DNA of 64,000 nucleotides, from positions 1 to 64,000 of the forward strand of contig WALV01000032.1 of the NCBI GenBank assembly GCA_015522645.1, read 5' to 3'. This document shows positions 1 through 64,000 of this stretch, piece after piece. This stretch comes from Candidatus Tiamatella sp. GTDB lineage: Archaea; Thermoproteota; Thermoprotei_A; Sulfolobales; Acidilobaceae. Below the pieces are notes generated by a model. The model saw only the letters and a list, made by a program, of their open reading frames with translations, made no database searches and was not told the DNA's origin. How positions within the stretch are numbered: position 1 is the first letter of the stretch; each line of letters starts with the position of its first letter. A program made the translations under genes and the position numbers.

Positions 1-944
1 AATACATTGAAAAAATAAACTATAATAAGGAATCCTTTAGTACAATCATCAAAAACTGGGATAATTTTGCCCAAAACATCACAAATAAAATAAATCAAAC
101 CTACACAATACACGGTGCTTATATAGCAAATCTAAGTTTATCATATAACGACTCTAACAACATGGTCACTATAACGTTTACAGTAACAAATGAAATGTGG
201 ATCAATGATAATAGAATTATAGCTGACTTTTTATGGTTCCTTGAGGCCTGGAGGCTAGATTTCATTAATAGTCATTTCATGGAAACATTTAATGGACTAA
301 TATGGAGAGGAGACCTTGAAAACATTCCTACTATTATAATAGTTAACGTACCCAAGCAAACGGAACCTTATAAGGCGTGGGGAGAACCTTATGGCCATTG
401 CCACGGGCACATATGGTGGCCCGCAACCAGTCAAGGCCAGCATTACAACGAGACTAGTACCAATTACAATAATATTTTAAGTAAGTATCTACTGAAAGCA
501 CGGGAAATTTATCGGGAGTCTCTCGAAGGAAATACGAGTGTAAGTGTCCGGATAGAAGGTTTTGCCAAAAGTTTAATAGCTAATGTAACATTCGTGGGTA
601 AAAATACTCTAATTATAAATGGAAGTACATACAGGTACGGAGTACTAGATTTATGGTATAATCATGGAGAAATAAACATATCAAACAAGTCTATCAACGT
701 AGGCAATGTAACTATACTATTCCTTCCTAAGAATAAGAGCATCACATATACAGGGTGTTCTGTACGGGAGTATATGGCATTTTCTGGATGGAGATATCGT
801 GTGTTTACAGTTTATTCTTGCCCGACCATTGGGTACTATGATCTCTATGGGGAGTACTGGAAGATCTATGATAATATGTACATAGTACATTTAACTATCG
901 AGGAAGGCAATGGAGAAGCAATACTAGTTCTTGTAAAACAATAG
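1..944 (+). CDS. Extracellular/surface protein, 5' end outside the window
   Basis: The reading frame is open from the first bases of the window to the stop at 942-944, so only the last ~313 residues are seen; the first in-frame ATG (162) is probably internal. The visible part is rich in N-glycosylation sequons (e.g. NETS, NTSV, NVTF, NGST, NISN, NKSI, NVTI), in Tyr and Trp, and has no transmembrane segment at the C-terminus, which suggests a secreted or cell-surface protein anchored, if at all, through the missing N-terminus. A His/Trp-rich stretch (GHCHGHIWW) near residue 78 after the ATG could bind metal. No family is recognised; function unknown. Confidence 0.6.
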   Translation, partial: YIEKINYNKESFSTIIKNWDNFAQNITNKINQTYTIHGAYIANLSLSYNDSNNMVTITFTVTNEMWINDNRIIADFLWFLEAWRLDFINSHFMETFNGLIWRGDLENIPTIIIVNVPKQTEPYKAWGEPYGHCHGHIWWPATSQGQHYNETSTNYNNILSKYLLKAREIYRESLEGNTSVSVRIEGFAKSLIANVTFVGKNTLIINGSTYRYGVLDLWYNHGEINISNKSINVGNVTILFLPKNKSITYTGCSVREYMAFSGWRYRVFTVYSCPTIGYYDLYGEYWKIYDNMYIVHLTIEEGNGEAILVLVKQ

Positions 945-1007
945 AAGACTGGTTATTCTCTAGAAATTATTCAGCAAATGGATTAGTGTTAAGTTTGAAG
1001 GACTATA

Positions 1008-2048
1008 ATGATTAACTGTTGGGTGGATGTAACGGTTAATCTTCAAATAATTGTGAGTGAGAGCCTCGGTGTTAGAGGCCTTTCTTGCTTTATCGAGCAC
1101 CGTGGAGAAAAAGTTCTTATTGACCCGGGGGTAGCATTAGGTTACACTAGGTGGGGTCTTCATCCTCATCCTATTCAGGCCGTAGCAGGAGATGAGGTCA
1201 GGAAGAAAATCAGAGATCTATGGAAGATTACTGATTATGTTGTTTTCAGTCATATGCATGGAGACCATGTTCCCCTATATAATGCAAACCCGTTTCAACT
1301 AAGCATACACCACCTTGAATACCGTGATAATCTATTGATTATAGCTCCCAGTATATCTACGTTGAAGGGTAAAGAAAAGACTCGATTGGAAAAGATAATC
1401 AATGTATATGATGGAAGGGTGCTAACTTTTGAACATGGTTGTTTCGAAACGGGCCCTATAAGTATATATGGCCCCTATCCTCATGGTACGTGTTCTAGAA
1501 CTCTCACTTATGCATCCCTTATTGATGCTGGAGAAAAAGTAATGCATTTATCAGACACAGAGTTATTATGTGATAAACTAGTTGAATTAGTTCTCCAGTT
1601 AAAACCTGATATAATCATTACAGATGGGCCGCCTATCTATAGGTTCCTCAATAATCGGTTCATTGTTAGAGCTTTGCTTAGAAAGGCTAGTAGAAACCTA
1701 CTCAAACTCTCCAAGGTAGCTCATACGATAGTAGTTGATCATCACGTTAATAGATGCTGTGAAGGGTATCAATGGATTAGGGCTATGTCACGTAAACAGC
1801 AAAATACTAGAGTAGTCACAGGAGCAGAATTCATGGATAAAAAGCCTTTGTTCCTAGAGTCATTGCGTAGAGCACTATATAGATACTATCCAGTAGATAA
1901 CTTGTGGTTTGAGAAAAGATATGGTGAGATATTAGAAGAGTATCGCCCCATCTACCATAAAATCGTGAATGCCGTAAATAGTTGTAAAACTTTCTCAAGT
2001 CTAGAAGAATTAATTGAAAACATATTAAGGCGAACGACCAGGGGTTAA
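1008..2048 (+). CDS. UPF0282-type metallo-beta-lactamase-fold protein
   Basis: 346 residues. Residues 17-42 (SESLGVRGLS...LIDPGVAL) and the metal motif SHMHGDH at 81-87 are typical of the archaeal UPF0282 branch of the metallo-beta-lactamase superfamily; a second His pair (VVDHHVN) lies near residue 242, as expected for a two-metal hydrolase site. The family is widespread in archaea and of unknown substrate; nuclease or hydrolase activity is only inferred from the fold. It follows the surface-protein gene by 63 bases and is probably transcribed alone. The ATG at 1008 has a weak GAAGGA-like site upstream; an in-frame GTG at 1023 is an alternative start. Confidence 0.8.
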   Translation: MINCWVDVTVNLQIIVSESLGVRGLSCFIEHRGEKVLIDPGVALGYTRWGLHPHPIQAVAGDEVRKKIRDLWKITDYVVFSHMHGDHVPLYNANPFQLSIHHLEYRDNLLIIAPSISTLKGKEKTRLEKIINVYDGRVLTFEHGCFETGPISIYGPYPHGTCSRTLTYASLIDAGEKVMHLSDTELLCDKLVELVLQLKPDIIITDGPPIYRFLNNRFIVRALLRKASRNLLKLSKVAHTIVVDHHVNRCCEGYQWIRAMSRKQQNTRVVTGAEFMDKKPLFLESLRRALYRYYPVDNLWFEKRYGEILEEYRPIYHKIVNAVNSCKTFSSLEELIENILRRTTRG

Positions 2049-2200
2049 AAATCCTTTCATTGAATCACTGACTAACAAAGGATCCTCTTCTATTTCATCC
2101 ATCGACGAATAATGTATATTTAATTACACTTGGAATCAATATTTAAGGTAACTATTTCGACGTTCCATATAATTGTTTACAGCTTATTAGGTGGGGATCT

Positions 2201-2881
2201 TTGGATACCAGAAATGATTACCGGATTCTTCTCGCCTTAGATGCTTATGACAGGCTTGAAAAAAGAGTTAGGAGCTGGGTTCTCCCATGGCCTATAGAGA
2301 AGGGTAAAGCCATGAATGCTTTATCCGGTATTCATAAGGATCTTTTGAAGCTTAGGTTTAGTTTTCTACCCTATAGGATGATTCTAGAGTCTCAAGAGTT
2401 AAATGATCTTGTTAGTGAGGCTAGACTTCTTTATAGCCTATTGTTCCCCCGCGAGTCCAGTTCCATTCATGTGCCCGCTAAGGGTGTACATGCGGTGGCT
2501 GAGGTTAAGTATGCTCTTAGTATTCTGCTAGGTTTACCCAGCAGAATTAGGTTAGGTGATGATAATGTTCCCGAGCACGCTGTTGACATATTAGGTGCTG
2601 AAGTTGTTGATGTAGACGAGCTAGGGGAGGGTTTGAAGGAGACCCGTGCCTCTACTGGTTCTTTTGCTTTGACCGTTGTTACAAATATAGGTGATATAAG
2701 GAAAGGCCAGGTTAGGGCTATAGCTATTCTCCCACCTGTAGAGTTCCGAGGCGTGGTTAGTGAGGCTATGTATGCTAGTGATGTTATTTCAAGTGAGTTG
2801 ATCGGTAAGAGGGTCGGTGTGGATTTGGTTGATAGGCATGTTAGGGCTATTGTAATAGATATTGCTAGAAATATTAGGTAG
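2201..2881 (+). CDS. Putative tRNA-binding (EMAPII/CsaA-like OB-fold) protein
   Basis: 226 residues from a TTG preceded by GGTGGGGAT. The last ~80 residues (ALTVVTNIGDIRKGQV, then AILPPVEFRGVVSEAM) follow the pattern of the tRNA-binding OB domain found in CsaA, MetRS C-termini and PheRS beta N-termini, where a strand ending in NL/NI-G is followed by the GxxSEGM turn. The N-terminal ~100 residues are helical and unrecognised. A role in tRNA handling is inference from this domain. The gene stands alone on the plus strand and converges on the MFS gene 25 bases downstream. Confidence 0.55.
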   Translation: MDTRNDYRILLALDAYDRLEKRVRSWVLPWPIEKGKAMNALSGIHKDLLKLRFSFLPYRMILESQELNDLVSEARLLYSLLFPRESSSIHVPAKGVHAVAEVKYALSILLGLPSRIRLGDDNVPEHAVDILGAEVVDVDELGEGLKETRASTGSFALTVVTNIGDIRKGQVRAIAILPPVEFRGVVSEAMYASDVISSELIGKRVGVDLVDRHVRAIVIDIARNIR

Positions 2882-2906
2882 TTATAGATTCCTCCCATGA
2901 ATGGTT

Positions 2907-4088
2907 TTACTCTCTTAGTCCCAGTGATAGAAGGAACATTACCAGGACTAGTATGCTTATTAGAGGGTAGATTGCCAGCCAATTCTTAGCCTCGCTTGCT
3001 ACCTCGAATATCCATATCAGGAGCAGTGAACCTATTTGGGAGAACTCCCATAGTACAGAGTTTGCTGCCCCCGAATACTTTATGCCCACCGAGACAGCGC
3101 TTAGGTCGAGTGATAGGGGTGCAAGGGATAGGAAGAAGAATCCTGTGATGAAGAGGTCTATTGAAGCTGCTATAGTTCCACGGGTAAAGTACATGGTTAG
3201 CCAGAGGAAGACTGCTATAAATAACGCATAGATCGTAGGTTTCTTCCGTGACCCTATCTTGTCTGCTATACCGGGTATGACTATCGACCCGATTATCCCG
3301 CCTATTGTAAGTAGGCTGCCAACCATACCCGCCTTGCCTAGTGGGACTCCTGCCGCCTCTACAAGGGGTTCGACCCATGTTGTGAATGCTGTGTATGCGC
3401 CTACTCCTAGGAAGAAGAGTGTTGATAGTATTAGAATGTTCCTGTTTTTTAGGACTATTATCATTTCCTTTAATCCAACTGCAACTCTCTCTTCTCCATA
3501 CTTGACCACTGGCTCTCTAACCAGTATATAGACCAGAAGGAGTGCAATAATACTGTATCCACCGTATACTGCTAACGTATACGTTAGCCCTATGTGGGAT
3601 ACTAGAATAGGGGTTAATGCAAGTGCTATAATTATTCCTAGCATTAATGAGAGAGTGCCTAACCCTGTAGCTAGAGCAGTTTCCTCATCTGGGAACCATG
3701 ATCTGACAAGCTTTGACACACTGTTCATTACAAACGGCTGTCCAACGCCTGCGACCGCCTGGAATGCTAGGGCCACTATGAATGACTCTGTTATGCTTCT
3801 GAGCACAGAGAATACTCCTAGGAACAGCATCCCTGTTATTAATGCCCTCCTGAATCCATATTTATCTATGAAATAGCCGACTGGAATAGAGATTACCAGG
3901 TATATCAAGGGGAATACCGCTGCAAAGAGCGAGACATCATTTTCAGTCACATGGTAGAATTCAGCTGAGGCCGAGAGTATCGGCGCGTACGTTACCCAAA
4001 TAAGCTGGGAGGCAATGCCTGAGAGTATGTATATTGAAAGTACAATCCACCGGTATCCAGGGTTCTCTGTCAAGTTATGACACCACAA
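2907..4088 (-). CDS. Major facilitator superfamily transporter
   Basis: 393 residues, about 12 hydrophobic segments. The loop 2-3 signature GYFIDKYGFRR (71-81) and its repeat in the second half (GIADKIGSRKK) are the duplicated MFS motif A. The sequence looks closest to the FLVCR/oxalate-formate-antiporter-like branch, but the substrate cannot be read from sequence. It belongs to a minus-strand run with the DMT transporter and ketopantoate reductase; the 72-base gap to the upstream gene contains AT-rich sequence, so it may have its own promoter. Confidence 0.85.
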   Translation of the reverse strand: MWCHNLTENPGYRWIVLSIYILSGIASQLIWVTYAPILSASAEFYHVTENDVSLFAAVFPLIYLVISIPVGYFIDKYGFRRALITGMLFLGVFSVLRSITESFIVALAFQAVAGVGQPFVMNSVSKLVRSWFPDEETALATGLGTLSLMLGIIIALALTPILVSHIGLTYTLAVYGGYSIIALLLVYILVREPVVKYGEERVAVGLKEMIIVLKNRNILILSTLFFLGVGAYTAFTTWVEPLVEAAGVPLGKAGMVGSLLTIGGIIGSIVIPGIADKIGSRKKPTIYALFIAVFLWLTMYFTRGTIAASIDLFITGFFFLSLAPLSLDLSAVSVGIKYSGAANSVLWEFSQIGSLLLIWIFEVASEAKNWLAIYPLISILVLVMFLLSLGLRE

Positions 4089-4160
4089 GGATTCAACGTT
4101 ATACCCATAAAATGCTGATTAGTTCAATTTATATCACAGTTATATTAATAAACTACGCGT

Positions 4161-5039
4161 CTACCATGAGACTAGCATAACGCCGAGGATGGCTACTATT
4201 ACAGAGGCAACGTGTCTAACTCCGGGCTTCTCCCTTAACTCGGAGGATAACAGTCCTGAAAATACTAATGTATGAATAGGAGACAACATTATTAACACCG
4301 AGGCTCTCGCAACACTACACACGGAGAATGCTGTATACCTTAATAGTTGGGCTAACGCGACTATTACCGCAGCCATGACCATATAATGGAACACTCTTCC
4401 ATGGCTTGTAACTTCCGATAAGGCGTTTTTAGCTAGGAACGGGGAGAGTATAAGGAGGGCTGTAGTATATGAAATGGCTGCTCCTATTATTGGGTTTCCT
4501 CCACTATAGCCGGCTCCAAATCTTACTAGTAAAGAGGTAAAAGAGAACACTAGGGCAGATGTGACCCCAGCTACTATGCCTATTGAGGACTTACCGCCGT
4601 GAAGTGGTCTACCACTTGGCTCATTATATACAAGGTAGACTGCTAGCATTACAAGGAATACTCCTAGGACTTGTAGTGCCGTGAGAGCTTCTCCTAGCAG
4701 AATCCATGCAAATAAAGAGGCGAAAACTACCGTAGGACTCGTTACTATTGAGGCTGTTGTTGCACCAGCATATGATATTGACAGGTAGAATAGGTACCTA
4801 CCAATTACGAAGTTTAGGATTCCGGCTAGAATAAAAGATAGTAATGCATCAACTTGTGGCATACCTCTCCATACTAATAAAGATGCTGCCCAGAGTATGG
4901 GTGTACCTACTAGGAGGCTTGTCAATAGGTTTTGAGAAGGTTTCAATTTTATAGAAGCCGCCCTGACCAAAGTATCGCTTAACCCAAAGAATAGCCCCGC
5001 CAAGAAAGCCGTTGTGTACCCTAGTTCACTACAATCCAC
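4161..5039 (-). CDS. EamA/DMT-family transporter
   Basis: 292 residues with ~10 transmembrane helices arranged as two EamA repeats: the first half ends with GVFLVMLAVYLVYNE and the second with VIVAILGVMLVSW, the characteristic last helix of each EamA unit. Members export amino acids, nucleobases or other metabolites; the substrate here is unknown. It lies 36 bases downstream of the ketopantoate reductase gene and is likely cotranscribed with it, which makes a metabolite of pantothenate or branched-chain amino acid metabolism a possible but unproven cargo. Confidence 0.82.
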   Translation of the reverse strand: MDCSELGYTTAFLAGLFFGLSDTLVRAASIKLKPSQNLLTSLLVGTPILWAASLLVWRGMPQVDALLSFILAGILNFVIGRYLFYLSISYAGATTASIVTSPTVVFASLFAWILLGEALTALQVLGVFLVMLAVYLVYNEPSGRPLHGGKSSIGIVAGVTSALVFSFTSLLVRFGAGYSGGNPIIGAAISYTTALLILSPFLAKNALSEVTSHGRVFHYMVMAAVIVALAQLLRYTAFSVCSVARASVLIMLSPIHTLVFSGLLSSELREKPGVRHVASVIVAILGVMLVSW

Positions 5040-5075
5040 AGAGTGAGACCACCTTGTTCTACCGAACGTGCCTAC

Positions 5076-5993
5076 TTATCTGCCTTTAATTAAATTGCAC
5101 TTCAACTCAGCACCTTTAACCAGAGACCATAGAGCCTTGTTTAAAGGTGCTTTTATCCCTAAATTTGAAGCTGCTTCAACTATCTTCCCGTTTATATAGT
5201 CTATCTCCGTTCTCCTACACTTCGATAAGTCTTGGAGCATCGAGTTATAGTTATCCTTTGTACTCTCGAGTGTTTTGATGAGCATCTCGACGGGTTTGGC
5301 CGGAAGTTTAACACCGTGTTTTACAGCTATCTGGCTTCCTTCTTCTACAATGTCCACCGCTAAATTCCTCAGGATGCCAGTCGCTAGTATAAAACCATTT
5401 GTCACTCCTAGTAAGGCGCCAATCGGGTTAATAGCAGAGTTTACAATTGCTTTCAACCATTTCCATCCTATGATATTAGCTGTTACATTTAGGTTGAACC
5501 CAGCGTTACCGAGTATTTTCTCCAGCGTATAAACATAGTTTGGAGCCCCTGTAGGGTAGCGTCCGATTACCGTTATTCCCTTACCTGTCCATCTAACTAC
5601 TCCAGGTTTCTCAAGTATAGCCGCGTAGGTAGTAACCCCTCCTACCAATTTATCAGTATAATTCCTCGCTACCTCCTCGTTTCCCAATCCGTTTTGGAGG
5701 CTTACAAGCATAGTTTTCCTCGTTACAAGCTCCCTTACTGAGTACAATGCTTCTTCCGTGGAATACGACTTGGTGAAAACAAATATGATATTGGGAGGCA
5801 GGCTTGGAGGTGTAGTAGTAGCCTTAGGGTGTGATGTGAATTTCATAAGCCCAGTGACCCTTATTCCTTTTTCATTGATTGATTTTACTTTTTCCTCGTC
5901 AATATCATAGAGAGTTACTTCATAGCCTGCTCTTGCAAGTAAGGCTCCGTGCAAAGATCCCATTGCTCCCGCTCCAAGTATCAATATATCCAT
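5076..5993 (-). CDS. panE: 2-dehydropantoate 2-reductase (ketopantoate reductase)
   Basis: 305 residues, the usual length. The N-terminal Rossmann motif GAGAMGSLHG (7-16), the SLQNG segment (98-102), Lys181 with Asn185 in the helix KAIVNSAINPIGA, and Glu263 in the RTEIDYINGKI segment match the NADPH-binding and catalytic residues of the PanE/ApbA family. The enzyme reduces ketopantoate to pantoate for coenzyme A synthesis in the cytoplasm. It is the first gene of a minus-strand run leading into the DMT and MFS transporters. Confidence 0.9.
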   Translation of the reverse strand: MDILILGAGAMGSLHGALLARAGYEVTLYDIDEEKVKSINEKGIRVTGLMKFTSHPKATTTPPSLPPNIIFVFTKSYSTEEALYSVRELVTRKTMLVSLQNGLGNEEVARNYTDKLVGGVTTYAAILEKPGVVRWTGKGITVIGRYPTGAPNYVYTLEKILGNAGFNLNVTANIIGWKWLKAIVNSAINPIGALLGVTNGFILATGILRNLAVDIVEEGSQIAVKHGVKLPAKPVEMLIKTLESTKDNYNSMLQDLSKCRRTEIDYINGKIVEAASNLGIKAPLNKALWSLVKGAELKCNLIKGR

Positions 5994-6097
5994 TGTCTAC
6001 CACCGGTGGATAGAGCTGGTATCTTTTTGATTTGGGTTATTCCATATTTACGTTTAAAAGTGTAGGTTACCATAAATATGATAACTAGGTTGGAGAA

Positions 6098-6760
6098 ATG
6101 AATATTGATCCGAGGCTCGTAAAATGGGGGAGTAAGCGTAGAAATATTGAAGTTTTAGTAAAGGCGATTCGGGAGATTGTTAATTGCTGTTACTCTGAAC
6201 GAGTCAGATGCACCGATCCCCCGGTAGCTTCAACAGGGTTCCTATACAGTTTGGGGTTCCATCAGTACCTTATAAGAAGCTTTTGGTCGGAACTGCCCCT
6301 AGGAACATATGATATTCCCCTGTATAAATGGCTTAATACTAGCTTCTCACTGGAGGCAGAACACATAATTTCCAGTATAAACGAGATAGAGTGTGGAAAT
6401 CTAATTGTTCCAATAGACGAGCTTGACGCCAGGATGAAAGCTACTATTTTCACTCCAAGATCTCACTTGCTTTACATTAGGGTAAAAGGAGAAATTGGAG
6501 GGAATGTCATTAGACTGAATACTATTAGGCTTGCTAAGCTTATAGAAACCTATGAGCCAGGCTGGGTTAACTCTTTGCTGGACAGTATATCAAAAGCATA
6601 CGACGATTCGAGCCTACTCGTTGATTTAGAGCATAAGGTCTTGGAAGAGATCGGGAAAAGGGAATTAGTTTTGTCGTTTATTCTCCCCCGGATACCGAGA
6701 AACATAGATGATTTATATAAGCTTGTACCTGTTGTCAGACTTTTATTAAGGTCTGAGTGA
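6098..6760 (+). CDS. Conserved-looking hypothetical protein
   Basis: 220 residues, soluble, no signal peptide or membrane segment. Contains a Cys-rich N-terminal patch (NCCYSERVRC, ~48-57) and a helical C-terminus ending LVPVVRLLLRSE. The ATG has a GGTTGGAG-like ribosome site upstream. I do not recognise a family. It stands alone between divergent panE and the radical SAM block, with its own AT-rich upstream region. Confidence 0.6.
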   Translation: MNIDPRLVKWGSKRRNIEVLVKAIREIVNCCYSERVRCTDPPVASTGFLYSLGFHQYLIRSFWSELPLGTYDIPLYKWLNTSFSLEAEHIISSINEIECGNLIVPIDELDARMKATIFTPRSHLLYIRVKGEIGGNVIRLNTIRLAKLIETYEPGWVNSLLDSISKAYDDSSLLVDLEHKVLEEIGKRELVLSFILPRIPRNIDDLYKLVPVVRLLLRSE

Positions 6761-6864
6761 AACACTCTACAAATTAAGCCGATTCTAATGTTTCTCTGAG
6801 TTTGACCTATCTACAGATGAAACTAATATTTTTGTAGTATAATACCATACTTGGTGATTTAGGC

Positions 6865-8385
6865 GTGGGTAACAATCATAATGAACCAAATGAGAAAAAA
6901 GGCGACATAGGGAGACTATTAACGGGAATAAGATTAATCTTCAATAATCCTTTAACGAGAAGTTATCTCCGTACTGGGACAAAGAGGGTTGAATGCTGCG
7001 AAGAGGATAAATGTAGAGAGCAGACATTGTTATTCCACGCGCTTTCATCCTTCACAGGCTCCAATGTAACCGGGTGCCCGATAACAGCAAGGTTCCTAAG
7101 CTGGATGATTAAATCGACAATAAAAATCGGGGTAAAAGTTCTCAAAGGGGATATTGAGAGCGCGAAGGAGGCATTGAGAGATCCCGCGGTGAGAAGAGGT
7201 GTTTCATTAGTAGTCGAAGGCTTAGCAAGATATGGGGTTACAGTTCCCCAGAAAATGCCTGCACCATTCCTCATAGTATGGAACTTCACTAATATGTGCA
7301 ACCTCAAATGCATACACTGTTATCAAAGAGCCGACAAGCCCTTACCAGATGAACTCACATTAGAAGAGAAGCTCGAGGCTGTAAGGCAGATCGACAAGGC
7401 TGGTGTTGCAGCAGTAGCATTAAGTGGTGGTGAACCAACCATACATCCCCACTTCTATAGAATAGTGAAAGAACTAGCTGACAGAGACATATACGTGTCT
7501 GTAGCCACTAATGGAACCATGTTTGCGAAAATAGAGAATCTAGAGAAAGCAGTTAAAGCTGGTATAAGATACGTTGAGGTCAGCGTTGACAGTGCAAACC
7601 CCGAAGTACATGATAGGTTCCGCGGAGTTCCGGGAGCGTGGGAGAAGGCAACGCAGGCTCTTAGAAACGCCGTTAAGCTAGGAGTGAATAATGGAATGGC
7701 AACTACTGTAACCAAGTTCAACATAAACGAAATAGAGGAAATCCTTGATCTAGCGGAGGAGATAGGTGTTAATAGGGTAATCTTCTTCAACTTCGTCCCA
7801 ACGGGAAGAGGAGCCGATTACGCATGGATGGATCTTACTCCAGAGGAAAGAGAGGAGTTCCTAAAAACTATATATAAAGAAATGAAAAAGAGGAAGCTGG
7901 AAATAGAATCCACCGCACCACAGTACGCTAGAGTTGTCCTAGAAATGAGTCAAGGCGAAGAAGTCGCCCCTACTCATTTCTACGTTGGAAGTAATAAAAT
8001 AGTTAATGCGCTAGCCGAGTTCGTGGGAGGTTGCGGTGCAGGAAGAATATACGCAGCCCTACAACCAAACGGTGATGTCGCGCCATGCGTCTTTCTACCC
8101 ATAAAAACAGGGAATATAAGAGAGAAACCGTTTAGAGAAATCTGGGACACGTCAGAAGTATTCCAGACACTTAGAAATAGGGAACTCCTAAAAGGATATT
8201 GTGGTGAATGCCCATACAAATATGTCTGCGGAGGCTGTAGAGCAAGGGCTTACGCTTATTTCCAAGACATAACTGCACCCGACCCCGGGTGTATATTGAA
8301 TAAGAAAGAATGGGAGAAAATACCTAAACCTCACGTCACCATAAGGCAGCCCACTAAGCCTAGGGGGTCTGGTGGAGGGAAATGA
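6865..8385 (+). CDS. Radical SAM/SPASM protein
   Basis: 506 residues from a GTG start. The radical SAM cluster motif is CNLKCIHC (C145, C149, C152), followed by SGGEP (187-191) for SAM binding. The C-terminus holds a SPASM domain with many Cys residues (CGAGR, GDVAPC, CGECPYKYVCGGC, PDPGC) that bind auxiliary iron-sulfur clusters. A ~130-residue N-terminal extension carries four further cysteines (C44, C45, C50, C71). SPASM enzymes usually modify peptides or tether cofactors; the substrate is unknown. The stop overlaps the start of the next radical SAM gene by four bases (ATGA), so the two are translationally coupled. Confidence 0.88.
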   Translation: MGNNHNEPNEKKGDIGRLLTGIRLIFNNPLTRSYLRTGTKRVECCEEDKCREQTLLFHALSSFTGSNVTGCPITARFLSWMIKSTIKIGVKVLKGDIESAKEALRDPAVRRGVSLVVEGLARYGVTVPQKMPAPFLIVWNFTNMCNLKCIHCYQRADKPLPDELTLEEKLEAVRQIDKAGVAAVALSGGEPTIHPHFYRIVKELADRDIYVSVATNGTMFAKIENLEKAVKAGIRYVEVSVDSANPEVHDRFRGVPGAWEKATQALRNAVKLGVNNGMATTVTKFNINEIEEILDLAEEIGVNRVIFFNFVPTGRGADYAWMDLTPEEREEFLKTIYKEMKKRKLEIESTAPQYARVVLEMSQGEEVAPTHFYVGSNKIVNALAEFVGGCGAGRIYAALQPNGDVAPCVFLPIKTGNIREKPFREIWDTSEVFQTLRNRELLKGYCGECPYKYVCGGCRARAYAYFQDITAPDPGCILNKKEWEKIPKPHVTIRQPTKPRGSGGGK

Positions 8386-9854
8386 ACATAGTTTTAGTCT
8401 CATCCCCCGGGCTTAGAAGATTAGAGATTTACCAAAGTATAGGTGTTAGAGCCCCGCCACTGGGACTAGCTTACATTGCCTCTGTGCTAGAAGACGAGGG
8501 GCATAAGGTAAGTATCATTGACGCTCCTACACTAGAGCTTTCGGTGAAAGAAACAGCTAGGGAAATCCTATCCCGGCATCCAGACGTAGTCGGCATATCC
8601 GCCGTCACCCCTACTGTAAAAGGCGGTTATGCTGTTGCTAACATAGTTAAAGAAAATGATCCCAGTGTTAGAATCATAATTGGAGGCCCACATGTTTCAT
8701 TTATGTATGAGGAAGCATTAGTTAATGGAGCTGACTATGTTGTTATCGGGGAAGGCGAGATAACGGCAAAAGAGTTACTAGAGTTCTTAGAAAGAGAGAG
8801 CGGTGAGCCTAGAAATGTTAAGGGGTTAGCTTATATTGACAAGGAAGGACAGGTTAGGATTACTCAACCTAGACCACTAGTTAAGGATATTGACAAGCTT
8901 CCTCCTCCTGCAAGGCACCTGCTCCCAATGGACAAATACACATTATTTGACAAGCCCATCAAAATAATACACGTAATGGCCAGCCGTGGTTGCCCTTACG
9001 GTTGTATTTATTGTACAACAAGCTATTTTTGGGGGAGACGCTATAGAGTGAGAAGTGTAGAAAAAGTTGTAGATGAAATAGAGGAAGCTATGGATAAATA
9101 TAAAAGTAATATCATCGTTTTCTCCGATGACGAGTTAACACTTATCCGGAAATGGGTTTATGAACTAGTCGACGAAATCAAGGATAGAGGGTTAGATATA
9201 ACATTCACATGTGGTTCAAGGGTTAGCAGTATTAACCCTGAAATGCTCAGGAAACTTGAGAGTGTAGGCTGCTCCACAATTTATTATGGAGTTGAGTCCT
9301 ATAAAGACGAGGATATAGAGAAGATAGGTAAAAGAATAACAATAAAACAGGTTGTTAATGCCATAAAATGGACCAGGGAAACAGGTATCGAGAGTGCTGG
9401 TAGCTTTATACTCGGATTTCCCTGGCAAACAATTGATGATATAAAGAACACAGTTAAATTTGCCAAGAAACTTGGAGTAGATTACGCACAATTCACTGTC
9501 GCCACACCTTATCCAGGAACTCCATTGTATTACCAGGCAAGGAAAGATGACTTGATTGAGATAATGGATTGGGATTACTATACAACAATATACCCGGTGA
9601 TGAGAGGATACCACTTCAGAAGAGAAGCTCTCTTCAAACTACTGAGCTGGGCTTACAGAAGCTTCTATTTAAGACCAACTTTCATACTCCACCAGATAAG
9701 GAAGGGGCGTTTCAAGACTATGTGGGATATAGCTTCCAGAGCCATCAAAGGGTACGTGAAAGGGAAGATATCACAGGCAGAGGAAGAAGAGACGTATGAG
9801 TTAAAGAGACCTGTGAAAAAGATTAGGGTTGCCCCTCGAGAGAGAGAAGTATGA
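8382..9854 (+). CDS. B12-binding-domain radical SAM protein
   Basis: 490 residues. Residues 1-~140 form a cobalamin-binding Rossmann domain (PPLGLAYIASVLEDEGH, GGPHVS 101-106, GEGE 123-126); the radical SAM motif is RGCPYGCIYC (C204, C208, C211), with a GSFILGFP segment typical of this class. Class B (B12) radical SAM enzymes methylate unactivated carbons or form rings; the archaeal GDGT ring synthases GrsA/GrsB are, to my recollection, of this architecture, but I cannot assign this protein to them. It overlaps the preceding SPASM gene by four bases, so both probably act on the same product. Confidence 0.88.
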   Translation: MNIVLVSSPGLRRLEIYQSIGVRAPPLGLAYIASVLEDEGHKVSIIDAPTLELSVKETAREILSRHPDVVGISAVTPTVKGGYAVANIVKENDPSVRIIIGGPHVSFMYEEALVNGADYVVIGEGEITAKELLEFLERESGEPRNVKGLAYIDKEGQVRITQPRPLVKDIDKLPPPARHLLPMDKYTLFDKPIKIIHVMASRGCPYGCIYCTTSYFWGRRYRVRSVEKVVDEIEEAMDKYKSNIIVFSDDELTLIRKWVYELVDEIKDRGLDITFTCGSRVSSINPEMLRKLESVGCSTIYYGVESYKDEDIEKIGKRITIKQVVNAIKWTRETGIESAGSFILGFPWQTIDDIKNTVKFAKKLGVDYAQFTVATPYPGTPLYYQARKDDLIEIMDWDYYTTIYPVMRGYHFRREALFKLLSWAYRSFYLRPTFILHQIRKGRFKTMWDIASRAIKGYVKGKISQAEEEETYELKRPVKKIRVAPREREV

Positions 9855-9906
9855 TGAGATGGTGTTTTCATTTCCATATTTTCACTCATGCGAAGGCAAA
9901 AAATGC

Positions 9907-10179
9907 CTAGCCTCCGGCGCTTGGAGGAAATATGTCTACTTCATCTCCATCACTCAGCTCTTCATCTAGCTTTCTACATAGGAAAATATTCCTGCCGTTA
10001 ACTAGAATTATTGGATCATAGCCTTTTACCATGTATCTCTCAAGTTCGTTCTTTACTTCAGGCAGATAAATGAGTAAGCAATTGATGCTTCTGCAATTTT
10101 CATCCAATTCTATTACTCTTTCCTTCCACCCTAGCCGTATTCGTAACCCTGCATATATCCTGACTCTCACAGTGGGCAT
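9907..10179 (-). CDS. MoaD/ThiS-family sulfur carrier protein
   Basis: 90 residues from ATG 10179, which has GAGGGA nine bases upstream; an in-frame codon at 10206 has no such site and is rejected. Beta-grasp fold ending in the diagnostic SAGG, where the terminal glycine is thiocarboxylated for sulfur transfer to pterin precursors. The segment DELSDGDEVDIFPP is typical of MoaD. It overlaps the end of the radical SAM maturase by 13 bases and lies next to a tungstopterin enzyme, so a role in tungsten-pterin cofactor synthesis is likely. Confidence 0.88.
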   Translation of the reverse strand: MPTVRVRIYAGLRIRLGWKERVIELDENCRSINCLLIYLPEVKNELERYMVKGYDPIILVNGRNIFLCRKLDEELSDGDEVDIFPPSAGG

Positions 10180-11264
10180 CGTACCATATCCCTCGCGTAT
10201 GGGCAACTAGCACAACTCGGCTGATTCCCCCAGCAATCCATATCATTGGAGAGAGTAAGAGTACAATAGTCTCGTAGCGGGCAATCAGGGCAACTTGGGT
10301 AATACATGAAATCCAGGTTAAACTTATACTGCATGTACTCCTCAGAGTTCCAGACCTCTATCAAGCTTTCCTCCTTTAGATCCCCGAGAATAACGGCATT
10401 TATCGTCCTAGTTACCCTGTAAAACGTATTGGCCCACCCGTGAGCCATGTAAATGCAGGGTGCAACCTTACCATCCCACCTAACGAACAGAGCGTCTCTC
10501 GAGGCGAAAGGGCATTCTCTCTCGGTAGACAGGCCTAACTGTGGTAAACTTATGAGTATATTGTGAATCATGCTCAATTTAGCTAGGATACCGGATATTT
10601 CCGCTATTTTCCTTTTACACGAATCATCCATATAACAGGCCAACGATTTCTCCTGCCCTGGAGTTAATGGGAGAATATTGGATACGATGAATCGTGTTGC
10701 TTTCAGTTTTCCAGCGAGCTCTATGGTCTTTACCAGATTATCTACATTGAGTCTAGTTAGTGTAAACTGGATAATTATCTCGGGTTTCTTGACCATTTTC
10801 TCCCTTCTAAACTTGTTTATTTCCTCTAGTGCACTTAGGAGTCTAGAGAGATCCCCGCCTTTCCTGATGAGGGAATAAAGGTCGCTTTCACTGCTATCCA
10901 TGCTAACATAGAGCTCGTCGACTGACTCTTCCACCCAGCTCGTATTTTCTTTTAAAAAATATCCGTTGGTGTTTAATAGAACCTTTAATCCTAGATCCTT
11001 AGCTTTTCTAACGAAGTCTTTAATTTTAGGATGAAGCAACGGTTCACCCCAACCTGAGAAGATTATCTTCTCTACTCCCGCATGGTATGCTTCTTCCACG
11101 ATTTTATTATACAATTCCGGTTCCATGAATCCTTCAGGTTCCCTCATTAGGTTCCTGAAGCAGTAGATACACTTGTAATTGCACTTACTCGAAACTTCAA
11201 TCATGAGCTCCCGCGGATGACTATCATCTGAGGGTGTGATCTGCCATTTTTTTACCTTAAACAC
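10167..11264 (-). CDS. Radical SAM maturase of tungsten oxidoreductase type
   Basis: 365 residues. CNYKCIYC (C28, C32, C35) is the radical SAM cluster motif; the C-terminus has a SPASM-like set of cysteines (GKVAPC, YYPSCPDCPLRDYC, DCWGNQPSCASCPYARDMVRCPL). The combination with an adjacent MoaD-like gene and a divergent aldehyde ferredoxin oxidoreductase matches the tungsten-cofactor oxidoreductase radical SAM maturase family (described as TIGR04317, from memory). It is thought to help mature the W-bis-pterin enzyme; the exact reaction is not established. Confidence 0.85.
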   Translation of the reverse strand: MFKVKKWQITPSDDSHPRELMIEVSSKCNYKCIYCFRNLMREPEGFMEPELYNKIVEEAYHAGVEKIIFSGWGEPLLHPKIKDFVRKAKDLGLKVLLNTNGYFLKENTSWVEESVDELYVSMDSSESDLYSLIRKGGDLSRLLSALEEINKFRREKMVKKPEIIIQFTLTRLNVDNLVKTIELAGKLKATRFIVSNILPLTPGQEKSLACYMDDSCKRKIAEISGILAKLSMIHNILISLPQLGLSTERECPFASRDALFVRWDGKVAPCIYMAHGWANTFYRVTRTINAVILGDLKEESLIEVWNSEEYMQYKFNLDFMYYPSCPDCPLRDYCTLTLSNDMDCWGNQPSCASCPYARDMVRCPL

Positions 11265-11371
11265 TTTGAAAACACCAGTTGAGGATTGATTATAACTATT
11301 TATATTGTCGTCGCCAATATATGAAACAAGAATGAATTCGTTCTTATATCTTTTGGAGGAGTTGAAGCAAG
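11265..11371. promoter_or_regulatory. Divergent promoter region, W-maturase / AOR
   Basis: The 107-base space separates two divergent start codons and must hold both promoters. It contains the AT-rich run ATTATAACTATTTATATTG at about 11287-11305, a plausible TATA element. The AOR side carries the strong ribosome binding site GGAGGA at 11355-11360. Shared control of the enzyme and its maturase is inferred from the arrangement. Confidence 0.45.
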
Positions 11372-13261
11372 TTGCCTGGAGGATATATGGGTAAATTTCT
11401 TAGAGTGAATCTATGGAGTGGGAAACTCCGAGAGGAGACCATGCCCGACCACATTCTGAGAAAGTGGATCGGTGGTAGAGGTCTTGGAGTATATTTGGCA
11501 TTAAAGGAAATAGACCCTAAAGCCGACCCGTTGGGCCCTCGGAACAAGGTATTCATACTGACTGGTCCTGCGACGGGTGTGGCTGGAGTAACTGAATCCG
11601 GTAGATGGTGTAGTGTAACGAAGGCCCCTCTGACAAATACTGTTCATGACAGTCAGAGTGGAGGGAAATTCGGTCCTGAACTAAAATTCGCTGGATACGA
11701 TGGTGTGTTCATAGAAGATATGTCCGAGAAACCTGTTTACCTATGGATACATGATGGGAAAGCAGAGCTGAAAGACGCTAGTCATTTATGGGGACTGGAT
11801 GTTCACTCGACTACTGACAAAATCCAAGAGGAACTGGCGAGCGAGGTAGGAGAAAAGGAGGCGGGTAAAATAAAAGTAGCAGCCATAGGTCCGGCAGGCG
11901 AGAGGCTAGTCAAATTTGCCGCTATAATGAATGATAAAAACAGGGCAGCTGGGAGAGGAGGCCATGGTGCTGTACTGGGAAGTAAAAAACTTAAAGCCAT
12001 TGCAGTTCTGGGACACAAGGTCCCAAAGGTAGGTAAAATAGATCTCTTCAGGGAGGTAGTAAAAGAGACTGTGAAGAAGCATAAGGAGAACCCTGTTACA
12101 AGCGAGGGTTTACCTCAGCTTGGAACGGCTATACTGGTTAATATAATAAATCAGAACGGTCTGTTCCCGACTAGGAACTTTCAGTCAGGTTACTTCGAGG
12201 AAGCAGAGAAAATAAGTGGGGAAACACTAGCTGAAACATACCTGGATAAAAAGAAGAGCATTGAAGAAGCATGCTGGGGCTGTGCAATTGCATGCGCTAG
12301 ATATTCACGCGTAGGTAAGTCACCTTTCAGCGGTGAAGGGGGAGGACCGGAATATGAAACCATATGGGCTTTCGGTGCGCAAACCGGTAATGATAATTTT
12401 GAATCAATTATAAAGGCAAACTTCCTTGCAAATGAATTAGGCTTAGATACTATTTCAACAGGTAACACTATAGGAGCACTTTTCGAGCTTATAGAGAAAG
12501 GTAAATTCCCTAAGGAAAAGCTGAGAGGATTAAAAGCAGAGTGGGGTACTCCTGAAGCCGTAGTAGAGTTAACATGGAGAATAGCCTTTAGGAGCGGAGT
12601 AGGTGACGAGCTTGCAGAAGGATCATACAGGCTGGCGAGCAAGTATGGGGCACCAGAACTATCAATGAGCGTGAGAGGACAAGAATTACCTGCTTATGAC
12701 CCTAGAGGGGCACAAGGCCATGCTTTAGCATATGCAACTAGTAACAGAGGAGGCTGCCACCTGAGAGCTTACATGATAAGTCCTGAAGTTCTAGGAGTAC
12801 CAATGCTTGTGGATAGATTTGAAACTAAAGGCAAACCAGCGCTCGTAAAAGAATTCCAGGACGTATTCGGCGTAATTGATTCCATGGTTCTATGTAAGTT
12901 CAGTAGCTTCGCTCTATGGGATGAGGATTATGCTAAGATACTATCTGCAGTAACAGGCTGGGATATCAATAAGGAAGAAGTCCATGTAATAGGCGAGAGA
13001 ATATACAATGCCGAGAGAGCGTTCAATGCACTAAGCTTTGGCGATGGAGTGGAATACGATACTCTACCGCCGAGGTTCCTGAAGGAACCAATGCCTGAGG
13101 GCGCCAGTAAGGGTCAGGTAGTCAAGCTAGATGAGATGCTGCCGGAATACTATAAGCTTAGAGGCTGGATAAATGGAAGGCCTACTAGAGCCAAGCTGGA
13201 GGAACTAGGCCTTAAATGGATTGCTGATAGACTAGAGGAGGAAGGCCTTCTCCCTGGATGA
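11372..13261 (+). CDS. aor: Aldehyde ferredoxin oxidoreductase (tungsten)
   Basis: 629 residues. The N-terminus (GYMGKFLRVNL, GGRGLGVYL) and the pterin-contacting AGRGGHGAVLGSKKLKAI (193-210) are diagnostic of the AOR family. The [4Fe-4S] ligands are C301, C304 and C308 (CWGCAIAC) with C508 (MVLC), spaced as in Pyrococcus furiosus AOR. The enzyme oxidises aldehydes to acids with reduction of ferredoxin, in cytoplasmic peptide or sugar fermentation. The TTG start is chosen because GGAGGA lies 11 bases upstream and MPGGYMGK matches family N-termini. Substrate class (AOR, FOR, GAPOR, WOR) cannot be fixed here. Confidence 0.93.
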   Translation: MPGGYMGKFLRVNLWSGKLREETMPDHILRKWIGGRGLGVYLALKEIDPKADPLGPRNKVFILTGPATGVAGVTESGRWCSVTKAPLTNTVHDSQSGGKFGPELKFAGYDGVFIEDMSEKPVYLWIHDGKAELKDASHLWGLDVHSTTDKIQEELASEVGEKEAGKIKVAAIGPAGERLVKFAAIMNDKNRAAGRGGHGAVLGSKKLKAIAVLGHKVPKVGKIDLFREVVKETVKKHKENPVTSEGLPQLGTAILVNIINQNGLFPTRNFQSGYFEEAEKISGETLAETYLDKKKSIEEACWGCAIACARYSRVGKSPFSGEGGGPEYETIWAFGAQTGNDNFESIIKANFLANELGLDTISTGNTIGALFELIEKGKFPKEKLRGLKAEWGTPEAVVELTWRIAFRSGVGDELAEGSYRLASKYGAPELSMSVRGQELPAYDPRGAQGHALAYATSNRGGCHLRAYMISPEVLGVPMLVDRFETKGKPALVKEFQDVFGVIDSMVLCKFSSFALWDEDYAKILSAVTGWDINKEEVHVIGERIYNAERAFNALSFGDGVEYDTLPPRFLKEPMPEGASKGQVVKLDEMLPEYYKLRGWINGRPTRAKLEELGLKWIADRLEEEGLLPG

Positions 13262-13270
13262 ATACTTATT

Positions 13271-15277
13271 TCATTTCCCTATTAATCCTTTCCTATAGGC
13301 CTTCATCAACAACTCCAGTTTTTCTTGGTCCAACTTAGTAGACCCTAATTCGAGCCTCCTTCTCTTAATATCACGGAGCACTGAGTAGTCCAGGAATACT
13401 ATATAGTCTATTTTCAAAACATCTCCTTCTCCCACCATTATTACGGGCAAACCTTTATTTTCAGCTAAACTAGTAAATGAGGGTGCTCCGGTTACAACTA
13501 AGCCTTCTATTCCCCTTGATATAAGTAAGTCGATCCCCCTTGGATCATATGGGTCATTTTCTTTTACAACAATAATGGAATCCTCTGGAATCATACTACC
13601 AATGGTTTTTTCAAGGCTTTTAATCGAATCAACCGTTAATCTCTCAACTAGGAATCCTGCAATCTTGTCTCTGCTAATCAGGCCACTTATAGCACGAAGT
13701 AAAAGCGTATTTTCTTCTTCGGCGTTTGCCAGTAACGACTCTAGGGTATTCAGCCTTCCCTCCAAGCTATGAATCCTATTCCTATATTTTTCTACCTGAA
13801 TCTCATGCTCGACTTCCTTCTTTAGTTCCCGAATAGCATTCCTCTGAGTTTTTTTAAGGTACTCAAGTTCTTCATTCAGTTTCCTTACTTCACTCTCCAA
13901 TTTCCTCCGTGTATATAATAGGTAGTTGACACGCTCTCTGTATTCGGCAAGAGCAATATTGCATGATTCTTCCTGTATTTTTCTTTGACCATCAACAACA
14001 CTATTATCTCTTCTATTAATTGGTATGAGATCAGTGCCTATCTTTCTCTCGATCTCCTCCTCGACAGCCTCTGCTATCGTTTTACCCTTGACTATAGATT
14101 CCTTTATCTTATCTATATCAAGGTTTAATTTTCTTTTTGATACGTAGAGTTCGATTTGCTTGAACTTCTCGCTCAGCTCTTTATAAGCCTTGTATGCTGC
14201 AGCGAGAGCATCTCTTTGATGGGTATCAGCGTAATCGGGATAGACTTGGTTGGCCAGCGATCTTTTTTCAGTTGCCGAGAGGCTGGCTGGTGGAACATAT
14301 AGCTGGGTGTCAAACATTGATGATAGTTTTCTAGCGGTCTCAGGAGGAGGATTAACGTCGGTGGCGACAACGATAGGTTTACCTATATCTGATAATATGG
14401 ACGCTATTTTCGAACGATCCAAGTTTTTAGATGAATACAGATATAATAGGTTTCCCGAGATATCTAGGACTGCTAACCCTGTATATATTCCTGGGTCAAT
14501 GCCTACAATCACTGGTCTCTGGGAGAGAGTTATATCTCGGTCTCCTATGATGAGTTTCTGGCTATACAGCGGTGTTATCCTTATCCTGTAATCCCGACCA
14601 TCATAGGGCTTTATTAGACCGTATATCTTCTCCCTACCTGCATATACGGTAAATATAGCCGATTCCAGCCCTCCCTTACTTCTCCTATAGGATTCATCGT
14701 AATCTAAGCCTGCTTTATCCAGTGTTTCCTTTATTTTCTGAGCTACCTGGCTAATGATGCTGTTCAGCCTCCTCTGGTACCTTGCTTGGCTCCATCCGCC
14801 TTTAGATCCCCCTCTCGACTTTGATACTGTTATACGTGTTTTTTCCTCCCTTAACCGGACTTGGCCTCCTATGCCTTTTTCAGCCAAGAGTGCTGCTATG
14901 TAGGCTGTTTTACCCGGAGATAGCTTACCGGAATGCATTAAAACACCGTATTTTTCAGCTACTGTTTTTATAGGTATGAACTTACCGTTGTCATAGGTTA
15001 CTTGTATAAGTTTTGCTTCTGGTGGGAGTAAAGACAGTATCCTGGCTATTCCATGTTCTGTTGGCGCGAGCTCATATACATTGTCTATTCCTATAGAAGC
15101 AACGTTATACTCCCACGCAAGCCGTATAATCCTAGGTAGAGTTGCTTCCTCATTCTTATATAATACCCGTTTGCTAGAGTCAATGATTATGATCGAGTAT
15201 CTCGGTTTGTAAGCTGAGGAAGGACTGCTTCCGGGATTTATATCTATACCCATATAACTAGGCTTTTTTTCGAGCAT
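13271..15277 (-). CDS. DUF460 RNase H-like protein with release-factor-like GGWSQ loop
   Basis: 668 residues. Two RNase H-like units are visible: MGIDINPGSSPSS (9-21) at the N-terminus and VGIDPGIYTGLAVLD (258-272), as in archaeal COG2433/DUF460 proteins. Between them, KSRGGSKGGWSQARYQRR (153-170) followed by a long helix closely resembles the catalytic loop of Vms1-like release factors (VLRF1). A coiled coil spans about 440-520 (LRKLNEELEYLKKTQRN region), followed by a C-terminal alpha/beta domain. The start codon shares one base with the RIO2 stop (TGATG), so the two are coupled. Function is unproven; RNA or peptidyl-tRNA cleavage on ribosomes is inference. Confidence 0.8.
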   Translation of the reverse strand: MLEKKPSYMGIDINPGSSPSSAYKPRYSIIIIDSSKRVLYKNEEATLPRIIRLAWEYNVASIGIDNVYELAPTEHGIARILSLLPPEAKLIQVTYDNGKFIPIKTVAEKYGVLMHSGKLSPGKTAYIAALLAEKGIGGQVRLREEKTRITVSKSRGGSKGGWSQARYQRRLNSIISQVAQKIKETLDKAGLDYDESYRRSKGGLESAIFTVYAGREKIYGLIKPYDGRDYRIRITPLYSQKLIIGDRDITLSQRPVIVGIDPGIYTGLAVLDISGNLLYLYSSKNLDRSKIASILSDIGKPIVVATDVNPPPETARKLSSMFDTQLYVPPASLSATEKRSLANQVYPDYADTHQRDALAAAYKAYKELSEKFKQIELYVSKRKLNLDIDKIKESIVKGKTIAEAVEEEIERKIGTDLIPINRRDNSVVDGQRKIQEESCNIALAEYRERVNYLLYTRRKLESEVRKLNEELEYLKKTQRNAIRELKKEVEHEIQVEKYRNRIHSLEGRLNTLESLLANAEEENTLLLRAISGLISRDKIAGFLVERLTVDSIKSLEKTIGSMIPEDSIIVVKENDPYDPRGIDLLISRGIEGLVVTGAPSFTSLAENKGLPVIMVGEGDVLKIDYIVFLDYSVLRDIKRRRLELGSTKLDQEKLELLMKAYRKGLIGK

Positions 15278-16167
15278 CAGATCCCTCCCTTTATTTCCTC
15301 TAGGATCCTCTCCGGATCCACTTCAATTTTGAATTTCTTGTTGAAGAATCTTATTATGTAATACACGTCTCTTCTCAGGAGCTCATCTGCTATTGGGTCT
15401 TCCTTGTAGACGTACTGTGGCCAGTCAATTATGAATGGTTCACCTTCCGTTGAGATAAGTATATTATATTCACTAAGGTCTCCATGGACTATCCCTGCTT
15501 TAATATAGGCGATATGTATTGTGCTAACTATATCGGCTAGAATCTTCACAGGGTTATCTAGACCGTTACTGGGAATAGTATATAGCTCTACGCCTTCTAT
15601 ATATTCTTGCACCACCGCATGCCTGTTGTAATCTATTGGTTTAGGAACCAGTGCTCCAAACTTGTATAGCGCGTCAAGAGCCTTGAATTCTCTCTCACCT
15701 ATAAGTTTAGCCTTTAGTATCCATTGCTTTCTCGTGGATTCAGCCATGTATATCCTTGTTTTTCTCACATTCTTGAATGACCTGACTCCTTCCCTATGAA
15801 ATTTTAGGACAAGCCTTATTCCAGTAGGAGACAGTGCATCATAGACCTCACTTTCCTTTCCAACGCCTATCTTAGGACCCAACTCCGATACAGTACCCCG
15901 AGCTACTAGTGCCCTTAAAGCTAGGAGATCCAGCGCTTGGAAAGTAAGAGTATACCCCATAAGCTGGTGCTTTCCTTTCTTAATGAGCTTCAGTTCAACA
16001 AGTCTCTCAAGGGCCCTCCTGAAGCTTCCGGGTGGTAGCTTGGACCTTCTTTCAACCAGTTCGATTGGCGGGTACTCGTATTTCGAGAGAAGAGATTCTA
16101 TTGCTCTTAGAATTCTAAACATGTGATTATCCGTTTTATTGTAAAGCTCAGCTAACTGTGAAACCAT
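15277..16167 (-). CDS. rio2: RIO2-type serine/threonine kinase
   Basis: 296 residues. An N-terminal winged helix (1-~90) precedes a RIO kinase domain: nucleotide loop GVGKESEVY (101-109), Lys122 in LVLKFHREG, catalytic VHGDLSEYNILI (HGDLSEYN 228-235) and metal-binding IDWPQ (247-251). The winged helix and IDWPQ identify RIO2 rather than RIO1. RIO2 acts as an ATPase in late small-subunit maturation. It is the first gene of a two-gene minus-strand operon with the DUF460 protein. Confidence 0.95.
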   Translation of the reverse strand: MVSQLAELYNKTDNHMFRILRAIESLLSKYEYPPIELVERRSKLPPGSFRRALERLVELKLIKKGKHQLMGYTLTFQALDLLALRALVARGTVSELGPKIGVGKESEVYDALSPTGIRLVLKFHREGVRSFKNVRKTRIYMAESTRKQWILKAKLIGEREFKALDALYKFGALVPKPIDYNRHAVVQEYIEGVELYTIPSNGLDNPVKILADIVSTIHIAYIKAGIVHGDLSEYNILISTEGEPFIIDWPQYVYKEDPIADELLRRDVYYIIRFFNKKFKIEVDPERILEEIKGGI

Positions 16168-16249
16168 ATCCCTTCATCCTGTTTATCTTTACTTGTATAA
16201 GAGTATAATATGTTAAATGATAATTGGTTACCATAAAATCTATAAAGAA

Positions 16250-16268
16250 ATGATTAAATATAAAAAGC
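16250..16268 (+). promoter_or_regulatory. TATA-type promoter of the ArsR-like gene
   Basis: The run TGATTAAATATAAAAAGC provides a BRE/TATA-like element. Its centre near 16262 predicts initiation around 16288, just upstream of the TTG start at 16304, which supports the short form of that gene. Confidence 0.5.
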
Positions 16269-16303
16269 TTAATTCAATAATAATTAAATGGATGGTGAGA
16301 AAC

Positions 16304-16639
16304 TTGAGTAATGAGCAAAACAAAACTCCTGTCCTAGAAAAGGAAGGAATATATGAGAAAGATGGAGTTCTATACGTAAGAGGTTTCAATTATATTGAAA
16401 GGGTAGCAGATGCCCTCTCCGGTGAAACGAGAATCTTGATACTTAAAAAGCTAACCGAGGGGGAAATGGATGTAGCTGAGCTAGCTGATGTTTTGAACCA
16501 TAGTAAAGCAAACATTAGCAGTCAAATAAGAAAACTAGAGGAGGCAGGGCTTGTCAAATCTGCATACAAGCCAGGTAAAAGGGGTATAAAGAAAATAGTT
16601 CAACGAACGATAAAGGAAATCAGAGTCTTCCTGGAATGA
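16304..16639 (+). CDS. ArsR-like winged-helix transcriptional regulator
   Basis: 111 residues from TTG 16304; GGTGAG lies five bases upstream and a TATA element sits about 40 bases upstream, so the longer frame from 16217 is rejected. The helix-turn-helix (ETRILILKKLTEGEMDVAELADVLNHSKANISSQIRKLEEAGLV is the region, residues ~45-88) is of the ArsR type, with recognition helix SKANISSQIRKLEE. No obvious metal-binding Cys is present. It is divergent from RIO2 and convergent with pyrG seven bases away; its target is unknown. Confidence 0.8.
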   Translation: MSNEQNKTPVLEKEGIYEKDGVLYVRGFNYIERVADALSGETRILILKKLTEGEMDVAELADVLNHSKANISSQIRKLEEAGLVKSAYKPGKRGIKKIVQRTIKEIRVFLE

Positions 16640-16646
16640 GTCCTCC

Positions 16647-18290
<1,644 letters not shown>

Positions 18291-18363
18291 TTAAGCAGGG
18301 CACGCCCAAGAGAATGTGCCTCGTATTCGTGGTATATAGGTGTATTGAAAAATTTTTCCCGCA

Positions 18364-18684
18364 TCACTTGAATATTATCCATAGCTGGTAAAGAGATGAC
18401 CACGTTACATAGAGCAATGGATAATATGCGAAGCCGCCTATGATTAACGCTCTAATTAAATCGCCTGAGCTAGCTCCACTTATATTCTTCCTAAGCAATG
18501 GAGCAATGATCAAGAACAATATTGTTGCTCCAGTGAAAGACAACTCAAACCCTTGAACGTCTTTTGGAAAATTCAAGTTCCCACTATAAATCTGCTCTAG
18601 AAAGAACAGGAAACCCATAATCACTCCTGCAATACTATATAACTTGAACGCTCTGTCACCTATTGGTGTATCGAGCATTGACAT
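18364..18684 (-). CDS. Small membrane protein, unknown
   Basis: 106 residues with three hydrophobic helices (about 15-35, 50-64, 82-104). Residues 1-13 are polar. The frame starts MSMLDTPIG; the second Met (18678) is an alternative start. No family is recognised. It precedes pyrG on the minus strand and is divergent from the Rqc2 gene. Coding status is supported by length, hydrophobic periodicity and lack of a competing gene on the other strand. Confidence 0.5.
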   Translation of the reverse strand: MSMLDTPIGDRAFKLYSIAGVIMGFLFFLEQIYSGNLNFPKDVQGFELSFTGATILFLIIAPLLRKNISGASSGDLIRALIIGGFAYYPLLYVTWSSLYQLWIIFK

Positions 18685-18757
18685 ACAGCTTCCACCATCC
18701 TGAAATTGACATGATTATTATTTCGGGATAAATATTATTCACGGTAGGTGTAGGAGA

Positions 18758-20761
18758 TTGGCTAAGGATACAATGTCAGTGATCGATATTACCGCTTGGG
18801 TTAAGACCACAGGCAGAAACATCGTAGAAACCTCTAGGGTTGCCAATATCTATAGAGCGGAGAATCTGTTCCTATTTAAGCTTCATACCAAAATCGCTGG
18901 CCGCGAAATCTTAGTGGTAGAACCGGGGAAACGTATACACTTCTCTAAAAGCGTTTCTACTCCAAAAGAGTTCAAGCAGGACAGTGTTCTTTTAGCGCTC
19001 AGGAAATATGTAAGAGGGGGGATTATTAGGTCAGTTCAACAGGTAAACAATGATAGAATAGTGTCATTAAACGTAAAAGATCATGTTGTAATCGTTGAAC
19101 TAATGAAGAAAGGTATACTCGCGTTGCTAGATGAAGATGGAAGGATCACTGTCGCGACAGAGTATAGGAGAATGAGAGATAGGATCATACGACCGAAAGA
19201 GCACTATCTACCTCCACCAAACAAAAACCCGCTGATTCCAGAGCTATCCGTAGATGAACTCAAAAGTAGACTGATGAATGGCCTAGACCTTGTAAGGGGA
19301 CTTGTCCGGGGATTAGGGCTTCCCGGGGAATTTGTGGAGGAAGTTATTTACCGGTCTAGACTAAATAAGAATACTAAGCCTTCTGAACTACATGATTATA
19401 ACATTGAGGTATTATACAATAAAATCACCGAACTATACGAAGAAGCTCTCCAGGGAAAAGGCTACGTGGTATACCAGGATAATACTCCTATTCTTGCTGT
19501 AAGTTTTAAGCCAACTATACATATAGACAATGGATTAAGGATTGAATACTATGATACATTCGACGACGCTCTCGATATCTTATACAGTAGCAGGAGGAGA
19601 GAGCTAGGTGGGCTTGAGAAAATTCTGGACGAGGAAACGGGTAGGGTATTAGCTAGCATAGAGCAACATAAGAAATTGATGGAAAAATACAATAGTAAGT
19701 CGGCTGAACTCAGGGAACAAGCAATATTCATATCCCAGCAATACGCCAAGTTTGAAAAAATCCTCGAATATCTAAGAAAGATAAAAGAGGAAGAAGGCTG
19801 GAATGGTGTAAGAAACCTTGACTGGATAGTTTCAGTCGATACATCCACAGGAGACGTTACTGTATTAGTCAAGGAGAGGAAGATCAAACTCAATATCAGG
19901 AAACCATTAGATGAGGTGTTGAATGAGATGTACAAACTTGCAGGCGAATTAGAAGGAAAAGCTAGGCGAGCACAGAAGTCGCTCAAAGACCTAGAAAAAA
20001 TGCTTATAGATGCCAAAAAGAGAGCTGTAAGAAGGTTTCTTAGAGATTTCTATAGGAGCAGGAGAAAAGCATGGTACGAGAAATATGTTTGGGGTATAAC
20101 CAGGAATGGTTTTCTCGTCATAGCCGGTAAAAACGCGGATCAGAACGAGAGTATAGTAAAGAGATACCTGGAAGACAGTGATGTTTTCCTGCACGCTGAT
20201 ATTCATGGTGCTCCAGCAACCATATTGAAGACGGGAGGCATTGAGCCAGCTAGTGAGGACATATGGGATGCTGCAGTTATAGCTGCCTCATACAGTAGAG
20301 CATGGAAAGCTGGTGCAGGCTATGTTGGCGTTTTCTGGGTAAAGGGTTCCCAAGTATCTAAGTCTCCACCTGCAGGTGAATACGTATCGAAGGGAGCATT
20401 CATGATCTATGGGAAGAAAAATTATGTAAGGGGAGTTAGATTATCTCTAGCACTGGGCTTGGAACCTGTTGACGATAGGTCTCTGAGAGTTCTGGTTGGA
20501 AGCAATGAATCTGTATCAGTGAGATCATGGGTATATGCCTCCATGGTTCCAGGCGATACCCCTGTGAACAAGTTCCCTGAGACATTCAAACGAGCTGCCT
20601 GTAAGCTAGTCGGTATCGGATGTCTTATTGTAGAATCTTATCCAAGCGAGGAATTAATTGAGAGACTTCCGGGGAGATTAGGGAGAGTGAAAGTATTATT
20701 GGGAAGGGAGAGTTACAGTCCCCCATTCAATACCCATCTTCTCAATGATTTGTATGTGTAA
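18758..20761 (+). CDS. rqcH: Rqc2/NEMF/RqcH-family ribosome quality control protein
   Basis: 667 residues. The NFACT-N domain carries the Asp-Arg pair D99-R100 (VNNDRIV) required for tRNA handling in RqcH. A helix-hairpin-helix and a long coiled coil follow (about 320-420), and the NFACT-R/DUF814 domain (WYEKYVWGITRNGFLVIAG, HADIHGAPATI) lies at 445-570. These proteins bind peptidyl-tRNA on split large subunits and add C-terminal tails in bacteria and eukaryotes. The TTG start is preceded by GGTGTAGGAGA; ATG 18773 is an alternative. Confidence 0.92.
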   Translation: MAKDTMSVIDITAWVKTTGRNIVETSRVANIYRAENLFLFKLHTKIAGREILVVEPGKRIHFSKSVSTPKEFKQDSVLLALRKYVRGGIIRSVQQVNNDRIVSLNVKDHVVIVELMKKGILALLDEDGRITVATEYRRMRDRIIRPKEHYLPPPNKNPLIPELSVDELKSRLMNGLDLVRGLVRGLGLPGEFVEEVIYRSRLNKNTKPSELHDYNIEVLYNKITELYEEALQGKGYVVYQDNTPILAVSFKPTIHIDNGLRIEYYDTFDDALDILYSSRRRELGGLEKILDEETGRVLASIEQHKKLMEKYNSKSAELREQAIFISQQYAKFEKILEYLRKIKEEEGWNGVRNLDWIVSVDTSTGDVTVLVKERKIKLNIRKPLDEVLNEMYKLAGELEGKARRAQKSLKDLEKMLIDAKKRAVRRFLRDFYRSRRKAWYEKYVWGITRNGFLVIAGKNADQNESIVKRYLEDSDVFLHADIHGAPATILKTGGIEPASEDIWDAAVIAASYSRAWKAGAGYVGVFWVKGSQVSKSPPAGEYVSKGAFMIYGKKNYVRGVRLSLALGLEPVDDRSLRVLVGSNESVSVRSWVYASMVPGDTPVNKFPETFKRAACKLVGIGCLIVESYPSEELIERLPGRLGRVKVLLGRESYSPPFNTHLLNDLYV

Positions 20762-20807
20762 ATTTAATCTACTAAACATAATATACTATAAACATGGTGA
20801 GACGTAG

Positions 20808-21281
20808 TTGAGTTACATTGAAGAGGAACTGGTAGAGGATGAAGAGCTTTTATTAGTGAAAGATGTTATGAGTACGCCTCCCATAACAGTTACTCCTGAG
20901 ACCACGGTTAAAGATATAGCTAGGATAATGAGCGTGAGGGGTATTGGTAGTGTTATTGTAGTGGATGAGAGAGGCGAAATTATAGGAATAATCACGGAAA
21001 CTGACTTAATCAAAAGAGTTCTTGCCCCAGGACTGAAACCTAATGCAACGAGAGCTAATGATGTAATGACGAGGAAAGTTGTGAAAACCTATGCAAGTGA
21101 CAAACTAAGCGATGCTGTATACAGGATGAAAGATTACGGTATTGGACATCTGCCTGTAGTGGATATCCAGGCTGGGAAGCTGGTTGGCGTAATATCTAAA
21201 ACCGATGTAGCTTTACTGTCTCCTATGTTTATGGAGCTTCTCTATATTTCTAAGGGAAGAAAAACCAGGAAAGCGAGTTGA
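20808..21281 (+). CDS. CBS-domain-pair protein
   Basis: 157 residues from a TTG preceded by GGTGAG. Two CBS domains: VKDVMSTPPITVTPETTVKDIARIM... and ANDVMTRKVVKTYASDKLSDAVYRM..., each ending with the G-I/V-I-T/S-x-TD motif (GIITETDLI, GVISKTDVA) that binds adenosine nucleotides. No catalytic domain is attached, so an adenylate-sensing partner role is likely but the partner is unknown. A second CBS gene follows 65 bases downstream. Confidence 0.85.
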   Translation: MSYIEEELVEDEELLLVKDVMSTPPITVTPETTVKDIARIMSVRGIGSVIVVDERGEIIGIITETDLIKRVLAPGLKPNATRANDVMTRKVVKTYASDKLSDAVYRMKDYGIGHLPVVDIQAGKLVGVISKTDVALLSPMFMELLYISKGRKTRKAS

Positions 21282-21346
21282 GGCGTTTTGTTTAACGTAT
21301 AATCATTTTAAAGTTTCCAGTAAAGTAGTTTTAGGGGTGGTCACCT

Positions 21347-22156
21347 ATGAATCTGAGCGATCTTATGGTCAAGGATTTCTCGAGGAAAGCATGTATTATA
21401 TCCAAGGACGAGCCTTTGACCGAAGCGCTTCGGGCTATGAAGAAATGTAAAAGCGATAGAGTTATACTTAGATCGAAGATGGGAGACATTGCAGGGATAG
21501 CAACAAAATTTGATGTCCTAATGAAACTAGCCACGGAAAGGACTAGGATGACTGAACCGTCTTCTTGGAGAATCTCAAGTTTCATGAGCTATCCGGTAGT
21601 TACAATCGAGCAAAACAGGAATGTGCGTGAAGCCATCAAGCTTATGTGGGAGAACGGGTTTACTAGTTTACCCGTGCAAGCTGGTGATATTTTAATCTTT
21701 GATAAGTTTAGCATAGCAGAGCTATTAGTAGACGATAGAACTAGTGTCCTCAAAATATCAAGAACCCCCCCAATAACTCTTAGGCTCAGTGACAGAATTC
21801 TCCACGCGAGGATGAAAATAGCTGAAAACGATGCTAGCCTCCTCCCTGTTATAGGAGACGGAGGAGAGTTTGCTGGAGTTATCGGTATAGATGAGATCCT
21901 CGATCTGTTAATCGAATACTATGAAACATCGAGGAAAAGCCCTAAGCACCTTACCGAGATATCGTATCTAACAGTTGAGGATACAGTAAGGCAAAGGCCA
22001 CCTATAGTTGGAGCGGGAGGCAATATAGGTGAGGCTGCAAGCTTAATGTTAAAAAACAGGTATCGTGGAGTCGTCATCGTCGATAACTCTGAAAAACCTG
22101 TCGGTACTATTACAGGCAAAGAACTCGTAGGTTACCTTAAAAGCACAGTGCATTAG
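21347..22156 (+). CDS. Multi-CBS-domain protein
   Basis: 269 residues with up to four CBS units: LSDLMVKDFSRKACIISKDEPLTEA.., ISSFMSYPVVTIEQNRNVREAI.., a more divergent third (ILKISRTPPITLRL...), and ISYLTVEDTVRQRPPIVGAGGNIGEAA.. ending GTITGKELVGYL. Paired CBS domains form a Bateman ligand-binding module, here probably for adenine nucleotides. The ATG follows GGGGTGGTCAC. It neighbours another CBS protein, so the two may act together; no catalytic domain is seen. Confidence 0.82.
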   Translation: MNLSDLMVKDFSRKACIISKDEPLTEALRAMKKCKSDRVILRSKMGDIAGIATKFDVLMKLATERTRMTEPSSWRISSFMSYPVVTIEQNRNVREAIKLMWENGFTSLPVQAGDILIFDKFSIAELLVDDRTSVLKISRTPPITLRLSDRILHARMKIAENDASLLPVIGDGGEFAGVIGIDEILDLLIEYYETSRKSPKHLTEISYLTVEDTVRQRPPIVGAGGNIGEAASLMLKNRYRGVVIVDNSEKPVGTITGKELVGYLKSTVH

Positions 22157-22227
22157 CACTGTTTTTACTAGACCTCAAATCTATTTACTACTCCTTTATT
22201 ACATTTAATAACTACGGAGTAGGGAAA

Positions 22228-22722
22228 GTGTCAGTAAACTGTAATAGGAATGTTAAGTTCATAGTGGATAGAATGCATGGGGATCTGGCTAGATGGCTGA
22301 GAATCCTCGGCTATGATACCTTGTATAGTCCTAACTTGTCAGATTATCGTATCATTCTTATTGCACGGAGAACGGGGAGAATAATTGCTACGAGGGATAG
22401 AGGCCTCGTAGCTTGGGCAAGACGAAAGGGGCTTAAGGCTTATATAATCTCTGGTGTTGAACCGGAGGAAAAACTAGGTGAACTTGCACAGTACACTCAT
22501 ATATGCATAGAATTTGACCCAGGCAGAACTAGATGTCCTCTGTGTAATAATAAACTCGTAAAGATAACGAAGGATGAAGTGAGGGGAATAGTCCCCCCAA
22601 AGGTTTATGAAGAGCATGATGAGTTCTGGTACTGCAGTAGATGCGGTAAAGCATACTGGATCGGATCTCACTGGAGAGATATATTTTCTCGGCTGGAAAG
22701 GGCGAAAAGACTAACATCGTAA
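22228..22722 (+). CDS. Mut7-C RNase domain protein (PIN fold, zinc ribbon)
   Basis: 164 residues from GTG 22228. The N-terminal half (VDRMHGDLARWLRILGYDT, then IATRDRGLVAWARRKG) is the PIN-like Mut7-C/DUF82 nuclease domain with acidic residues for metal binding. The C-terminal half has a zinc ribbon formed by CPLC and CSRC. Family members are predicted RNases; the archaeal substrate is not established. The next gene (AMMECR1) begins 32 bases downstream. Confidence 0.88.
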   Translation: MSVNCNRNVKFIVDRMHGDLARWLRILGYDTLYSPNLSDYRIILIARRTGRIIATRDRGLVAWARRKGLKAYIISGVEPEEKLGELAQYTHICIEFDPGRTRCPLCNNKLVKITKDEVRGIVPPKVYEEHDEFWYCSRCGKAYWIGSHWRDIFSRLERAKRLTS

Positions 22723-22754
22723 AGCCTAAAAATATCATGTATTGAGGTGATAAT

Positions 22755-23396
22755 ATGGAATTAAAAACTGTAGACCCGGAAGAGCTCTCGTTTGATGAGG
22801 GCTCGTACCTGGTAAGGCTTTCTAGGGGGGCGGTTGAAGAATACTTTGGAGTAGCTGAAGCAACAGGCTATGAGTTACCAAGCGAGAAGCTGGAAAGGCC
22901 TGGAGCTGCCTTCGTTACTATTGAAGCTTTCAGTGGCAAGGCTAGAAGTCTGAGAGGGTGTATAGGGTATATAAAACCTGTAAAGCCTTTATATCTTACA
23001 GTGAAGGAAGTAGCTTTGCAAGCAGCGTTTAATGACCCAAGATTCCCGCCCATGAGAAAAGAAGAATTAGATAATGTTACCTTTGAAGTGTCTGTATTAA
23101 GTGACATGGAGAAGGCACCTTCTGATAGAAGGGAGAGGAAGAACTTCGTGAAAATAGGAAGAGACGGGTTGCTAGTTGTTTATGGATTATTTTCAGGGTT
23201 ACTGCTTCCCCAGGTGCCTGTTGAGTACGGTTGGAGCGTTGAGGAATTCCTTTCAGAAACATGTGTAAAAGCAGGATTGCCATGGGACTGCTGGTTCGAC
23301 TCTAAAGTAGATGTTTACAGGTTCCGAGCTCGTATATGGAGAGAGTTAAAGCCCAAGGGGGAATTGAGGAGCGGGACCTCCATATGGAATGGCTAG
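22755..23396 (+). CDS. AMMECR1 family protein
   Basis: 213 residues, typical of the archaeal form. Signature segments are FVTIEAFSGKARSLRGCIGYI (about 54-74) and NDPRFPPMRKEELDNVTFEVSVLS (95-118), with LLLPQVPVEYGWSVEEFL near 155; the conserved RGCIG cysteine is present. The domain occurs in all domains of life and its reaction is unknown. It starts after TTGAGGTGATA, a good ribosome site, and lies just upstream of the secE operon. Confidence 0.93.
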   Translation: MELKTVDPEELSFDEGSYLVRLSRGAVEEYFGVAEATGYELPSEKLERPGAAFVTIEAFSGKARSLRGCIGYIKPVKPLYLTVKEVALQAAFNDPRFPPMRKEELDNVTFEVSVLSDMEKAPSDRRERKNFVKIGRDGLLVVYGLFSGLLLPQVPVEYGWSVEEFLSETCVKAGLPWDCWFDSKVDVYRFRARIWRELKPKGELRSGTSIWNG

Positions 23397-23472
23397 AGAA
23401 AGTGAATTATCAAACTTAAATTCTTAAAGTCTATGCATACAAGTCTATGTGGAATAGTCAGGGGGAGACGCA

Positions 23473-23649
23473 TTGTCTTTATGGGGGAAAATGAAGGATA
23501 TGGTTGGTATGTGGAAAACTATATTCCTGCTAGCTAAAAAGCCTGATGACGAGGAGTTCAAGCTTATATCGAAACTCACCTTCCTGGGTTTCGGTCTTGT
23601 AGGTGGTATAGCCTACATTATTCATTTAATATTCGTTATAGTATCATAG
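23473..23649 (+). CDS. secE: SecE / Sec61-gamma translocase subunit
   Basis: 58 residues from TTG 23473, with GGGGAG eight bases upstream. The amphipathic N-terminal part (KTIFLLAKKPDDEEF) followed by a single hydrophobic helix (LGFGLVGGIAYIIHLIFVIV) is the archaeal SecE plan: the first helix lies on the membrane surface and the second clamps SecY. It immediately precedes spt5, the order found in most archaea, which supports the call. The gene is short and easily missed. Confidence 0.93.
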   Translation: MSLWGKMKDMVGMWKTIFLLAKKPDDEEFKLISKLTFLGFGLVGGIAYIIHLIFVIVS

Positions 23650-23724
23650 CTAAGTCGACAATTGTTCCATCCAATAATATTATTTAAATGATGAGGGAAA
23701 ACCTCCATTTTCAGGTGTAAACTG

Positions 23725-24192
23725 GTGAGTGAACAGGAGAAACCTATTAGAAGGCAATTCTACGGAATAAGCGTTACTGCTGGTAGGGAGATAGCGGTAG
23801 CACTCATAATAAAGCAGAGAGTTACGAGCATGGAACTCCCTGTTTACTCGATTATCGTCCCCGATAGGATTAGGGGTATGATTATACTTGAAGTGGAGGG
23901 GCTACATGCACTGTACCAAGCGACGCTTGGTGTTAAGCATGTTAAAAAACGTAGGCCTGTTCTAATCAAAGAAGGTGAGATTGAGCAATTTGTTGTCGTT
24001 AGACCTATCACAGTCCACTTGAAACCGGGTGACATAGTGACTATAGTACGTGGACCCCTGAGAGGAGTAAAGGGCAAGGTTATTAGTGTGAACGAGAAAA
24101 AAGAGGAGGTCGAGTTAAGCATATTAGAAACCGATTTCCGCATGACTACGACAGTGCCTCTGGATGATGTGAGGCCCGCTGAGGGTGAATAA
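23725..24192 (+). CDS. spt5: Transcription elongation factor Spt5 (NusG)
   Basis: 155 residues from a GTG start. The NGN domain (residues ~8-90, including [10 protein letters not shown] and [16 protein letters not shown]) is followed by one KOW motif ([27 protein letters not shown]). Archaeal Spt5 pairs with Spt4, clamps RNA polymerase and increases processivity. It sits between secE and rpl11, with only two bases separating it from the L11 start. Confidence 0.95.
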
Positions 24193-24194
24193 AC

Positions 24195-24716
24195 ATGAGT
24201 AGTGGGAGAGAGAAAGTGTTATCGTTTCTCGTAGAAGGAGGGAAGGCTAGGGCTGGCCCACCATTAGGCCCTGCGCTTTCCTCTGCAGGATTGAACGTTG
24301 GCAAGGTTATCCAAGAGATAAATGAGAAAACGAAATCCTATGAAGGGCTGACTGTTCCAGTAAAAATCATTGTGGACCCTTCTACAAAGAAGTACAGTGT
24401 TGAAGTGGGTATTCCAACTACTACAGCTCTATTACTACTGGCTGTTGAAGCAAAAGAACCTAGTGGTGACCCAATGCACCAGAAAATAGGAGATTTGCCT
24501 ATGGAGAAAATTGTTGAAATAGCTTTACAAAAGAAGCCTCAACTACTTGCAAAAACATTGAAGGGAGCTGTCAAGACTATTTTAGGGTCAGCGAGGAGTA
24601 TAGGGATAACAGTCGATGGTAAAGACGCTAAAGAAGTTGGCAGCGAGGTTGATGAAGGGAAATATGATGCTCTCCTAGCGAAGTATGAGGAAGAGTGGGG
24701 AAAGGAAGAGGATTAA
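24195..24716 (+). CDS. rpl11: Ribosomal protein L11 (uL11)
   Basis: 173 residues. The N-terminal domain shows [22 protein letters not shown] (about 14-35), the proline-rich loop that contacts factor at the GTPase-associated centre, and the C-terminal rRNA-binding domain has [24 protein letters not shown]. It lies two bases after spt5 and upstream of L1, the standard stalk operon order. Confidence 0.97.
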
Positions 24717-24796
24717 TAAACCCCGTTTCATAGAGCTTCTAATCACTCCCTAATAATGTGGGGAGGAGGCCATTAGGCCGTTACGGGGTGTGAGAT
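24717..24796 (+). promoter_or_regulatory. Structured L1 leader (possible L1 autoregulation site)
   Basis: The 80 bases before rpl1 contain two potential hairpins: CTCCC (24746-24750) with GGGAG (24761-24765), and GGCC-ATTA-GGCC (24768-24779), followed by TTACGGGGTGTGAG at the ribosome site. CCCC at 24721 can also pair with GGGG at 24785-24788. In archaea and bacteria L1 represses its own mRNA by binding an rRNA mimic; whether this is such a site is inference. Confidence 0.35.
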
Positions 24797-25426
24797 ATGC
24801 CTCTAGATGCAGGTAAGGCTAGGAAGAAAATAGAGATAGCGTTGAAAATAGGTAAGAAGAGGAATTTCCTCGAGTCCATTGACGCCACGATAGTATTGAA
24901 AGGGATAGATCTGAAAAGCCCTGAAGCTAGAATAAGGGAAATTGTTTACTTGCCAAATAAACCTAATAAAGAGGTAAAAGTTTGTGTTGTTGCAGAAGGA
25001 GACGTAGGGTTAAAAGCGAAGCAATTAGGTTTAGATGTCTATGGTAGGCAGGAGCTACAAGGTATAGAGAAGAAGGAAGCAAAACGGATTGCTCAGAAGT
25101 GTGATTGGGTTCTGGTACAGGTACAGCTAATGGGCCTTGCTGGAAGGTTCCTAGGACCAGCTCTCGGGCCGAGGGGGAAGGTTCCGACTCCACTACCACC
25201 AAATGCGAGCTTGGAGGATTACGTTGATAGGTATAAGAGGGCAGTTATGGTTAGAATAAAGGGGCAGCCTCAAATAAGTTTAAGAATAGGAACAGTTGAT
25301 ATGGATCCGGGGAAAATTGCGGAAAACCTTCAAGCTGTATATAACGTGGTCGAGCAAAAACTCGGCCCTCAATCTATAGCGAAGGTAATCGTTAAGAAGA
25401 CCATGGGTATTCCCGTGGAGGTGTAA
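24797..25426 (+). CDS. rpl1: Ribosomal protein L1 (uL1)
   Basis: 209 residues. Family landmarks are KKRNFLESID near the N-terminus, LAGRFLGPALGPRGKVPTP (about 113-131) in the RNA-binding interface, and the C-terminal KVIVKKTMGIPVEV. It forms the mobile L1 stalk at the ribosomal exit site and is commonly a translational repressor of its operon. ATG 24797 is preceded by GGGGTGTGAG. The L10 start follows four bases after its stop. Confidence 0.96.
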   Translation: MPLDAGKARKKIEIALKIGKKRNFLESIDATIVLKGIDLKSPEARIREIVYLPNKPNKEVKVCVVAEGDVGLKAKQLGLDVYGRQELQGIEKKEAKRIAQKCDWVLVQVQLMGLAGRFLGPALGPRGKVPTPLPPNASLEDYVDRYKRAVMVRIKGQPQISLRIGTVDMDPGKIAENLQAVYNVVEQKLGPQSIAKVIVKKTMGIPVEV

Positions 25427-25430
25427 TGAA

Positions 25431-26468
25431 ATGAGCCAGGTAGTTATTAAGAAGGGAAGGCCCGAGATTCCTGGATGGAAAAAGCGGGCTGTCGATGAGC
25501 TAGCTATTGAGACAAAGAAATATAGGGTAATTGGAATAGGGTTGCTTGAAAGACTACCTACAGCTCAGTTCCAGCAGATTAGAAAGAAGCTTAGGAATAA
25601 GGTGTTATTCAAAGTAGTTAAAACAAGCATAGCGATCAGAGCATTAGAGAAGGCTGGGGTTGACCTCGAAAAACTAAAACCGTATGTAACTGGTAGCCTG
25701 ATGCTTGTACTCACAAACATGAATCCATTCGAACTAGCTAGAACTTTAGATGAATTAAAAGTTCCAGTACCAGCCAAGCCCGGCCAGGTAGCGGAGAGCA
25801 ATATTGTTGTCCCGGCAGGAGATACTGGTATAAAGCCGGGGCCACAGTTAAGTACCTTCAGTAAACTAAAGATACCATACCAAATTAAGGGAGGTAGTGT
25901 ATGGATCAGTAAGGATACTGTTGTTGCAAAGAAGGGCGATGTGATCAGTAGTGATTTAGCAGGATTCCTCCAAAAAATGGGAATACTACCATTTGAGGTT
26001 AGCGTCAAACTAAAAGCAGTCTATGATAGGGGTATAGTTATCCCTGGAGATAGGCTTAAACTTGACTTGGAAGAGATTACGAGTGAAACGATCCAAGCCG
26101 TTAGATCGGCGCTGGAAATAGGCAGTGAAATAGTATATCCTGCCAAGGAAGTCTTGGAACTAACTATTGCCAAAGCTTATAGGAGGGGAGTTACTGTAGC
26201 GGCTGAAGCAGGGTATCTAACACCTGAGACAGCAGAATATGTATTCAGGTCTGCTATAAAGAAAGCTAATGCCATAATCCTAAGTCTCGGTGAAGACGTA
26301 GCTAAGGAATTAGGCGTTGAGGCAGTAGTAGCTGCTCCAGTAGCAGCCGCAGCAGCACCAGCCAAAGAAGAGAAGAAAGAGGAAGAAACAAAAGAAGAAG
26401 AGGAGGAAAAAGAAGAGGAACTTTCCGAGGAAGACCTAGCAGCAGGCCTCGGAGCACTATTCGGATAA
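25431..26468 (+). CDS. rpl10: Ribosomal protein L10 (P0, uL10)
   Basis: 345 residues, the long archaeal P0 form. The N-terminal rRNA-binding domain (about 1-110) and the insertion typical of archaea precede the helical spine that binds L12 dimers (YRRGVTVAAEAGYLTPETAEYVFRSAI area). The C-terminal ~47 residues are an Ala-rich hinge, a Glu/Lys-rich stretch and the factor-binding tail AAGLGALFG, identical in amino acids and in DNA to the tail of L12 just downstream. Confidence 0.97.
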   Translation: MSQVVIKKGRPEIPGWKKRAVDELAIETKKYRVIGIGLLERLPTAQFQQIRKKLRNKVLFKVVKTSIAIRALEKAGVDLEKLKPYVTGSLMLVLTNMNPFELARTLDELKVPVPAKPGQVAESNIVVPAGDTGIKPGPQLSTFSKLKIPYQIKGGSVWISKDTVVAKKGDVISSDLAGFLQKMGILPFEVSVKLKAVYDRGIVIPGDRLKLDLEEITSETIQAVRSALEIGSEIVYPAKEVLELTIAKAYRRGVTVAAEAGYLTPETAEYVFRSAIKKANAIILSLGEDVAKELGVEAVVAAPVAAAAAPAKEEKKEEETKEEEEEKEEELSEEDLAAGLGALFG

Positions 26469-26469
26469 T
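26323..26469 (+). repeat. 147-bp direct repeat, copy 1 (3' end of L10 gene)
   Basis: Bases 26323-26469 are identical to 26722-26868, covering the Ala-rich hinge, acidic linker, GALFG tail, the TAA stop and one further base. The offset of 399 bases keeps both in frame. Copy 1 ends the L10 gene. Perfect identity at synonymous sites points to recent gene conversion or unequal exchange. Confidence 0.93.
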
Positions 26470-26540
26470 GAATCTTTTTAACCCTCTTATACATTAAACC
26501 CAGCTTAGGATTCAGTGCGTGACATGTGGAGGTGCCTGAT

Positions 26541-26867
26541 ATGGAATATATATACGCGGCTCTGGTTCTCCATTACGCAGGTAAGGAGATCACGGAGGAA
26601 AACGTGAAGAAAATACTTGAAGCTGCTGGTGTTGAAGTAGATGACGTAAGAGTAAAGGCTCTAGTAGCCGGCCTCAAATCGATAAATATAGGTGAAGTCA
26701 TAAAGAACGCGATGGCTACTCCAGTAGTAGCTGCTCCAGTAGCAGCCGCAGCAGCACCAGCCAAAGAAGAGAAGAAAGAGGAAGAAACAAAAGAAGAAGA
26801 GGAGGAAAAAGAAGAGGAACTTTCCGAGGAAGACCTAGCAGCAGGCCTCGGAGCACTATTCGGATAA
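26541..26867 (+). CDS. rpl12: Ribosomal protein L12 (P1)
   Basis: 108 residues from ATG 26541; GGAGGTG lies six bases upstream, so the in-frame GTG at 26526 is rejected. N-terminal dimerisation and L10-binding helices ([37 protein letters not shown]) are followed by the Ala hinge, acidic linker and GALFG tail that recruits elongation factors. It is the last gene of the stalk operon; its last 147 coding-region bases duplicate the end of the L10 gene. Confidence 0.97.
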
Positions 26868-26868
26868 T
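26722..26868 (+). repeat. 147-bp direct repeat, copy 2 (3' end of L12 gene)
   Basis: Identical to 26323-26469, with the repeat starting at CAGTAGTAGCTGCTCC and ending just past the TAA stop. It diverges immediately outside: L10 continues into GAATCTTTTT, L12 into CCTACCTCC. Confidence 0.93.
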
Positions 26869-26875
26869 CCTACCT

Positions 26876-26890
26876 CCTCAGTTTTTACTA
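26876..26890 (+). terminator. T-rich transcription terminator after L12
   Basis: CTCCTCAGTTTTTACTATC follows the L12 stop within 20 bases. Archaeal polymerase terminates at short T runs, and this is the end of the secE-L12 run before alaS, which has its own AT-rich upstream region (CTATTATATTCC). Confidence 0.4.
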
Positions 26891-26987
26891 TCTACTCTCC
26901 TCATTCATTCGAGAGCAGATGCTGGCTCGTTTTATGTGTTCTATTATATTCCCCAAGTGGATTAATTGAGATACCTGGGGATGGATT

Positions 26988-29726
26988 TTGGTAAGTAATG
27001 TAGATGAAAGAGAATACGCCTTGAAGTTCTTTGAGGAAAACGGCTTCAAGAGATATAAGTGTAAGGTAGGTGGAGAGTATTTCTGGTCTCTCGGCGAGCA
27101 TGAAACCTGTCAAGACGCTCCCTGCACCGAATATTGGTTTGATGAAATACCCTCAGTTAGTAGACTTAGCGTTAAGGAGGCCAGGGAACTCTTCTTAGGA
27201 TTCTTTGAGAGAGAAGGGCACAAAAAGCTGAAACCGAGGCCTGTTGTTGCTAGGTGGAGAGACGATCTTTTCTTAACTATTGCTTCTATAGTCGTTTTCC
27301 AGCCGCATGTCACTGAAGGACTTGTCCCTCCTCCTGGTAACCCATTGGTTATTTCACAACCATCTATTAGGCTGGAAGATATAGATAATGTGGGTTTAAC
27401 CATTGGCAGACACTTGACTAGCTTTGAAATGGCTGCGCATCACGCCTTCAATTATCCAGGTAAGATGGTTTACTGGAAAGAGGGAACCATTGAGTATGCA
27501 TACAGATTCTTTACCGAGGGAATGAAAATACCAAGGGAATTAATTACATTCAAGGAATCATGGTGGGAAGGAGGCGGGAATGCTGGCCCCTCGTTCGAAG
27601 TAGCAGTAGGCGGGCTAGAACTGGCTACACTAGTATTCATGAAATACAAGATAACCGAAAACGGATACGAGGAAATACCATTTAAAATAGTAGACACCGG
27701 ATACGGGGTTGAAAGGCTTTCCTGGTTTACTGCTAAAACACCTACAGCGTTCCACGCTATTTATGGTGATCTATTAGAAAAATTCAGGGATCTAATGTCA
27801 ATAGAGGAGCCGGATGAGACTATATTATGGAAAGCGTATAAAGCAGCTGGAAGACTCAATCCCGAGAATCCGGGGAGTGTTAAAATCTTCTTCAACCGAT
27901 TATCGAGGGAAACAGGCTACAACCTCGATTACATTAAGAATAACTTGGATAGGGAAAGAACTCTTTACAGCATATTGGACCATACAAAAACTATAGCACT
28001 AATGTTGGGAGACGGCATTGTACCGAGCAATACCGGAGAAGGATACTTGGCAAGGCTAGTTATTAGACGCGCCCTTAGACAGCTATGGAAAATGAAAATA
28101 GAGGTCCCCCTGCAAGATCTAGTTGAAATGCAGATAACCTACTGGAAAGACAGTTTTCCCCAACTGGAAGAATCTAAGGAGTACATACTTGATGCCACCG
28201 CATACGAGGAAGACAAGTATAGAGAAACTATTAGAAAAGGTATGTCTATAGCTTCGAAGATCGTTAGTAAAGGGAGGAAAATAACAATAAACGACCTGGT
28301 CAAACTATATGAAAGCCATGGAATTCCTCCAGACCTAATAGCAGATGAGGCGAAGAAAAGAGATATAATTATAGAGATCCCCATAAACTTTTACAGCATA
28401 GTCGCTTCTAAGCACGGGTCACAAACCAATATAGGGAAGAAATACGTGGAGAAGAAAATACGAATGCCCAGCAACATAATGGATTGGGCTTCTCGATTTC
28501 CAGAAACAAAAAGACTGTTCCACGAGACCCCCTATTTAAGAGAATTCCATGCAAAACCACTTGGATATAATGGGATATACCTCGTATTAGATCAAACAGC
28601 ATTCTATCCTGAGGGCGGAGGCCAGGCCTATGACACGGGGATAATAACAACAATAGCTGAGGAATATATTGTTAAAGAGGTCTATAAAACTCCAAATAAT
28701 GTAATAGTTCATGTCCTTGATAAACCATTTAAACCCGTTGATTCGGTTCAAGGTAAAATCGACTGGATCAGAAGATATAGGTTAATGCGGCATCATACTG
28801 CTACACATGTTATACTTGGAGCGGCGAGAAGAGTTCTAGGAAGCCATGTATGGCAGGCAGGGGCTGAGAAAACGGTTGAGAAGGCACGTTTGGATATTAC
28901 CCATCATAAACCATTGACCCGAGAAGAGATTAAGGAGATTGAGAGACTTGCAAATTACGCGGTTGACGATAGGAGGAAAGTGTCTGCATTCATTCTAGAC
29001 AGGAATACAGCCGAAGAAAAGTACGGTTTCAAACTATACCAGGGAGGAGTGCCTAAAACACCCTACATACGTGTGGTTGATATTGACGGTTGGGATACTC
29101 AGGCATGCTTTGGAACTCACCTACAGAATTCGGGTGAAATAGGTGGAATAAAAATCGTTAACGTTGAACGACTAGCAGATGGTATCGTTAGACTAGAATA
29201 CGTTGCAGGGTCTAGAGTGGCGGAAAAAGCTAGGGAATATGAAGAAGTTTTATCACTAGCTAGTGAGTTACTTAGGTCTGACAAAGAGAATCTTCCTAGT
29301 AGAATTAGGAAACTACTAGAATACGAGAAGGCGCTTGAGTACAATTTAAGTGAATACCGGAAAGAATACGTGAATTCATTAATGGAGTCGATAATTAGGA
29401 TAAACGGTTTAAAACTATTAGTATTCGAACCAATAGAAAAAGACCGGAAAACTGTCCAAGAAATTTTGAAGCAGCTAACGGATTCTGATGAGAAAATCTT
29501 GGCTATAGCCGTACTAAACACCGGCGGATCCTCCCAGGTATTCATAGCATTAACCACTGAAGCCTCGAAAATTATTACCGCAGAAAACTTCGCTAGAAAG
29601 CTTCTCGAGTTGCTCCCCGGAAAAGGTGGAGGTGGCAGGACATTCGCGTCAATCCTGATTCAAAGATCTCTGGAGAAAAAAGATATGGAGAAAATTGCGA
29701 AGAACTTGCTAGAAAGTGTAAGCTAA
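26988..29726 (+). CDS. alaS: Alanyl-tRNA synthetase (archaeal type)
   Basis: 912 residues from a TTG. The class II catalytic core is seen in RPVVARWRDDLFLTIASI and FEVAVGGLELATLVF; the editing domain has the metal motif HHTATHVILGAARR and CFGTHLQNSGEIGG, and a C-terminal DHHA1 domain ends GKGGGGRTFASILIQ. The archaeal N-terminal cysteine cluster is present as C25, C41 and C46, but the position where a second CxxC cysteine is expected is Gly28 (KCKVGGEYF). It follows the stalk operon after 120 bases. Confidence 0.96.
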   Translation: MVSNVDEREYALKFFEENGFKRYKCKVGGEYFWSLGEHETCQDAPCTEYWFDEIPSVSRLSVKEARELFLGFFEREGHKKLKPRPVVARWRDDLFLTIASIVVFQPHVTEGLVPPPGNPLVISQPSIRLEDIDNVGLTIGRHLTSFEMAAHHAFNYPGKMVYWKEGTIEYAYRFFTEGMKIPRELITFKESWWEGGGNAGPSFEVAVGGLELATLVFMKYKITENGYEEIPFKIVDTGYGVERLSWFTAKTPTAFHAIYGDLLEKFRDLMSIEEPDETILWKAYKAAGRLNPENPGSVKIFFNRLSRETGYNLDYIKNNLDRERTLYSILDHTKTIALMLGDGIVPSNTGEGYLARLVIRRALRQLWKMKIEVPLQDLVEMQITYWKDSFPQLEESKEYILDATAYEEDKYRETIRKGMSIASKIVSKGRKITINDLVKLYESHGIPPDLIADEAKKRDIIIEIPINFYSIVASKHGSQTNIGKKYVEKKIRMPSNIMDWASRFPETKRLFHETPYLREFHAKPLGYNGIYLVLDQTAFYPEGGGQAYDTGIITTIAEEYIVKEVYKTPNNVIVHVLDKPFKPVDSVQGKIDWIRRYRLMRHHTATHVILGAARRVLGSHVWQAGAEKTVEKARLDITHHKPLTREEIKEIERLANYAVDDRRKVSAFILDRNTAEEKYGFKLYQGGVPKTPYIRVVDIDGWDTQACFGTHLQNSGEIGGIKIVNVERLADGIVRLEYVAGSRVAEKAREYEEVLSLASELLRSDKENLPSRIRKLLEYEKALEYNLSEYRKEYVNSLMESIIRINGLKLLVFEPIEKDRKTVQEILKQLTDSDEKILAIAVLNTGGSSQVFIALTTEASKIITAENFARKLLELLPGKGGGGRTFASILIQRSLEKKDMEKIAKNLLESVS

Positions 29727-29842
29727 ATAAAACAATACCTATTCTCCAGGTTTTACTGGATAATAACTACCCGCGAATAGCAAGTATTAACTTACTGAAT
29801 AGAATTTCGGATAAATCAGTATTCAAGGAATGCAAGAACATT

Positions 29843-30406
29843 ATGTATAGATGTGTACATAGCATAGAGTATTCCAAGATAATAAACTCCCGGAAGGTGA
29901 GAAATACACGGAACAGTAAGCTAGCTATAGATCTATTGAATACAGTGTCTACTATATATGCTGCAAAAAAAGGCTACCCTGTCCTGAAGTGCACCGATGG
30001 GTTCACACGGGATATACTTTCGTCTAGACTGAAAATAAGAAATATCGGACCAGAACTTGAAGAGATGCTCCCGGTGATGAATCAAATATTAGAAACAGTT
30101 GAACCCCAGGAGGTTGTAATGGTTATAGACAAGCCTATTCCCTGGAGCGCCAGACTAGCTAGAAAAATCCGTGAATTCGAATGGTCAGTTCCTGTAGAAA
30201 CACTTGTAGGAAGATGCGATAGTGAACTAATTAAACTGGGCGGAAAGGGTTTCTACATAGCATCTAGTGATATAGTTATATTGCAAGCTATAAACAAGGC
30301 TATAGATTTACCTGGACTATACATCGAAGTGTTCATGGAAGGTTTACCAAAGGCTTGTGACCTTGAGAAAATGACCCCGGTGTGGAAGAAGAAAATATTT
30401 CTATAG
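29843..30406 (+). CDS. DUF434/DUF5616-like (COG2454) protein, apparently missing its start
   Basis: From ATG 29843 the protein is 187 residues, beginning MYRCVHS. The body (VVMVIDKPIPWSARLARKIREF, then SSDIVILQAINKAIDLPG) fits the archaeal COG2454 family, a PIN/Toprim-like fold of unknown function. The same frame is open upstream through 29735 and into alaS, encoding LQVLLDNNYPRIASINLLNRI, which resembles the family N-terminus, but no ATG, GTG or TTG occurs there. Either the gene starts at a rare codon such as ATT/ATA around 29735-29741, or the N-terminus has been lost. Confidence 0.6.
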   Translation: MYRCVHSIEYSKIINSRKVRNTRNSKLAIDLLNTVSTIYAAKKGYPVLKCTDGFTRDILSSRLKIRNIGPELEEMLPVMNQILETVEPQEVVMVIDKPIPWSARLARKIREFEWSVPVETLVGRCDSELIKLGGKGFYIASSDIVILQAINKAIDLPGLYIEVFMEGLPKACDLEKMTPVWKKKIFL

Positions 30407-30480
30407 TAATGGTTTACGTGTCACGGTTCAAAACGATATTCACGGCTCTATGTAGTATAAAAGGAAATAATATGGGAATC

Positions 30481-30508
30481 GATTTATAAGTCCAGACTGT
30501 TTTAAATA
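30481..30508 (+). promoter_or_regulatory. AT-rich promoter of tRNA-Arg
   Basis: TTTATAAG (30483-30490) lies about 36 bases and TTTAAATATT (30501-30510) about 18 bases upstream of the mature tRNA end. The first has the spacing expected for a TATA box with initiation near 30512. Confidence 0.4.
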
Positions 30509-30522
30509 TTCAATCCCTGGAT

Positions 30523-30636
30523 GGGCCCGTGGCCTAGCCAGGATAGGGCGCCGGCCTTCTAAGCCCTGTTCCGGAGGATCTACCTGCGTGGGGGAAACGC
30601 CGGTGATCCGGGGTTCAAATCCCCGCGGGCCCACCA
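30523..30636 (+). tRNA. tRNA-Arg (TCT anticodon), intron-containing
   Basis: Acceptor strands GGGCCCG (30523-30529) and CGGGCCC (30626-30632) pair perfectly; discriminator A 30633 and an encoded CCA (30634-30636) follow. D stem GCCT/GGGC, anticodon stem CCGGC/GCCGG, and T arm CGGGG-TTCAAAT-CCCCG are intact. The anticodon TCT is at 30558-30560 (reads AGA). A 36-base intron (30562-30597) interrupts the loop at the canonical site after position 37. Converges with the minus-strand gene at 30653. Confidence 0.93.
30562..30597 (+). other. tRNA-Arg intron (36 nt, canonical 37/38)
   Basis: Removing these bases restores loop CTTCTA-C closed by CCGGC/GCCGG. Ends were set from the required cloverleaf; a one-base shift is possible. 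Confidence 0.75.
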
Positions 30637-30652
30637 TCCCCACTACCTTTAT

Positions 30653-31105
30653 CTATATAGTGTAAATACCCCTCTGCGAATCTTCCTTCTCTTTCTTCTC
30701 CTGTTGCGTCGTCAGTATTATTTCCCTGAGAAGATTAACTAGCGGGTTAACTTTTCCTTTTGAAATATTTTCTCTTACAAGACTAGCCATGTCAGAGGTA
30801 TGTTTTATATCTAACTCGACGAGTGTTTTGAACGATTTATACGTTTCCCCCCAAACGTATAGAAGGAACTCTCTCGGCATCTGGCTTGTAATGAATGGAT
30901 CTTGTAGCCATGTATCGAAGGCTTTCAAAGTTCTCATCATGTTTTGGAATAGTGTTCTAATTGAAAGGATTAACTCCAGCCTATCAAATCCATCTACCTG
31001 ATCCTTTGTTTTATCTATAGTGTCGAGGAGCTTCTTTTGCAGTATAACCCATCGTTCAAGGCTGGCTGAAAAATCCAGCGCCGATCCAGAGTCAGTGTAC
31101 TCCAA
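30653..31105 (-). CDS. DUF2153-like archaeal hypothetical protein
   Basis: 150 residues, all-helical, from TTG 31105 with GGTGAG six bases upstream. The segments SLERWVILQKKLLDTIDKT and FDTWLQDPFITSQMPREFLLYVW recall the small crenarchaeal COG4911/DUF2153 family; this match is from memory and moderate. Function unknown. It is the third gene of a tight operon after the phosphohexomutase and Trm112 genes (gap of 16 bases to Trm112). Confidence 0.65.
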   Translation of the reverse strand: MEYTDSGSALDFSASLERWVILQKKLLDTIDKTKDQVDGFDRLELILSIRTLFQNMMRTLKAFDTWLQDPFITSQMPREFLLYVWGETYKSFKTLVELDIKHTSDMASLVRENISKGKVNPLVNLLREIILTTQQEKKEKEDSQRGIYTI

Positions 31106-31121
31106 GTTCTACTCACCGTTT

Positions 31122-31514
31122 TCAAGTTAGCACGTTCTCCTTATAGCTTTTTATTTTATCCCACACCTCCTTCGGAATTTTATCACCATATTGTTGGAGG
31201 AATCTTCCTATCGCTTTTTCACGATCTTTTTTTGATGCAAACATAACAGGTATACCGTTTGATATAGGATACCACATACCGCATTGCGGGCAAACTAGTA
31301 TGCCTAGTTTCACTTCTTTCCTTATACACTCTTCACAAGGGTAATTTCTACCCTTCCTAATCTTCTCTTTTAAATAACCACAGTAGAATGTGCATAGTGG
31401 TTTCTGTTCACTGGATACTTCCCTACTATATTCTTCCTCCTCTATTACTATTAGGTCTAGAGGTGAGTGTTTACAGTTCGGGCAAGCCAGTAAATCGAGT
31501 GTTCTATAGAGCAA
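31122..31514 (-). CDS. Trm112-like zinc-binding methyltransferase activator
   Basis: 130 residues from TTG 31514. Cysteine pairs C11-C14 (ACPNC) and C75-C78 (VCPQC), followed by GMWYPISNGIPVM, form the Trm112 zinc ribbon and its hydrophobic strand. An insertion between them carries four more cysteines (C41, C45, C60, C63), enough for a second metal site. Trm112 is a shared partner that stabilises rRNA, tRNA and release-factor methyltransferases. It lies five bases downstream of the phosphohexomutase gene. Confidence 0.85.
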   Translation of the reverse strand: MLYRTLDLLACPNCKHSPLDLIVIEEEEYSREVSSEQKPLCTFYCGYLKEKIRKGRNYPCEECIRKEVKLGILVCPQCGMWYPISNGIPVMFASKKDREKAIGRFLQQYGDKIPKEVWDKIKSYKENVLT

Positions 31515-31519
31515 GTAAA

Positions 31520-32896
31520 TTACACCTCGTTTAGGATACTCTGAATATCTTTTTTGATAGTATCTAAAAGTTCCTCAGCTTTTTCAGGCGATTTAGCTTC
31601 TAACATTATTCTCAGAACCGGCTCGGTCCCACTAGGTCTAACTAGGAACCAGTAGTCATCACCGAATACCTTTAACCCGTCTATACTCACAGTTTTAAAA
31701 CTAGAATATTTCTCTCGTAGTTTCTCAACTACCATCACTGCTTTATCTCTGCCCATCGGTATTTTTGTCTTAATGGGATAATAATGCGGGAGAAGTGAGA
31801 ACAATTCACTAGCCTTTAACCCGGTTTCCGCCATCATTTCCAGGAACAACGCCGTTTTCATAGCACCGTCACGTACTACCTGGTGCATAGGATGTATATA
31901 ACCACCGTTTTCCTCGAAACCTGCTATAGCTCCCCCTTCCTCGAGAATCTTATGGGAAATTATTACGCTCCCCACCGGGGTCCATCTAACTTCTATTCCC
32001 TTAGATCCCAAGTATTCCTCAACTAGAACAGAACTTGATACACCTGTATATACTTTTCTAGGAAGGCTTGAATACTTATCAGCAATGTAACCCGCTATAA
32101 GCGACCCACTTCTATCCCCCCACCATATATTGCCTCTCTCATCTACCAGGATAGCTCTATCAGCATCACCGTCATGTCCCACACCAAGATCAGCTCCTAC
32201 TTTGACCATGATCCTTGAAAGTTCTCTAAGTGAGTAAACAGTTGGTTCAGGCTCTCTTCCAGGAAATAACGGGTCAAGATGCCCGTTTATAGTATATACC
32301 TTGACACCCAGCCTCCCTAGAAGTAGAGGCGTGACTAAGGCGCCAACACTGTTAGCTGGATCCACTACTACTTTGAACTTCTTAGAGGATATTAGTTCCA
32401 TGTCTATATGGTGTAGAATGCCTTCAACATACTCCTCTATTGCCCCATCATGCATTTTTACATCATCTACGATACCATTCCACGAAGCCCGCCGAAGTCT
32501 TCCTTTAAAATATATTTCCTCTATCTCCCTTTCAGTATCTCTACTAATCTCAACACCTTGTGAGGATAATACTTTTATTCCATTATACTGAGGAGGGTTA
32601 TGGCTGGCTGTCACCATTATACCTGCATCATATTCACTGTGAGTCTTGAGGATATATTGAAGGCCAGGCGTGGGAATATAACCGGCATAGTAAACTTTAA
32701 TCCCCTGGGATTGTAGTCCTGACGTTACAGCATGGAAGATCATGTCTCCTCCAGCTCTTACATCTCTACCAACAAGAACCCTTGAACCCGGTTGAAGATA
32801 CGCACCCACGGATTGACCTATCTTTAAAGCCTTTTCAGGTGTAAGCTCGGAATTCACTATTCCCCTGACTCCATCGGTTCCAAACAGGACTCCCAT
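31520..32896 (-). CDS. glmM: Phosphohexomutase (phosphoglucosamine/phosphomannomutase family)
   Basis: 458 residues. The phosphoserine loop VTASHNPPQYNGIK (S98), the metal-binding loop GVGHDGDADRAI, the sugar loop GFEENGGYI and the C-terminal phosphate site VRPSGTEPVLRIM are all present. The family interconverts hexose 1- and 6-phosphates; whether glucosamine, mannose or glucose is preferred cannot be read with certainty, so the symbol is provisional. ATG 32896 is preceded by GGTGG. First gene of a three-gene operon with Trm112 and a DUF2153-like protein. Confidence 0.9.
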   Translation of the reverse strand: MGVLFGTDGVRGIVNSELTPEKALKIGQSVGAYLQPGSRVLVGRDVRAGGDMIFHAVTSGLQSQGIKVYYAGYIPTPGLQYILKTHSEYDAGIMVTASHNPPQYNGIKVLSSQGVEISRDTEREIEEIYFKGRLRRASWNGIVDDVKMHDGAIEEYVEGILHHIDMELISSKKFKVVVDPANSVGALVTPLLLGRLGVKVYTINGHLDPLFPGREPEPTVYSLRELSRIMVKVGADLGVGHDGDADRAILVDERGNIWWGDRSGSLIAGYIADKYSSLPRKVYTGVSSSVLVEEYLGSKGIEVRWTPVGSVIISHKILEEGGAIAGFEENGGYIHPMHQVVRDGAMKTALFLEMMAETGLKASELFSLLPHYYPIKTKIPMGRDKAVMVVEKLREKYSSFKTVSIDGLKVFGDDYWFLVRPSGTEPVLRIMLEAKSPEKAEELLDTIKKDIQSILNEV

Positions 32897-32953
32897 TGGA
32901 AAACCACCACAAATATTTCTATGACAAGGTAAGGTATAAATTGTGGGTCTTGA

Positions 32954-33163
32954 ATGTTGAGCGTGGAAGTAATTTTAAAGGATGTTTTATGGTTAGCTGT
33001 GGTGATCGCACTGTCAAGCATATTTACCGTTTTCAGCAGACACAATAGAATCAAAGCTCTGAGAATAGCTACTAGGTTACTAGCTCTCTCCGGGTTTTTG
33101 ACTATTCTATGGGCTGTAATGTTCGTTTCTTATAGGATCCTGAGATACTTTGGTTTTTGCTAG
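32954..33163 (+). CDS. Small two-helix membrane protein
   Basis: 69 residues with two hydrophobic helices (about 12-30 and 44-62) joined by a basic loop (RHNRIKALR). No family recognised. The TATA-like GTATAAATT at 32932-32940 is close to the ATG, so a leaderless start at or just after 32954 (e.g. GTG 32963) is possible. The stop lies at the ribosome site of the next gene, consistent with coupling to DUF354. Confidence 0.5.
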   Translation: MLSVEVILKDVLWLAVVIALSSIFTVFSRHNRIKALRIATRLLALSGFLTILWAVMFVSYRILRYFGFC

Positions 33164-33174
33164 AGGTGAAAGAT

Positions 33175-34206
33175 TTGAATAAAGTATGGATCGATGTTAG
33201 GACTCCGAAGCAAGCATTGATAGCTTCGATTATAGCGAAAGAGCTTTCGGGAAAAGGGTTTGAAACTTTTGTTACAACTAGAAACTATGATTACACCATC
33301 TCTAACTTGAAGAGAAATGGAATAAATCCTGTAATTGTAGGAGGCTATGGGGAATCTCTATATGAAAAATTAATTGTTGAACTAGAGAGAGGGTTAAAGC
33401 TTGCTGAAATAGTTGAAAGAGAAGAACCCTGTGTCTTAATATCCTATCCCTCTCCAAGTGCAACTAGGGTAGCTTTTGGACTGGGTGTGAGGCACATATC
33501 GTTATGCGACACCTCCCATGCTTCAGCTGCCGACAGGTTAGATTTCCCATTAGCAGATATTGCTATTTACAGTTCCTTTATAGCAGATGAAATGGTATGG
33601 TATACGCTCGAAAAATTCACTACTATTATTACGTATAAAGGAGTAGACGAAGTTATGTGGATGAAGAGCTTCAATCCTACAAAAGCAGTCCTTGAAAACT
33701 TAGGTTTAGAAGAATACAACTATGTTGTTGTGAGACCAGAGGAATCCAAAGCACATTACTACCCTGAGGAACACCCTTTAGTATTAAAACTAGTTAAACT
33801 AATACAGGGAAAAGGCTTCAAACCAGTTGTCCTACCTAGATATAAAGACCAGTTGACAATCACTGAGAAACTCGGGGATGTTATAGTTCCTAGGGAAGCT
33901 GTTGACGGGCCTAGCTTGGAAAAATATGCAGCCCTAGTTATAACCGGGGGAGGAACAATGGCTAGAGAAGCGGCGCTGCAAGGTACCCCTGGAATCTCCT
34001 TGTTTCCCAGGCAAATAAAACAGGATGCGATTCTAAGAAAAATGGGTTTCCCAATATATAACCTGAAAGCAGGAGAAGATGCTCTAAGCATCATTAACTC
34101 TATACTTGATGATCCATCGAAGTACCGGGTTGATACTAGGAGTCTTTTAGAAGAACTAGAATCACCTCTGCCATATATTACTGAGTGGGTTTCTAGAATT
34201 TGCTGA
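33175..34206 (+). CDS. DUF354 family, glycosyltransferase-like protein
   Basis: 343 residues from TTG 33175, which has GAGGTGA six bases upstream; an in-frame TTG at 33157 lacks a site. The pattern VWIDVRTPKQALIASIIAKELSG at the start and ALVITGGGTMAREAALQGTPGISLFP (about 255-280) is that of archaeal DUF354 proteins, which have a GT-B-like fold resembling UDP-GlcNAc epimerase/MurG. Sugar substrate and acceptor unknown; a role in glycan assembly is inferred from the fold. Confidence 0.85.
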   Translation: MNKVWIDVRTPKQALIASIIAKELSGKGFETFVTTRNYDYTISNLKRNGINPVIVGGYGESLYEKLIVELERGLKLAEIVEREEPCVLISYPSPSATRVAFGLGVRHISLCDTSHASAADRLDFPLADIAIYSSFIADEMVWYTLEKFTTIITYKGVDEVMWMKSFNPTKAVLENLGLEEYNYVVVRPEESKAHYYPEEHPLVLKLVKLIQGKGFKPVVLPRYKDQLTITEKLGDVIVPREAVDGPSLEKYAALVITGGGTMAREAALQGTPGISLFPRQIKQDAILRKMGFPIYNLKAGEDALSIINSILDDPSKYRVDTRSLLEELESPLPYITEWVSRIC

Positions 34207-34227
34207 AGTTAACAGGAGGGGAAACAA

Positions 34228-34914
34228 TTGCCTGAGAACTGTTATCGAATTGGTATAGATGAGGCAGGACGTGGCAGCCTTATTGGTGAGATGATAGTAG
34301 GAATAGCTGCTGTTCCATGCGACGTTATAGGTTTTATAGAAGAAACAGGAGTAAGGGATAGTAAAGAACTCACACCTAGAGCGAGGAGTAAACTGTATCG
34401 TTTATTATACCGTGAAATACCCTTTATTACTGTGCCTGTAAAGCCTGTAGAAATAGATTCGGACAACTTAGGAATTGTTACTAAGAAAGCTATTCTCAAA
34501 GGTTTGCAACTGATCTCCAAGAGGATTAGCCCACTATTGGTTGAGACCATCACCATCGATAGATTCGGTAAAGAGAGAAACATACGAACTGGGATAAGAA
34601 GGCTGGGTTATAAGAAGGCTGAGATACGTATAGAAGAAAAAGCTGATAAAAAATACCCTGAAGTTTCCTTGGCGAGTGTGATTGCCAAATATATTAGGGA
34701 TAAGAGAATCGCGGTAATAAACAATCTGCTTGGTTTAAATGGATCTGGTTATCCGTCGGATGAGGAGACCATGCTTAGTCTAGCAGGGAAAGTATCGGAT
34801 AATAGGATAGAGAAGTTAGATGGTTATATAAGACTCTCATGGAGCACTGTTGAGAAACTAGGATTAAAACATGCTGTGAAAAAGAAAAGTAAGACGTTAG
34901 ATAACTATTTTTAA
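34228..34914 (+). CDS. rnhB: Ribonuclease HII
   Basis: 228 residues from TTG preceded by AGGAGGGG. The signature GIDEAGRGSLIGEMIV (9-24) has the first two acidic active-site residues; DSKEL follows, and DRFG and the later LASVIAKYIRDKR complete the type 2 RNase H site. The enzyme removes ribonucleotides and RNA primers from DNA. It heads a plus-strand run with Trm10 and Nep1. Confidence 0.95.
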   Translation: MPENCYRIGIDEAGRGSLIGEMIVGIAAVPCDVIGFIEETGVRDSKELTPRARSKLYRLLYREIPFITVPVKPVEIDSDNLGIVTKKAILKGLQLISKRISPLLVETITIDRFGKERNIRTGIRRLGYKKAEIRIEEKADKKYPEVSLASVIAKYIRDKRIAVINNLLGLNGSGYPSDEETMLSLAGKVSDNRIEKLDGYIRLSWSTVEKLGLKHAVKKKSKTLDNYF

Positions 34915-34940
34915 TTGCCGACAAATGCTGGGGTCTGTAA

Positions 34941-35966
34941 ATGCTTCCATATGAGAAAAGATTTACAGAGTTTCTATGCGAACAGGGCATTTGCGATTTA
35001 CTTGTTTCTACATATCCAGGGGTAACTGATAAAGGAGTCGTTCAACAAGTATTTCTTGATCTAATGATAAATAAAAAGGAAATATGCTATTCTAGAAAAG
35101 GGATACCGTCAACTAAAATAGCTAGTGTACACTGCAGTAATTGCGTTAATGGCGTTTCTTTCCATGTAAGAGGGGGCAGTAGCAATAGTAAATACCTTCT
35201 AGGATACTGCACGGATGAACCATTCATCAGTTACTCAATTATGAGGGATCGCCTGCTAAGGCATCCCGTTTACCCCGTGTTCGTTTTAGACTTGTCTTTA
35301 CTAGACCTTTTTGGAACGAGAAACGAGTTTGAGGAAGCTGTCCTTGTCATAGTTCACGCCCTCCAGATCACCAGGAAATACCTGTATGATAGAAATATGA
35401 TTTTGACAAGCGCAAATGACGCTTTTATCGAAGAGTTAAAACGAATCGTCTTCGACCACGATATGATTGTCTCTGATAAGACCAGCGCTGATGTGCTATG
35501 GACGTCAGGGGTAGACGAAGCAATCCTTATATCTCCATTAGCAAAGAAACCTCTCCTAAAAGAAGAGCTTAGAAGCTCGCAAGGAATAATTATTCCCCTA
35601 GTCTTTTACTGGGATAACCGTATGGAAAAATATGTTACTAATCTCGTTCCATGGGCTAAGGTAAGGCGTTTGGAACTCCATGGCAGTACTGTAGGTGTAC
35701 CCCATAAACCTACAAGTGTTCTTGAAATAATTCTAGATGTACTCTACAATAACTTAGATATAGAAACAGCCATAATTAGGAATATGGATAGAAAGAACCT
35801 GTTCCATAGGATGAAACATGAAATTAATAGAATGGCCTCAGAAGGGGTTAGTAGTTTAGATGAGTTACTATCCAGGGTTTCATGGCTAGCATCGGATGAT
35901 GCTCTAGTAAAGAAGATGCTTAGGGACTTGATATCGAGCAATGGGGATGAGGGATATACAGACTAA
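34941..35966 (+). CDS. Archaeal Trm10 homologue (tRNA m1A9/m1G9 methyltransferase)
   Basis: 341 residues. The central region has the features of the SPOUT-class Trm10 domain: YPVFVLDLSLLDLFG, DVLWTSGVDEAILISPLAKKPLLKEEL, and the SAM-knot segment VRRLELHGSTVGVPHKPTSVLEIILDVL. Archaeal members methylate N1 of purine 9 in tRNA (m1A9 in Sulfolobus). An N-terminal ~120-residue domain carries several Cys (HCSNCVNG). It lies 27 bases after rnhB and 9 before nep1. Confidence 0.78.
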   Translation: MLPYEKRFTEFLCEQGICDLLVSTYPGVTDKGVVQQVFLDLMINKKEICYSRKGIPSTKIASVHCSNCVNGVSFHVRGGSSNSKYLLGYCTDEPFISYSIMRDRLLRHPVYPVFVLDLSLLDLFGTRNEFEEAVLVIVHALQITRKYLYDRNMILTSANDAFIEELKRIVFDHDMIVSDKTSADVLWTSGVDEAILISPLAKKPLLKEELRSSQGIIIPLVFYWDNRMEKYVTNLVPWAKVRRLELHGSTVGVPHKPTSVLEIILDVLYNNLDIETAIIRNMDRKNLFHRMKHEINRMASEGVSSLDELLSRVSWLASDDALVKKMLRDLISSNGDEGYTD

Positions 35967-35983
35967 AGTCGCCGGTGATGGGC

Positions 35984-36676
35984 ATGCCTGGTAAATATGG
36001 ATTTATTATTCTAGAAGGAAGCCTTGAGCTTATACCAGAAAATCTACACACCCATCCTTCAGTGATTTCCACAGCAAAAAGAAGAAAGAAAAGCCCAGGC
36101 AATATTATCCTAGATAAGAGTCTTCATTACAAAGCAATGAAAAAGCATAGTCTTCCCCTGATCGAAAAAAGAGGAAGACCGGATATAGTTCACTATCTAC
36201 TCCTCAGCCTACTCGAGTCTCCGCTAAACAAACTCGGATATATTTCCTCGATTTACCTCCACACAATAAACGATATACTCATAAGATTCGAACCTACAAC
36301 CAGAATACCGAAAAACTACAATAGGTTTATTGGATTGATGGAGCAAGTACTGAAAAATGGTAAAGCCCCTCCGGATTCATCTCAACCCCTTATAATGATA
36401 TTAAATGAGTCAGTAGAAGACGTTGCCGGCAAGTATCACCGTTTTTTGGTATTCGAATACAGGTGCAATAGAATCGATGAGAGCGGCCGTAGAGAACTTT
36501 CAAAGGACGGTGTATTGTTAGGCATAGGTGGATTCCCCCATGGGAGAATTAGAGATGACGTTTTAAAACTAGCTGATAACTGTTATTCGGTTTTAAACAT
36601 TCCTGTCGACGCGATAACCGCTCTTCATATACTGCTGTGCATAGCTGAAAACGAGGTCATAGGATTATACGGGTAA
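35984..36676 (+). CDS. nep1: Nep1/Emg1 rRNA pseudouridine N1-methyltransferase
   Basis: 230 residues from ATG 35984, which has GGTGAT five bases upstream; in-frame starts at 35975 and 35978 are alternatives. The signature KRGRPDIVHYLLLSLLESPLNKLG and the C-terminal GIGGFPHGRI segment are those of the SPOUT enzyme Nep1, which methylates a hypermodified pseudouridine of 16S rRNA and acts in small-subunit assembly. It ends a plus-strand run with rnhB and trm10 and converges on L2. Confidence 0.93.
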   Translation: MPGKYGFIILEGSLELIPENLHTHPSVISTAKRRKKSPGNIILDKSLHYKAMKKHSLPLIEKRGRPDIVHYLLLSLLESPLNKLGYISSIYLHTINDILIRFEPTTRIPKNYNRFIGLMEQVLKNGKAPPDSSQPLIMILNESVEDVAGKYHRFLVFEYRCNRIDESGRRELSKDGVLLGIGGFPHGRIRDDVLKLADNCYSVLNIPVDAITALHILLCIAENEVIGLYG

Positions 36677-36695
36677 AGAAGAGTTGTATCGGAGA

Positions 36696-37412
36696 CTATC
36701 TTTTCCTTCTCCCCGTACGTCTTGCAGCTATATGACCAACCTTTCTTCCAGGAGGAGTGTTTCTAGCAACAGTAGTTGGGTGGCCCTCACTCTGATGGGA
36801 TCCTCCTCCATGAGGATGGGTTGCAGCGTACATCGCAACTCCTCTGACTTTAGGCCATTTTTTGGCTTTCCTCTTCCATTTATGATAAGCGTTTCCGGCT
36901 TTCAATATAGGCTTCTCTATCCTTCCTCCTCCAGCGGGTATACCTATGGTTGCCCTTGCCAAGTTTGGTATCGACTTTTGCTTACCGCTAGGTAATTTGA
37001 TGATGGTCTCTCTACCTGTTCTACCTACAACCAATGCATATGAGCCTGATTGCCTAGCAAGTTTTCCGCCATCGCCAGGCCTCAACTCTAGGTTAAATAC
37101 CTGGGTACCTTCAGGTATCCTGCCGAGAGGGAGTATATTGCCGTTAGAAGGCTCCGCGTCGGGACCTATCTGTATAACTTGCCCTACATAGACTCCCTCA
37201 GCAGCCGGTGTCAAGAATTTCGCACCATTCTCTAATACTATCTTGGCGAGAGGTACGTATCTTCCCGGATCGTGGATTAACTCTATAACTCTACCTTTCA
37301 CTGTGGAATCCGATACTGGTGGATACTTTCCTGGACCGGGATGTATATGCTTAGGATTCCTAAATGTTGGTGTACCTCTACCAGCTCTTTGCTGTATTAA
37401 TCGCTTACCCAT
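36696..37412 (-). CDS. rpl2: Ribosomal protein L2 (uL2)
   Basis: 238 residues from ATG 37412 with GGGGGA six bases upstream. Landmarks are MGKRLIQQRAGRGTPTFR, GTQVFNLELRPGDGGKLARQSGSYA and the peptidyl-transferase loop GVAMYAATHPHGGGSHQSEG with a basic tail ending RTGRRKR. It is separate from the usual S10/spc operon neighbours here, lying between nep1 (20 bases, convergent) and a coiled-coil protein gene. Confidence 0.97.
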   Translation of the reverse strand: MGKRLIQQRAGRGTPTFRNPKHIHPGPGKYPPVSDSTVKGRVIELIHDPGRYVPLAKIVLENGAKFLTPAAEGVYVGQVIQIGPDAEPSNGNILPLGRIPEGTQVFNLELRPGDGGKLARQSGSYALVVGRTGRETIIKLPSGKQKSIPNLARATIGIPAGGGRIEKPILKAGNAYHKWKRKAKKWPKVRGVAMYAATHPHGGGSHQSEGHPTTVARNTPPGRKVGHIAARRTGRRKR

Positions 37413-37559
37413 CACATATCCCCCGTCAATGCATCAGATATACCAACTGGATAAAAGGTGGGTTATAAGGCTTGCTTCTTTTTGGATGTCAGGGTCTCCC
37501 ACTTCTTCATCCGCTATAGAAGCGTCAGTCCTGCTAAGTCTCTTCATCCAGTAATATAG

Positions 37560-38294
37560 TTAAAGCTCTATATACCATCCTCTCTCCACGGAATCATAAT
37601 ACGCGCGGCCTGAATCAACTAGTAATCTAAACAATCGTGCTTCTTGAGGCCGTAAAAGTTTTTCGACAGCTTCTGCTTCAGGGATATTGATCTCTTTTAG
37701 CTTAGCTTTTAGCTCTTCAAAGAATTGGGAGTCAACCGCAACTCTCTCTTCTCCAGATTCAAACACGATTGCTCCTTCTCTTTCAAGTTTAGAGAAGAAT
37801 AAATCGGGTCTTTTGAGCCATCCAAGATCACTTTCAAACACTGCACCCTCTTCCTTTAACCTCTCGATTGCGCTCTTCCTTTGGACGGGAGGAGGCTCTC
37901 TTCTATAAGAGACGAGAGGTTTCCCCTGCTCGGCCTCTCCCCTGTATTCTCTTACTTGGCTCTGGGATTGTATAGATAGCTTTTGTGTCTGGGTCTGCTC
38001 GATTTCTTCTCTAAGCTCGTTTAATAGTGCTATTATTTTATCTATCTTTCCCGTGTAAGGATTAAGTAAATCAGCTACTAGTCTTTCGATTCGTGAAATC
38101 TTCTTGTCCAGTAATCCATCAAGGTCTTTCGTAAAACTAAGTGCTCCAACAGATTTCTCAGATTCGCTAAGATCGGATTCTATAAGGTATCTAACGTAAT
38201 CAGAAATCATTTTATAACCTTTCAATTCTGATTTTCTTTTGAGGAGCTTATAAGTCTCCTCATCCACAGTAGTAGAAACTATCTTCCTCTTCAA
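37560..38294 (-). CDS. Ribbon-helix-helix / coiled-coil protein with C-terminal YYD-GW domain
   Basis: 244 residues. The N-terminus (KRKIVSTTVDEETYKLLKR, SDYVRYLIESDL) looks like a ribbon-helix-helix DNA-binding unit. A coiled coil (about 55-105) and a polar linker follow, then a ~95-residue C-terminal domain ending LFRLLVDSGRAYYDSVERGW. That domain aligns along its length with the C-terminus of the gene at 56283-56849. No named family recognised; a DNA-associated, possibly chromosome-organising protein is a guess. It lies 147 bases upstream of L2 on the same strand. Confidence 0.65.
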   Translation of the reverse strand: MKRKIVSTTVDEETYKLLKRKSELKGYKMISDYVRYLIESDLSESEKSVGALSFTKDLDGLLDKKISRIERLVADLLNPYTGKIDKIIALLNELREEIEQTQTQKLSIQSQSQVREYRGEAEQGKPLVSYRREPPPVQRKSAIERLKEEGAVFESDLGWLKRPDLFFSKLEREGAIVFESGEERVAVDSQFFEELKAKLKEINIPEAEAVEKLLRPQEARLFRLLVDSGRAYYDSVERGWYIEL

Positions 38295-38335
38295 TTACAT
38301 CATCCTCTTAAACCATATCGTTAGGTATTTTCAAA

Positions 38336-38350
38336 CATAATTTATATATG
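38336..38350 (+). promoter_or_regulatory. TATA-type promoter of the 68-residue gene
   Basis: TAATTTATATATGATA gives a clear TATA element about 40 bases upstream of the GTG start at 38385, with GGTGG in between as ribosome site. Confidence 0.5.
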
Positions 38351-38384
38351 ATAGTAACCGAATACTATAGTAGGTGGCTTCTCA

Positions 38385-38591
38385 GTGATCTCCTTTCAAT
38401 CTAATCAAGAGGTAGTTATTGATAAATATAAGGTTAGACCGGTGGTTGTTGGAGGAGAGGTTTCAGGCTTACTTATATCTGGACCTAGGATAAAGACTAT
38501 TTATGTGCCATTAAATGGTGGGATTAGGGTAGAGAAGCTTCCTAAGAAGGTGAAAAAATATGTTATGAAAACCTATGGAATTGAGATTTAG
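38385..38591 (+). CDS. Small hypothetical protein
   Basis: 68 residues from GTG 38385 with GGTGG seven bases upstream and a TATA element. Predicted beta-rich core (YKVRPVVVGGEVSGLLISG) and a basic C-terminus (KLPKKVKKYVMKTYGIEI). No family recognised. Good start signals and composition like its neighbours support a real gene. It converges on the GTP cyclohydrolase gene four bases away. Confidence 0.6.
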   Translation: MISFQSNQEVVIDKYKVRPVVVGGEVSGLLISGPRIKTIYVPLNGGIRVEKLPKKVKKYVMKTYGIEI

Positions 38592-38595
38592 TAAA

Positions 38596-39303
38596 TTATT
38601 CTTCAAGTAAATTTATTCCAGACGTTATTCCTTGCCTAATTTCATCTAAAGCTCGAGTAGCCAGTTCCATGCTTTTCCTCGCTAATCTAGCCCTGCCCCC
38701 ACCAACCTTAACCCATTCAAAAAGTAGTTTTCTAGACGCTTCTCTCCAAGAATCCGGTGGGAATACGATGATAATGTTATCTCCGCCTAAGTATTGTGTT
38801 ATCCCACCATATAGGCTACTTAGTTTAACTAAGTCATATAGGATTTCCATCGTCTTCTCATATGCTTCCAAGACTCCGTGATCCAGAGTATATTTAGTTA
38901 CAGAATTTATATCGACGTGAGACACAGCAGTATACTCGTCTGGTGAAAGTCGGTCTAGATAATACGTGTTATCGTTTATTTCTAGTATAGTTCTGAAAGC
39001 ATTGTTTAATGCTTCTCTAGGCGTATTATCGACTATACTTGCCATTCTCACAGGGACAGGGCTCTCTTCTAGGGCGGTTTCAAAAAGCTGTTCATGTTCT
39101 GAACCCTGGAGGGAAGACGTTAACGCAACTATAAAATCATGTCTAAGTGGTAAAATATAGGCACCCACTCTAGATGCTGTATTTTGTAGTTCATAGTATA
39201 CCCTTGATTGAGTTACTTGTATTCTCCATTCCCTATCGTAGCCTAAGCTTTCAGTCCACTCTCTATATCCTCGTAACTCGATTAAGGTAATTCTAGTCTT
39301 CAA
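38596..39303 (-). CDS. arfA: GTP cyclohydrolase III (archaeal)
   Basis: 235 residues from a TTG. The sequence KTRITLIELRGYREWTESLGYDREWRIQ and the metal/nucleotide motif QYLGGDNIIIVFP are characteristic of archaeal GTP cyclohydrolase III (MJ0145 type), related in fold to nucleotidyl cyclases. It converts GTP to a formamidopyrimidine for riboflavin and deazaflavin (F420) synthesis. Last gene of the minus-strand riboflavin operon, 42 bases after ribH, which fits its role. Confidence 0.92.
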   Translation of the reverse strand: MKTRITLIELRGYREWTESLGYDREWRIQVTQSRVYYELQNTASRVGAYILPLRHDFIVALTSSLQGSEHEQLFETALEESPVPVRMASIVDNTPREALNNAFRTILEINDNTYYLDRLSPDEYTAVSHVDINSVTKYTLDHGVLEAYEKTMEILYDLVKLSSLYGGITQYLGGDNIIIVFPPDSWREASRKLLFEWVKVGGGRARLARKSMELATRALDEIRQGITSGINLLEE

Positions 39304-39345
39304 TCTCTATCACTTTTGAAGTATATTATATGTTTATGAGTAGGG

Positions 39346-39804
39346 CTACTCTATAATATTCGTCTCTCCTTGAATATGCGTTTCCTCGAATTTCCTCTTC
39401 CTCCTAATCATCTTAACCAATGATTCGACCGCCCTAGCACTATACTCTTCTGCCCTCTCTACTGCCTGTGTTCTAGACGCGCCAGGACCTATAATTCCCA
39501 GGGTAACTGGCTTACCGTAATCTAATCCTAGATCAAGTAACTTACGTGCAGCTTGATGTGCTACCACTTCATCATGCTCAGTCTCCCCCTCAATGACCGC
39601 GCCAATAACAGCTACTCCCTCTACGTTTTCCCTTTCTAGGATTTGCTTAACAGCAAAGGGCGTATCGTATGTTCCAGGAACCTTATACACTACCTCCACT
39701 ACAGCACCTAGGAAACTCGCATGACTCAACGCCTTTTCGAGCATAATCCTGGTTATATCATAGTTGAATTCCGAGACCACTATACCTATACGAGGCTGAT
39801 CCAC
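39346..39804 (-). CDS. ribH: 6,7-dimethyl-8-ribityllumazine synthase
   Basis: 152 residues from GTG 39804, which follows GGGTGAT at 4-5 bases; an in-frame GTG at 39840 gives a 12-residue extension. VVSEFNYDIT, VPGTYDTPFAVKQI and GAVIEGETEHDEVVAH with the catalytic His are family signatures. The enzyme joins dihydroxybutanone phosphate and a pyrimidine to make the riboflavin precursor. It lies 52 bases or less downstream of ribC. Confidence 0.94.
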   Translation of the reverse strand: MDQPRIGIVVSEFNYDITRIMLEKALSHASFLGAVVEVVYKVPGTYDTPFAVKQILERENVEGVAVIGAVIEGETEHDEVVAHQAARKLLDLGLDYGKPVTLGIIGPGASRTQAVERAEEYSARAVESLVKMIRRKRKFEETHIQGETNIIE

Positions 39805-39856
39805 CAAAATCACCCTGCATCTAATCGATGGTGGAATCACTTAAAATAAAATATCT

Positions 39857-40321
39857 TCATATAATAGGGCCCGCGTCCGGGTATCCTTGCCTAACACCTT
39901 TCCCGGCTCTCTTAACCAAATCATGAGGCCTCTTTATCATGTAAGCCAGATTCCTTGCGTGATCTCTAGCTCTATCCAAAGCTATTTCCCTCAGGTCTTT
40001 AGGATTATCAGCTTCATCCTCATGGACAGTCACGTCGATAACAATTTTACCAGTTAATACACCAAGCATAACCAAACCCATGCTTGAAACAAGATACGTG
40101 ATTTTATCCGCTTCCCTCTTACCTATCCATCCTAAGGTAATTACCCCCTCGCATCCATAGTCTATAGCTCGTCTAGCTGCCCCAGGCAAATCCTTTGCCC
40201 CGGGTACAGTAACCCTTTCAACCTTGTAATCAGGAAGCTCCTCCCTCAGTGTTTCATATGCAACAGCACCCATATCAACCCTAGAGAACATTGTATCTAT
40301 AACTGCTATGCACTTATCCAT
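39857..40321 (-). CDS. ribC: Archaeal riboflavin synthase
   Basis: 154 residues. The archaeal type is paralogous to lumazine synthase and unlike bacterial RibE: VIDTMFSRVDMGAVAYETL, VTVPGAKDLPGAARRAIDYGCEGVITLG and TVHEDEADNP are recognisable. It dismutates two lumazines to riboflavin. The start lies 16 bases inside the end of ribB, so translation is coupled. Confidence 0.93.
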   Translation of the reverse strand: MDKCIAVIDTMFSRVDMGAVAYETLREELPDYKVERVTVPGAKDLPGAARRAIDYGCEGVITLGWIGKREADKITYLVSSMGLVMLGVLTGKIVIDVTVHEDEADNPKDLREIALDRARDHARNLAYMIKRPHDLVKRAGKGVRQGYPDAGPII

Positions 40322-40989
40322 TTCTTATACGCCTCTATGATATCAGTTCCCTCTACGAATATGAATCCATTCTTTTCCGCGACATCCTTGGCTTTTTCTA
40401 CAGGTAACCTGTCTTCATAATCCAGCATCTCAATAAATGCAACACTCGGAATGACTCCGCCCATAATAGCTAATGCTAAACTCAACTCTGTATGCCCTCT
40501 CCTTTTCTCTAAGCCTCTACCAGCGAGCAACGGGACGTGCCCTGGGGCTTGGAATTCATTTATAAACATTTTCTTAGCACCTTTTAGGTCTCCCTTAAAG
40601 ACTCGCGTCGAAACCTCATGTAACTTTGATATAGTTAGTGCTCTATCCTTGTCCCGTATTCCTGTCACTGCATCTTTGTGGTTTACCCAAACAGTAAATG
40701 CTGGCCTGTCGCCGTATGATAGTCTTTTTTCAGTTAAAGGGCGAAGTACCTCTACGAGTGCATAGATCTCATCCGCAAACGGTACACCTATGCTTCGAGT
40801 GACTTCTTCTGTCGTGGCATAGCATAGAAGGCCCCCGCCAAGAGTTCTCATTGTATATATTTTTTCTGTATCTATTTCCCCTGCATACACGACAATGTCG
40901 GTTTCGTCTTCTCTACTCGAACTATCATGTATCAGTACCGGAGTCCCTTTAACGAATTTCTCGATAACTACATCCAAGCTTCTAGTCAA
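40306..40989 (-). CDS. ribB: 3,4-dihydroxy-2-butanone 4-phosphate synthase
   Basis: 227 residues from TTG with GGTGAG five bases upstream. The acidic metal loop SSSREDETDIVVYAG, FQAPGHVPLL and RRGHTELSLALAIMGG are the RibB signatures. It converts ribulose 5-phosphate to the four-carbon unit of riboflavin. Its start overlaps the end of a membrane-protein gene by eight bases and its end overlaps ribC by 16. Confidence 0.95.
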   Translation of the reverse strand: MTRSLDVVIEKFVKGTPVLIHDSSSREDETDIVVYAGEIDTEKIYTMRTLGGGLLCYATTEEVTRSIGVPFADEIYALVEVLRPLTEKRLSYGDRPAFTVWVNHKDAVTGIRDKDRALTISKLHEVSTRVFKGDLKGAKKMFINEFQAPGHVPLLAGRGLEKRRGHTELSLALAIMGGVIPSVAFIEMLDYEDRLPVEKAKDVAEKNGFIFVEGTDIIEAYKKWISA

Positions 40990-41785
40990 GCTTTCTCACC
41001 GTCTTCACGTAGTATAGAAGTATAATGATTGATACAATTAATGTTATAGTGTAAAAAATCCTCCTATCAGAGCCTCTTTTAACAGGTATTATGTTGCTGT
41101 TAAATGAAGATACCCCACTCCATCGAGTTGGTGATTCGCTGATTCCTCTGGTATTGTTTCTCGTATAAATGACTGGTATAGTATCTTCCTTATTCTCCAC
41201 TGGTGGATATATGACTAAGTCTATTACACTATTATTGATGCTTATTTTTAGATGTGCTCCGTTTTTGAGTAGGCTCAAAGCAAGAGTACTATTCTTATAT
41301 GGAATTGTTATTGAGTCCTGATTTTGGATTACCAGTGAATTGTTTAGACGAGAAACATCGCTGCCATGAAACGATAGACCGCCGATATCTATTCTATTTA
41401 AAGTATAGTTCGCTTTGATTTCTATAATTAAGCTTGCCCCCTGAATTTTTCTAATCACAACACGATCTAAGCAGTGAGGATTAGTTGAGGCAATCATGTA
41501 TTCATCGGGAGAGCACTCGAAGAAGTAATGCTGGGAAAGGTTTAGTTCGATACTTGTTCCCTGTACGCGATATACGCCTCTTATAAGATTGTCAAATTTA
41601 ACGGTCTCATTTGGGGGAACAATATATTCAAGGTGACTGGAAGACGATTTAATCAAGCAGTTGTCACTTTGACTAATCGCATACGTCTCATACAATGAGA
41701 AGGGTAAATTAGAATAACATATAACTGAGGCCGTAATTATTGCTATAATAGCAAACATAGCATTACGATACGATGGCCGTAGCAA
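40982..41785 (-). CDS. Membrane-anchored extracellular protein in riboflavin operon
   Basis: 267 residues from TTG 41785 (GGTGA six bases upstream; a TTG at 41791 is an alternative). An N-terminal hydrophobic helix (FAIIAIITASVICYSNL) and a C-terminal helix (FYTITLIVSIIILLYYVKTV) flank an extracellular domain rich in N-glycosylation sequons (NETV, NLSQ, NYTL, NNSL, NSTL, NNSV, NNTR). No family recognised. Overlaps at both ends tie it to a SpoIIM-like protein upstream and ribB downstream. Confidence 0.65.
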   Translation of the reverse strand: MLRPSYRNAMFAIIAIITASVICYSNLPFSLYETYAISQSDNCLIKSSSSHLEYIVPPNETVKFDNLIRGVYRVQGTSIELNLSQHYFFECSPDEYMIASTNPHCLDRVVIRKIQGASLIIEIKANYTLNRIDIGGLSFHGSDVSRLNNSLVIQNQDSITIPYKNSTLALSLLKNGAHLKISINNSVIDLVIYPPVENKEDTIPVIYTRNNTRGISESPTRWSGVSSFNSNIIPVKRGSDRRIFYTITLIVSIIILLYYVKTVRKLD

Positions 41786-42371
41786 CCTCAATCACCTTCG
41801 AAAACAATGCATCTATGACGGCTATTCCCGGAGTTATGAACGATTCAACTATAGCTAATGTAAGTAGAGTGTAAAGAACGATTTTCAGCGCTCCCAAAAG
41901 GATTCTCTTATCTAACCCGCCTCTAGTCAACACATAATATGCAGATACCGCTCCAGACAGAGATATTGTTGGTATTTCAAGGCAACCATGAGGTATTAGA
42001 AGAGCTACTATTGATTGATCGAAGAACCCTGTTCCTTTCAAGTCTATGGACACTACTAAACCCGTGATTAACCCATTATAGAGGAGTACAAGTATAGGGC
42101 CGAGGACAGTGAATCCTAGAATGAAAGTAATAATTGACGCAATCAAATTATTTACAAATATTATTACTGGTACGAGCAGCATAGTCTCTTTCGAAAAAGA
42201 GAACTTCTCTTTAATACTATTTTCAAGGCTCTCCTTAGACAATCCTGTCCAACTTAAAGCGTTTAGAATATCACTATAGAACACTAGTCCTACCGTGAAA
42301 AACAAGATGAACAGGACCATTAACGCGTAAACCTTCCTGTTTGATATTAACATAAAGGCCTCATGCAACAC
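41763..42371 (-). CDS. SpoIIM-like (stage II sporulation M / DUF95) membrane protein
   Basis: 202 residues with about five hydrophobic helices. The motif LIPHGCLEIPTISLSGAVSAYYV (about 127-149) and the last helix AIVESFITPGIAV are diagnostic of the SpoIIM/DUF95 family, which is widespread in archaea and not tied to sporulation. A later start at ATG 42353, with GAGG five bases upstream, is possible. It heads a six-gene minus-strand operon that ends in riboflavin genes. Confidence 0.85.
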   Translation of the reverse strand: MLHEAFMLISNRKVYALMVLFILFFTVGLVFYSDILNALSWTGLSKESLENSIKEKFSFSKETMLLVPVIIFVNNLIASIITFILGFTVLGPILVLLYNGLITGLVVSIDLKGTGFFDQSIVALLIPHGCLEIPTISLSGAVSAYYVLTRGGLDKRILLGALKIVLYTLLTLAIVESFITPGIAVIDALFSKVIEVATAIVS

Positions 42372-42499
42372 CCTAATTTCACCAATTATATTGTAATTGC
42401 TTCACTCTCAATATGCCATCACGCATATCAAATTCCCTTCAACGTTATATGATTGTGTTTTATATTCTATAATAATGTGGTTTCATTCAAAGGGGGTTA

Positions 42500-43231
42500 A
42501 TGGTGGAGAAAAACGAGAAGCAAGGGAGCAACGTTAGGAAACGTATATCCCTCCTCACCGATCTATGGGGTCTTCTTCTGGATGAATATAGAGAGACGGT
42601 GAATTCGAGGGAGGATGTTATCTCAATTCTGGAGAAAAGGTATCATATGGAAGGCCTATCTCCCATAAAAGGTAAAGCAACGCCTCCAGATATATATGAA
42701 AAAGAACTAGTGGCTTTATATGTTGTAGGTAAATACGGAATGCATCTTGACGAGGAATTCCCGGAAATTTTCGAGGACCTATTCTGTTTCGAGTTAAAAC
42801 TGGATAAAGCACTTGATTACCTTCTCAATAAGAGTCCAAGCAAGGCTAGAGGATTCATTGAGAAATCCTTTGAAGAGGTATCAATGAATTTACTGTCTAA
42901 AATCTTTAGAGTTGCTGTCGTTAAGGAATTATTTGGCATGGCAGTTGAAGAAGAAGTCGCTAGAACCTTTAAAAATTCTGTGAAAGCTTTCCCAGAACTT
43001 GAACCTTCTATAAGAAAGTATCTTAGGTTCTATATTGCGGTAAGAGTAGCCAACGCCATATCTAGAGGAGAAATAAGGGATAGACTGACTAAGGAGGCGT
43101 ATAAGCAAGCACTTGCTGTTAGACTCGGTTGGGATAAAACTGTTATACCGGACGATGCGTATGTAGGCCATATTGCTGTAGAGGTTTTTAGCGTGTCTAA
43201 GAAGATAGTTTCACATATTTTGAGAACCTAA
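42500..43231 (+). CDS. DUF2192-like crenarchaeal protein
   Basis: 243 residues, all-helical, soluble. KRISLLTDLWGLLLDEY near the N-terminus and YRVAVRVANAISRGEIRD-like segments near the C-terminus recall the crenarchaeal family DUF2192 (recalled from memory; moderate). Function unknown. ATG 42500 or GTG 42503 follow AGGGGG. It stands alone, divergent from the riboflavin operon across 128 bases. Confidence 0.6.
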   Translation: MVEKNEKQGSNVRKRISLLTDLWGLLLDEYRETVNSREDVISILEKRYHMEGLSPIKGKATPPDIYEKELVALYVVGKYGMHLDEEFPEIFEDLFCFELKLDKALDYLLNKSPSKARGFIEKSFEEVSMNLLSKIFRVAVVKELFGMAVEEEVARTFKNSVKAFPELEPSIRKYLRFYIAVRVANAISRGEIRDRLTKEAYKQALAVRLGWDKTVIPDDAYVGHIAVEVFSVSKKIVSHILRT

Positions 43232-43311
43232 AGTATTCAATATTTCTAAATCATTTAGAATATTCTTATTAATCTGCATATGCAATTAGTGGAACAGCCG
43301 GTGACCATTAT

Positions 43312-44208
43312 TTGGTAGATTTAACTATGACACAACGCCAAGTGCTAGAGACACTGGTGAACTTATACGAGGAGAAGAAAAGAATGATAAAAAGTAAGGA
43401 GGTAGCAAGTGTTTTAAGTAAAGACGAGGGAACTGTTAGAAATATAATTGTATGGCTAAAGAACGTCGGGCTAGTCGAATCCCGTACAGGCCCTCTAGGA
43501 GGTTATATTCCAACACTAAAAGCAAAAGAACTACTCAGGAGATCCTATAGCCACTCTATCGCCTATGGAGTTGTAAAGCTTCGCGATAAATATGAGCATG
43601 TGTTAAACATAATTTCGATGGAGATCCTTAATTTATTCTCACATGAACACGGTAAGGCACTCATAAAAGTCTTAGGGGACACTTCTTTCATTACCAGAGG
43701 AATGAAAACTAGAATTGAAAGTATACCGAAATCAAGGTTTATAGCAGAGGGGTATGTTGAAAAAGTAGATAATGCTGTTAGACAAATCCTGGTTAAACTG
43801 ACAAACATTATCAGCATACCAGAGATAAAGGCGGGAGAACTGGCCAGGAGAAATATAATATATCTGGATGCTAATCAAACATTATTAGAAGCTGCAATAA
43901 CATTGTCACGTCATGGCATAAGAGGAGCACCTGTTAGAGAAGGAAGTAACAAATTGGTCGGATTCTTTACTGCATCCGATCTCTCCAGGGCAATGGCAAG
44001 AGGACTAGAACCCTCTGATAAAGTGAGGGAGGCCCTGACTGGACGGAAGGTTATCACTATAAATGAACAGGCAGATATATTCGACGCAATAAGTCTAATG
44101 GAGTCTCATGGGATAGGAAGGCTTATACTAGTGGATGCGAACAATAATCCCGTTGGTATTATAACCAGAACAGATATACTAAAATTAATGACAGGATTAA
44201 AGAGGTGA
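43312..44208 (+). CDS. Winged-helix regulator with C-terminal CBS pair
   Basis: 298 residues from TTG 43312 preceded by GGTGACC. The N-terminal ~75 residues form a winged helix (TQRQVLETLVNLYEEKK, DEGTVRNIIVWLKNVGLVESR). A helical middle and two CBS domains follow (AGELARRNIIYLDANQTLLEA..., VREALTGRKVITINEQADIFDA...), ending GIITRTDILKLM. This layout is that of archaeal HTH-CBS regulators that may sense adenosine nucleotides. The next gene starts nine bases downstream. Confidence 0.85.
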   Translation: MVDLTMTQRQVLETLVNLYEEKKRMIKSKEVASVLSKDEGTVRNIIVWLKNVGLVESRTGPLGGYIPTLKAKELLRRSYSHSIAYGVVKLRDKYEHVLNIISMEILNLFSHEHGKALIKVLGDTSFITRGMKTRIESIPKSRFIAEGYVEKVDNAVRQILVKLTNIISIPEIKAGELARRNIIYLDANQTLLEAAITLSRHGIRGAPVREGSNKLVGFFTASDLSRAMARGLEPSDKVREALTGRKVITINEQADIFDAISLMESHGIGRLILVDANNNPVGIITRTDILKLMTGLKR

Positions 44209-44216
44209 TTCCTAGG

Positions 44217-44651
44217 ATGGAGAAAGCTTTCGCAAGGATTGGAAGAGTATTCCTATTGAAACTACCTGAGGAATATCATCCTCACAAGGGTATAGAAGAA
44301 CTCCTCGAATCCCAGGGAGTAGAATCCGCGTGGATCAACGGTATTGGAGGATTCTCGTGGGCACGCATAGGGGTATTTGATCCAAACAAAAAAACATACG
44401 ATACTGTAAGCGTTGAACCTGAACCTGGGCATGTTCTTGAAGTTGTTTCTTTAATAGGTAACAGTATACATGGAGATGACGGTAAGTACTACACGCATCT
44501 ACATGTCAGCATTGCTAAAAATCCGGCTAAACCATTTGCAGGTCATTTAATTGATGCTACCGTTACCCCGTTTCTCGAAGTAATGATAGCTGAGTTGGTA
44601 GGAGATACAAAAGGAATGAGAAACATGTTTAGACATAGGTGGAGTTTGTAA
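44217..44651 (+). CDS. PPC/DUF296 domain protein
   Basis: 144 residues from ATG 44217; GAGGTGATT lies six bases upstream, so the in-frame GTG 44205 is rejected. VESAWINGIGGFSWARIGVFDP and THLHVSIAKNPAKPFAGHLIDATVTPFLEVMI are signatures of the PPC (DUF296) fold, which is linked to AT-hooks in plants and stands alone in prokaryotes. The clustered His residues (THLHVS, AGHL) suggest metal binding. Role unknown; translationally close to the HTH-CBS regulator. Confidence 0.88.
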   Translation: MEKAFARIGRVFLLKLPEEYHPHKGIEELLESQGVESAWINGIGGFSWARIGVFDPNKKTYDTVSVEPEPGHVLEVVSLIGNSIHGDDGKYYTHLHVSIAKNPAKPFAGHLIDATVTPFLEVMIAELVGDTKGMRNMFRHRWSL

Positions 44652-44665
44652 GGATTTTTTATCTC
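44652..44665 (+). terminator. T-run between convergent genes
   Basis: GGATTTTTTATCTC follows the PPC-domain stop directly and lies in the seven-base space and start of the convergent ino1 end. A short T run of this kind terminates archaeal polymerase. Confidence 0.35.
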
Positions 44666-45765
44666 TCTCTTTTACCTTCTATGAACTCGTTAAACCAGAC
44701 ATACGCTGTTTCGTCACTCGGCGCTTGAATCGGAGGATGCTTAAAGAAGGGTGCTGAGACGCTCGGTATAATGCCACCTATCCCTCTGTCTAATGCAATT
44801 TTAGTACCTCTTATAACATCTATCATTGCACCAGCAAACATACTCTTATCGTCTACTTGTAGCTTGGCTTCTACCACCACGGGGAATCCAGCAAAACTTG
44901 TTCCCTTTATATGAAAGTATGCTATCTTAGTGTTTCCTAGGAAGGGGACATAGTCGCTGGGGCCTATTCTGACTTTACCATTCCCAGCTAATTCATCTCC
45001 ATATGGAAGGATGCTTGTTACAGCTGACGTTTTAGATATCCTTTTACTCTTCAGTCTTTCTTCCACTAGCATGTTTTCGAAATCAGTATTTCCCCCTATA
45101 TTTAGCTGATATGTTTCTTCAACCTTCACCCCACGCATATGCATGAGTCTTACTAGTGTTCTATGGAACACAGTAGCTCCTAATTGACCTTTCACATCGT
45201 CTCCAACTAATGGTATTCCCTTCTCCCTAAATTTCTTATCCCACTCTCCATCGGAATCACTAGCTATAAATACAGGCATGCCGTTAATGAAGGCTACACC
45301 GGCCTCTAAGGCAGCTCTAGCGTATTGTCTAGTTGCTTCTTCACTACCCACGGGTAAGAAATTTATGACTATTTCGGCTCCACTATTCTTTAGAGTATCA
45401 AGTACGTCCTCGAATCTTGCATCATTGTCAACTGGGTTGAATCTTTCTTTCATATGAGGCGCTACTCCATCAAGAACAAATCCTGGTGATACCTCTACTC
45501 CAAGTTTCGCTGGTAGGTTCGCGAACTTAGGTGTTAAGTTTGGCGGCTGGAACATTGCCTCAGCCAAGTCCTTGCCCACCTTGTATTTGGAAATATCTAT
45601 AGCAGCCACCCATTCGATATCACCAATATGATAACCTCCAAGTTTCACCTTGGAGACTCCTGGTACAAACTCGTCTTCCGCTACATTTTTATAATAGAAT
45701 GTTCCTTGGATGAGTGCAGATGCACAATTCCCCACTCCTATAACCGCTGCTTTGATCTTACCCAT
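44659..45765 (-). CDS. ino1: Myo-inositol-1-phosphate synthase
   Basis: 368 residues from ATG 45765 with GGTGG six bases upstream; a 33-residue hydrophobic extension to 45864 would run through the divergent gene's start and is rejected. [17 protein letters not shown] is the NAD-binding loop; [26 protein letters not shown] and [12 protein letters not shown] are active-site segments of archaeal/actinobacterial INO1. The product feeds archaetidylinositol lipids and di-myo-inositol phosphate, a heat-stress solute in hyperthermophiles. Confidence 0.95.
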
Positions 45766-45802
45766 ACGTACCACCACGTATTTATCGCTACAAATATTAA
45801 TT

Positions 45803-45820
45803 ACTATAAAATATAAAAGG
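45803..45820. promoter_or_regulatory. Shared AT-rich promoter of ino1 and PadR genes
   Basis: ACTATAAAATATAAAAGG reads as a TATA element on both strands. Rightward initiation is predicted near 45838, giving an almost leaderless PadR message; leftward initiation near 45786 gives a ~20-base leader on ino1. The layout suggests that the PadR protein could control both. Confidence 0.5.
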
Positions 45821-45839
45821 TTTACTAGGGCACGAAGCA

Positions 45840-46151
45840 TTGAGTAAAGAACAAACAGAGGCAATAAAACGATTAAAAAGAAAGATAACTATAGAAACAC
45901 TCTGGATATATGTAATAGCAGTACTTAGAAAAAAAGGGGGTCAACACGGATACGGTGTTAAAAAAGCTATCCAACAAGAATTCAACTTCAAGCCAGCCAC
46001 TATAACTACCTACACAGTATTATACAGGATGGAGAAAGAAGGCTTGATAAAGAAAGATGATGCTAACCGTTACCACCCAACTGAAAAGGGTTTAAACGCT
46101 TATGCTGAAGCAATTAAATTACTTGAAGAAACAATTGAAAAACTAGTCTAA
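45840..46151 (+). CDS. PadR-like winged-helix regulator
   Basis: 103 residues from TTG 45840. [29 protein letters not shown], then [21 protein letters not shown], is the PadR N-terminal winged helix; the short C-terminal helix ([15 protein letters not shown]) should mediate dimerisation. PadR proteins repress neighbouring genes in response to small ligands. It is divergent from ino1 and followed 24 bases later by a membrane-anchored protein gene, likely in the same transcript. Confidence 0.85.
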
Positions 46152-46175
46152 TCAACTAGTAGCTAGGGAAAAGAG

Positions 46176-46673
46176 ATGAATGGTAAAAAACAAACAATCA
46201 TACTAATATTCACTCTAGGATTGCTCATAGGGTTACTTGGAGGATACAACTTCGGGTACATACAAGGAGAACAATATGGGAAAAGTTCTGTCCAGTCTAA
46301 ATTATCTGAGATAGAGAACAATTATAAAATGCTACTACTTATAGAAAAACTTTCAAGTATAGAAAAACTGGAAACGATAGCAATGAAACAAACAATGAAT
46401 ATAACCCAGAAATCTGCATTTAATAAGAATCTGACACGTGATATAACAATAGAAGCTTCTGCACAGGCTTTAGAAGCTTCTAACCTAGTTAATAGCATAA
46501 ACTGTCCTGAGAAAACAGAGAATACTCTGAAGATGAAAATTGGAACCTTAGAGTCCCTAACTGAGAAAATGACGCTATACCTTGATAATCAGGACTATCA
46601 AGATATGGTAAATACCTATAGAGAAATAATGATTACAATAAACGATATAGCTGAAATTATCAATACGTGTTAG
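46176..46673 (+). CDS. Signal-anchored extracytoplasmic helical protein
   Basis: 165 residues: an N-terminal hydrophobic anchor (TIILIFTLGLLIGLLGGYNFGYI, a region spanning about 7-29) followed by a helical, coiled-coil-like domain with Cys at 109 and the last residue. Sequons NMNITQ and NLTR occur. No family recognised. It is probably cotranscribed with the PadR gene, so it may be part of the response that regulator controls. Confidence 0.6.
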   Translation: MNGKKQTIILIFTLGLLIGLLGGYNFGYIQGEQYGKSSVQSKLSEIENNYKMLLLIEKLSSIEKLETIAMKQTMNITQKSAFNKNLTRDITIEASAQALEASNLVNSINCPEKTENTLKMKIGTLESLTEKMTLYLDNQDYQDMVNTYREIMITINDIAEIINTC

Positions 46674-46728
46674 AAAGTATTCATACACTACTATTCTCTC
46701 ATATATACGATCCCGTATTAACTGAAAA

Positions 46729-46823
46729 TGGAGCCGCCGGCGGGACTTGAACCCGCGACCACCGGCTTACAAGGCCGGCGCTTGCGGCCCCGCGCAGGGG
46801 TCTACCGGCTGAGCTACGGCGGC
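46729..46823 (-). tRNA. tRNA-Thr (TGT anticodon) with D-arm intron
   Basis: On the minus strand: acceptor GCCGCCG/CGGCGGC, D stem GCTC/GAGC, anticodon stem CCGGC/GCCGG with loop CTTGTAA, T arm GCGGG-TTCAAGT-CCCGC, discriminator T and encoded CCA (46729-46731). Anticodon TGT is at 46769-46771. The D stem forms only after removing 19 bases (46782-46800). U73 and G1-C72 fit archaeal tRNA-Thr. Confidence 0.92.
46782..46800 (-). other. tRNA-Thr intron in the D arm (19 nt, noncanonical)
   Basis: Reads CCCCTGCGCGGGGCCGCAA on the minus strand, with an internal CCCC/GGGG helix. Excision after position 22 or 23 rejoins GGTAGA with GCG to give a normal four-pair D stem and a 73-base tRNA. The exact boundary can shift by one base because of the flanking A. 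Confidence 0.8.
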
Positions 46824-46849
46824 ACCGTCTTGTATTTTCTCTACTGGCT

Positions 46850-46864
46850 GGAGATTTAAGGATT
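46850..46864 (-). promoter_or_regulatory. Promoter of tRNA-Thr
   Basis: Minus strand TCCTTAAATCTCC gives a BRE/TATA-like element centred about 33 bases upstream of the mature 5' end, predicting a leader of about 7 bases. Confidence 0.45.
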
Positions 46865-46912
46865 ACTGTTTTATTGATCCCCCTGTTATCTCCAATCTTC
46901 CGGTGCTGCCGC

Positions 46913-47206
46913 ATGAGCTTGACTGTTTTACTCGTTTTAGCTGTTATACTAGGTTATACAGTTTCATTAAGGCATGGGGAGAGCATGGGGATATATAGGT
47001 TGATTGAAGCAGTCTTGTCTATCAGTGTTCTAACAATCGTTTTCACGGTAGGAGGCAGAGCTGGATTTATACTAAGAAGCTCGGGTAGCTTGGGTTTTCT
47101 TTTATATGCTAGTATATTGTTCAGTTTTACGGGAATAATGCTTAGCCTATTGTTAGGTTTCATTGTAAGTAAATGGGTGAGAAGGACTGGTGAAGATTCC
47201 TTTTAG
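46913..47206 (+). CDS. LysO-type lysine exporter, N-terminal part
   Basis: 97 residues from ATG 46913, which has GGTG seven bases upstream. Three hydrophobic helices (SLTVLLVLAVILGYTVSL, VLSISVLTIVFTVGG, ILFSFTGIMLSLLLGFIVS) correspond to the first three helices of LysO (E. coli YbjE), an inner-membrane lysine exporter. The remaining helices are encoded just downstream in two other frames. A split into N- and C-parts may be natural in archaea; the further break downstream is odd. Confidence 0.7.
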   Translation: MSLTVLLVLAVILGYTVSLRHGESMGIYRLIEAVLSISVLTIVFTVGGRAGFILRSSGSLGFLLYASILFSFTGIMLSLLLGFIVSKWVRRTGEDSF

Positions 47207-47282
47207 TGTATACACTGTTTCAGTACTACTCATCGGTTTTATAGTTGGGTACTCAGGATTAGATGCCCCGCCAGTATTATGA
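47190..47282 (+). CDS. LysO-type exporter, middle fragment in another frame
   Basis: A 30-residue frame from GTG 47190 (GAAGGA upstream) to TGA 47282. Its single helix VSVLLIGFIVGYSGLDAPP matches the LysO helix whose E. coli counterpart reads VVVIGFAIGLSGL. It overlaps the N-terminal part by 17 bases and the C-terminal part by four (ATGA). It is probably the true start of the C-terminal half, cut off by a frameshift near the CCCC run at 47266-47269. Confidence 0.6.
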   Translation: MKIPFSVYTVSVLLIGFIVGYSGLDAPPVL

Positions 47283-47779
47283 AGGCGTCTTTGTATATAC
47301 TGGTTATAGCAGCTGGATATTTGATAGGAGATGAGCTGGCAAAGATTGGTAGGAATGTTGGGGGAGCGTTTATTGCAGGTGGATTACTAGCGTTTTCAAC
47401 TATTTTATCCAGTATCATTAGTGGATTAATCGTAGCTAGGTTTATTGGGATAGATCTCCGTTTAGGTGCTGTTATAGGTGGGGCTTCGGGATGGTACAGT
47501 CTTGTTGGACCCATGATTTCCCAGGTTGATCCTTTAATGGGGCTCGTTGGTTTTTTGGCTAATTTACTTCGAGAGATAATACATATACTGATCTATCCTG
47601 TTTTGGCTAAGTGTTGCTGGTTTCCAGCTATAGCTGTCGGTGGAGCTACAACTATGGATACGGGGTTACCTGTAGTTGCCATTTACGGAGGTAGGAGAGC
47701 TTCGATTGTATCAATGATACATGGAGGCCTGATAACGTTAACTGCCCCAATAATACTATCTCTTTTACTTGGTTACTGA
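47279..47779 (+). CDS. LysO-type lysine exporter, C-terminal part
   Basis: 166 residues. GGASGWYSLVGPMIS, LLREIIHILIYPVL and VGGATTMDTGLPVVAIYGG with IHGGLITLTAPIILSLLL are the conserved half of LysO, including the helix-breaking GATTMD motif. Its ATG has no ribosome site and overlaps the stop of the middle fragment. One added base in the CCCC run 47266-47269 would fuse it with the fragment at 47190 into a 196-residue protein. Confidence 0.78.
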   Translation: MKASLYILVIAAGYLIGDELAKIGRNVGGAFIAGGLLAFSTILSSIISGLIVARFIGIDLRLGAVIGGASGWYSLVGPMISQVDPLMGLVGFLANLLREIIHILIYPVLAKCCWFPAIAVGGATTMDTGLPVVAIYGGRRASIVSMIHGGLITLTAPIILSLLLGY

Positions 47780-47816
47780 GGGTTTCCACATTGTTGGGGC
47801 CTGGGAGAGCTCTTCG

Positions 47817-47953
47817 TGGTGCCGCCGCCGGGATTTGAACCCGGGACCTCCGGATCTCCCAGGGCCCCTATTTACCTTTATGGGGCTTGACCTTCGGTTC
47901 CCCTTTTTACCCGTATGAGTCCGGCGCTCTGCCATAGGCTGAGCTACGGCGGC
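47817..47953 (-). tRNA. tRNA with CAT anticodon (elongator Met or Ile2), intron-containing
   Basis: Minus strand: acceptor GCCGCCG/CGGCGGC, D stem GCTC/GAGC, anticodon stem CCGGA/TCCGG, T arm CCGGG-TTCAAAT-CCCGG, discriminator A and encoded CCA (47817-47819). Anticodon CAT lies at 47915-47917. G1-C72 excludes the archaeal initiator; elongator Met and the agmatidine-modified Ile tRNA cannot be separated by eye, though Met is likelier. A 58-base intron splits the anticodon loop at the canonical site. Confidence 0.9.
47856..47913 (-). other. tRNA(CAT) intron (58 nt, canonical 37/38)
   Basis: Removing these bases restores loop CTCATA-A closed by CCGGA/TCCGG and a 76-base tRNA before CCA. Confidence 0.78.
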
Positions 47954-47979
47954 TTCCTGTTGTATTTGGGTTTAATGTT

Positions 47980-47996
47980 TTGTATTTAAAAGGATT
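47980..47996 (-). promoter_or_regulatory. Promoter of tRNA(CAT)
   Basis: Minus strand AATCCTTTTAAATACAA carries a strong BRE/TATA element (CCTTTTAAATA) centred about 35 bases upstream of the mature 5' end, predicting initiation near 47962. Confidence 0.55.
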
Positions 47997-48006
47997 ATTC
48001 CCAATG

Positions 48007-48795
48007 TTATTTGCTTAGATCTAGTTTTAGGAGTGTAACATGTGCAGGTGAAAGGGCGGCTGCTCCACCCTGCGGTACATTAACCATTTCTATTTGTAAT
48101 GCTACGATCAGCCCATCGATTTTAGTTAGTGTTATGTTATATGCTGTTTGATCCCATGTTGTTCTAGCGAACTGTAATCCTATGCTAGTTGGTCTGAGCC
48201 CGATCTGGAGAGCGTATATTTCATCTCCTTGGAAGCTAACTTTCACTAGTTTGGACGAAGCTAATTCTACGTAGCTTTTGGTTTGGTTGAAGGATACGTG
48301 AGGCATGTATATCACATATAATGGGAAGAGGGTTTCAGGAGGGAGCAATGTTAATCCGGGTGCCACTTGAGTGGAATATGCATCTCCTGTAAGCCTGTTA
48401 ATGAGTTCGGTTTCATTCAGTGTTCTGGTAGCCCTAGGTTTACCTGTTGTTCTATTGTATATCGTTTCTATAGGATTTATTATTTTGCCATTATTTAACT
48501 GGAATTTTATTTCATCAAGCAATGAATTGTCATAGAATATTTTTAATGAGTAGTTGCTCCCAGTTCTTTCCAATACAGTATCCGTCGTTATGTTTCTCCA
48601 TGTAATAGTGAATTCCATATACTTTATTTTTGAAAGGATTGTTGTCATATTCGGCGGATTGCCCTGTGTTTGCTGGAGATCCTTGAATACAGACGATTCA
48701 AATGACGCTTTTGGGTATTCTATATAGACTCCTATTCCAGCTGATATTATCGATAATACGAATATTGTCGTTAATAATACTTTTACTGAAACCAC
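48007..48795 (-). CDS. Signal-anchored extracytoplasmic protein
   Basis: 262 residues. A single N-terminal hydrophobic helix (VLLTTIFVLSIISAGIGVYI) is followed by a beta-rich domain with many sequons (NMTT, NITT, NYSL, NRTT, NETE, NQTK, NITL). No C-terminal anchor. No family recognised; probably held on the outer face of the membrane. It lies alone between a tRNA gene and a zinc-ribbon gene. Confidence 0.65.
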   Translation of the reverse strand: MVSVKVLLTTIFVLSIISAGIGVYIEYPKASFESSVFKDLQQTQGNPPNMTTILSKIKYMEFTITWRNITTDTVLERTGSNYSLKIFYDNSLLDEIKFQLNNGKIINPIETIYNRTTGKPRATRTLNETELINRLTGDAYSTQVAPGLTLLPPETLFPLYVIYMPHVSFNQTKSYVELASSKLVKVSFQGDEIYALQIGLRPTSIGLQFARTTWDQTAYNITLTKIDGLIVALQIEMVNVPQGGAAALSPAHVTLLKLDLSK

Positions 48796-48918
48796 TCTCT
48801 ACCACCTAAACCTGTCCGCCCCTAACTCAAGTGCTGGAATGGTGTATTTCGTGGATAATCTATTTAACTGCTTTCCCTAAACCCACTTTAGGCGGTATAA
48901 GGTTTAGGTGAGACGAAT

Positions 48919-49149
48919 ATGACTATAGGGAAGGTCAGGGGTCTCAACTCATCGGGGCACAAGGGATGGTTTACTGTCTACTGTAGAATTTGTGGTAAGC
49001 CTCTTGATTTAACAAAGGATGTTGTTTACGCGTGTCCTAATTGCAAGGATAAATACGAAGCGTATTTCTGCAGTGCAGATGCCAGACGTGTTGGTTATAA
49101 GTGCCCGTTCTGTGGTAAACCGCTTGAGATTGTCAGTGTTATTAAGTGA
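48919..49149 (+). CDS. Small zinc-ribbon protein
   Basis: 76 residues. Four Cys pairs or singles (CRICGKPLDL, ACPNCKD, FCSADARRVGYKCPFCGKPLEI) form two treble-clef or ribbon-type zinc sites. GTGAGACGA upstream is an acceptable ribosome site. The function of such small archaeal zinc ribbons is generally unknown; nucleic acid binding is inferred. Confidence 0.75.
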   Translation: MTIGKVRGLNSSGHKGWFTVYCRICGKPLDLTKDVVYACPNCKDKYEAYFCSADARRVGYKCPFCGKPLEIVSVIK

Positions 49150-49194
49150 CTCTGTTATTTTTGACCATATTTATGTACTTTAGGGTATGTAGTT

Positions 49195-49488
49195 ATGGTA
49201 GTGATTGAAGAAGAATTTATTGACAAGCATTTCAGAGAAATAATTATAAAAGCAGGGGAAGAAAGCATCCTGAAGAAAGATGTTTACTGTGATCTACCTA
49301 AGAGCAAAGCCGAAAGGGGTAGCCTTATTTTCACTGAGAAAATGACGGGGTCTTCTATAGAGGTATTTCTCCTAGAGCTAAGTGGGAACATTACAGGCTT
49401 AGTGTTATGTGTTAATAATGATTGCAAGTTAATTGACGTATTGGCGAGGGATGGGAGGCCTGATTGTTTAGAAAATTTTAAGTGTTAG
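49195..49488 (+). CDS. Small hypothetical protein upstream of asnS
   Basis: 97 residues, soluble, mixed alpha/beta (IEVFLLELSGNITGLVLCVNN), with four Cys (CDLP, CVNNDC, CLENFKC). No family recognised. Its stop overlaps the ribosome site of the asparaginyl-tRNA synthetase gene (gap of nine bases to ATG 49498), so the two are likely cotranscribed. Confidence 0.6.
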   Translation: MVVIEEEFIDKHFREIIIKAGEESILKKDVYCDLPKSKAERGSLIFTEKMTGSSIEVFLLELSGNITGLVLCVNNDCKLIDVLARDGRPDCLENFKC

Positions 49489-49497
49489 GTGGGTGGT

Positions 49498-50796
49498 ATG
49501 AGCTCCTATTATAGTGTAATACATGTGTTGAAGAAGTCTAATGAGGGTGATGTCGTTAATCTAAGAGGATGGGTTTACAGGTTACGGTGGCTTGGTGGAA
49601 AAGTTTTCATCGTGTTACGAGATCATAGTGGGATAATCCAGTGTGTTGTAGATAAAGATGAGGCTAGGAGATTTGGAAAAGAAATTTCTGAGCTTGGGAT
49701 TGAAGCATCTATAATAATCGGTGGGACTGTGAGGTTCGATAAGAGGGCTCCTGGGGGGAAAGAAATCAAAGTTACAGAACTTAGGGTAGTCGGTGTTTCT
49801 AATAACTTTCCCATAAAAGGCGGAGAGGGTATTGATTACCTTTTAGACAATAGGCATCTTTGGATAAGAAGCAGGCGATTAACTAGTATATTCAAAGTTA
49901 AGCATACCATGTTGAAGGGATTAAGAGAATATTTTAGTAGCAATGAATGGTGGGAGGTAACTCCGCCTATACTAACTATGTCAGCTGTAGAGGGAGGGGC
50001 GACTTTGTTCCCTGTTGATTTTTTCGGTAGAAAAGCCTATCTAAGCCAGAGCGCTCAATTCTACCTTGAAACTCTTATATTTAGCCTCGAAAAAGTGTGG
50101 TCGGTCACTACTAGCTTTAGAGCAGAGAGGAGTAGAACCAGAAGACATTTATACGAATATACTCACCTCGAAGCAGAAGCTGCTTGGATGGGTATGAAAG
50201 AAATGATGACTGTTGTTGAAGAGATGGTTAAAGCCGGAGTGAAAAAAATTCTAGACGAGCGTTTAGATGAATTAGAAACAGTTAAACGAGATATCACTAA
50301 ACTTGAGCAAGTGCTATCTAACAGGTTCGATGTAATTACATACGATGAAGCGGTTGAGTTATTGAGAGAGAAAGGTGTAAAAATAGAGTGGGGAGAAGAT
50401 TTCGGTGCAGATGAAGAGAGAGTCCTCACACAGCAGTTTGACACCCCTATATTCGTGACAATGTTTCCGAGGAAGATAAAGTCGTTTTATATGAAAGTCT
50501 CGGAGGATAACCCGGAGTTAGTTTATGGCTTTGATTTACTTGCACCCGAGGGTTATGGAGAAATTGTCGGTGGGAGCGTTAGGGAGGATAAATACGATAC
50601 TCTTCTAAATAGAATTAGAGAGGAAGAATTAAATCCTAAAGACTATGAATGGTATTTGGATCTGAGGAAGTACGGTAGCGTTCCGCATAGCGGTTTCGGA
50701 CTTGGAATAGAAAGAATGCTCATGTGGATAAGTGGACTAGATCACATAAGAGATGCGACACCTTATCCGAGATTTAGAGACAGGCTTTATCCGTGA
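49498..50796 (+). CDS. asnS: Asparaginyl-tRNA synthetase
   Basis: 432 residues from ATG 49498 with GGTG six bases upstream. An OB-fold anticodon domain (VVNLRGWVYRLR...) precedes the class IIb core: GGATLFPVDFFGRKAYLSQSAQFYLE, SFRAERSRTRRHLYEYTHLEAEAAW, and motif 3 HSGFGLGIERMLMW. The EGGATLF and YLSQSAQ elements mark AsnRS rather than AspRS, which has SPQLYK. It charges tRNA-Asn directly, so the organism need not rely only on transamidation. Confidence 0.88.
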   Translation: MSSYYSVIHVLKKSNEGDVVNLRGWVYRLRWLGGKVFIVLRDHSGIIQCVVDKDEARRFGKEISELGIEASIIIGGTVRFDKRAPGGKEIKVTELRVVGVSNNFPIKGGEGIDYLLDNRHLWIRSRRLTSIFKVKHTMLKGLREYFSSNEWWEVTPPILTMSAVEGGATLFPVDFFGRKAYLSQSAQFYLETLIFSLEKVWSVTTSFRAERSRTRRHLYEYTHLEAEAAWMGMKEMMTVVEEMVKAGVKKILDERLDELETVKRDITKLEQVLSNRFDVITYDEAVELLREKGVKIEWGEDFGADEERVLTQQFDTPIFVTMFPRKIKSFYMKVSEDNPELVYGFDLLAPEGYGEIVGGSVREDKYDTLLNRIREEELNPKDYEWYLDLRKYGSVPHSGFGLGIERMLMWISGLDHIRDATPYPRFRDRLYP

Positions 50797-50804
50797 GATG
50801 ATTC

Positions 50805-51518
50805 ATGTATTTCTGCTCTCTTCTATCGAGTGGAAAAGACAGTAATTACGCCCTTTTATGGGCCGCTACTCACGGCTTCAAACCTAGATGCATTGTAACA
50901 TTTAATTCTAGTAGAACGGATTCATATATGCTGCAAACTATAAACACAGAGTTATCTGAATTACAGGCAGAAGCTATGGGACTCAAATATTACTCGTTCC
51001 AGGTTTCAGGGATAAAAGAAAAAGAGGTTTCCGAAATAAAGGATTACCTTCGGTATGTACTAGAAGAAGAGGGATTCTCGTATATCACGACTGGTGCGCT
51101 TAAAAGCGATTACCAGAGGATAAGATTTTATAACATCTTCAACGAACTGGGGGTTAAACCTATAAGTCCCCTTTGGTGGTGTGACCAGGAGAAATATCTA
51201 TGGGATTTAGTTAGAGTAAACATAGAATTCATAATAACACGAACAGCTGCGTACGGCTTCCCCATAAATATCATCGGGAAAATAGTTGATGAGGCTCTCA
51301 TTGATGTCATTATAGCGAAAAGCAAGAAGTACGGCTTCAATCCGGCTTTTGAAGGTGGGGAGGCTGAAACATTAGTTGTATACTCGCCTCTGTACAGGAA
51401 AAGAATATGCATTGATGGAGAAATCGAGCTGAAAGGTGTAAACGCGGAGCTCGTCATCCAAAAGGCATGGCTTGACGATACCGGGGTAAAGGAATGTATT
51501 AAAATCCATAGCTCATAG
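50805..51518 (+). CDS. dph6: Diphthine-ammonia ligase (Dph6-type ATP pyrophosphatase)
   Basis: 237 residues. The PP-loop SSGKDSNYAL (8-17), the segment ITTGALKSDYQRIR and AFEGGEAETLVVYSPL are those of the Dph6/DUF71 family, which amidates diphthine on elongation factor 2 in the last step of diphthamide synthesis. It lies nine bases after asnS. Its last 20 bases overlap a convergent small gene. Confidence 0.9.
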   Translation: MYFCSLLSSGKDSNYALLWAATHGFKPRCIVTFNSSRTDSYMLQTINTELSELQAEAMGLKYYSFQVSGIKEKEVSEIKDYLRYVLEEEGFSYITTGALKSDYQRIRFYNIFNELGVKPISPLWWCDQEKYLWDLVRVNIEFIITRTAAYGFPINIIGKIVDEALIDVIIAKSKKYGFNPAFEGGEAETLVVYSPLYRKRICIDGEIELKGVNAELVIQKAWLDDTGVKECIKIHSS

Positions 51519-51813
51519 CACAGTCTTTATGCAGTACCTTTAAACCGTAGTAGATCATGTCTACACTCCTTCTCAGATTGTTTAAAGTCTCTAAAATAAA
51601 TGCTATTTCAGACTCGACAACGTCCAGTCTGTCAGCAATAGCGTTTACTCTATCGATTAGCGAGTCTAAATCACTCTTCCCATTGATTTGCATGATTGAG
51701 TTATAATTTGAACCTTGGAGTTCGCTACTCTCTTTTATCTTATCAATTGTTTTAAGTAACTCAAATAATAACTGCTCCTGTAAATTATTTAGAGCATTTG
51801 AGGCTTCCTCCAT
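51499..51813 (-). CDS. Small coiled-coil protein
   Basis: 104 residues, almost wholly helical: LNNLQEQLLFELLKTIDKI and LIDRVNAIADRLDVVESEIAFILETL show heptad spacing. No family recognised. It ends 20 bases inside the convergent dph6 gene, so it depends on the reading that both are real; ATG 51813 has TGGAGGA-type sequence (GTACGATGGAGG) around the start. Confidence 0.5.
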   Translation of the reverse strand: MEEASNALNNLQEQLLFELLKTIDKIKESSELQGSNYNSIMQINGKSDLDSLIDRVNAIADRLDVVESEIAFILETLNNLRRSVDMIYYGLKVLHKDCAMSYGF

Positions 51814-51888
51814 CGTACTCCTCCATTCTATTAAGCATTACTTAAATGAATGACGCCTTACTGTCGGTATTGCTTACACGAGGTATAA

Positions 51889-52497
51889 TTAATCCAATTC
51901 AATAAGAGGTTTTGTATTAGAAAGTGATTCCAAGTCAAACCATTCAGCACCGTTTTTCGCTTCATTATATGCTTCATCTAAGGCCTGATATAATGCTTCT
52001 AGAGGCTCGTATCCTTCTTCCATTATGAGTCCATTTAAACGATTATAATGCTCTTTAAGTTCTGATTGGTATCTTCTGAGGAATTCTATGTTAACCTTGA
52101 CTTTAGACCCCTTACCTATTCCGGGGCATTTCTCGTCAACATAGAGTGTTTGGGAGGACGGAGACATGACTATATAGGGATATAATCTACATTTCATAGG
52201 TCTAGCCTTATAGATTGTACAGTATGTTTTATCCTCCGTGTCAAAACGCAAGAACGGGCATCTGCCTTTCCCTATTCCAGAAAGCTTCATAAAAGGGAAA
52301 ACGTCTGCTATAATCACATCTACATATATTTCTAAAAACTGCCTCCAATGTATGTTGACAAACGAAGCCATTCTGATAACATCGAATATGGTGAGTGACA
52401 CATTAGGACCTGTTCCACAGCACACATCGCAACGTATGCAGTTAAACCTAATACTAGTTTCCGGATAAACCTTCTTGAACACTGGTCCTGCACTCAT
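51889..52497 (-). CDS. YkgJ/UPF0153-family zinc/iron-chelating domain protein
   Basis: 202 residues. FNCIRCDVCCGTGPNVSLT (about 18-36), then GRCPFL, YCTIYKARPMKCRLYP and EKCPGIG, form the CxxCxxxCC...C cluster of the YkgJ family, which binds zinc or an iron-sulfur cluster. Its reaction is unknown. It stands alone, divergent from the aminotransferase gene across 82 bases. Confidence 0.88.
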   Translation of the reverse strand: MSAGPVFKKVYPETSIRFNCIRCDVCCGTGPNVSLTIFDVIRMASFVNIHWRQFLEIYVDVIIADVFPFMKLSGIGKGRCPFLRFDTEDKTYCTIYKARPMKCRLYPYIVMSPSSQTLYVDEKCPGIGKGSKVKVNIEFLRRYQSELKEHYNRLNGLIMEEGYEPLEALYQALDEAYNEAKNGAEWFDLESLSNTKPLIELD

Positions 52498-52579
52498 GGT
52501 AGAGAACCATCCCTGATGATTGGATATATTATTTAATTAGTTTTACAGAGGTTCAATGACTTGAAGGTGTAACTGAAAT

Positions 52580-53935
52580 ATGGGTCAGCCATGCTTGAAC
52601 ACTCCTAGATTACTAAATAAATACACAAGGATATATGAAGAGAAAACTTCTAAAAGCAGAGAACTCTATGAGAAAGCTAAATCCATTCTACCGGCTGGCA
52701 TAACATATAAAATTAGAGACTTTCACCCCTATCCCCCCTATATAATAAGGGGAATAAAGCAGAAAGTAGTTGATATCGATGGAAACGAATATACTGATTA
52801 CTGGATGGGTCATGGAGCGTTAATCCTCGGGCATAGCAACCCAGAAATAGTGAAGATCATCAAGTTACAGGCAGAAATCGGGACCCACTTCGGATACGAA
52901 CACCCTCTCGCTGTCAAATGGGCTGAAAGCATAAAGAGGAACTACCCTACCATGGAATTGATAAGGTTTACCAATAGTGGAACTGAGGCAAATGTCTACG
53001 CAATAAGATTGGCTAGGGCATACACTGGGAAAAAGAAGATTATAAAAATACAGGGAGGATGGCATGGGAGCTATAATGGTCTCCATGTAAATGTTCACCC
53101 CCCATTTACAGGAAAACCAGAAAGCCCGGGAATGCTAGAAGAATTTTCTAAATATACTGTGACTGTTGAACTTAACAACATAAGCGATTTAAAGGGGAAA
53201 ATCAGGGAAAACAAGGAAGACATTGCTGCTCTAATAATGGAACCGGTTCTTGGAGCAGGAGGTGGAGTGCCCGCTAATAGAGAGTTTGCCGAAGAAGCGC
53301 GAAGATTATGTTACAAGTATAATTGCCTCCTCATATTCGATGAGGTTATAACAGGGTTCAGGATAGGGCTCGGAGGGGGTCGAGAGTATCTTAGAGTGGA
53401 CCCCGATTTATCAGTTATGGGTAAAATTATAGGCGGAGGGCTTCCTGCTGGAGCTTTTGGAGGAAGAAGCGAAGTTATGAAATTATTAAACCATAGGGAG
53501 GTTGAAAAACATGTTTTCCAAGGAGGAACATTCACAGGTAATCCATTGACAGCAGCTGCAGGAATAACGGCAATTAATTACCTAGAAAGAAATCATAGTA
53601 TCTACGATAGACTCGGCGAAATACATTCCTACATTGAAAAAGAAGTCAATAAAATATCTGAGGAAACAGGTTTACCCATATACGTTACAGGTACTCGCGG
53701 TATAATAGGAATACACTTTACCAGCAAGAAACCGATAAATGCCAGAGAAGTCTTCGAGTCCAGATATTGTGAAGACATTTACCGTCTCGTAAACCTATAT
53801 ATGCGTACGAAAAACGTCCTATATATAAGTGAATCTATCATGCATTTGCTCCCATCTATATATCATACAATCGAGGATGCTGAAAAAATAGTATCTACAC
53901 TCAGAAATGTCCTTTCAGAGTCCACTGCCAGCTAA
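52580..53935 (+). CDS. Class III aminotransferase (glutamate-1-semialdehyde aminomutase-like)
   Basis: 451 residues. AKSILPAGITYKIRDFHPYPPYI, NSGTEANVYAIRLARAYTGKKKI, LLIFDEVITGFR and the PLP lysine in VMGKIIGGGLPAGAFGG follow GSA-aminomutase (HemL) closely. However, no other tetrapyrrole gene lies nearby, and HemL-like enzymes in fermentative crenarchaea may act on other amines or amino acids. The next plus-strand enzyme downstream is an ornithine-cyclodeaminase-family protein. The assignment to HemL is uncertain. Confidence 0.8.
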   Translation: MGQPCLNTPRLLNKYTRIYEEKTSKSRELYEKAKSILPAGITYKIRDFHPYPPYIIRGIKQKVVDIDGNEYTDYWMGHGALILGHSNPEIVKIIKLQAEIGTHFGYEHPLAVKWAESIKRNYPTMELIRFTNSGTEANVYAIRLARAYTGKKKIIKIQGGWHGSYNGLHVNVHPPFTGKPESPGMLEEFSKYTVTVELNNISDLKGKIRENKEDIAALIMEPVLGAGGGVPANREFAEEARRLCYKYNCLLIFDEVITGFRIGLGGGREYLRVDPDLSVMGKIIGGGLPAGAFGGRSEVMKLLNHREVEKHVFQGGTFTGNPLTAAAGITAINYLERNHSIYDRLGEIHSYIEKEVNKISEETGLPIYVTGTRGIIGIHFTSKKPINAREVFESRYCEDIYRLVNLYMRTKNVLYISESIMHLLPSIYHTIEDAEKIVSTLRNVLSESTAS

Positions 53936-54549
53936 CTGTTCTCACATTTATATTCCATTGAAATCGCTAACGCGGCGTTCATCCATAAGCGGAATCTAGC
54001 CTTATATTCAGCCAATATTCCAGCAATCGACCTAGCGATATTACAGTCAGGAGGCCAGTTAAAATAGTAAATAGACTTATCACCTGATTTCACTTCTAAT
54101 TGCCATCCATGTCTAGATCCCCTTAAACATGATCTCCTCATACCCGTTTCGACTGCTTTGCCTAGTAACATGGAAAGCAGATTAAGCGATGGGGAGACTA
54201 TATGAATTATTGGAGGCTGAAGCGACATCCACATTATTTTAAAGCCCTTAGGGAGAGGCCCATTAGTAAGAGGCTTTGTACTATTCTTACATAGATCTTC
54301 ATACGCTCTATCTGGATCATGCCAGGAGCCTATAAGTAAAGAGCCCCGTTTATCAAGGGGGTTTATCCCTATATGCATAGTTACACGGCCACTACAGCTA
54401 CTAGTCGTAACTAGACACGTATTCTTATTAAAACTTCTGAGCCATTGAACGAGTTCCAGGTCCACCAGGTTGCGACTAATATGAGTCTCTAATAAATTAA
54501 TTTTCCTTGCACGGTATTCGTAAAAGCCGTGAAATACATTTAAATTCAA
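53932..54549 (-). CDS. taw3: tRNA wybutosine-synthesis methyltransferase (TYW3/Taw3)
   Basis: 205 residues. CLVTTSSCSGRVT (45-57), the SWHDPD segment and LPKGFKIMWMSLQPPIIHI are TYW3 signatures. The enzyme methylates N4 of the imG-14/yW-86 type intermediate at position 37 of tRNA-Phe. It overlaps the nucleoside phosphorylase gene upstream by four bases and the aminotransferase end by four bases. Confidence 0.9.
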   Translation of the reverse strand: MNLNVFHGFYEYRARKINLLETHISRNLVDLELVQWLRSFNKNTCLVTTSSCSGRVTMHIGINPLDKRGSLLIGSWHDPDRAYEDLCKNSTKPLTNGPLPKGFKIMWMSLQPPIIHIVSPSLNLLSMLLGKAVETGMRRSCLRGSRHGWQLEVKSGDKSIYYFNWPPDCNIARSIAGILAEYKARFRLWMNAALAISMEYKCENS

Positions 54550-55262
54550 TTCCCTGTCATAACCTCGAGTACAGTGCTTGCTATTTTCAGGAATTCATCC
54601 TTCAAAGCGAGAGAGTCTAGATGGCCCTTTTCAAGGTGCAGAAGTTCATCAGATATAACCAGTGCACATGCATTTCCAATCCCTCTAATATGGCCGATAT
54701 ATGCCAAAGTCGAACATTCCATCTCTACTGCTACAACGTTTCTTGAACACCAATATGAAGCAAACCCCTCATTTTCCGCGTAAAATGCATCACTACTAAT
54801 GACAGGGGCTAAAATAGCATTCAACCCCTTTGACCTTACCTTATCATATAGATCTAAAACTATTTTAGGCGTGTGGTAAAGCGGAGGAATTCCCTGTGGC
54901 GAATACTGCCGAAGTAATCCACCATCATTTGCGTGTCCAGAAGCGGGAGGTATAACCATGTCTCCTAGTTTAATACCTTCACACAAAGAGCCAGCTGTTC
55001 CCACTCTAACTATCTTTCTAGCACCTATCATTGCAAGCTCTTCTATGAAAACCGCTGTCGTGGGACCTCCCACATAGTGAACGCCTACACCTACTTCAAC
55101 CCCATTAAATAAACCTGTATAAATAAAGTATCCTCTTTTCTTGTTTATCAGCATAGAGTTAACTAGCAATTCCTCAGCTAGGTATCTCGCCCGGTCAGGG
55201 TCTCCAACAATCAAGATGTTCTCTGGAACTCTCTTAGCCTCTAGGTGCACAGGGTGTCTCAT
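54546..55262 (-). CDS. Nucleoside phosphorylase (uridine/MTA/purine type)
   Basis: 238 residues from ATG 55262, six bases after GGTGGGG; starts at 55268 and 55274 are alternatives. VGDPDRARYLAEELL binds phosphate; YFIYTGLFNGVEVGV, VRVGTAGSL and VAVEMECSTLAY (ribose and phosphate contacts, the Glu-Met-Glu motif) define the NP-I fold. Sulfolobus relatives cleave purine nucleosides and methylthioadenosine; uridine specificity is also possible. Confidence 0.9.
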   Translation of the reverse strand: MRHPVHLEAKRVPENILIVGDPDRARYLAEELLVNSMLINKKRGYFIYTGLFNGVEVGVGVHYVGGPTTAVFIEELAMIGARKIVRVGTAGSLCEGIKLGDMVIPPASGHANDGGLLRQYSPQGIPPLYHTPKIVLDLYDKVRSKGLNAILAPVISSDAFYAENEGFASYWCSRNVVAVEMECSTLAYIGHIRGIGNACALVISDELLHLEKGHLDSLALKDEFLKIASTVLEVMTGN

Positions 55263-55323
55263 TAACATCCCCACCTATAAATTCCCTTTAAAACTAGTTA
55301 TAATACATAGGGTGATCATTTTA

Positions 55324-56280
55324 ATGCCCATTGATAAAATTTGTATAGTAACACCTGGAGAGATAGAGAACCTGGATAAAAAGGAACTAGTTGATAAAAT
55401 AGCTGAAGCTTATATGCTGTTCTCTGAGGGAGAAGCAGTAAATCCTCCAAGACAGGTTTTCTGGGTAAAAGAAAACTGGTGGGGGGTTATGAGTGCAAGC
55501 CTCCCAGAAAAGGGGGTCTCGGTTAAGATAGTAAATATTATTCCAGATAATCCGACCAGAGGTCTGCCCACTATAAATGGCATCGTAGTTTATTTAGACG
55601 CAGAAACCGGTAGCCCATTGGCAGTTATTGACGCTCCAGTACTTACAGCGTATAGAACTGCTGCGGGAAGCATGGTGTCTTCGAGACTACTGTCGCCTCC
55701 TAATCCCGCTGTTTTATCTGTAATTGGTACAGGATACCAAGCATTAATTCATCTGAGGTTCTTTAAAGATATACACCTGACTTTAAATACGGTTAAAGTG
55801 TATGATGTAAATAAAGACAGGGTAAACCGGTTTATAATGGAAGCAGGTAAATTATTTGATAGAACTGAGGCCGTGGAAGACCCGTGTAATGCTGTAAAAG
55901 ATGCAGATATTGTTTTACTAGCTACGACAGCTAAGGAACCTGTCATTAAAGGTGAGTGCCTCTTCGGTGCAGTTCATGTGATAAGTATCGGAGTTATGGG
56001 CCCAGAATACCGTGAACTGGATGATGAAACTGTTAGGAGGGCAGAACTTATAGCTGTAGATAGTATGGAAGGCGTGATGAGAGAAGTGGGTGATTTATCT
56101 ATACCGGAAAGGAAAGGTCTGATTAGTAAAGAAAAAATAGTTGAAATAGGGAACCTCCTAGTGCATAGTAATGCTCCTAGAGCCGGGGCCAACGGGATAA
56201 CCGTATTTAAGAGTGTCGGAATCGCGGTGCAAGATACCGCTATTTCAGATTTGCTATATAAAACTGCATGTATAAAATAA
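55324..56280 (+). CDS. Ornithine cyclodeaminase / alanine dehydrogenase family enzyme
   Basis: 318 residues from ATG 55324, seven bases after GGTGATC; the frame extends upstream to 55141 but would overlap the divergent phosphorylase gene and is rejected. GSMVSSRLLSPPNPAVLSVIGTGYQA (NAD loop) and AVKDADIVLLATTAKEPVI are typical of the OCD/mu-crystallin family. Members deaminate ornithine to proline, or act as alanine dehydrogenases or imine reductases; the reaction here is undecided. Confidence 0.88.
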   Translation: MPIDKICIVTPGEIENLDKKELVDKIAEAYMLFSEGEAVNPPRQVFWVKENWWGVMSASLPEKGVSVKIVNIIPDNPTRGLPTINGIVVYLDAETGSPLAVIDAPVLTAYRTAAGSMVSSRLLSPPNPAVLSVIGTGYQALIHLRFFKDIHLTLNTVKVYDVNKDRVNRFIMEAGKLFDRTEAVEDPCNAVKDADIVLLATTAKEPVIKGECLFGAVHVISIGVMGPEYRELDDETVRRAELIAVDSMEGVMREVGDLSIPERKGLISKEKIVEIGNLLVHSNAPRAGANGITVFKSVGIAVQDTAISDLLYKTACIK

Positions 56281-56282
56281 AT

Positions 56283-56849
56283 TCAATCCAGGCTTATTTT
56301 CCATCCTTTTATACGTGCATCATAGTATACCATGCCATATCTCCGGAGAACTTCAAACAAGTCAGATAAGTTACCTGCTTTCTTTATTGCTTCATTCACA
56401 TCTGTTGAATGAAGGTTGAACAGCCTGTTCTCTAGTTCAACAAGAGTACCTATTGATGTTATAATATAATCGCCGCCTGATTCGATTACCTTTAAACCAG
56501 CATTCCTAGCCAAATATACCACTTGCCTCGGCTTGATCTTCAAGTGATTGAAAACACTAGATGCCATTACATATCCTTGGCTATCTATTTTTTCCCGGAT
56601 AAAATCTAGAACAGCCTCTCCTTTCTTGTCTCTATTTCTCACAGATAGCTGTGATTTACCTATATTTACACGGCTTTGAGAGTTTTTAATACACTGTGAT
56701 TCCAATACTTCAATCCTTTTTCTTATATCCTCAATATCCCCCCTCATCGACTTTACTGCTATCATAACTATATCTTCAAGTTTCTTTATTTCATCCATAA
56801 CCCTATTACAGTCATTATTACCTAAATAGTCGTCAAGTTTCCTCTTCAA
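56283..56849 (-). CDS. Coiled-coil protein with C-terminal YYD-GW domain
   Basis: 188 residues from a TTG. A coiled coil (IKKLEDIVMIAVKSMRGDI, then IRKRIEVLESQC; about 20-55) and a basic linker lead to a ~100-residue C-terminal domain ending LFEVLRRYGMVYYDARIKGW. It matches the last domain of the 37560-38294 gene: both have a helix, then L-x-x-x-G-(x)2-V-x-ESG, a spacer and the YYD-x4-GW end. No named family recognised. Confidence 0.65.
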   Translation of the reverse strand: MKRKLDDYLGNNDCNRVMDEIKKLEDIVMIAVKSMRGDIEDIRKRIEVLESQCIKNSQSRVNIGKSQLSVRNRDKKGEAVLDFIREKIDSQGYVMASSVFNHLKIKPRQVVYLARNAGLKVIESGGDYIITSIGTLVELENRLFNLHSTDVNEAIKKAGNLSDLFEVLRRYGMVYYDARIKGWKISLD

Positions 56850-56927
56850 TACAAGCTCCCATTTAAATGAAGATTATTGGAAAGTAAAAAATAAGATAGT
56901 ATTATACAAGGAAAAAGGAGGATTTCG

Positions 56928-59769
<2,842 letters not shown>

Positions 59770-59770
59770 T

Positions 59771-60115
59771 TCACTCCACCGAATATAACTCCTCTCTAAC
59801 TTCGGGCTCCAGATACGGCATCGGGTAGAGACGGTGCCCCTGTTTCAGGTGTTCCATATAATCTTCTGGTGTAACCCTAGTTTTACATGTTGCGCACCAG
59901 TAGAATCCCGGTTTATCTATCTTTATTTGCTCGAAGTGCTCACATGAGTCATTTTCGAATGTCATTTTCCATGGCCATGTATGTGTGCAAACTCCTATGC
60001 CTTCATAAAATACATGAGGTCTCCAGTATTTGCAGTTATTACATATTCTTGTAGCTGGGATTTCTGCACCGTCTCTACCCAAGTCTATCGCCCTTTTATA
60101 TATCCAAGTATTCAA
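59771..60115 (-). CDS. Cysteine-rich zinc-finger protein of the 2-oxoacid oxidoreductase operon
   Basis: 114 residues. A Cys4-like site (RICNNCKYWRP, GVCTHTWPW, DSCEHFEQI) is followed by a C2H2-like finger (YWCATCKTRVTPEDYMEHLKQGH). The TTG at 60115 is the only in-frame start upstream, but TATATAAAAGG at 60093-60103 within it suggests that a later start may be used. It ends one base before the alpha subunit start, so it is part of that operon. Role unknown; an assembly or regulatory partner is inferred. Confidence 0.65.
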   Translation of the reverse strand: MNTWIYKRAIDLGRDGAEIPATRICNNCKYWRPHVFYEGIGVCTHTWPWKMTFENDSCEHFEQIKIDKPGFYWCATCKTRVTPEDYMEHLKQGHRLYPMPYLEPEVREELYSVE

Positions 60116-60176
60116 GCTGGGTTCGTCCGTTATCTACATATAAAAACGTTGTCACCTCTAGTATAGTATTAAAAGG

Positions 60177-61520
60177 CTAATACTCCTCCTTATCTATAAT
60201 GTCAAGCGATCTTTCCAGCCATGATAGAGGAATGCTTTCTAAGCCAGTATTGTATATTGACTCATAGAAGAATTCATATGTGGCTCTTTCTATAGACCAG
60301 AACATTAATGCTTGACTAGAGTAATTGTCGCGTTGCAGACAGTTTCTAGTCTGTATTTCGTATTGCTCCAACATGGAATTATACACCTTATCTATCCATG
60401 AGTACATTATGTCTGGCAATGACGATGAGGCCTTTTTTATCTCTAATCCCTTCTGTATAGAGTAGGATACAACCGCTATGTAGTGTAAACTCCTATATAT
60501 TACAGCTAGATCCCTTATAGGGGGCTCCTTTTCACTTTGAATCGCCGGCAGCCTATCCGGTTCACCTTCATAGTCCACTAGCATTAATTCTCCATTATCC
60601 TTAGCAACAAACTGATATAAATGAGGGTCACCGTGTGTTCTCATTTTAATCGAAGGTAGATTATATTTTGATAGAATGTTTAATTCATTGAAATGATCTG
60701 ACAATCTCATTGCTATTTCTCTAACATGAGAATCAGGATGCTTCTTCATATGCTCTAACCTCCAGTCTATTCTAAATACCCATCTAGAGAGATCGTCCTC
60801 GGTTACAGGCTGAGGTGAACACCACTCGTAATTGCATTTTAACATTATACAATGGAGCTTCCCCACTAAGCTACCTATTTTTCCCGAAATTTTAGGAATT
60901 GAAATACTATGCGTTTCGAGTGTTCTCAATGCCTCTCTAACAAAATGCGAGACAACCGGGTCACCTTCAAATTTCTCCATAAGAATATGCGTGAAATAAC
61001 CTGAAAACTCGATAAATCCCATCAATCGCGGAGAGAAATCAATATTATTGTCTCTCAAATATGCTAAAACCAAAGGCTCCATATTGTCCTCTTCAAGAAT
61101 CCGGTATGCCTTAACATGATAGGCCTCACCGTTTGATACTAGAACCCTGAAATATAAGCTACTCCTCCCTGGCGGCTCAATGTTTACATCTACCACAGAG
61201 TCGAGAGGGTCTAGAAGTGTTATGTTTAACCCAGGTATCTTGTTGCTGAGCACCAATTCATAGAATATTTTATCGGACTCACCGGGGTTTACACTCAGTT
61301 TTCCATGTCGTTCGGAGGGAGTAAATGTAGCCAAGAATTTTTTCCCGCATGCAGACCCATATACTAATGCTAGTGAATCTATTTCCATGCAATATTCAAT
61401 CCGAGGCCTTTCATTACAGTTAGGCGGATACCAATGTTCCAAGGGGATTTCCTTCTCTAGCACCTCAATATAAGTACAATCCCCAAATTGATACTCTGTT
61501 TCCGGCAATTTCTTCCCCAA
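60177..61520 (-). CDS. Maltokinase-like kinase (aminoglycoside phosphotransferase fold)
   Basis: 447 residues. MRTHGDPHLYQF (HGD 296-298, catalytic base) and LVDYEGEPDRLP (D316, metal) with PPIRDLAVIYRSLHY match the pattern of maltokinases (TreS-Mak), which read HGDxHLxQ, DFEGEP and SPLRDVAGMLRS. The N-terminus has the Mak-like small lobe with VKAYRIL. A TATA element at 61529-61541 suggests that TTG 61508 may be the real, leaderless start. No trehalose or glycogen gene is nearby, so the substrate is open. Confidence 0.7.
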   Translation of the reverse strand: MGKKLPETEYQFGDCTYIEVLEKEIPLEHWYPPNCNERPRIEYCMEIDSLALVYGSACGKKFLATFTPSERHGKLSVNPGESDKIFYELVLSNKIPGLNITLLDPLDSVVDVNIEPPGRSSLYFRVLVSNGEAYHVKAYRILEEDNMEPLVLAYLRDNNIDFSPRLMGFIEFSGYFTHILMEKFEGDPVVSHFVREALRTLETHSISIPKISGKIGSLVGKLHCIMLKCNYEWCSPQPVTEDDLSRWVFRIDWRLEHMKKHPDSHVREIAMRLSDHFNELNILSKYNLPSIKMRTHGDPHLYQFVAKDNGELMLVDYEGEPDRLPAIQSEKEPPIRDLAVIYRSLHYIAVVSYSIQKGLEIKKASSSLPDIMYSWIDKVYNSMLEQYEIQTRNCLQRDNYSSQALMFWSIERATYEFFYESIYNTGLESIPLSWLERSLDIIDKEEY

Positions 61521-61574
61521 AGAATATGAATTATATAAGGCTTCTGTTAAATACTAAGTTTAGGTAACACTGTT

Positions 61575-62096
61575 ATGAGATCTATCAGTGAAGTAGAAGA
61601 CTGTAGAATTCTGTATGAGGGACCTGTTAGGGACGGTACTATTATAACTGTGAGAAAGGCTTGCAAGAAAGATAGAGGAAAACTAATAGAGTTTTACCAA
61701 AAACTATCAACGGAGTGTATTTACAATAGATTCATGGGTATTATCAGGTACTTTGACCCGTACGTGGATCGTTTATTGGAAGGAAGAGCAATAGTAGTGG
61801 TTGCAGAAACTGAGAAAGGTGAAATTATTGGTGTCGCCGAAGCAGTGTTCGATGAAAAAGGAAGAGCTGAATCAGGTATAGCTGTATTAGACGACTACCA
61901 GGGGGTTGGTGTAGGATCGCTTCTTGGTAAATATATTCTCAGCGAGGCTCGTCGATCAGGTATAAAGAAAATGTATGCATATATTATGTCGTCAAATATA
62001 AAGGCTCTAAATATGGCTTTAAAGTACGGAGCGCGGGTTGAGAAAAAATATAGTGGTATGACCTATATAGTGTTCGATTTATCAGTGTCAAAATGA
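61575..62096 (+). CDS. GNAT-family N-acetyltransferase
   Basis: 173 residues. The acetyl-CoA loop DDYQGVGVGSLLGKYILSEARRSGI (about 114-138) and the preceding strand AESGIAVLDD are GNAT motif A; the C-terminal strand TYIVFDLSV completes the fold. N-terminal part resembles acetyltransferases paired with acyl-CoA synthetases (YNRFMG). Substrate unknown. It is the first of three adjacent plus-strand genes. Confidence 0.88.
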   Translation: MRSISEVEDCRILYEGPVRDGTIITVRKACKKDRGKLIEFYQKLSTECIYNRFMGIIRYFDPYVDRLLEGRAIVVVAETEKGEIIGVAEAVFDEKGRAESGIAVLDDYQGVGVGSLLGKYILSEARRSGIKKMYAYIMSSNIKALNMALKYGARVEKKYSGMTYIVFDLSVSK

Positions 62097-62106
62097 TGAT
62101 GGGGTA

Positions 62107-62814
62107 TTGAATGTAGCGAGAGGAAAGAATTACAGGAAAGTAACATATAGCCAAAGGCATTGGAAAACACTGCACAGGCTAAGGGGCAGGGCATTAGAAA
62201 TCCTTGAATGCCTAATCCATAGGAATATTTATGCGATTGTGCATGGAAGCATATCCAGAGGAGACATACATGAAAACAGTGATATCGATATTTTTATACC
62301 ATACCCTATTAGTTATCCATTGATTATTGAAGCTCTTTATACGTGCGGATTAAGCGTATATGAGACTCGTATAATTCAAGCTACGCCTAAATATATACCA
62401 AAAGTTTACATAGTCATGGATCCGCTTGAAAAAGAAGTTGTGTCATTTCCCCTAGGACCTCTATCAAGGAGTGAACGTGAGTTTTATAAATGGGGAGGGG
62501 AACTAAGCCATAAAGAATTATGTAGTGACCAACGCGTACCCGGTGTTAACAAGGATCTGCTACTCATTCTTCCCGTTGAGAACGGGCATGTTGAAATCCC
62601 TGTAATCGGTAATGAGAAATATGTAGCTAAAACTGTAGGTATAGACATCTCCACCGTTGAAGAACGTATCCGAGTGCTATCAACCCGGAAGGAGAAAGGA
62701 AGAACCGGTTTATTCCTGGAAATTGCTGTGCCGGGAGAGGCGGATTTACCTGAGGTCGTAAAGAAAATAGCTGACAAAAACCCGTATTTTAGAAAGAGAA
62801 TAGGTGTACTCTAA
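62107..62814 (+). CDS. Predicted nucleotidyltransferase (COG2413-like)
   Basis: 235 residues from TTG 62107. The MNT-type motif HGSISRGDIHENSDIDIF (46-63; Gly47-Ser48, Asp59, Asp61) defines the nucleotidyltransferase fold; the C-terminal half carries no known domain. It resembles COG2413, an archaeal protein that often accompanies a radical SAM gene (from memory). Its stop abuts the radical SAM start (TAA then TTG), which supports joint function. Confidence 0.82.
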   Translation: MNVARGKNYRKVTYSQRHWKTLHRLRGRALEILECLIHRNIYAIVHGSISRGDIHENSDIDIFIPYPISYPLIIEALYTCGLSVYETRIIQATPKYIPKVYIVMDPLEKEVVSFPLGPLSRSEREFYKWGGELSHKELCSDQRVPGVNKDLLLILPVENGHVEIPVIGNEKYVAKTVGIDISTVEERIRVLSTRKEKGRTGLFLEIAVPGEADLPEVVKKIADKNPYFRKRIGVL

Positions 62815-63858
62815 TTGGCTGATACGGTACTCGGAGACCCTGAAAAGGCGTTATTAAGTAAGCCTTGGTTACCCCTGGGATGCAGTTATTGTTTCACGGG
62901 AAGTAAGGCGGTGATATTTGTTACCGGATTATGTGACGATGGATGCTACTATTGCCCAGTTAGTAAGGATAGGCTGGGTAGTGACGTGTTTTTCGTTAAC
63001 GAGGAGAAATTAAATATGGATGAAATAGAAATAGAAATAGAGCGTACCAATGCTGAAGGAGCTAGTTTAACAGGAGGAGATCCGCTTATTGTACCCGAGA
63101 GAACTATAGAAATAATAGAAAGACTGAAATCATCGTTCGGGTCAAGCTTCCATATACATCTATACACTAGTGGACGATATGCTACAAGAGAAGTCCTCTG
63201 GAATTTATATTCAAGCGGCTTAGACGAAATCCGTTTCCATCCTACAAGAAACATATTCCTAAATAGGATAGACTGGGCTGTTAAGATAAGGGGCTGGAGT
63301 GTCGGAGTAGAGATCCCTATTTCGGCTAACCTGGAGTCTTGGGCGAAGAAGGTGATACGATACGCTGATGAGGCGGGTGTTAATTTTGTTAATCTGGACG
63401 AGATGGAGGTCTCTCCAAGCAACATACACGAGTTAAAAGCAAGAGGTCTTAAACCTTCAATGAGAAAACCTGTTGTCGAATCAGCCTTCGAGACAGGTAT
63501 GAAGATCGTGGCGTGGGCTAGGAAACAGGCGCTCCGGGTTAATGTGCATTTCTGTCCCGCTACTTACAAGGACTCTATACAAACAAAAAATAGATTTAGG
63601 AGGACGAGTTCTGCCGACGCTAAGCCCTATGAGGAGCTAACTGTTGAGGGAACACTAAGATATGGTGTCCTGAGAAACTGTATGGATCCCGTCATCAAGT
63701 ATGATAATGAATACGTGGATGGGGAACACAGGGTTCCCCCCATTAGAGAATTAGTTAGAAATATAGCTAGAGATCATGGTTGTGAAGGTTTTATTGAAGA
63801 AGCATATCCCACGAGAAATAGAGAACCTGTTATTGAGTCAACTAGAATTTATCCGTGA
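62815..63858 (+). CDS. Radical SAM protein (COG2108-like)
   Basis: 347 residues from TTG 62815 with GGTG upstream in the end of the previous gene. The cluster motif is CDDGCYYC (C40, C44, C47), preceded by LGCSYC (C23, C26) that may bind another metal; LTGGDPL follows for SAM. The C-terminus holds HFCPATYKD. Archaeal COG2108 proteins have no assigned reaction. Directly coupled to the nucleotidyltransferase gene. Confidence 0.85.
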   Translation: MADTVLGDPEKALLSKPWLPLGCSYCFTGSKAVIFVTGLCDDGCYYCPVSKDRLGSDVFFVNEEKLNMDEIEIEIERTNAEGASLTGGDPLIVPERTIEIIERLKSSFGSSFHIHLYTSGRYATREVLWNLYSSGLDEIRFHPTRNIFLNRIDWAVKIRGWSVGVEIPISANLESWAKKVIRYADEAGVNFVNLDEMEVSPSNIHELKARGLKPSMRKPVVESAFETGMKIVAWARKQALRVNVHFCPATYKDSIQTKNRFRRTSSADAKPYEELTVEGTLRYGVLRNCMDPVIKYDNEYVDGEHRVPPIRELVRNIARDHGCEGFIEEAYPTRNREPVIESTRIYP

Positions 63859-64000
63859 TACATAAACCTTTCCGGCAAGATCGCTTACCTCGTTTCTATG
63901 AGGCATACTAGAAGACCCTATTCGTGTAATTTTTAATGTACCAGCTGCAATGGCATGTTTCAATGCTATCAGTGGATTTCCCGTCTCTATATAAAACATG
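63838..64000 (-). CDS. Partial gene at the right edge, minus strand
   Basis: An open frame enters from the window edge and ends at TGA (63840-63838), 21 bases inside the end of the convergent radical SAM gene. The visible 53 residues (ETGNPLIALKHAIAAGTLKI ... GKVYVSRINSS) look like a protein C-terminus or, if ATG 63999 is the start, a very small protein. No family recognised. Confidence 0.4.
   Translation of the reverse strand, partial: MFYIETGNPLIALKHAIAAGTLKITRIGSSSMPHRNEVSDLAGKVYVSRINSS

Follow-up and report, generated by a model that had tools for sequence, protein, structure and literature searches.

The window, a stretch of 64,000 nucleotides from Candidatus Tiamatella sp. (contig WALV01000032.1, positions 1 to 64,000), comes from an anaerobic heat-loving archaeon and carries two overlapping genes for radical SAM enzymes. 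The two genes, their overlap and the small gene just upstream of them, here named c5, are:

6098..6760, + strand: c5, 220 aa, function not assigned, with conserved C31, C38 and a DPP motif; the gene just upstream of the pair

6865..8385, + strand: SPASM radical SAM gene, 506 aa, GTG start, Pfam PF04055 and PF13186; Gms (GMGT synthase) homologue

8382..8385, + strand: ATGA start/stop overlap of both radical SAM genes, read from the sequence

8382..9854, + strand: B12-binding radical SAM gene, 490 aa, Pfam PF02310 and PF04055; probable GMGT/GDGT methylase

Both open reading frames were found where an earlier note on this DNA had placed them, with the four-base overlap that it described: the ATGA is common to both, the ATG of the B12 gene beginning at 8382 and the TGA of the SPASM gene ending at 8385. 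The Pfam searches agree with its assignment of a SPASM domain to one gene and a cobalamin domain to the other. Radical_SAM and SPASM score above their cut-offs in the first protein, B12-binding (PF02310, 103.9 bits) and Radical_SAM (PF04055, 99 bits) in the second. It is also correct that neither a peptide precursor nor a transporter directly adjoins the pair; an EamA transporter gene (4161-5039) lies three genes upstream on the opposite strand. On the other side, positions 9907-13261 hold a complete tungsten-enzyme unit consisting of an aldehyde ferredoxin oxidoreductase (AOR), its dedicated radical SAM maturase and a MoaD-like gene. A 668-aa DUF460-domain protein is encoded at 13271-15277, where it adjoins the gene of a RIO2-type kinase (15277-16167).

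By homology, the SPASM protein is a member of the Gms (GMGT synthase) family, with a predicted activity of this type. Gms combines the SPASM radical SAM type with six N-terminal helices that form a domain of their own; it is a relative of AhbC/AhbD but distinct from them, and is restricted to obligate anaerobes (PMC11186832). The enzyme of M. okinawensis bridges the two chains of GDGT-0 alone in vitro (Li et al. 2024, PMC11186832). The window protein shares with Gms the SPASM radical SAM type, the six-helix N-terminal domain, the seven SPASM cysteines and a distribution restricted to anaerobes. In its AlphaFold2 model (mean pLDDT 81), six N-terminal helices (14-26, 29-37, 55-63, 73-92, 97-104 and 107-123) and a small beta hairpin precede the radical SAM barrel and the SPASM region, which matches the position of the six-helix domain in Gms. 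The structures nearest to the model are PqqE and SuiB.

The radical SAM cluster of the protein is assigned to C145, C149 and C152, and seven cysteines of the SPASM domain are invariant (C390, C408, C446, C449, C455, C458 and C476), so that the hallmark of Gms, a CX3CX2C motif together with a SPASM domain carrying two auxiliary clusters, is present. The spacing of C370 and C438 of M. okinawensis Gms, judged from published residue numbers, matches the family, whereas C372 of that enzyme has no counterpart among the SPASM family homologues that we read. The earlier note had further described an extra N-terminus with four cysteines. C44, C45, C50 and C71 are indeed present, but they do not form a conserved four-cysteine domain: of 28 close relatives, 75% retain C44, 14% C45 and 14% C50, and only C71 is near-invariant (at least 95%). 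A four-cysteine metal site was rejected for the clade of the window protein. Because more distant members of the SPASM family have a CxxC...CxxC pattern in this region, we regard the N-terminal cysteines of the window protein as a degenerate remnant.

The genomes used for comparison are those that we take to be I. aggregans, P. horikoshii, P. yayanosii, T. kodakarensis and T. guaymasensis. The one taken as I. aggregans encodes exactly one SPASM family member, which shares 58% identity with the window protein, and the one taken as T. guaymasensis likewise encodes one (48.6% identity, E 1.2e-149), so that the identity to homologues in GMGT makers amounts to 49-58%. Ignisphaera aggregans is a GMGT maker with a Gms homologue according to Li et al. 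(PMC11186832), and Gms of T. guaymasensis is AJC70771.1 (PMC11868695). Compared with the T. guaymasensis member, the window protein falls within the homology thresholds set by Li et al. (identity > 30%, E < 1e-50, > 420 aa; PMC11186832), whose own query was METOK_RS04425. In our tree, the single SPASM family member of the genome taken as P. horikoshii groups with the window protein with 100% support. Both tree and alignment place the window protein in the Thermoproteota/Thermococcales-i subfamily and the T. guaymasensis protein in another one, at 45-49% identity. The genome to which the window belongs also encodes a tetraether synthase, Tes (contig C36, 4336-5808; NF045702, 732 bits against a cut-off of 450), which would supply the substrate of a Gms-type enzyme and supports the predicted membership. 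Tes, which joins the lipid chains of archaea through C(sp3)-C(sp3) bonds, is of the radical SAM type like the SPASM protein, but the latter reaches 58.3 bits with NF045702. The comparison with Tes proposed in the earlier note thus turned out negative, and an identity with Tes was rejected.

The counterpart of the B12 gene was found at the place where a candidate for a GMGT methylase is expected, next to gms in T. guaymasensis. In the genome taken as this species, the gene following gms encodes a B12 radical SAM homologue with the same domains and 41% identity over 446 aa (E 7.6e-116). Gene order and the four-base overlap are also the same, the SPASM stop ending at 10134 and the B12 start (MRI) lying at 10131. 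According to its title, a PNAS study by Garcia et al. (2024; cited in PMC13003381) concerns the biosynthesis and modification of GMGT by two archaeal proteins that modify GDGT, and a sentence of the citing paper refers to it for methylated derivatives in hyperthermophiles (PMC13003381). Methylated GMGTs also occur in Methanothermobacter (PMC10134847). Judging from this title and the one citing sentence, the B12 protein is probably a GMGT/GDGT methylase. The second of the two proteins is reportedly a GMGT methylase; we take it to correspond to the B12 gene of the window, and it is probably the B12 neighbour of gms in T. guaymasensis.

The search for both families covered 60 relatives at first and 299 Thermoproteota genomes afterwards, with ortholog-level thresholds that we set at about 620 bits and 650 bits; two genomes in which the SPASM gene is split over contig ends were also counted as SPASM-positive. 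The B12 gene is present in 29 Thermoproteota genomes, 27 of which also have the SPASM gene (2/29 are without it). The SPASM gene is present in 57 sampled genomes, of which 30 are without an ortholog-level B12 gene. The Fisher value of the co-occurrence, 2e-20, ignores shared ancestry and is indicative only. The two genes are paired beyond chance: in 21 of the 27 sampled Thermoproteota genomes having both, they lie side by side, slightly overlapping or separated by a small gap, and in either order. The SPASM gene comes first in the genus of the window and in Caldivirga-like and Vulcanisaeta-like genomes, the B12 gene in most others. That they are neighbours in either order speaks for a common pathway. 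Frequent separation of the two genes had been named earlier as a finding that would refute the proposal; separation does occur, namely in the 30 SPASM-positive genomes without the B12 gene. The dependence is one-sided, the B12 gene rarely occurring without the SPASM gene, which suggests that the SPASM enzyme acts first and that the B12 enzyme uses its product, in agreement with the earlier proposal of two enzymes acting in sequence on one substrate. Some Thermoproteota families show an expansion, with at least five genes per genome that are related to the B12 radical SAM gene.

The association extends to the Thermococcales, where the SPASM family is present in all 12 genomes having the B12 family (12/12). 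In several of them, about 5 to 16 kb separate the two genes. The block around the SPASM gene is conserved in Thermococcus and Pyrococcus and comprises a TrmB-like regulator, SLAC1 and TauE-like transporters, a ferredoxin and SufB/SufC-like genes, and a unit of UspA, an SBF transporter and the B12 gene is located near this block. The genes between SPASM and B12 in Thermococcus loci (SBF, SLAC1, TrmB-like HTH) gave no consistent functional clue.

The distribution of the SPASM family can be compared with published lipid compositions. GMGTs amount to 28.7% in P. horikoshii and 3.4% in T. guaymasensis (PMC7137397), and T. kodakarensis and P. yayanosii are without GMGT (PMC7356043). The same holds for P. 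abyssi, T. cleftensis, T. nautili, T. onnurineus, T. litoralis, T. sibiricus and T. paralvinellae (PMC7137397), and in T. gammatolerans, Thermococcus AM4 and T. barophilus MP GMGT was not detected (PMC7137397). The SPASM family occurs in P. horikoshii, I. aggregans and T. guaymasensis, all of them GMGT makers, and is absent, with no match at E 1e-30, from the genomes taken as T. kodakarensis and P. yayanosii. No full-length SPASM family member was found in the seven species from P. abyssi to T. paralvinellae. T. gammatolerans, AM4 and T. barophilus MP, however, encode a homologue of the subfamily of the window protein and are without the B12 gene, and these GMGT-free strains are a point against the Gms reading.

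These three strains could also be explained by another division of labour within the same lipid class. The SPASM enzyme of this subfamily would then make little GMGT on its own, and the B12 enzyme would help to form the bridge, a ring or an isomer without methylating. P. horikoshii, which has both genes, contains its 28.7% GMGT in line with this explanation, and methylation is not part of every B12 radical SAM reaction, an example being BchE, the best NCBIfam match of the B12 protein. Yet Gms of M. okinawensis makes GMGT alone in vitro, and I. aggregans is a GMGT maker although the genome taken as this species is without an ortholog-level B12 gene. Moreover, the GMGT level swings between near-identical genomes (39% in P. 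furiosus and 0.4% in P. woesei). We therefore consider this division of labour unlikely.

That the pair modifies a tetrapyrrole, as its nearest curated families AhbD/NirJ (SPASM) and BchE (B12) would suggest, is highly improbable. The best NCBIfam scores are indeed those for AhbD (266 bits) and BchE (234 bits), but they are far below the curated cut-offs of 500 and 481.35 bits, and identity with either family was rejected. The heme-pathway SPASM enzymes AhbD/NirJ2 are the curated families nearest to the radical SAM/SPASM core; they differ from the window protein in being without the N-terminal helical domain, which is also missing in AhbC/D. A separate pair of short AhbC/AhbD-like proteins, 31-32% identical, is encoded elsewhere in the genome (contig C66), and Gms itself was found to be distinct from AhbC/AhbD by Li et al. 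(PMC11186832). With BchE/HpnJ, the B12 protein shares the order of B12-binding and radical SAM domains, whereas its scores of 234 and 198 bits compare with cut-offs of 481 and 578 bits. A role of the pair in maturing the neighbouring AOR deserves hardly any credence: the AOR, maturase and MoaD-like genes lie beside the pair here, and AOR genes occur within about 10-20 kb of it in Staphylothermus-like and some Thermococcus loci, but most pair loci have no AOR nearby, the proximity in about three lineages was judged weak, and the AOR has a dedicated maturase of its own in the window (TIGR04317, 392 bits against a cut-off of 380). A peptide-modification system was judged unlikely because no precursor gene recurs beside the pair across loci.

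The third gene of the locus, c5, gave no Pfam or NCBIfam match in the profile searches. In 13 compared loci, it is conserved close to one or both of the SPASM and B12 genes, and these include loci where just one of the two is present. Among the 299 genomes, 31 encode c5; the SPASM gene is present in 30 of these and the B12 gene in the remaining one. The co-occurrence of c5 and SPASM genes persists where c5 sits elsewhere on the chromosome, and the co-occurrence P values ignore shared ancestry. The structural model of c5 is confident (pLDDT 89.9) and found no match in the PDB or a viral fold library at E 0.001. Being a conserved neighbour, c5 may be an undescribed third component of the system of the pair. 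For the more specific proposal, that it represents a third, so far undescribed protein in the biosynthesis or modification of GMGT by Thermoproteota and has a fold missing from the PDB, we see an even chance. It is conceivable, for example, as a lipid-presenting, electron-delivering or regulatory partner of both radical SAM enzymes. In Ignisphaera-like genomes, c5 is found beside a conserved 520-aa gene resembling carbohydrate phosphorylases and glycosyltransferases.

Taken together, the pair very likely is a gms-type lipid-modification module in which a SPASM step is followed by a B12 step. The direct basis of this reading is the gene structure, the homology, the co-occurrence, the presence of Tes and the Gms-like architecture of the model. 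The reactions that we infer for the host organism, including the methylase role of the B12 enzyme and any role of c5, would proceed as follows. Tes, encoded elsewhere in the genome, would link two archaeol tails to give GDGT. The SPASM enzyme would generate a 5'-deoxyadenosyl radical and take a hydrogen from one biphytanyl chain, and a C-C bond from the activated chain to the other one would yield GMGT (H-GDGT). An auxiliary 4Fe-4S cluster probably serves to hold the substrate radical, by analogy to what has been proposed for Gms (PMC11186832). The B12 radical SAM enzyme would then methylate the hydrocarbon core of the SPASM product, and c5 probably assists or regulates one step of the pathway.

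The earlier suggestion of a membrane lipid as likely substrate is supported by the SPASM protein being a Gms homologue. The pair had also been put forward as the best candidate in the window for an undescribed system. This claim cannot be upheld because both proteins are homologous to the known gms-type module, the SPASM protein belonging to the Gms family and the B12 protein being homologous to the product of the gene overlapping gms of T. guaymasensis. Orthology of both proteins to characterised enzymes, the outcome named as speaking against novelty, is largely what we found. The module is of an already known kind, as chain-bridging and modifying lipid enzymes were reported in 2024; new is the association with c5, which together with the distribution is what remains noteworthy.

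GMGTs serve as environmental lipid markers, and it is therefore relevant which lineages carry the genes. By our findings, gms-type modules with a B12 partner are spread among Desulfurococcales-like and Thermoproteales-like archaea. Either gene may come first in them, and the B12 gene hardly ever occurs without the SPASM gene. In addition, they point to c5 as a small conserved protein that is directly testable as a missing partner.

Follow-up and report, generated by a model that had tools for sequence, protein, structure and literature searches.

The window, that is, the whole stretch of 64,000 nucleotides of Candidatus Tiamatella sp. DNA that was analyzed, contains a gene for a 668-residue protein that matches Pfam DUF460 (PF04312) at an E-value of 6.3e-42 and 142.9 bits (cut-off 28) and is thus a member of this family, which corresponds to COG2433. 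The gene, the parts of its product and two neighboring genes are arranged as follows.

13271..15277, minus strand: whole gene of the COG2433/DUF460 protein, 668 aa (open reading frame and Pfam)
14873..15277, minus strand: N-terminal RNase H-like unit, residues 1-135 (residue conservation, AlphaFold2 model, profile match to DUF460)
14564..14866, minus strand: GG domain, residues 138-238, predicted beta-loop-alpha-beta-beta-alpha-beta and uS10-like (AlphaFold2 model of the domain alone; VIA-align match to uS10)
14768..14821, minus strand: GG loop KSRGGSKGGWSQARYQRR, residues 153-170, with invariant G160, G161, S163, R166 and R169 (sequence and conservation counts)
14162..14518, minus strand: DUF460 RNase H-like unit, residues 254-372, with RuvC-type layout (Pfam, conservation, model and VIA-align)
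13676..13975, minus strand: long coiled coil, residues 435-534, predicted (AlphaFold2 model)
13343..13666, minus strand: C-terminal alpha/beta domain, residues 538-645, predicted (AlphaFold2 model)
15277..16167, minus strand: RIO2 kinase gene, directly upstream with a one-base overlap (Pfam Rio2_N 1.2e-17, RIO1 3.9e-48)
18758..20761, plus strand: NFACT (Rqc2/NEMF-like) gene, 3481 bp from the COG2433 gene (Pfam)

A preliminary description of this locus had placed a release-factor-like loop between two RNase H-like units and near a coiled coil, and this layout stands, with the DUF460 match, the profile match of the N-terminal unit (P 8e-6) and the predicted coiled coil at residues 435-534. Pfam matched no stop-codon or Pelota domain in the protein and no family at E <= 0.01 in the C-terminal domain. 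This last domain is common to long and short COG2433 forms, and four (L098, L122, L123, L124) of the 13 sequences inspected carry a D[AP]SGGG stretch in it. Searches for solved relatives in the PDB gave nothing better than E 0.16 with the whole protein as a single sequence and nothing better than E 0.22 with the DUF460 unit alone, while the best 60 of 507 matches to a whole-protein profile all lay in the coiled-coil part (residues 400-589). No relatives were found in one scan of the viral_contigs collection or when the plasmid collection was searched at the protein level.

Conservation and gene context were examined in a sample of 200 genomes of Thermoproteota, and DUF460 regions were taken from 99 other genomes with matches above the Pfam cut-off, leaving out eleven genomes with matches below it only. 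The 90 full-length proteins used for residue counts are those of the loci of these 99 genomes together with the window and two further loci (L002, L003), after removal of the 11 short forms and of a truncated copy (L096), in which a contig end cuts the gene before the loop. All counts refer to Thermoproteota; DUF460 was also matched in Haloferax and Methanosarcina, which gave no loci. For work with Pfam and profiles, 31 GG domains less than 62% identical were chosen.

The DUF460 unit keeps a predicted RuvC-type active site. D261, D307, H353 and D356 are each present in 90/90 proteins, and the AlphaFold2 model puts D261, D307 and D356 on strands 1 and 4 and on the last helix. The top structural match of the model of residues 254-372 is RuvC (Z 11.5 in VIA-align, which was used as a second look at Foldseek matches), with which DUF460 shares acids at beta1 and beta4 and a His and an Asp on alpha3. 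A passage in PMC9601230 places the RuvC residues on beta1, beta4 and alpha3 and gives His as the identity of the fourth residue in two of the RuvC proteins. By contrast, in YqgF/RuvX, although it is likewise RNase H-like, the second acid lies at beta5 and alpha3 carries a single residue. Unlike RuvC, COG2433 is a multidomain protein with RIO2 as a neighbor and a putative function. The suggestion in the preliminary description that the protein might cut RNA gains from the invariance of the active-site residues. The N-terminal unit gave no Pfam match at E <= 0.1 and is related to DUF460 by profile comparison over 51 columns, with a score of 36.7, compared with no more than 19.5 in 60 shuffles. 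It retains D12 (89/90), D65 (90/90) and E69 (90/90), no acid in its last helix (residues 117-135) is conserved above 80% in the 90 proteins, and its nuclease site is likely degenerate or incomplete.

AlphaFold2 predicts a helix (residues 164-188) directly after the GG loop. G160, G161, S163, R166 and R169 are each found in 90/90 proteins, and position 167 is aromatic in all except one (Y 59, F 30, L 1). Glycine or small residues in the loop and an Arg in the helix after it, as in the VLRF-1/aeRF-1 superfamily, are present throughout. The remaining positions vary: position 162 is M in 74, S in 6, W in 5, Q in 4 and Y in 1 protein, and position 164 is R in 30, S in 19, Q in 18, A in 10 and E in 5, plus others. 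When conservation of the loop is followed across COG2433, as the preliminary description had proposed, the two Gly, the Ser and both Arg hold, whereas the Gln is kept in 18/90 proteins. Gln is present at either 162 or 164 in 22/90 proteins and in neither register in 68/90, and we rejected a catalytic Gln, which active members of the VLRF-1/aeRF-1 superfamily conserve, as a family-wide feature. In domain 2 of aRF1/eRF1 (PF03464), the GGxSxxR[FY]xR loop is likewise followed by a basic helix and aligns with that of COG2433 ungapped; in this alignment (aRF1 GGQSQRRFDR, window GGWSQARYQR), however, W162 and not Q164 lies opposite the catalytic Gln, the position that is Met in most of COG2433. Q164 of the window fits instead the GGxSQ register, which section 2.3 of PMC6514570 states as the motif of aVLRF-1 and acVLRF-1. 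The acVLRF1/VLRF-1 clade (PF18859) shares GGxSQ and an Arg in the following helix with the window's own family, in which (43 genomes matched) the 30 loci listed all have GGxS, followed by Gln at position 164 in 28 and by Glu in 2. COG2433 at large differs from this clade in that its Gln is not conserved, and the full-length score of the window protein is below the cut-off. As the Gln is not conserved, a catalytic reading is unsupported for COG2433 as a whole. An activity confined to the window's own family may exist, since GGxSQ is kept there. Separately, the GG loop of four members of another family, f25 (L054, L062, L065, L071), reads GGQS, for instance GGQSRRRFERN, the exact release-factor GGQ in a family with mostly Met at that position.

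The resemblance of the loop and the following helix to release factors, noted from the start, is confirmed and goes beyond chance at the level of sequence. Pfam acVLRF1 (cut-off 27.1) matches residues 144-187 at E 1.5e-5 and 25.7 bits when residues 1-192 are searched, scores just above the cut-off with residues 134-243 alone (E 4.1e-6, 27.5 bits) and stays below it with the full-length protein (24.3 bits), spanning profile positions 30-69 of 130; the NCBIfam acVLRF1 model matches residues 1-192 weakly (E 0.084). Among the 31 GG domains, a Pfam scan at E <= 0.01 found acVLRF1 in eight, eRF1_2 in one and baeRF_family10 in one, all of the aeRF1 superfamily, and no family outside it. Profile-profile comparison with 38 aRF1 domains 2 gave P 6.6e-6 for 55 columns that take in the strand, the loop and the helix. 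The score was 37.1, whereas 60 column shuffles did not exceed 18.2 and the reversed profile scored 18.5; the N-terminal and DUF460 units, compared with the same aRF1 domains, gave P 0.33 and 0.29, respectively. When the profile of the 31 GG domains was run against PDB sequences, the archaeal aRF1 3agk came first, weakly (E 0.014), with a tryptophanyl-tRNA synthetase close behind (E 0.019).

Forty whole genomes of the order were also searched with the GG profile. COG2433 was found in 39 of them (not in G257), an aRF1-like ORF was matched weakly in 37 (E 5e-4 to 0.38), and the best match outside COG2433 was aRF1 or an aRF1-sized ORF in 36, the exceptions being G060, with a better-scoring other ORF, and G028, G036 and G067, with no aRF1-like match. 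Twenty-three of these 37 ORFs were confirmed as aRF1 by overlapping searches and 14 were assigned from their length of 367-417 aa. With one exception (G095, columns 4-44), the aRF1 matches lie within columns 24-58 of the profile. Similarly, 15 of the 20 COG2433 matches to acVLRF1 fall within positions 33-72 of 130, and five are longer (G000 24-69, G012 38-85, G207 38-91, G214 33-94, G216 6-68), while aRF1 itself spans up to positions 3-127 of the same model. Because the similarity mostly ends after the loop and helix 1, an aeRF1 domain is not proven, and we treat the likeness in sequence as limited to this fragment, whether it arose convergently or the fragment has a common ancestry.

The GG loop is tentatively predicted to sit in a separate uS10-like domain and not in an RNase H domain of the eRF1 type. 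AlphaFold2 models from a three-sequence alignment had a mean pLDDT of 68.9 and a pTM of 0.32 for the whole protein and a pLDDT of 80.5 and a pTM of 0.71 for residues 134-250 alone, with block means of 88-95 from residue 164 to 233 in the GG-domain model. Both models have the order beta-loop-alpha-beta-beta-alpha-beta at residues 146-237, with a further short strand at 138-142 in the whole-protein model. Burial of the segment in the RNase H fold, named at the outset as an outcome that would speak against the idea of a release-factor-like loop, is not predicted. In VLRF-1/aeRF-1 proteins the loop connects strand 3 to helix 1 within an L18/S11-type RNase H domain, and COG2433 matches aRF1/eRF1 only in strand, loop and helix 1. 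In VIA-align, uS10 chains came first for the GG-domain model (8rxh_SM, Z 10.0, 77 aligned residues, 2.5 A), followed by class-I bacterial release factors with Z up to 9.4. The latter rows mostly cover RF1/RF2 residues 104-235, which we take to be the domain that reads the codon rather than the GGQ domain, and two RF1 rows extend to residue 281. In Foldseek, no match reached E <= 1e-3; the first row was PrfH, a release-factor relative, at 3.4e-3 and the second an archaeal ribosome chain at 5.0e-3. Chains of eRF1, Pelota or Vms1 were absent from the best 50 VIA-align matches in either list and from the Foldseek matches listed, which does not prove that the fold is different. We use uS10-like as a description and make no claim of ancestry, because this ferredoxin-like fold is common. 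In Rps20 (uS10), moreover, the loop joins two strands, whereas the GG loop joins beta1 and alpha1. Homology to uS10 by sequence is not claimed either (P 0.022, a score reached by 1 of 60 shuffles), and Ribosomal_S10 (PF00338) gave no Pfam match at E <= 0.01 in the 31 GG domains.

The coupling to RIO2 that had been described in the window recurs: at 66/101 loci the kinase gene is found at most 600 nt upstream in the same orientation, corresponding to 64/99 genomes and 15/22 families. RIO2 was not found adjoining in 35/99 genomes, including 19/19 of family f10; contig ends truncate some of the regions concerned. Between RIO2 and the NFACT gene lie an ArsR-type regulator, CTP synthase and a 106-aa ORF; the described distance of 3.5 kb from COG2433 to this gene is correct, whereas its recurrence as a neighbor is weak (26/101 loci within the fetched regions). 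Downstream, a convergent S-adenosylmethionine synthetase gene is present in 83/99 regions (a cluster with one member confirmed by Pfam), in place of which the window has an aldehyde ferredoxin oxidoreductase gene (11372..13261). Because the synthetase gene is in the region even more often than RIO2 is, synteny alone is weak. The short COG2433 forms (L122-L132, 11/99) lack both the N-terminal unit and the GG domain and consist, by eye, only of DUF460, coiled coil and C-terminal domain. Five of the 11 adjoin RIO2, and therefore the RIO2 link belongs to the DUF460 half and does not need the loop. A search for the GG domain as a separate protein gave no full-length match in the 11 short-form genomes; six of them gave only partial hits, in ORFs of 429-490 aa that are taken to be aRF1, and one other partial hit was seen. 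In the six genomes with no DUF460 match, no GG domain was found except for a partial match in G013, where a 374-aa ORF (L263) matches profile columns 13-65 at E 0.0017 and could be aRF1 or a paralogue.

Based on the observed domain order, the invariant loop and RuvC-type residues, the local similarity to aRF1, the frequent lack of the Gln and the recurrence of RIO2, together with the predicted folds, we tentatively suggest that COG2433 is a RIO2-coupled archaeal nuclease of rRNA or pre-ribosomes, whose GG loop binds rRNA without hydrolyzing peptidyl-tRNA. This reading is the most likely one, since the nuclease site is kept, RIO2 adjoins and the loop mostly lacks Gln. In this model, COG2433 and RIO2 would act jointly on ribosomal RNA or pre-ribosomes, with cutting done by the DUF460 unit through a metal-dependent mechanism of the RuvC type. 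The N-terminal unit, as a partly degraded copy, would support or orient the DUF460 unit, and the coiled coil would dimerize the protein. The GG loop and the Arg-rich helix of the uS10-like domain would dock on rRNA as the GGQ loop and helix of aRF1 do and, mostly without the catalytic Gln, the loop would serve as an anchor or probe and not in hydrolysis. We infer the rRNA substrate, the docking, the dimerization and a pathway of pre-rRNA processing or decay from these features. RIO2 works on the small subunit and the aRF1 loop on the large one, and RuvC itself cuts DNA; both points count against this reading. Precedents come from two papers, in which a loop of yeast Rps20 (uS10) is described to stimulate the ATPase of Rio2 and the release of this kinase (PMC6588571) and the RNase H-like YqgF of E. 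coli to process pre-16S rRNA (PMC9601230). They make the rRNA idea testable, and neither is evidence for COG2433.

The main rival to an rRNA nuclease is a DNA structure-specific nuclease. COG2433 would then be a RuvC-like endonuclease in repair or recombination, its GG loop would bind DNA phosphates, and the likeness to aRF1 would be convergent. RuvC is the closest fold to DUF460, the acids and the His follow the RuvC layout, and a passage in Majorek 2014 (PMC3985635) finds DUF460 similar to Holliday junction resolvases; the recurrent RIO2 neighbor and the local similarity to the aeRF1 superfamily, however, point to ribosomes, and we regard a DNA nuclease as unlikely, if well worth considering. 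The RIO2 neighbor, and a GG loop kept mostly without Gln, would also suit a non-catalytic factor of ribosome assembly or hibernation in which the RNase H units are scaffolds; the RuvC-type residues of DUF460, invariant in 90/90 proteins, argue against it, and we give it only a small chance.

Two further explanations take the release-factor likeness at closer to face value. The GG domain might genuinely belong to the aeRF1 superfamily as a diverged member that binds the A site without a Gln, as do Dom34 and Balon, with the uS10-like fold an artefact of the three-sequence alignment. The aRF1 profile match over 55 columns, the restriction of Pfam matches to aeRF1 families and PrfH as the top Foldseek row (only E 3.4e-3) are in its favor, and Balon is a precedent without GGQ in the excerpted text of PMC10901736. 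Set against this are the high pLDDT over residues 164-233, the same beta-alpha-beta-beta-alpha-beta order in both models, and helix 1 as the end of most acVLRF1 matches and of all aRF1 matches in the 40-genome search, and we consider it rather improbable. Balon/baeRF-1 proteins are release-factor-like without GGQ, a motif that most COG2433 proteins also lack, and Balon is reported to bind ribosomes; they differ from COG2433 in having a domain organization of the aeRF1 type, with no nuclease units described in that excerpt. A ribosome-rescue enzyme that hydrolyzes peptidyl-tRNA as Vms1 does, with catalysis by Q164, would account for the acVLRF1 match of the window protein and of the GG domains, for the GGxSQ motif given for aVLRF-1/acVLRF-1 in section 2.3 of PMC6514570 and kept in 28/30 own-family loci listed, and for GGQS in four other members (4/90). 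Across the phylum, however, most proteins lack Gln in both registers; in the window protein, W162 occupies the aRF1 Gln position, similarity mostly ends after the loop and helix 1, and the predicted scaffold is a different one. Peptidyl-tRNA cleavage, as put forward in the preliminary description, is therefore not upheld as the family function, and we judge such a hydrolase very unlikely.

To our knowledge, no defined nuclease of rRNA decay or subunit quality control is known in Archaea, and COG2433, which is widespread and often follows RIO2, is a direct candidate. A more specific version of the rRNA nuclease, to which we attach slim likelihood, is a quality-control enzyme in which the uS10-like domain would put the Met-for-Gln loop into the A site or peptidyl transferase center, or would replace uS10 beside RIO2, to test new or stalled ribosomes, while the RuvC-type unit would cut the rRNA of those that fail. 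If true, an aRF1-type loop on a different scaffold would be coupled to RNA cleavage. The family also raises the question of whether a release-factor loop was reproduced on an unrelated scaffold, with the RNA-gripping residues kept and the catalytic one dropped. The residues to alter are G160, G161, S163, R166 and R169 in the loop and D261, D307, H353 and D356 in the DUF460 unit.

In the portion of Majorek 2014 (PMC3985635) that treats COG2433, an RNase H-like domain is the only domain detected and the family is called solely archaeal; new here are an additional RNase H-like unit at the N-terminus and the GG domain. COG2433 is mentioned once in PMC1852104, which deals with proteins distinctive of Archaea, and is absent from the main text of Burroughs and Aravind 2019 (PMC6514570), and the excerpt of the ribosome biogenesis factor paper PMC3919561 has nothing on the gene. 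In open-licence full-text literature on DUF460, COG2433 or PF04312, Majorek 2014 was the one paper found to treat the family, and no description of the GG domain was found.

Two other features of the window are recorded here. At 46729-46823, ARAGORN finds a tRNA with the anticodon given as gg and no amino acid assigned, which perhaps contains an intron. At 9907-13261, a ThiS/MoaD-like small ORF (by eye), a SPASM radical SAM gene and the aldehyde ferredoxin oxidoreductase gene lie side by side and probably form a tungsten-enzyme cluster.
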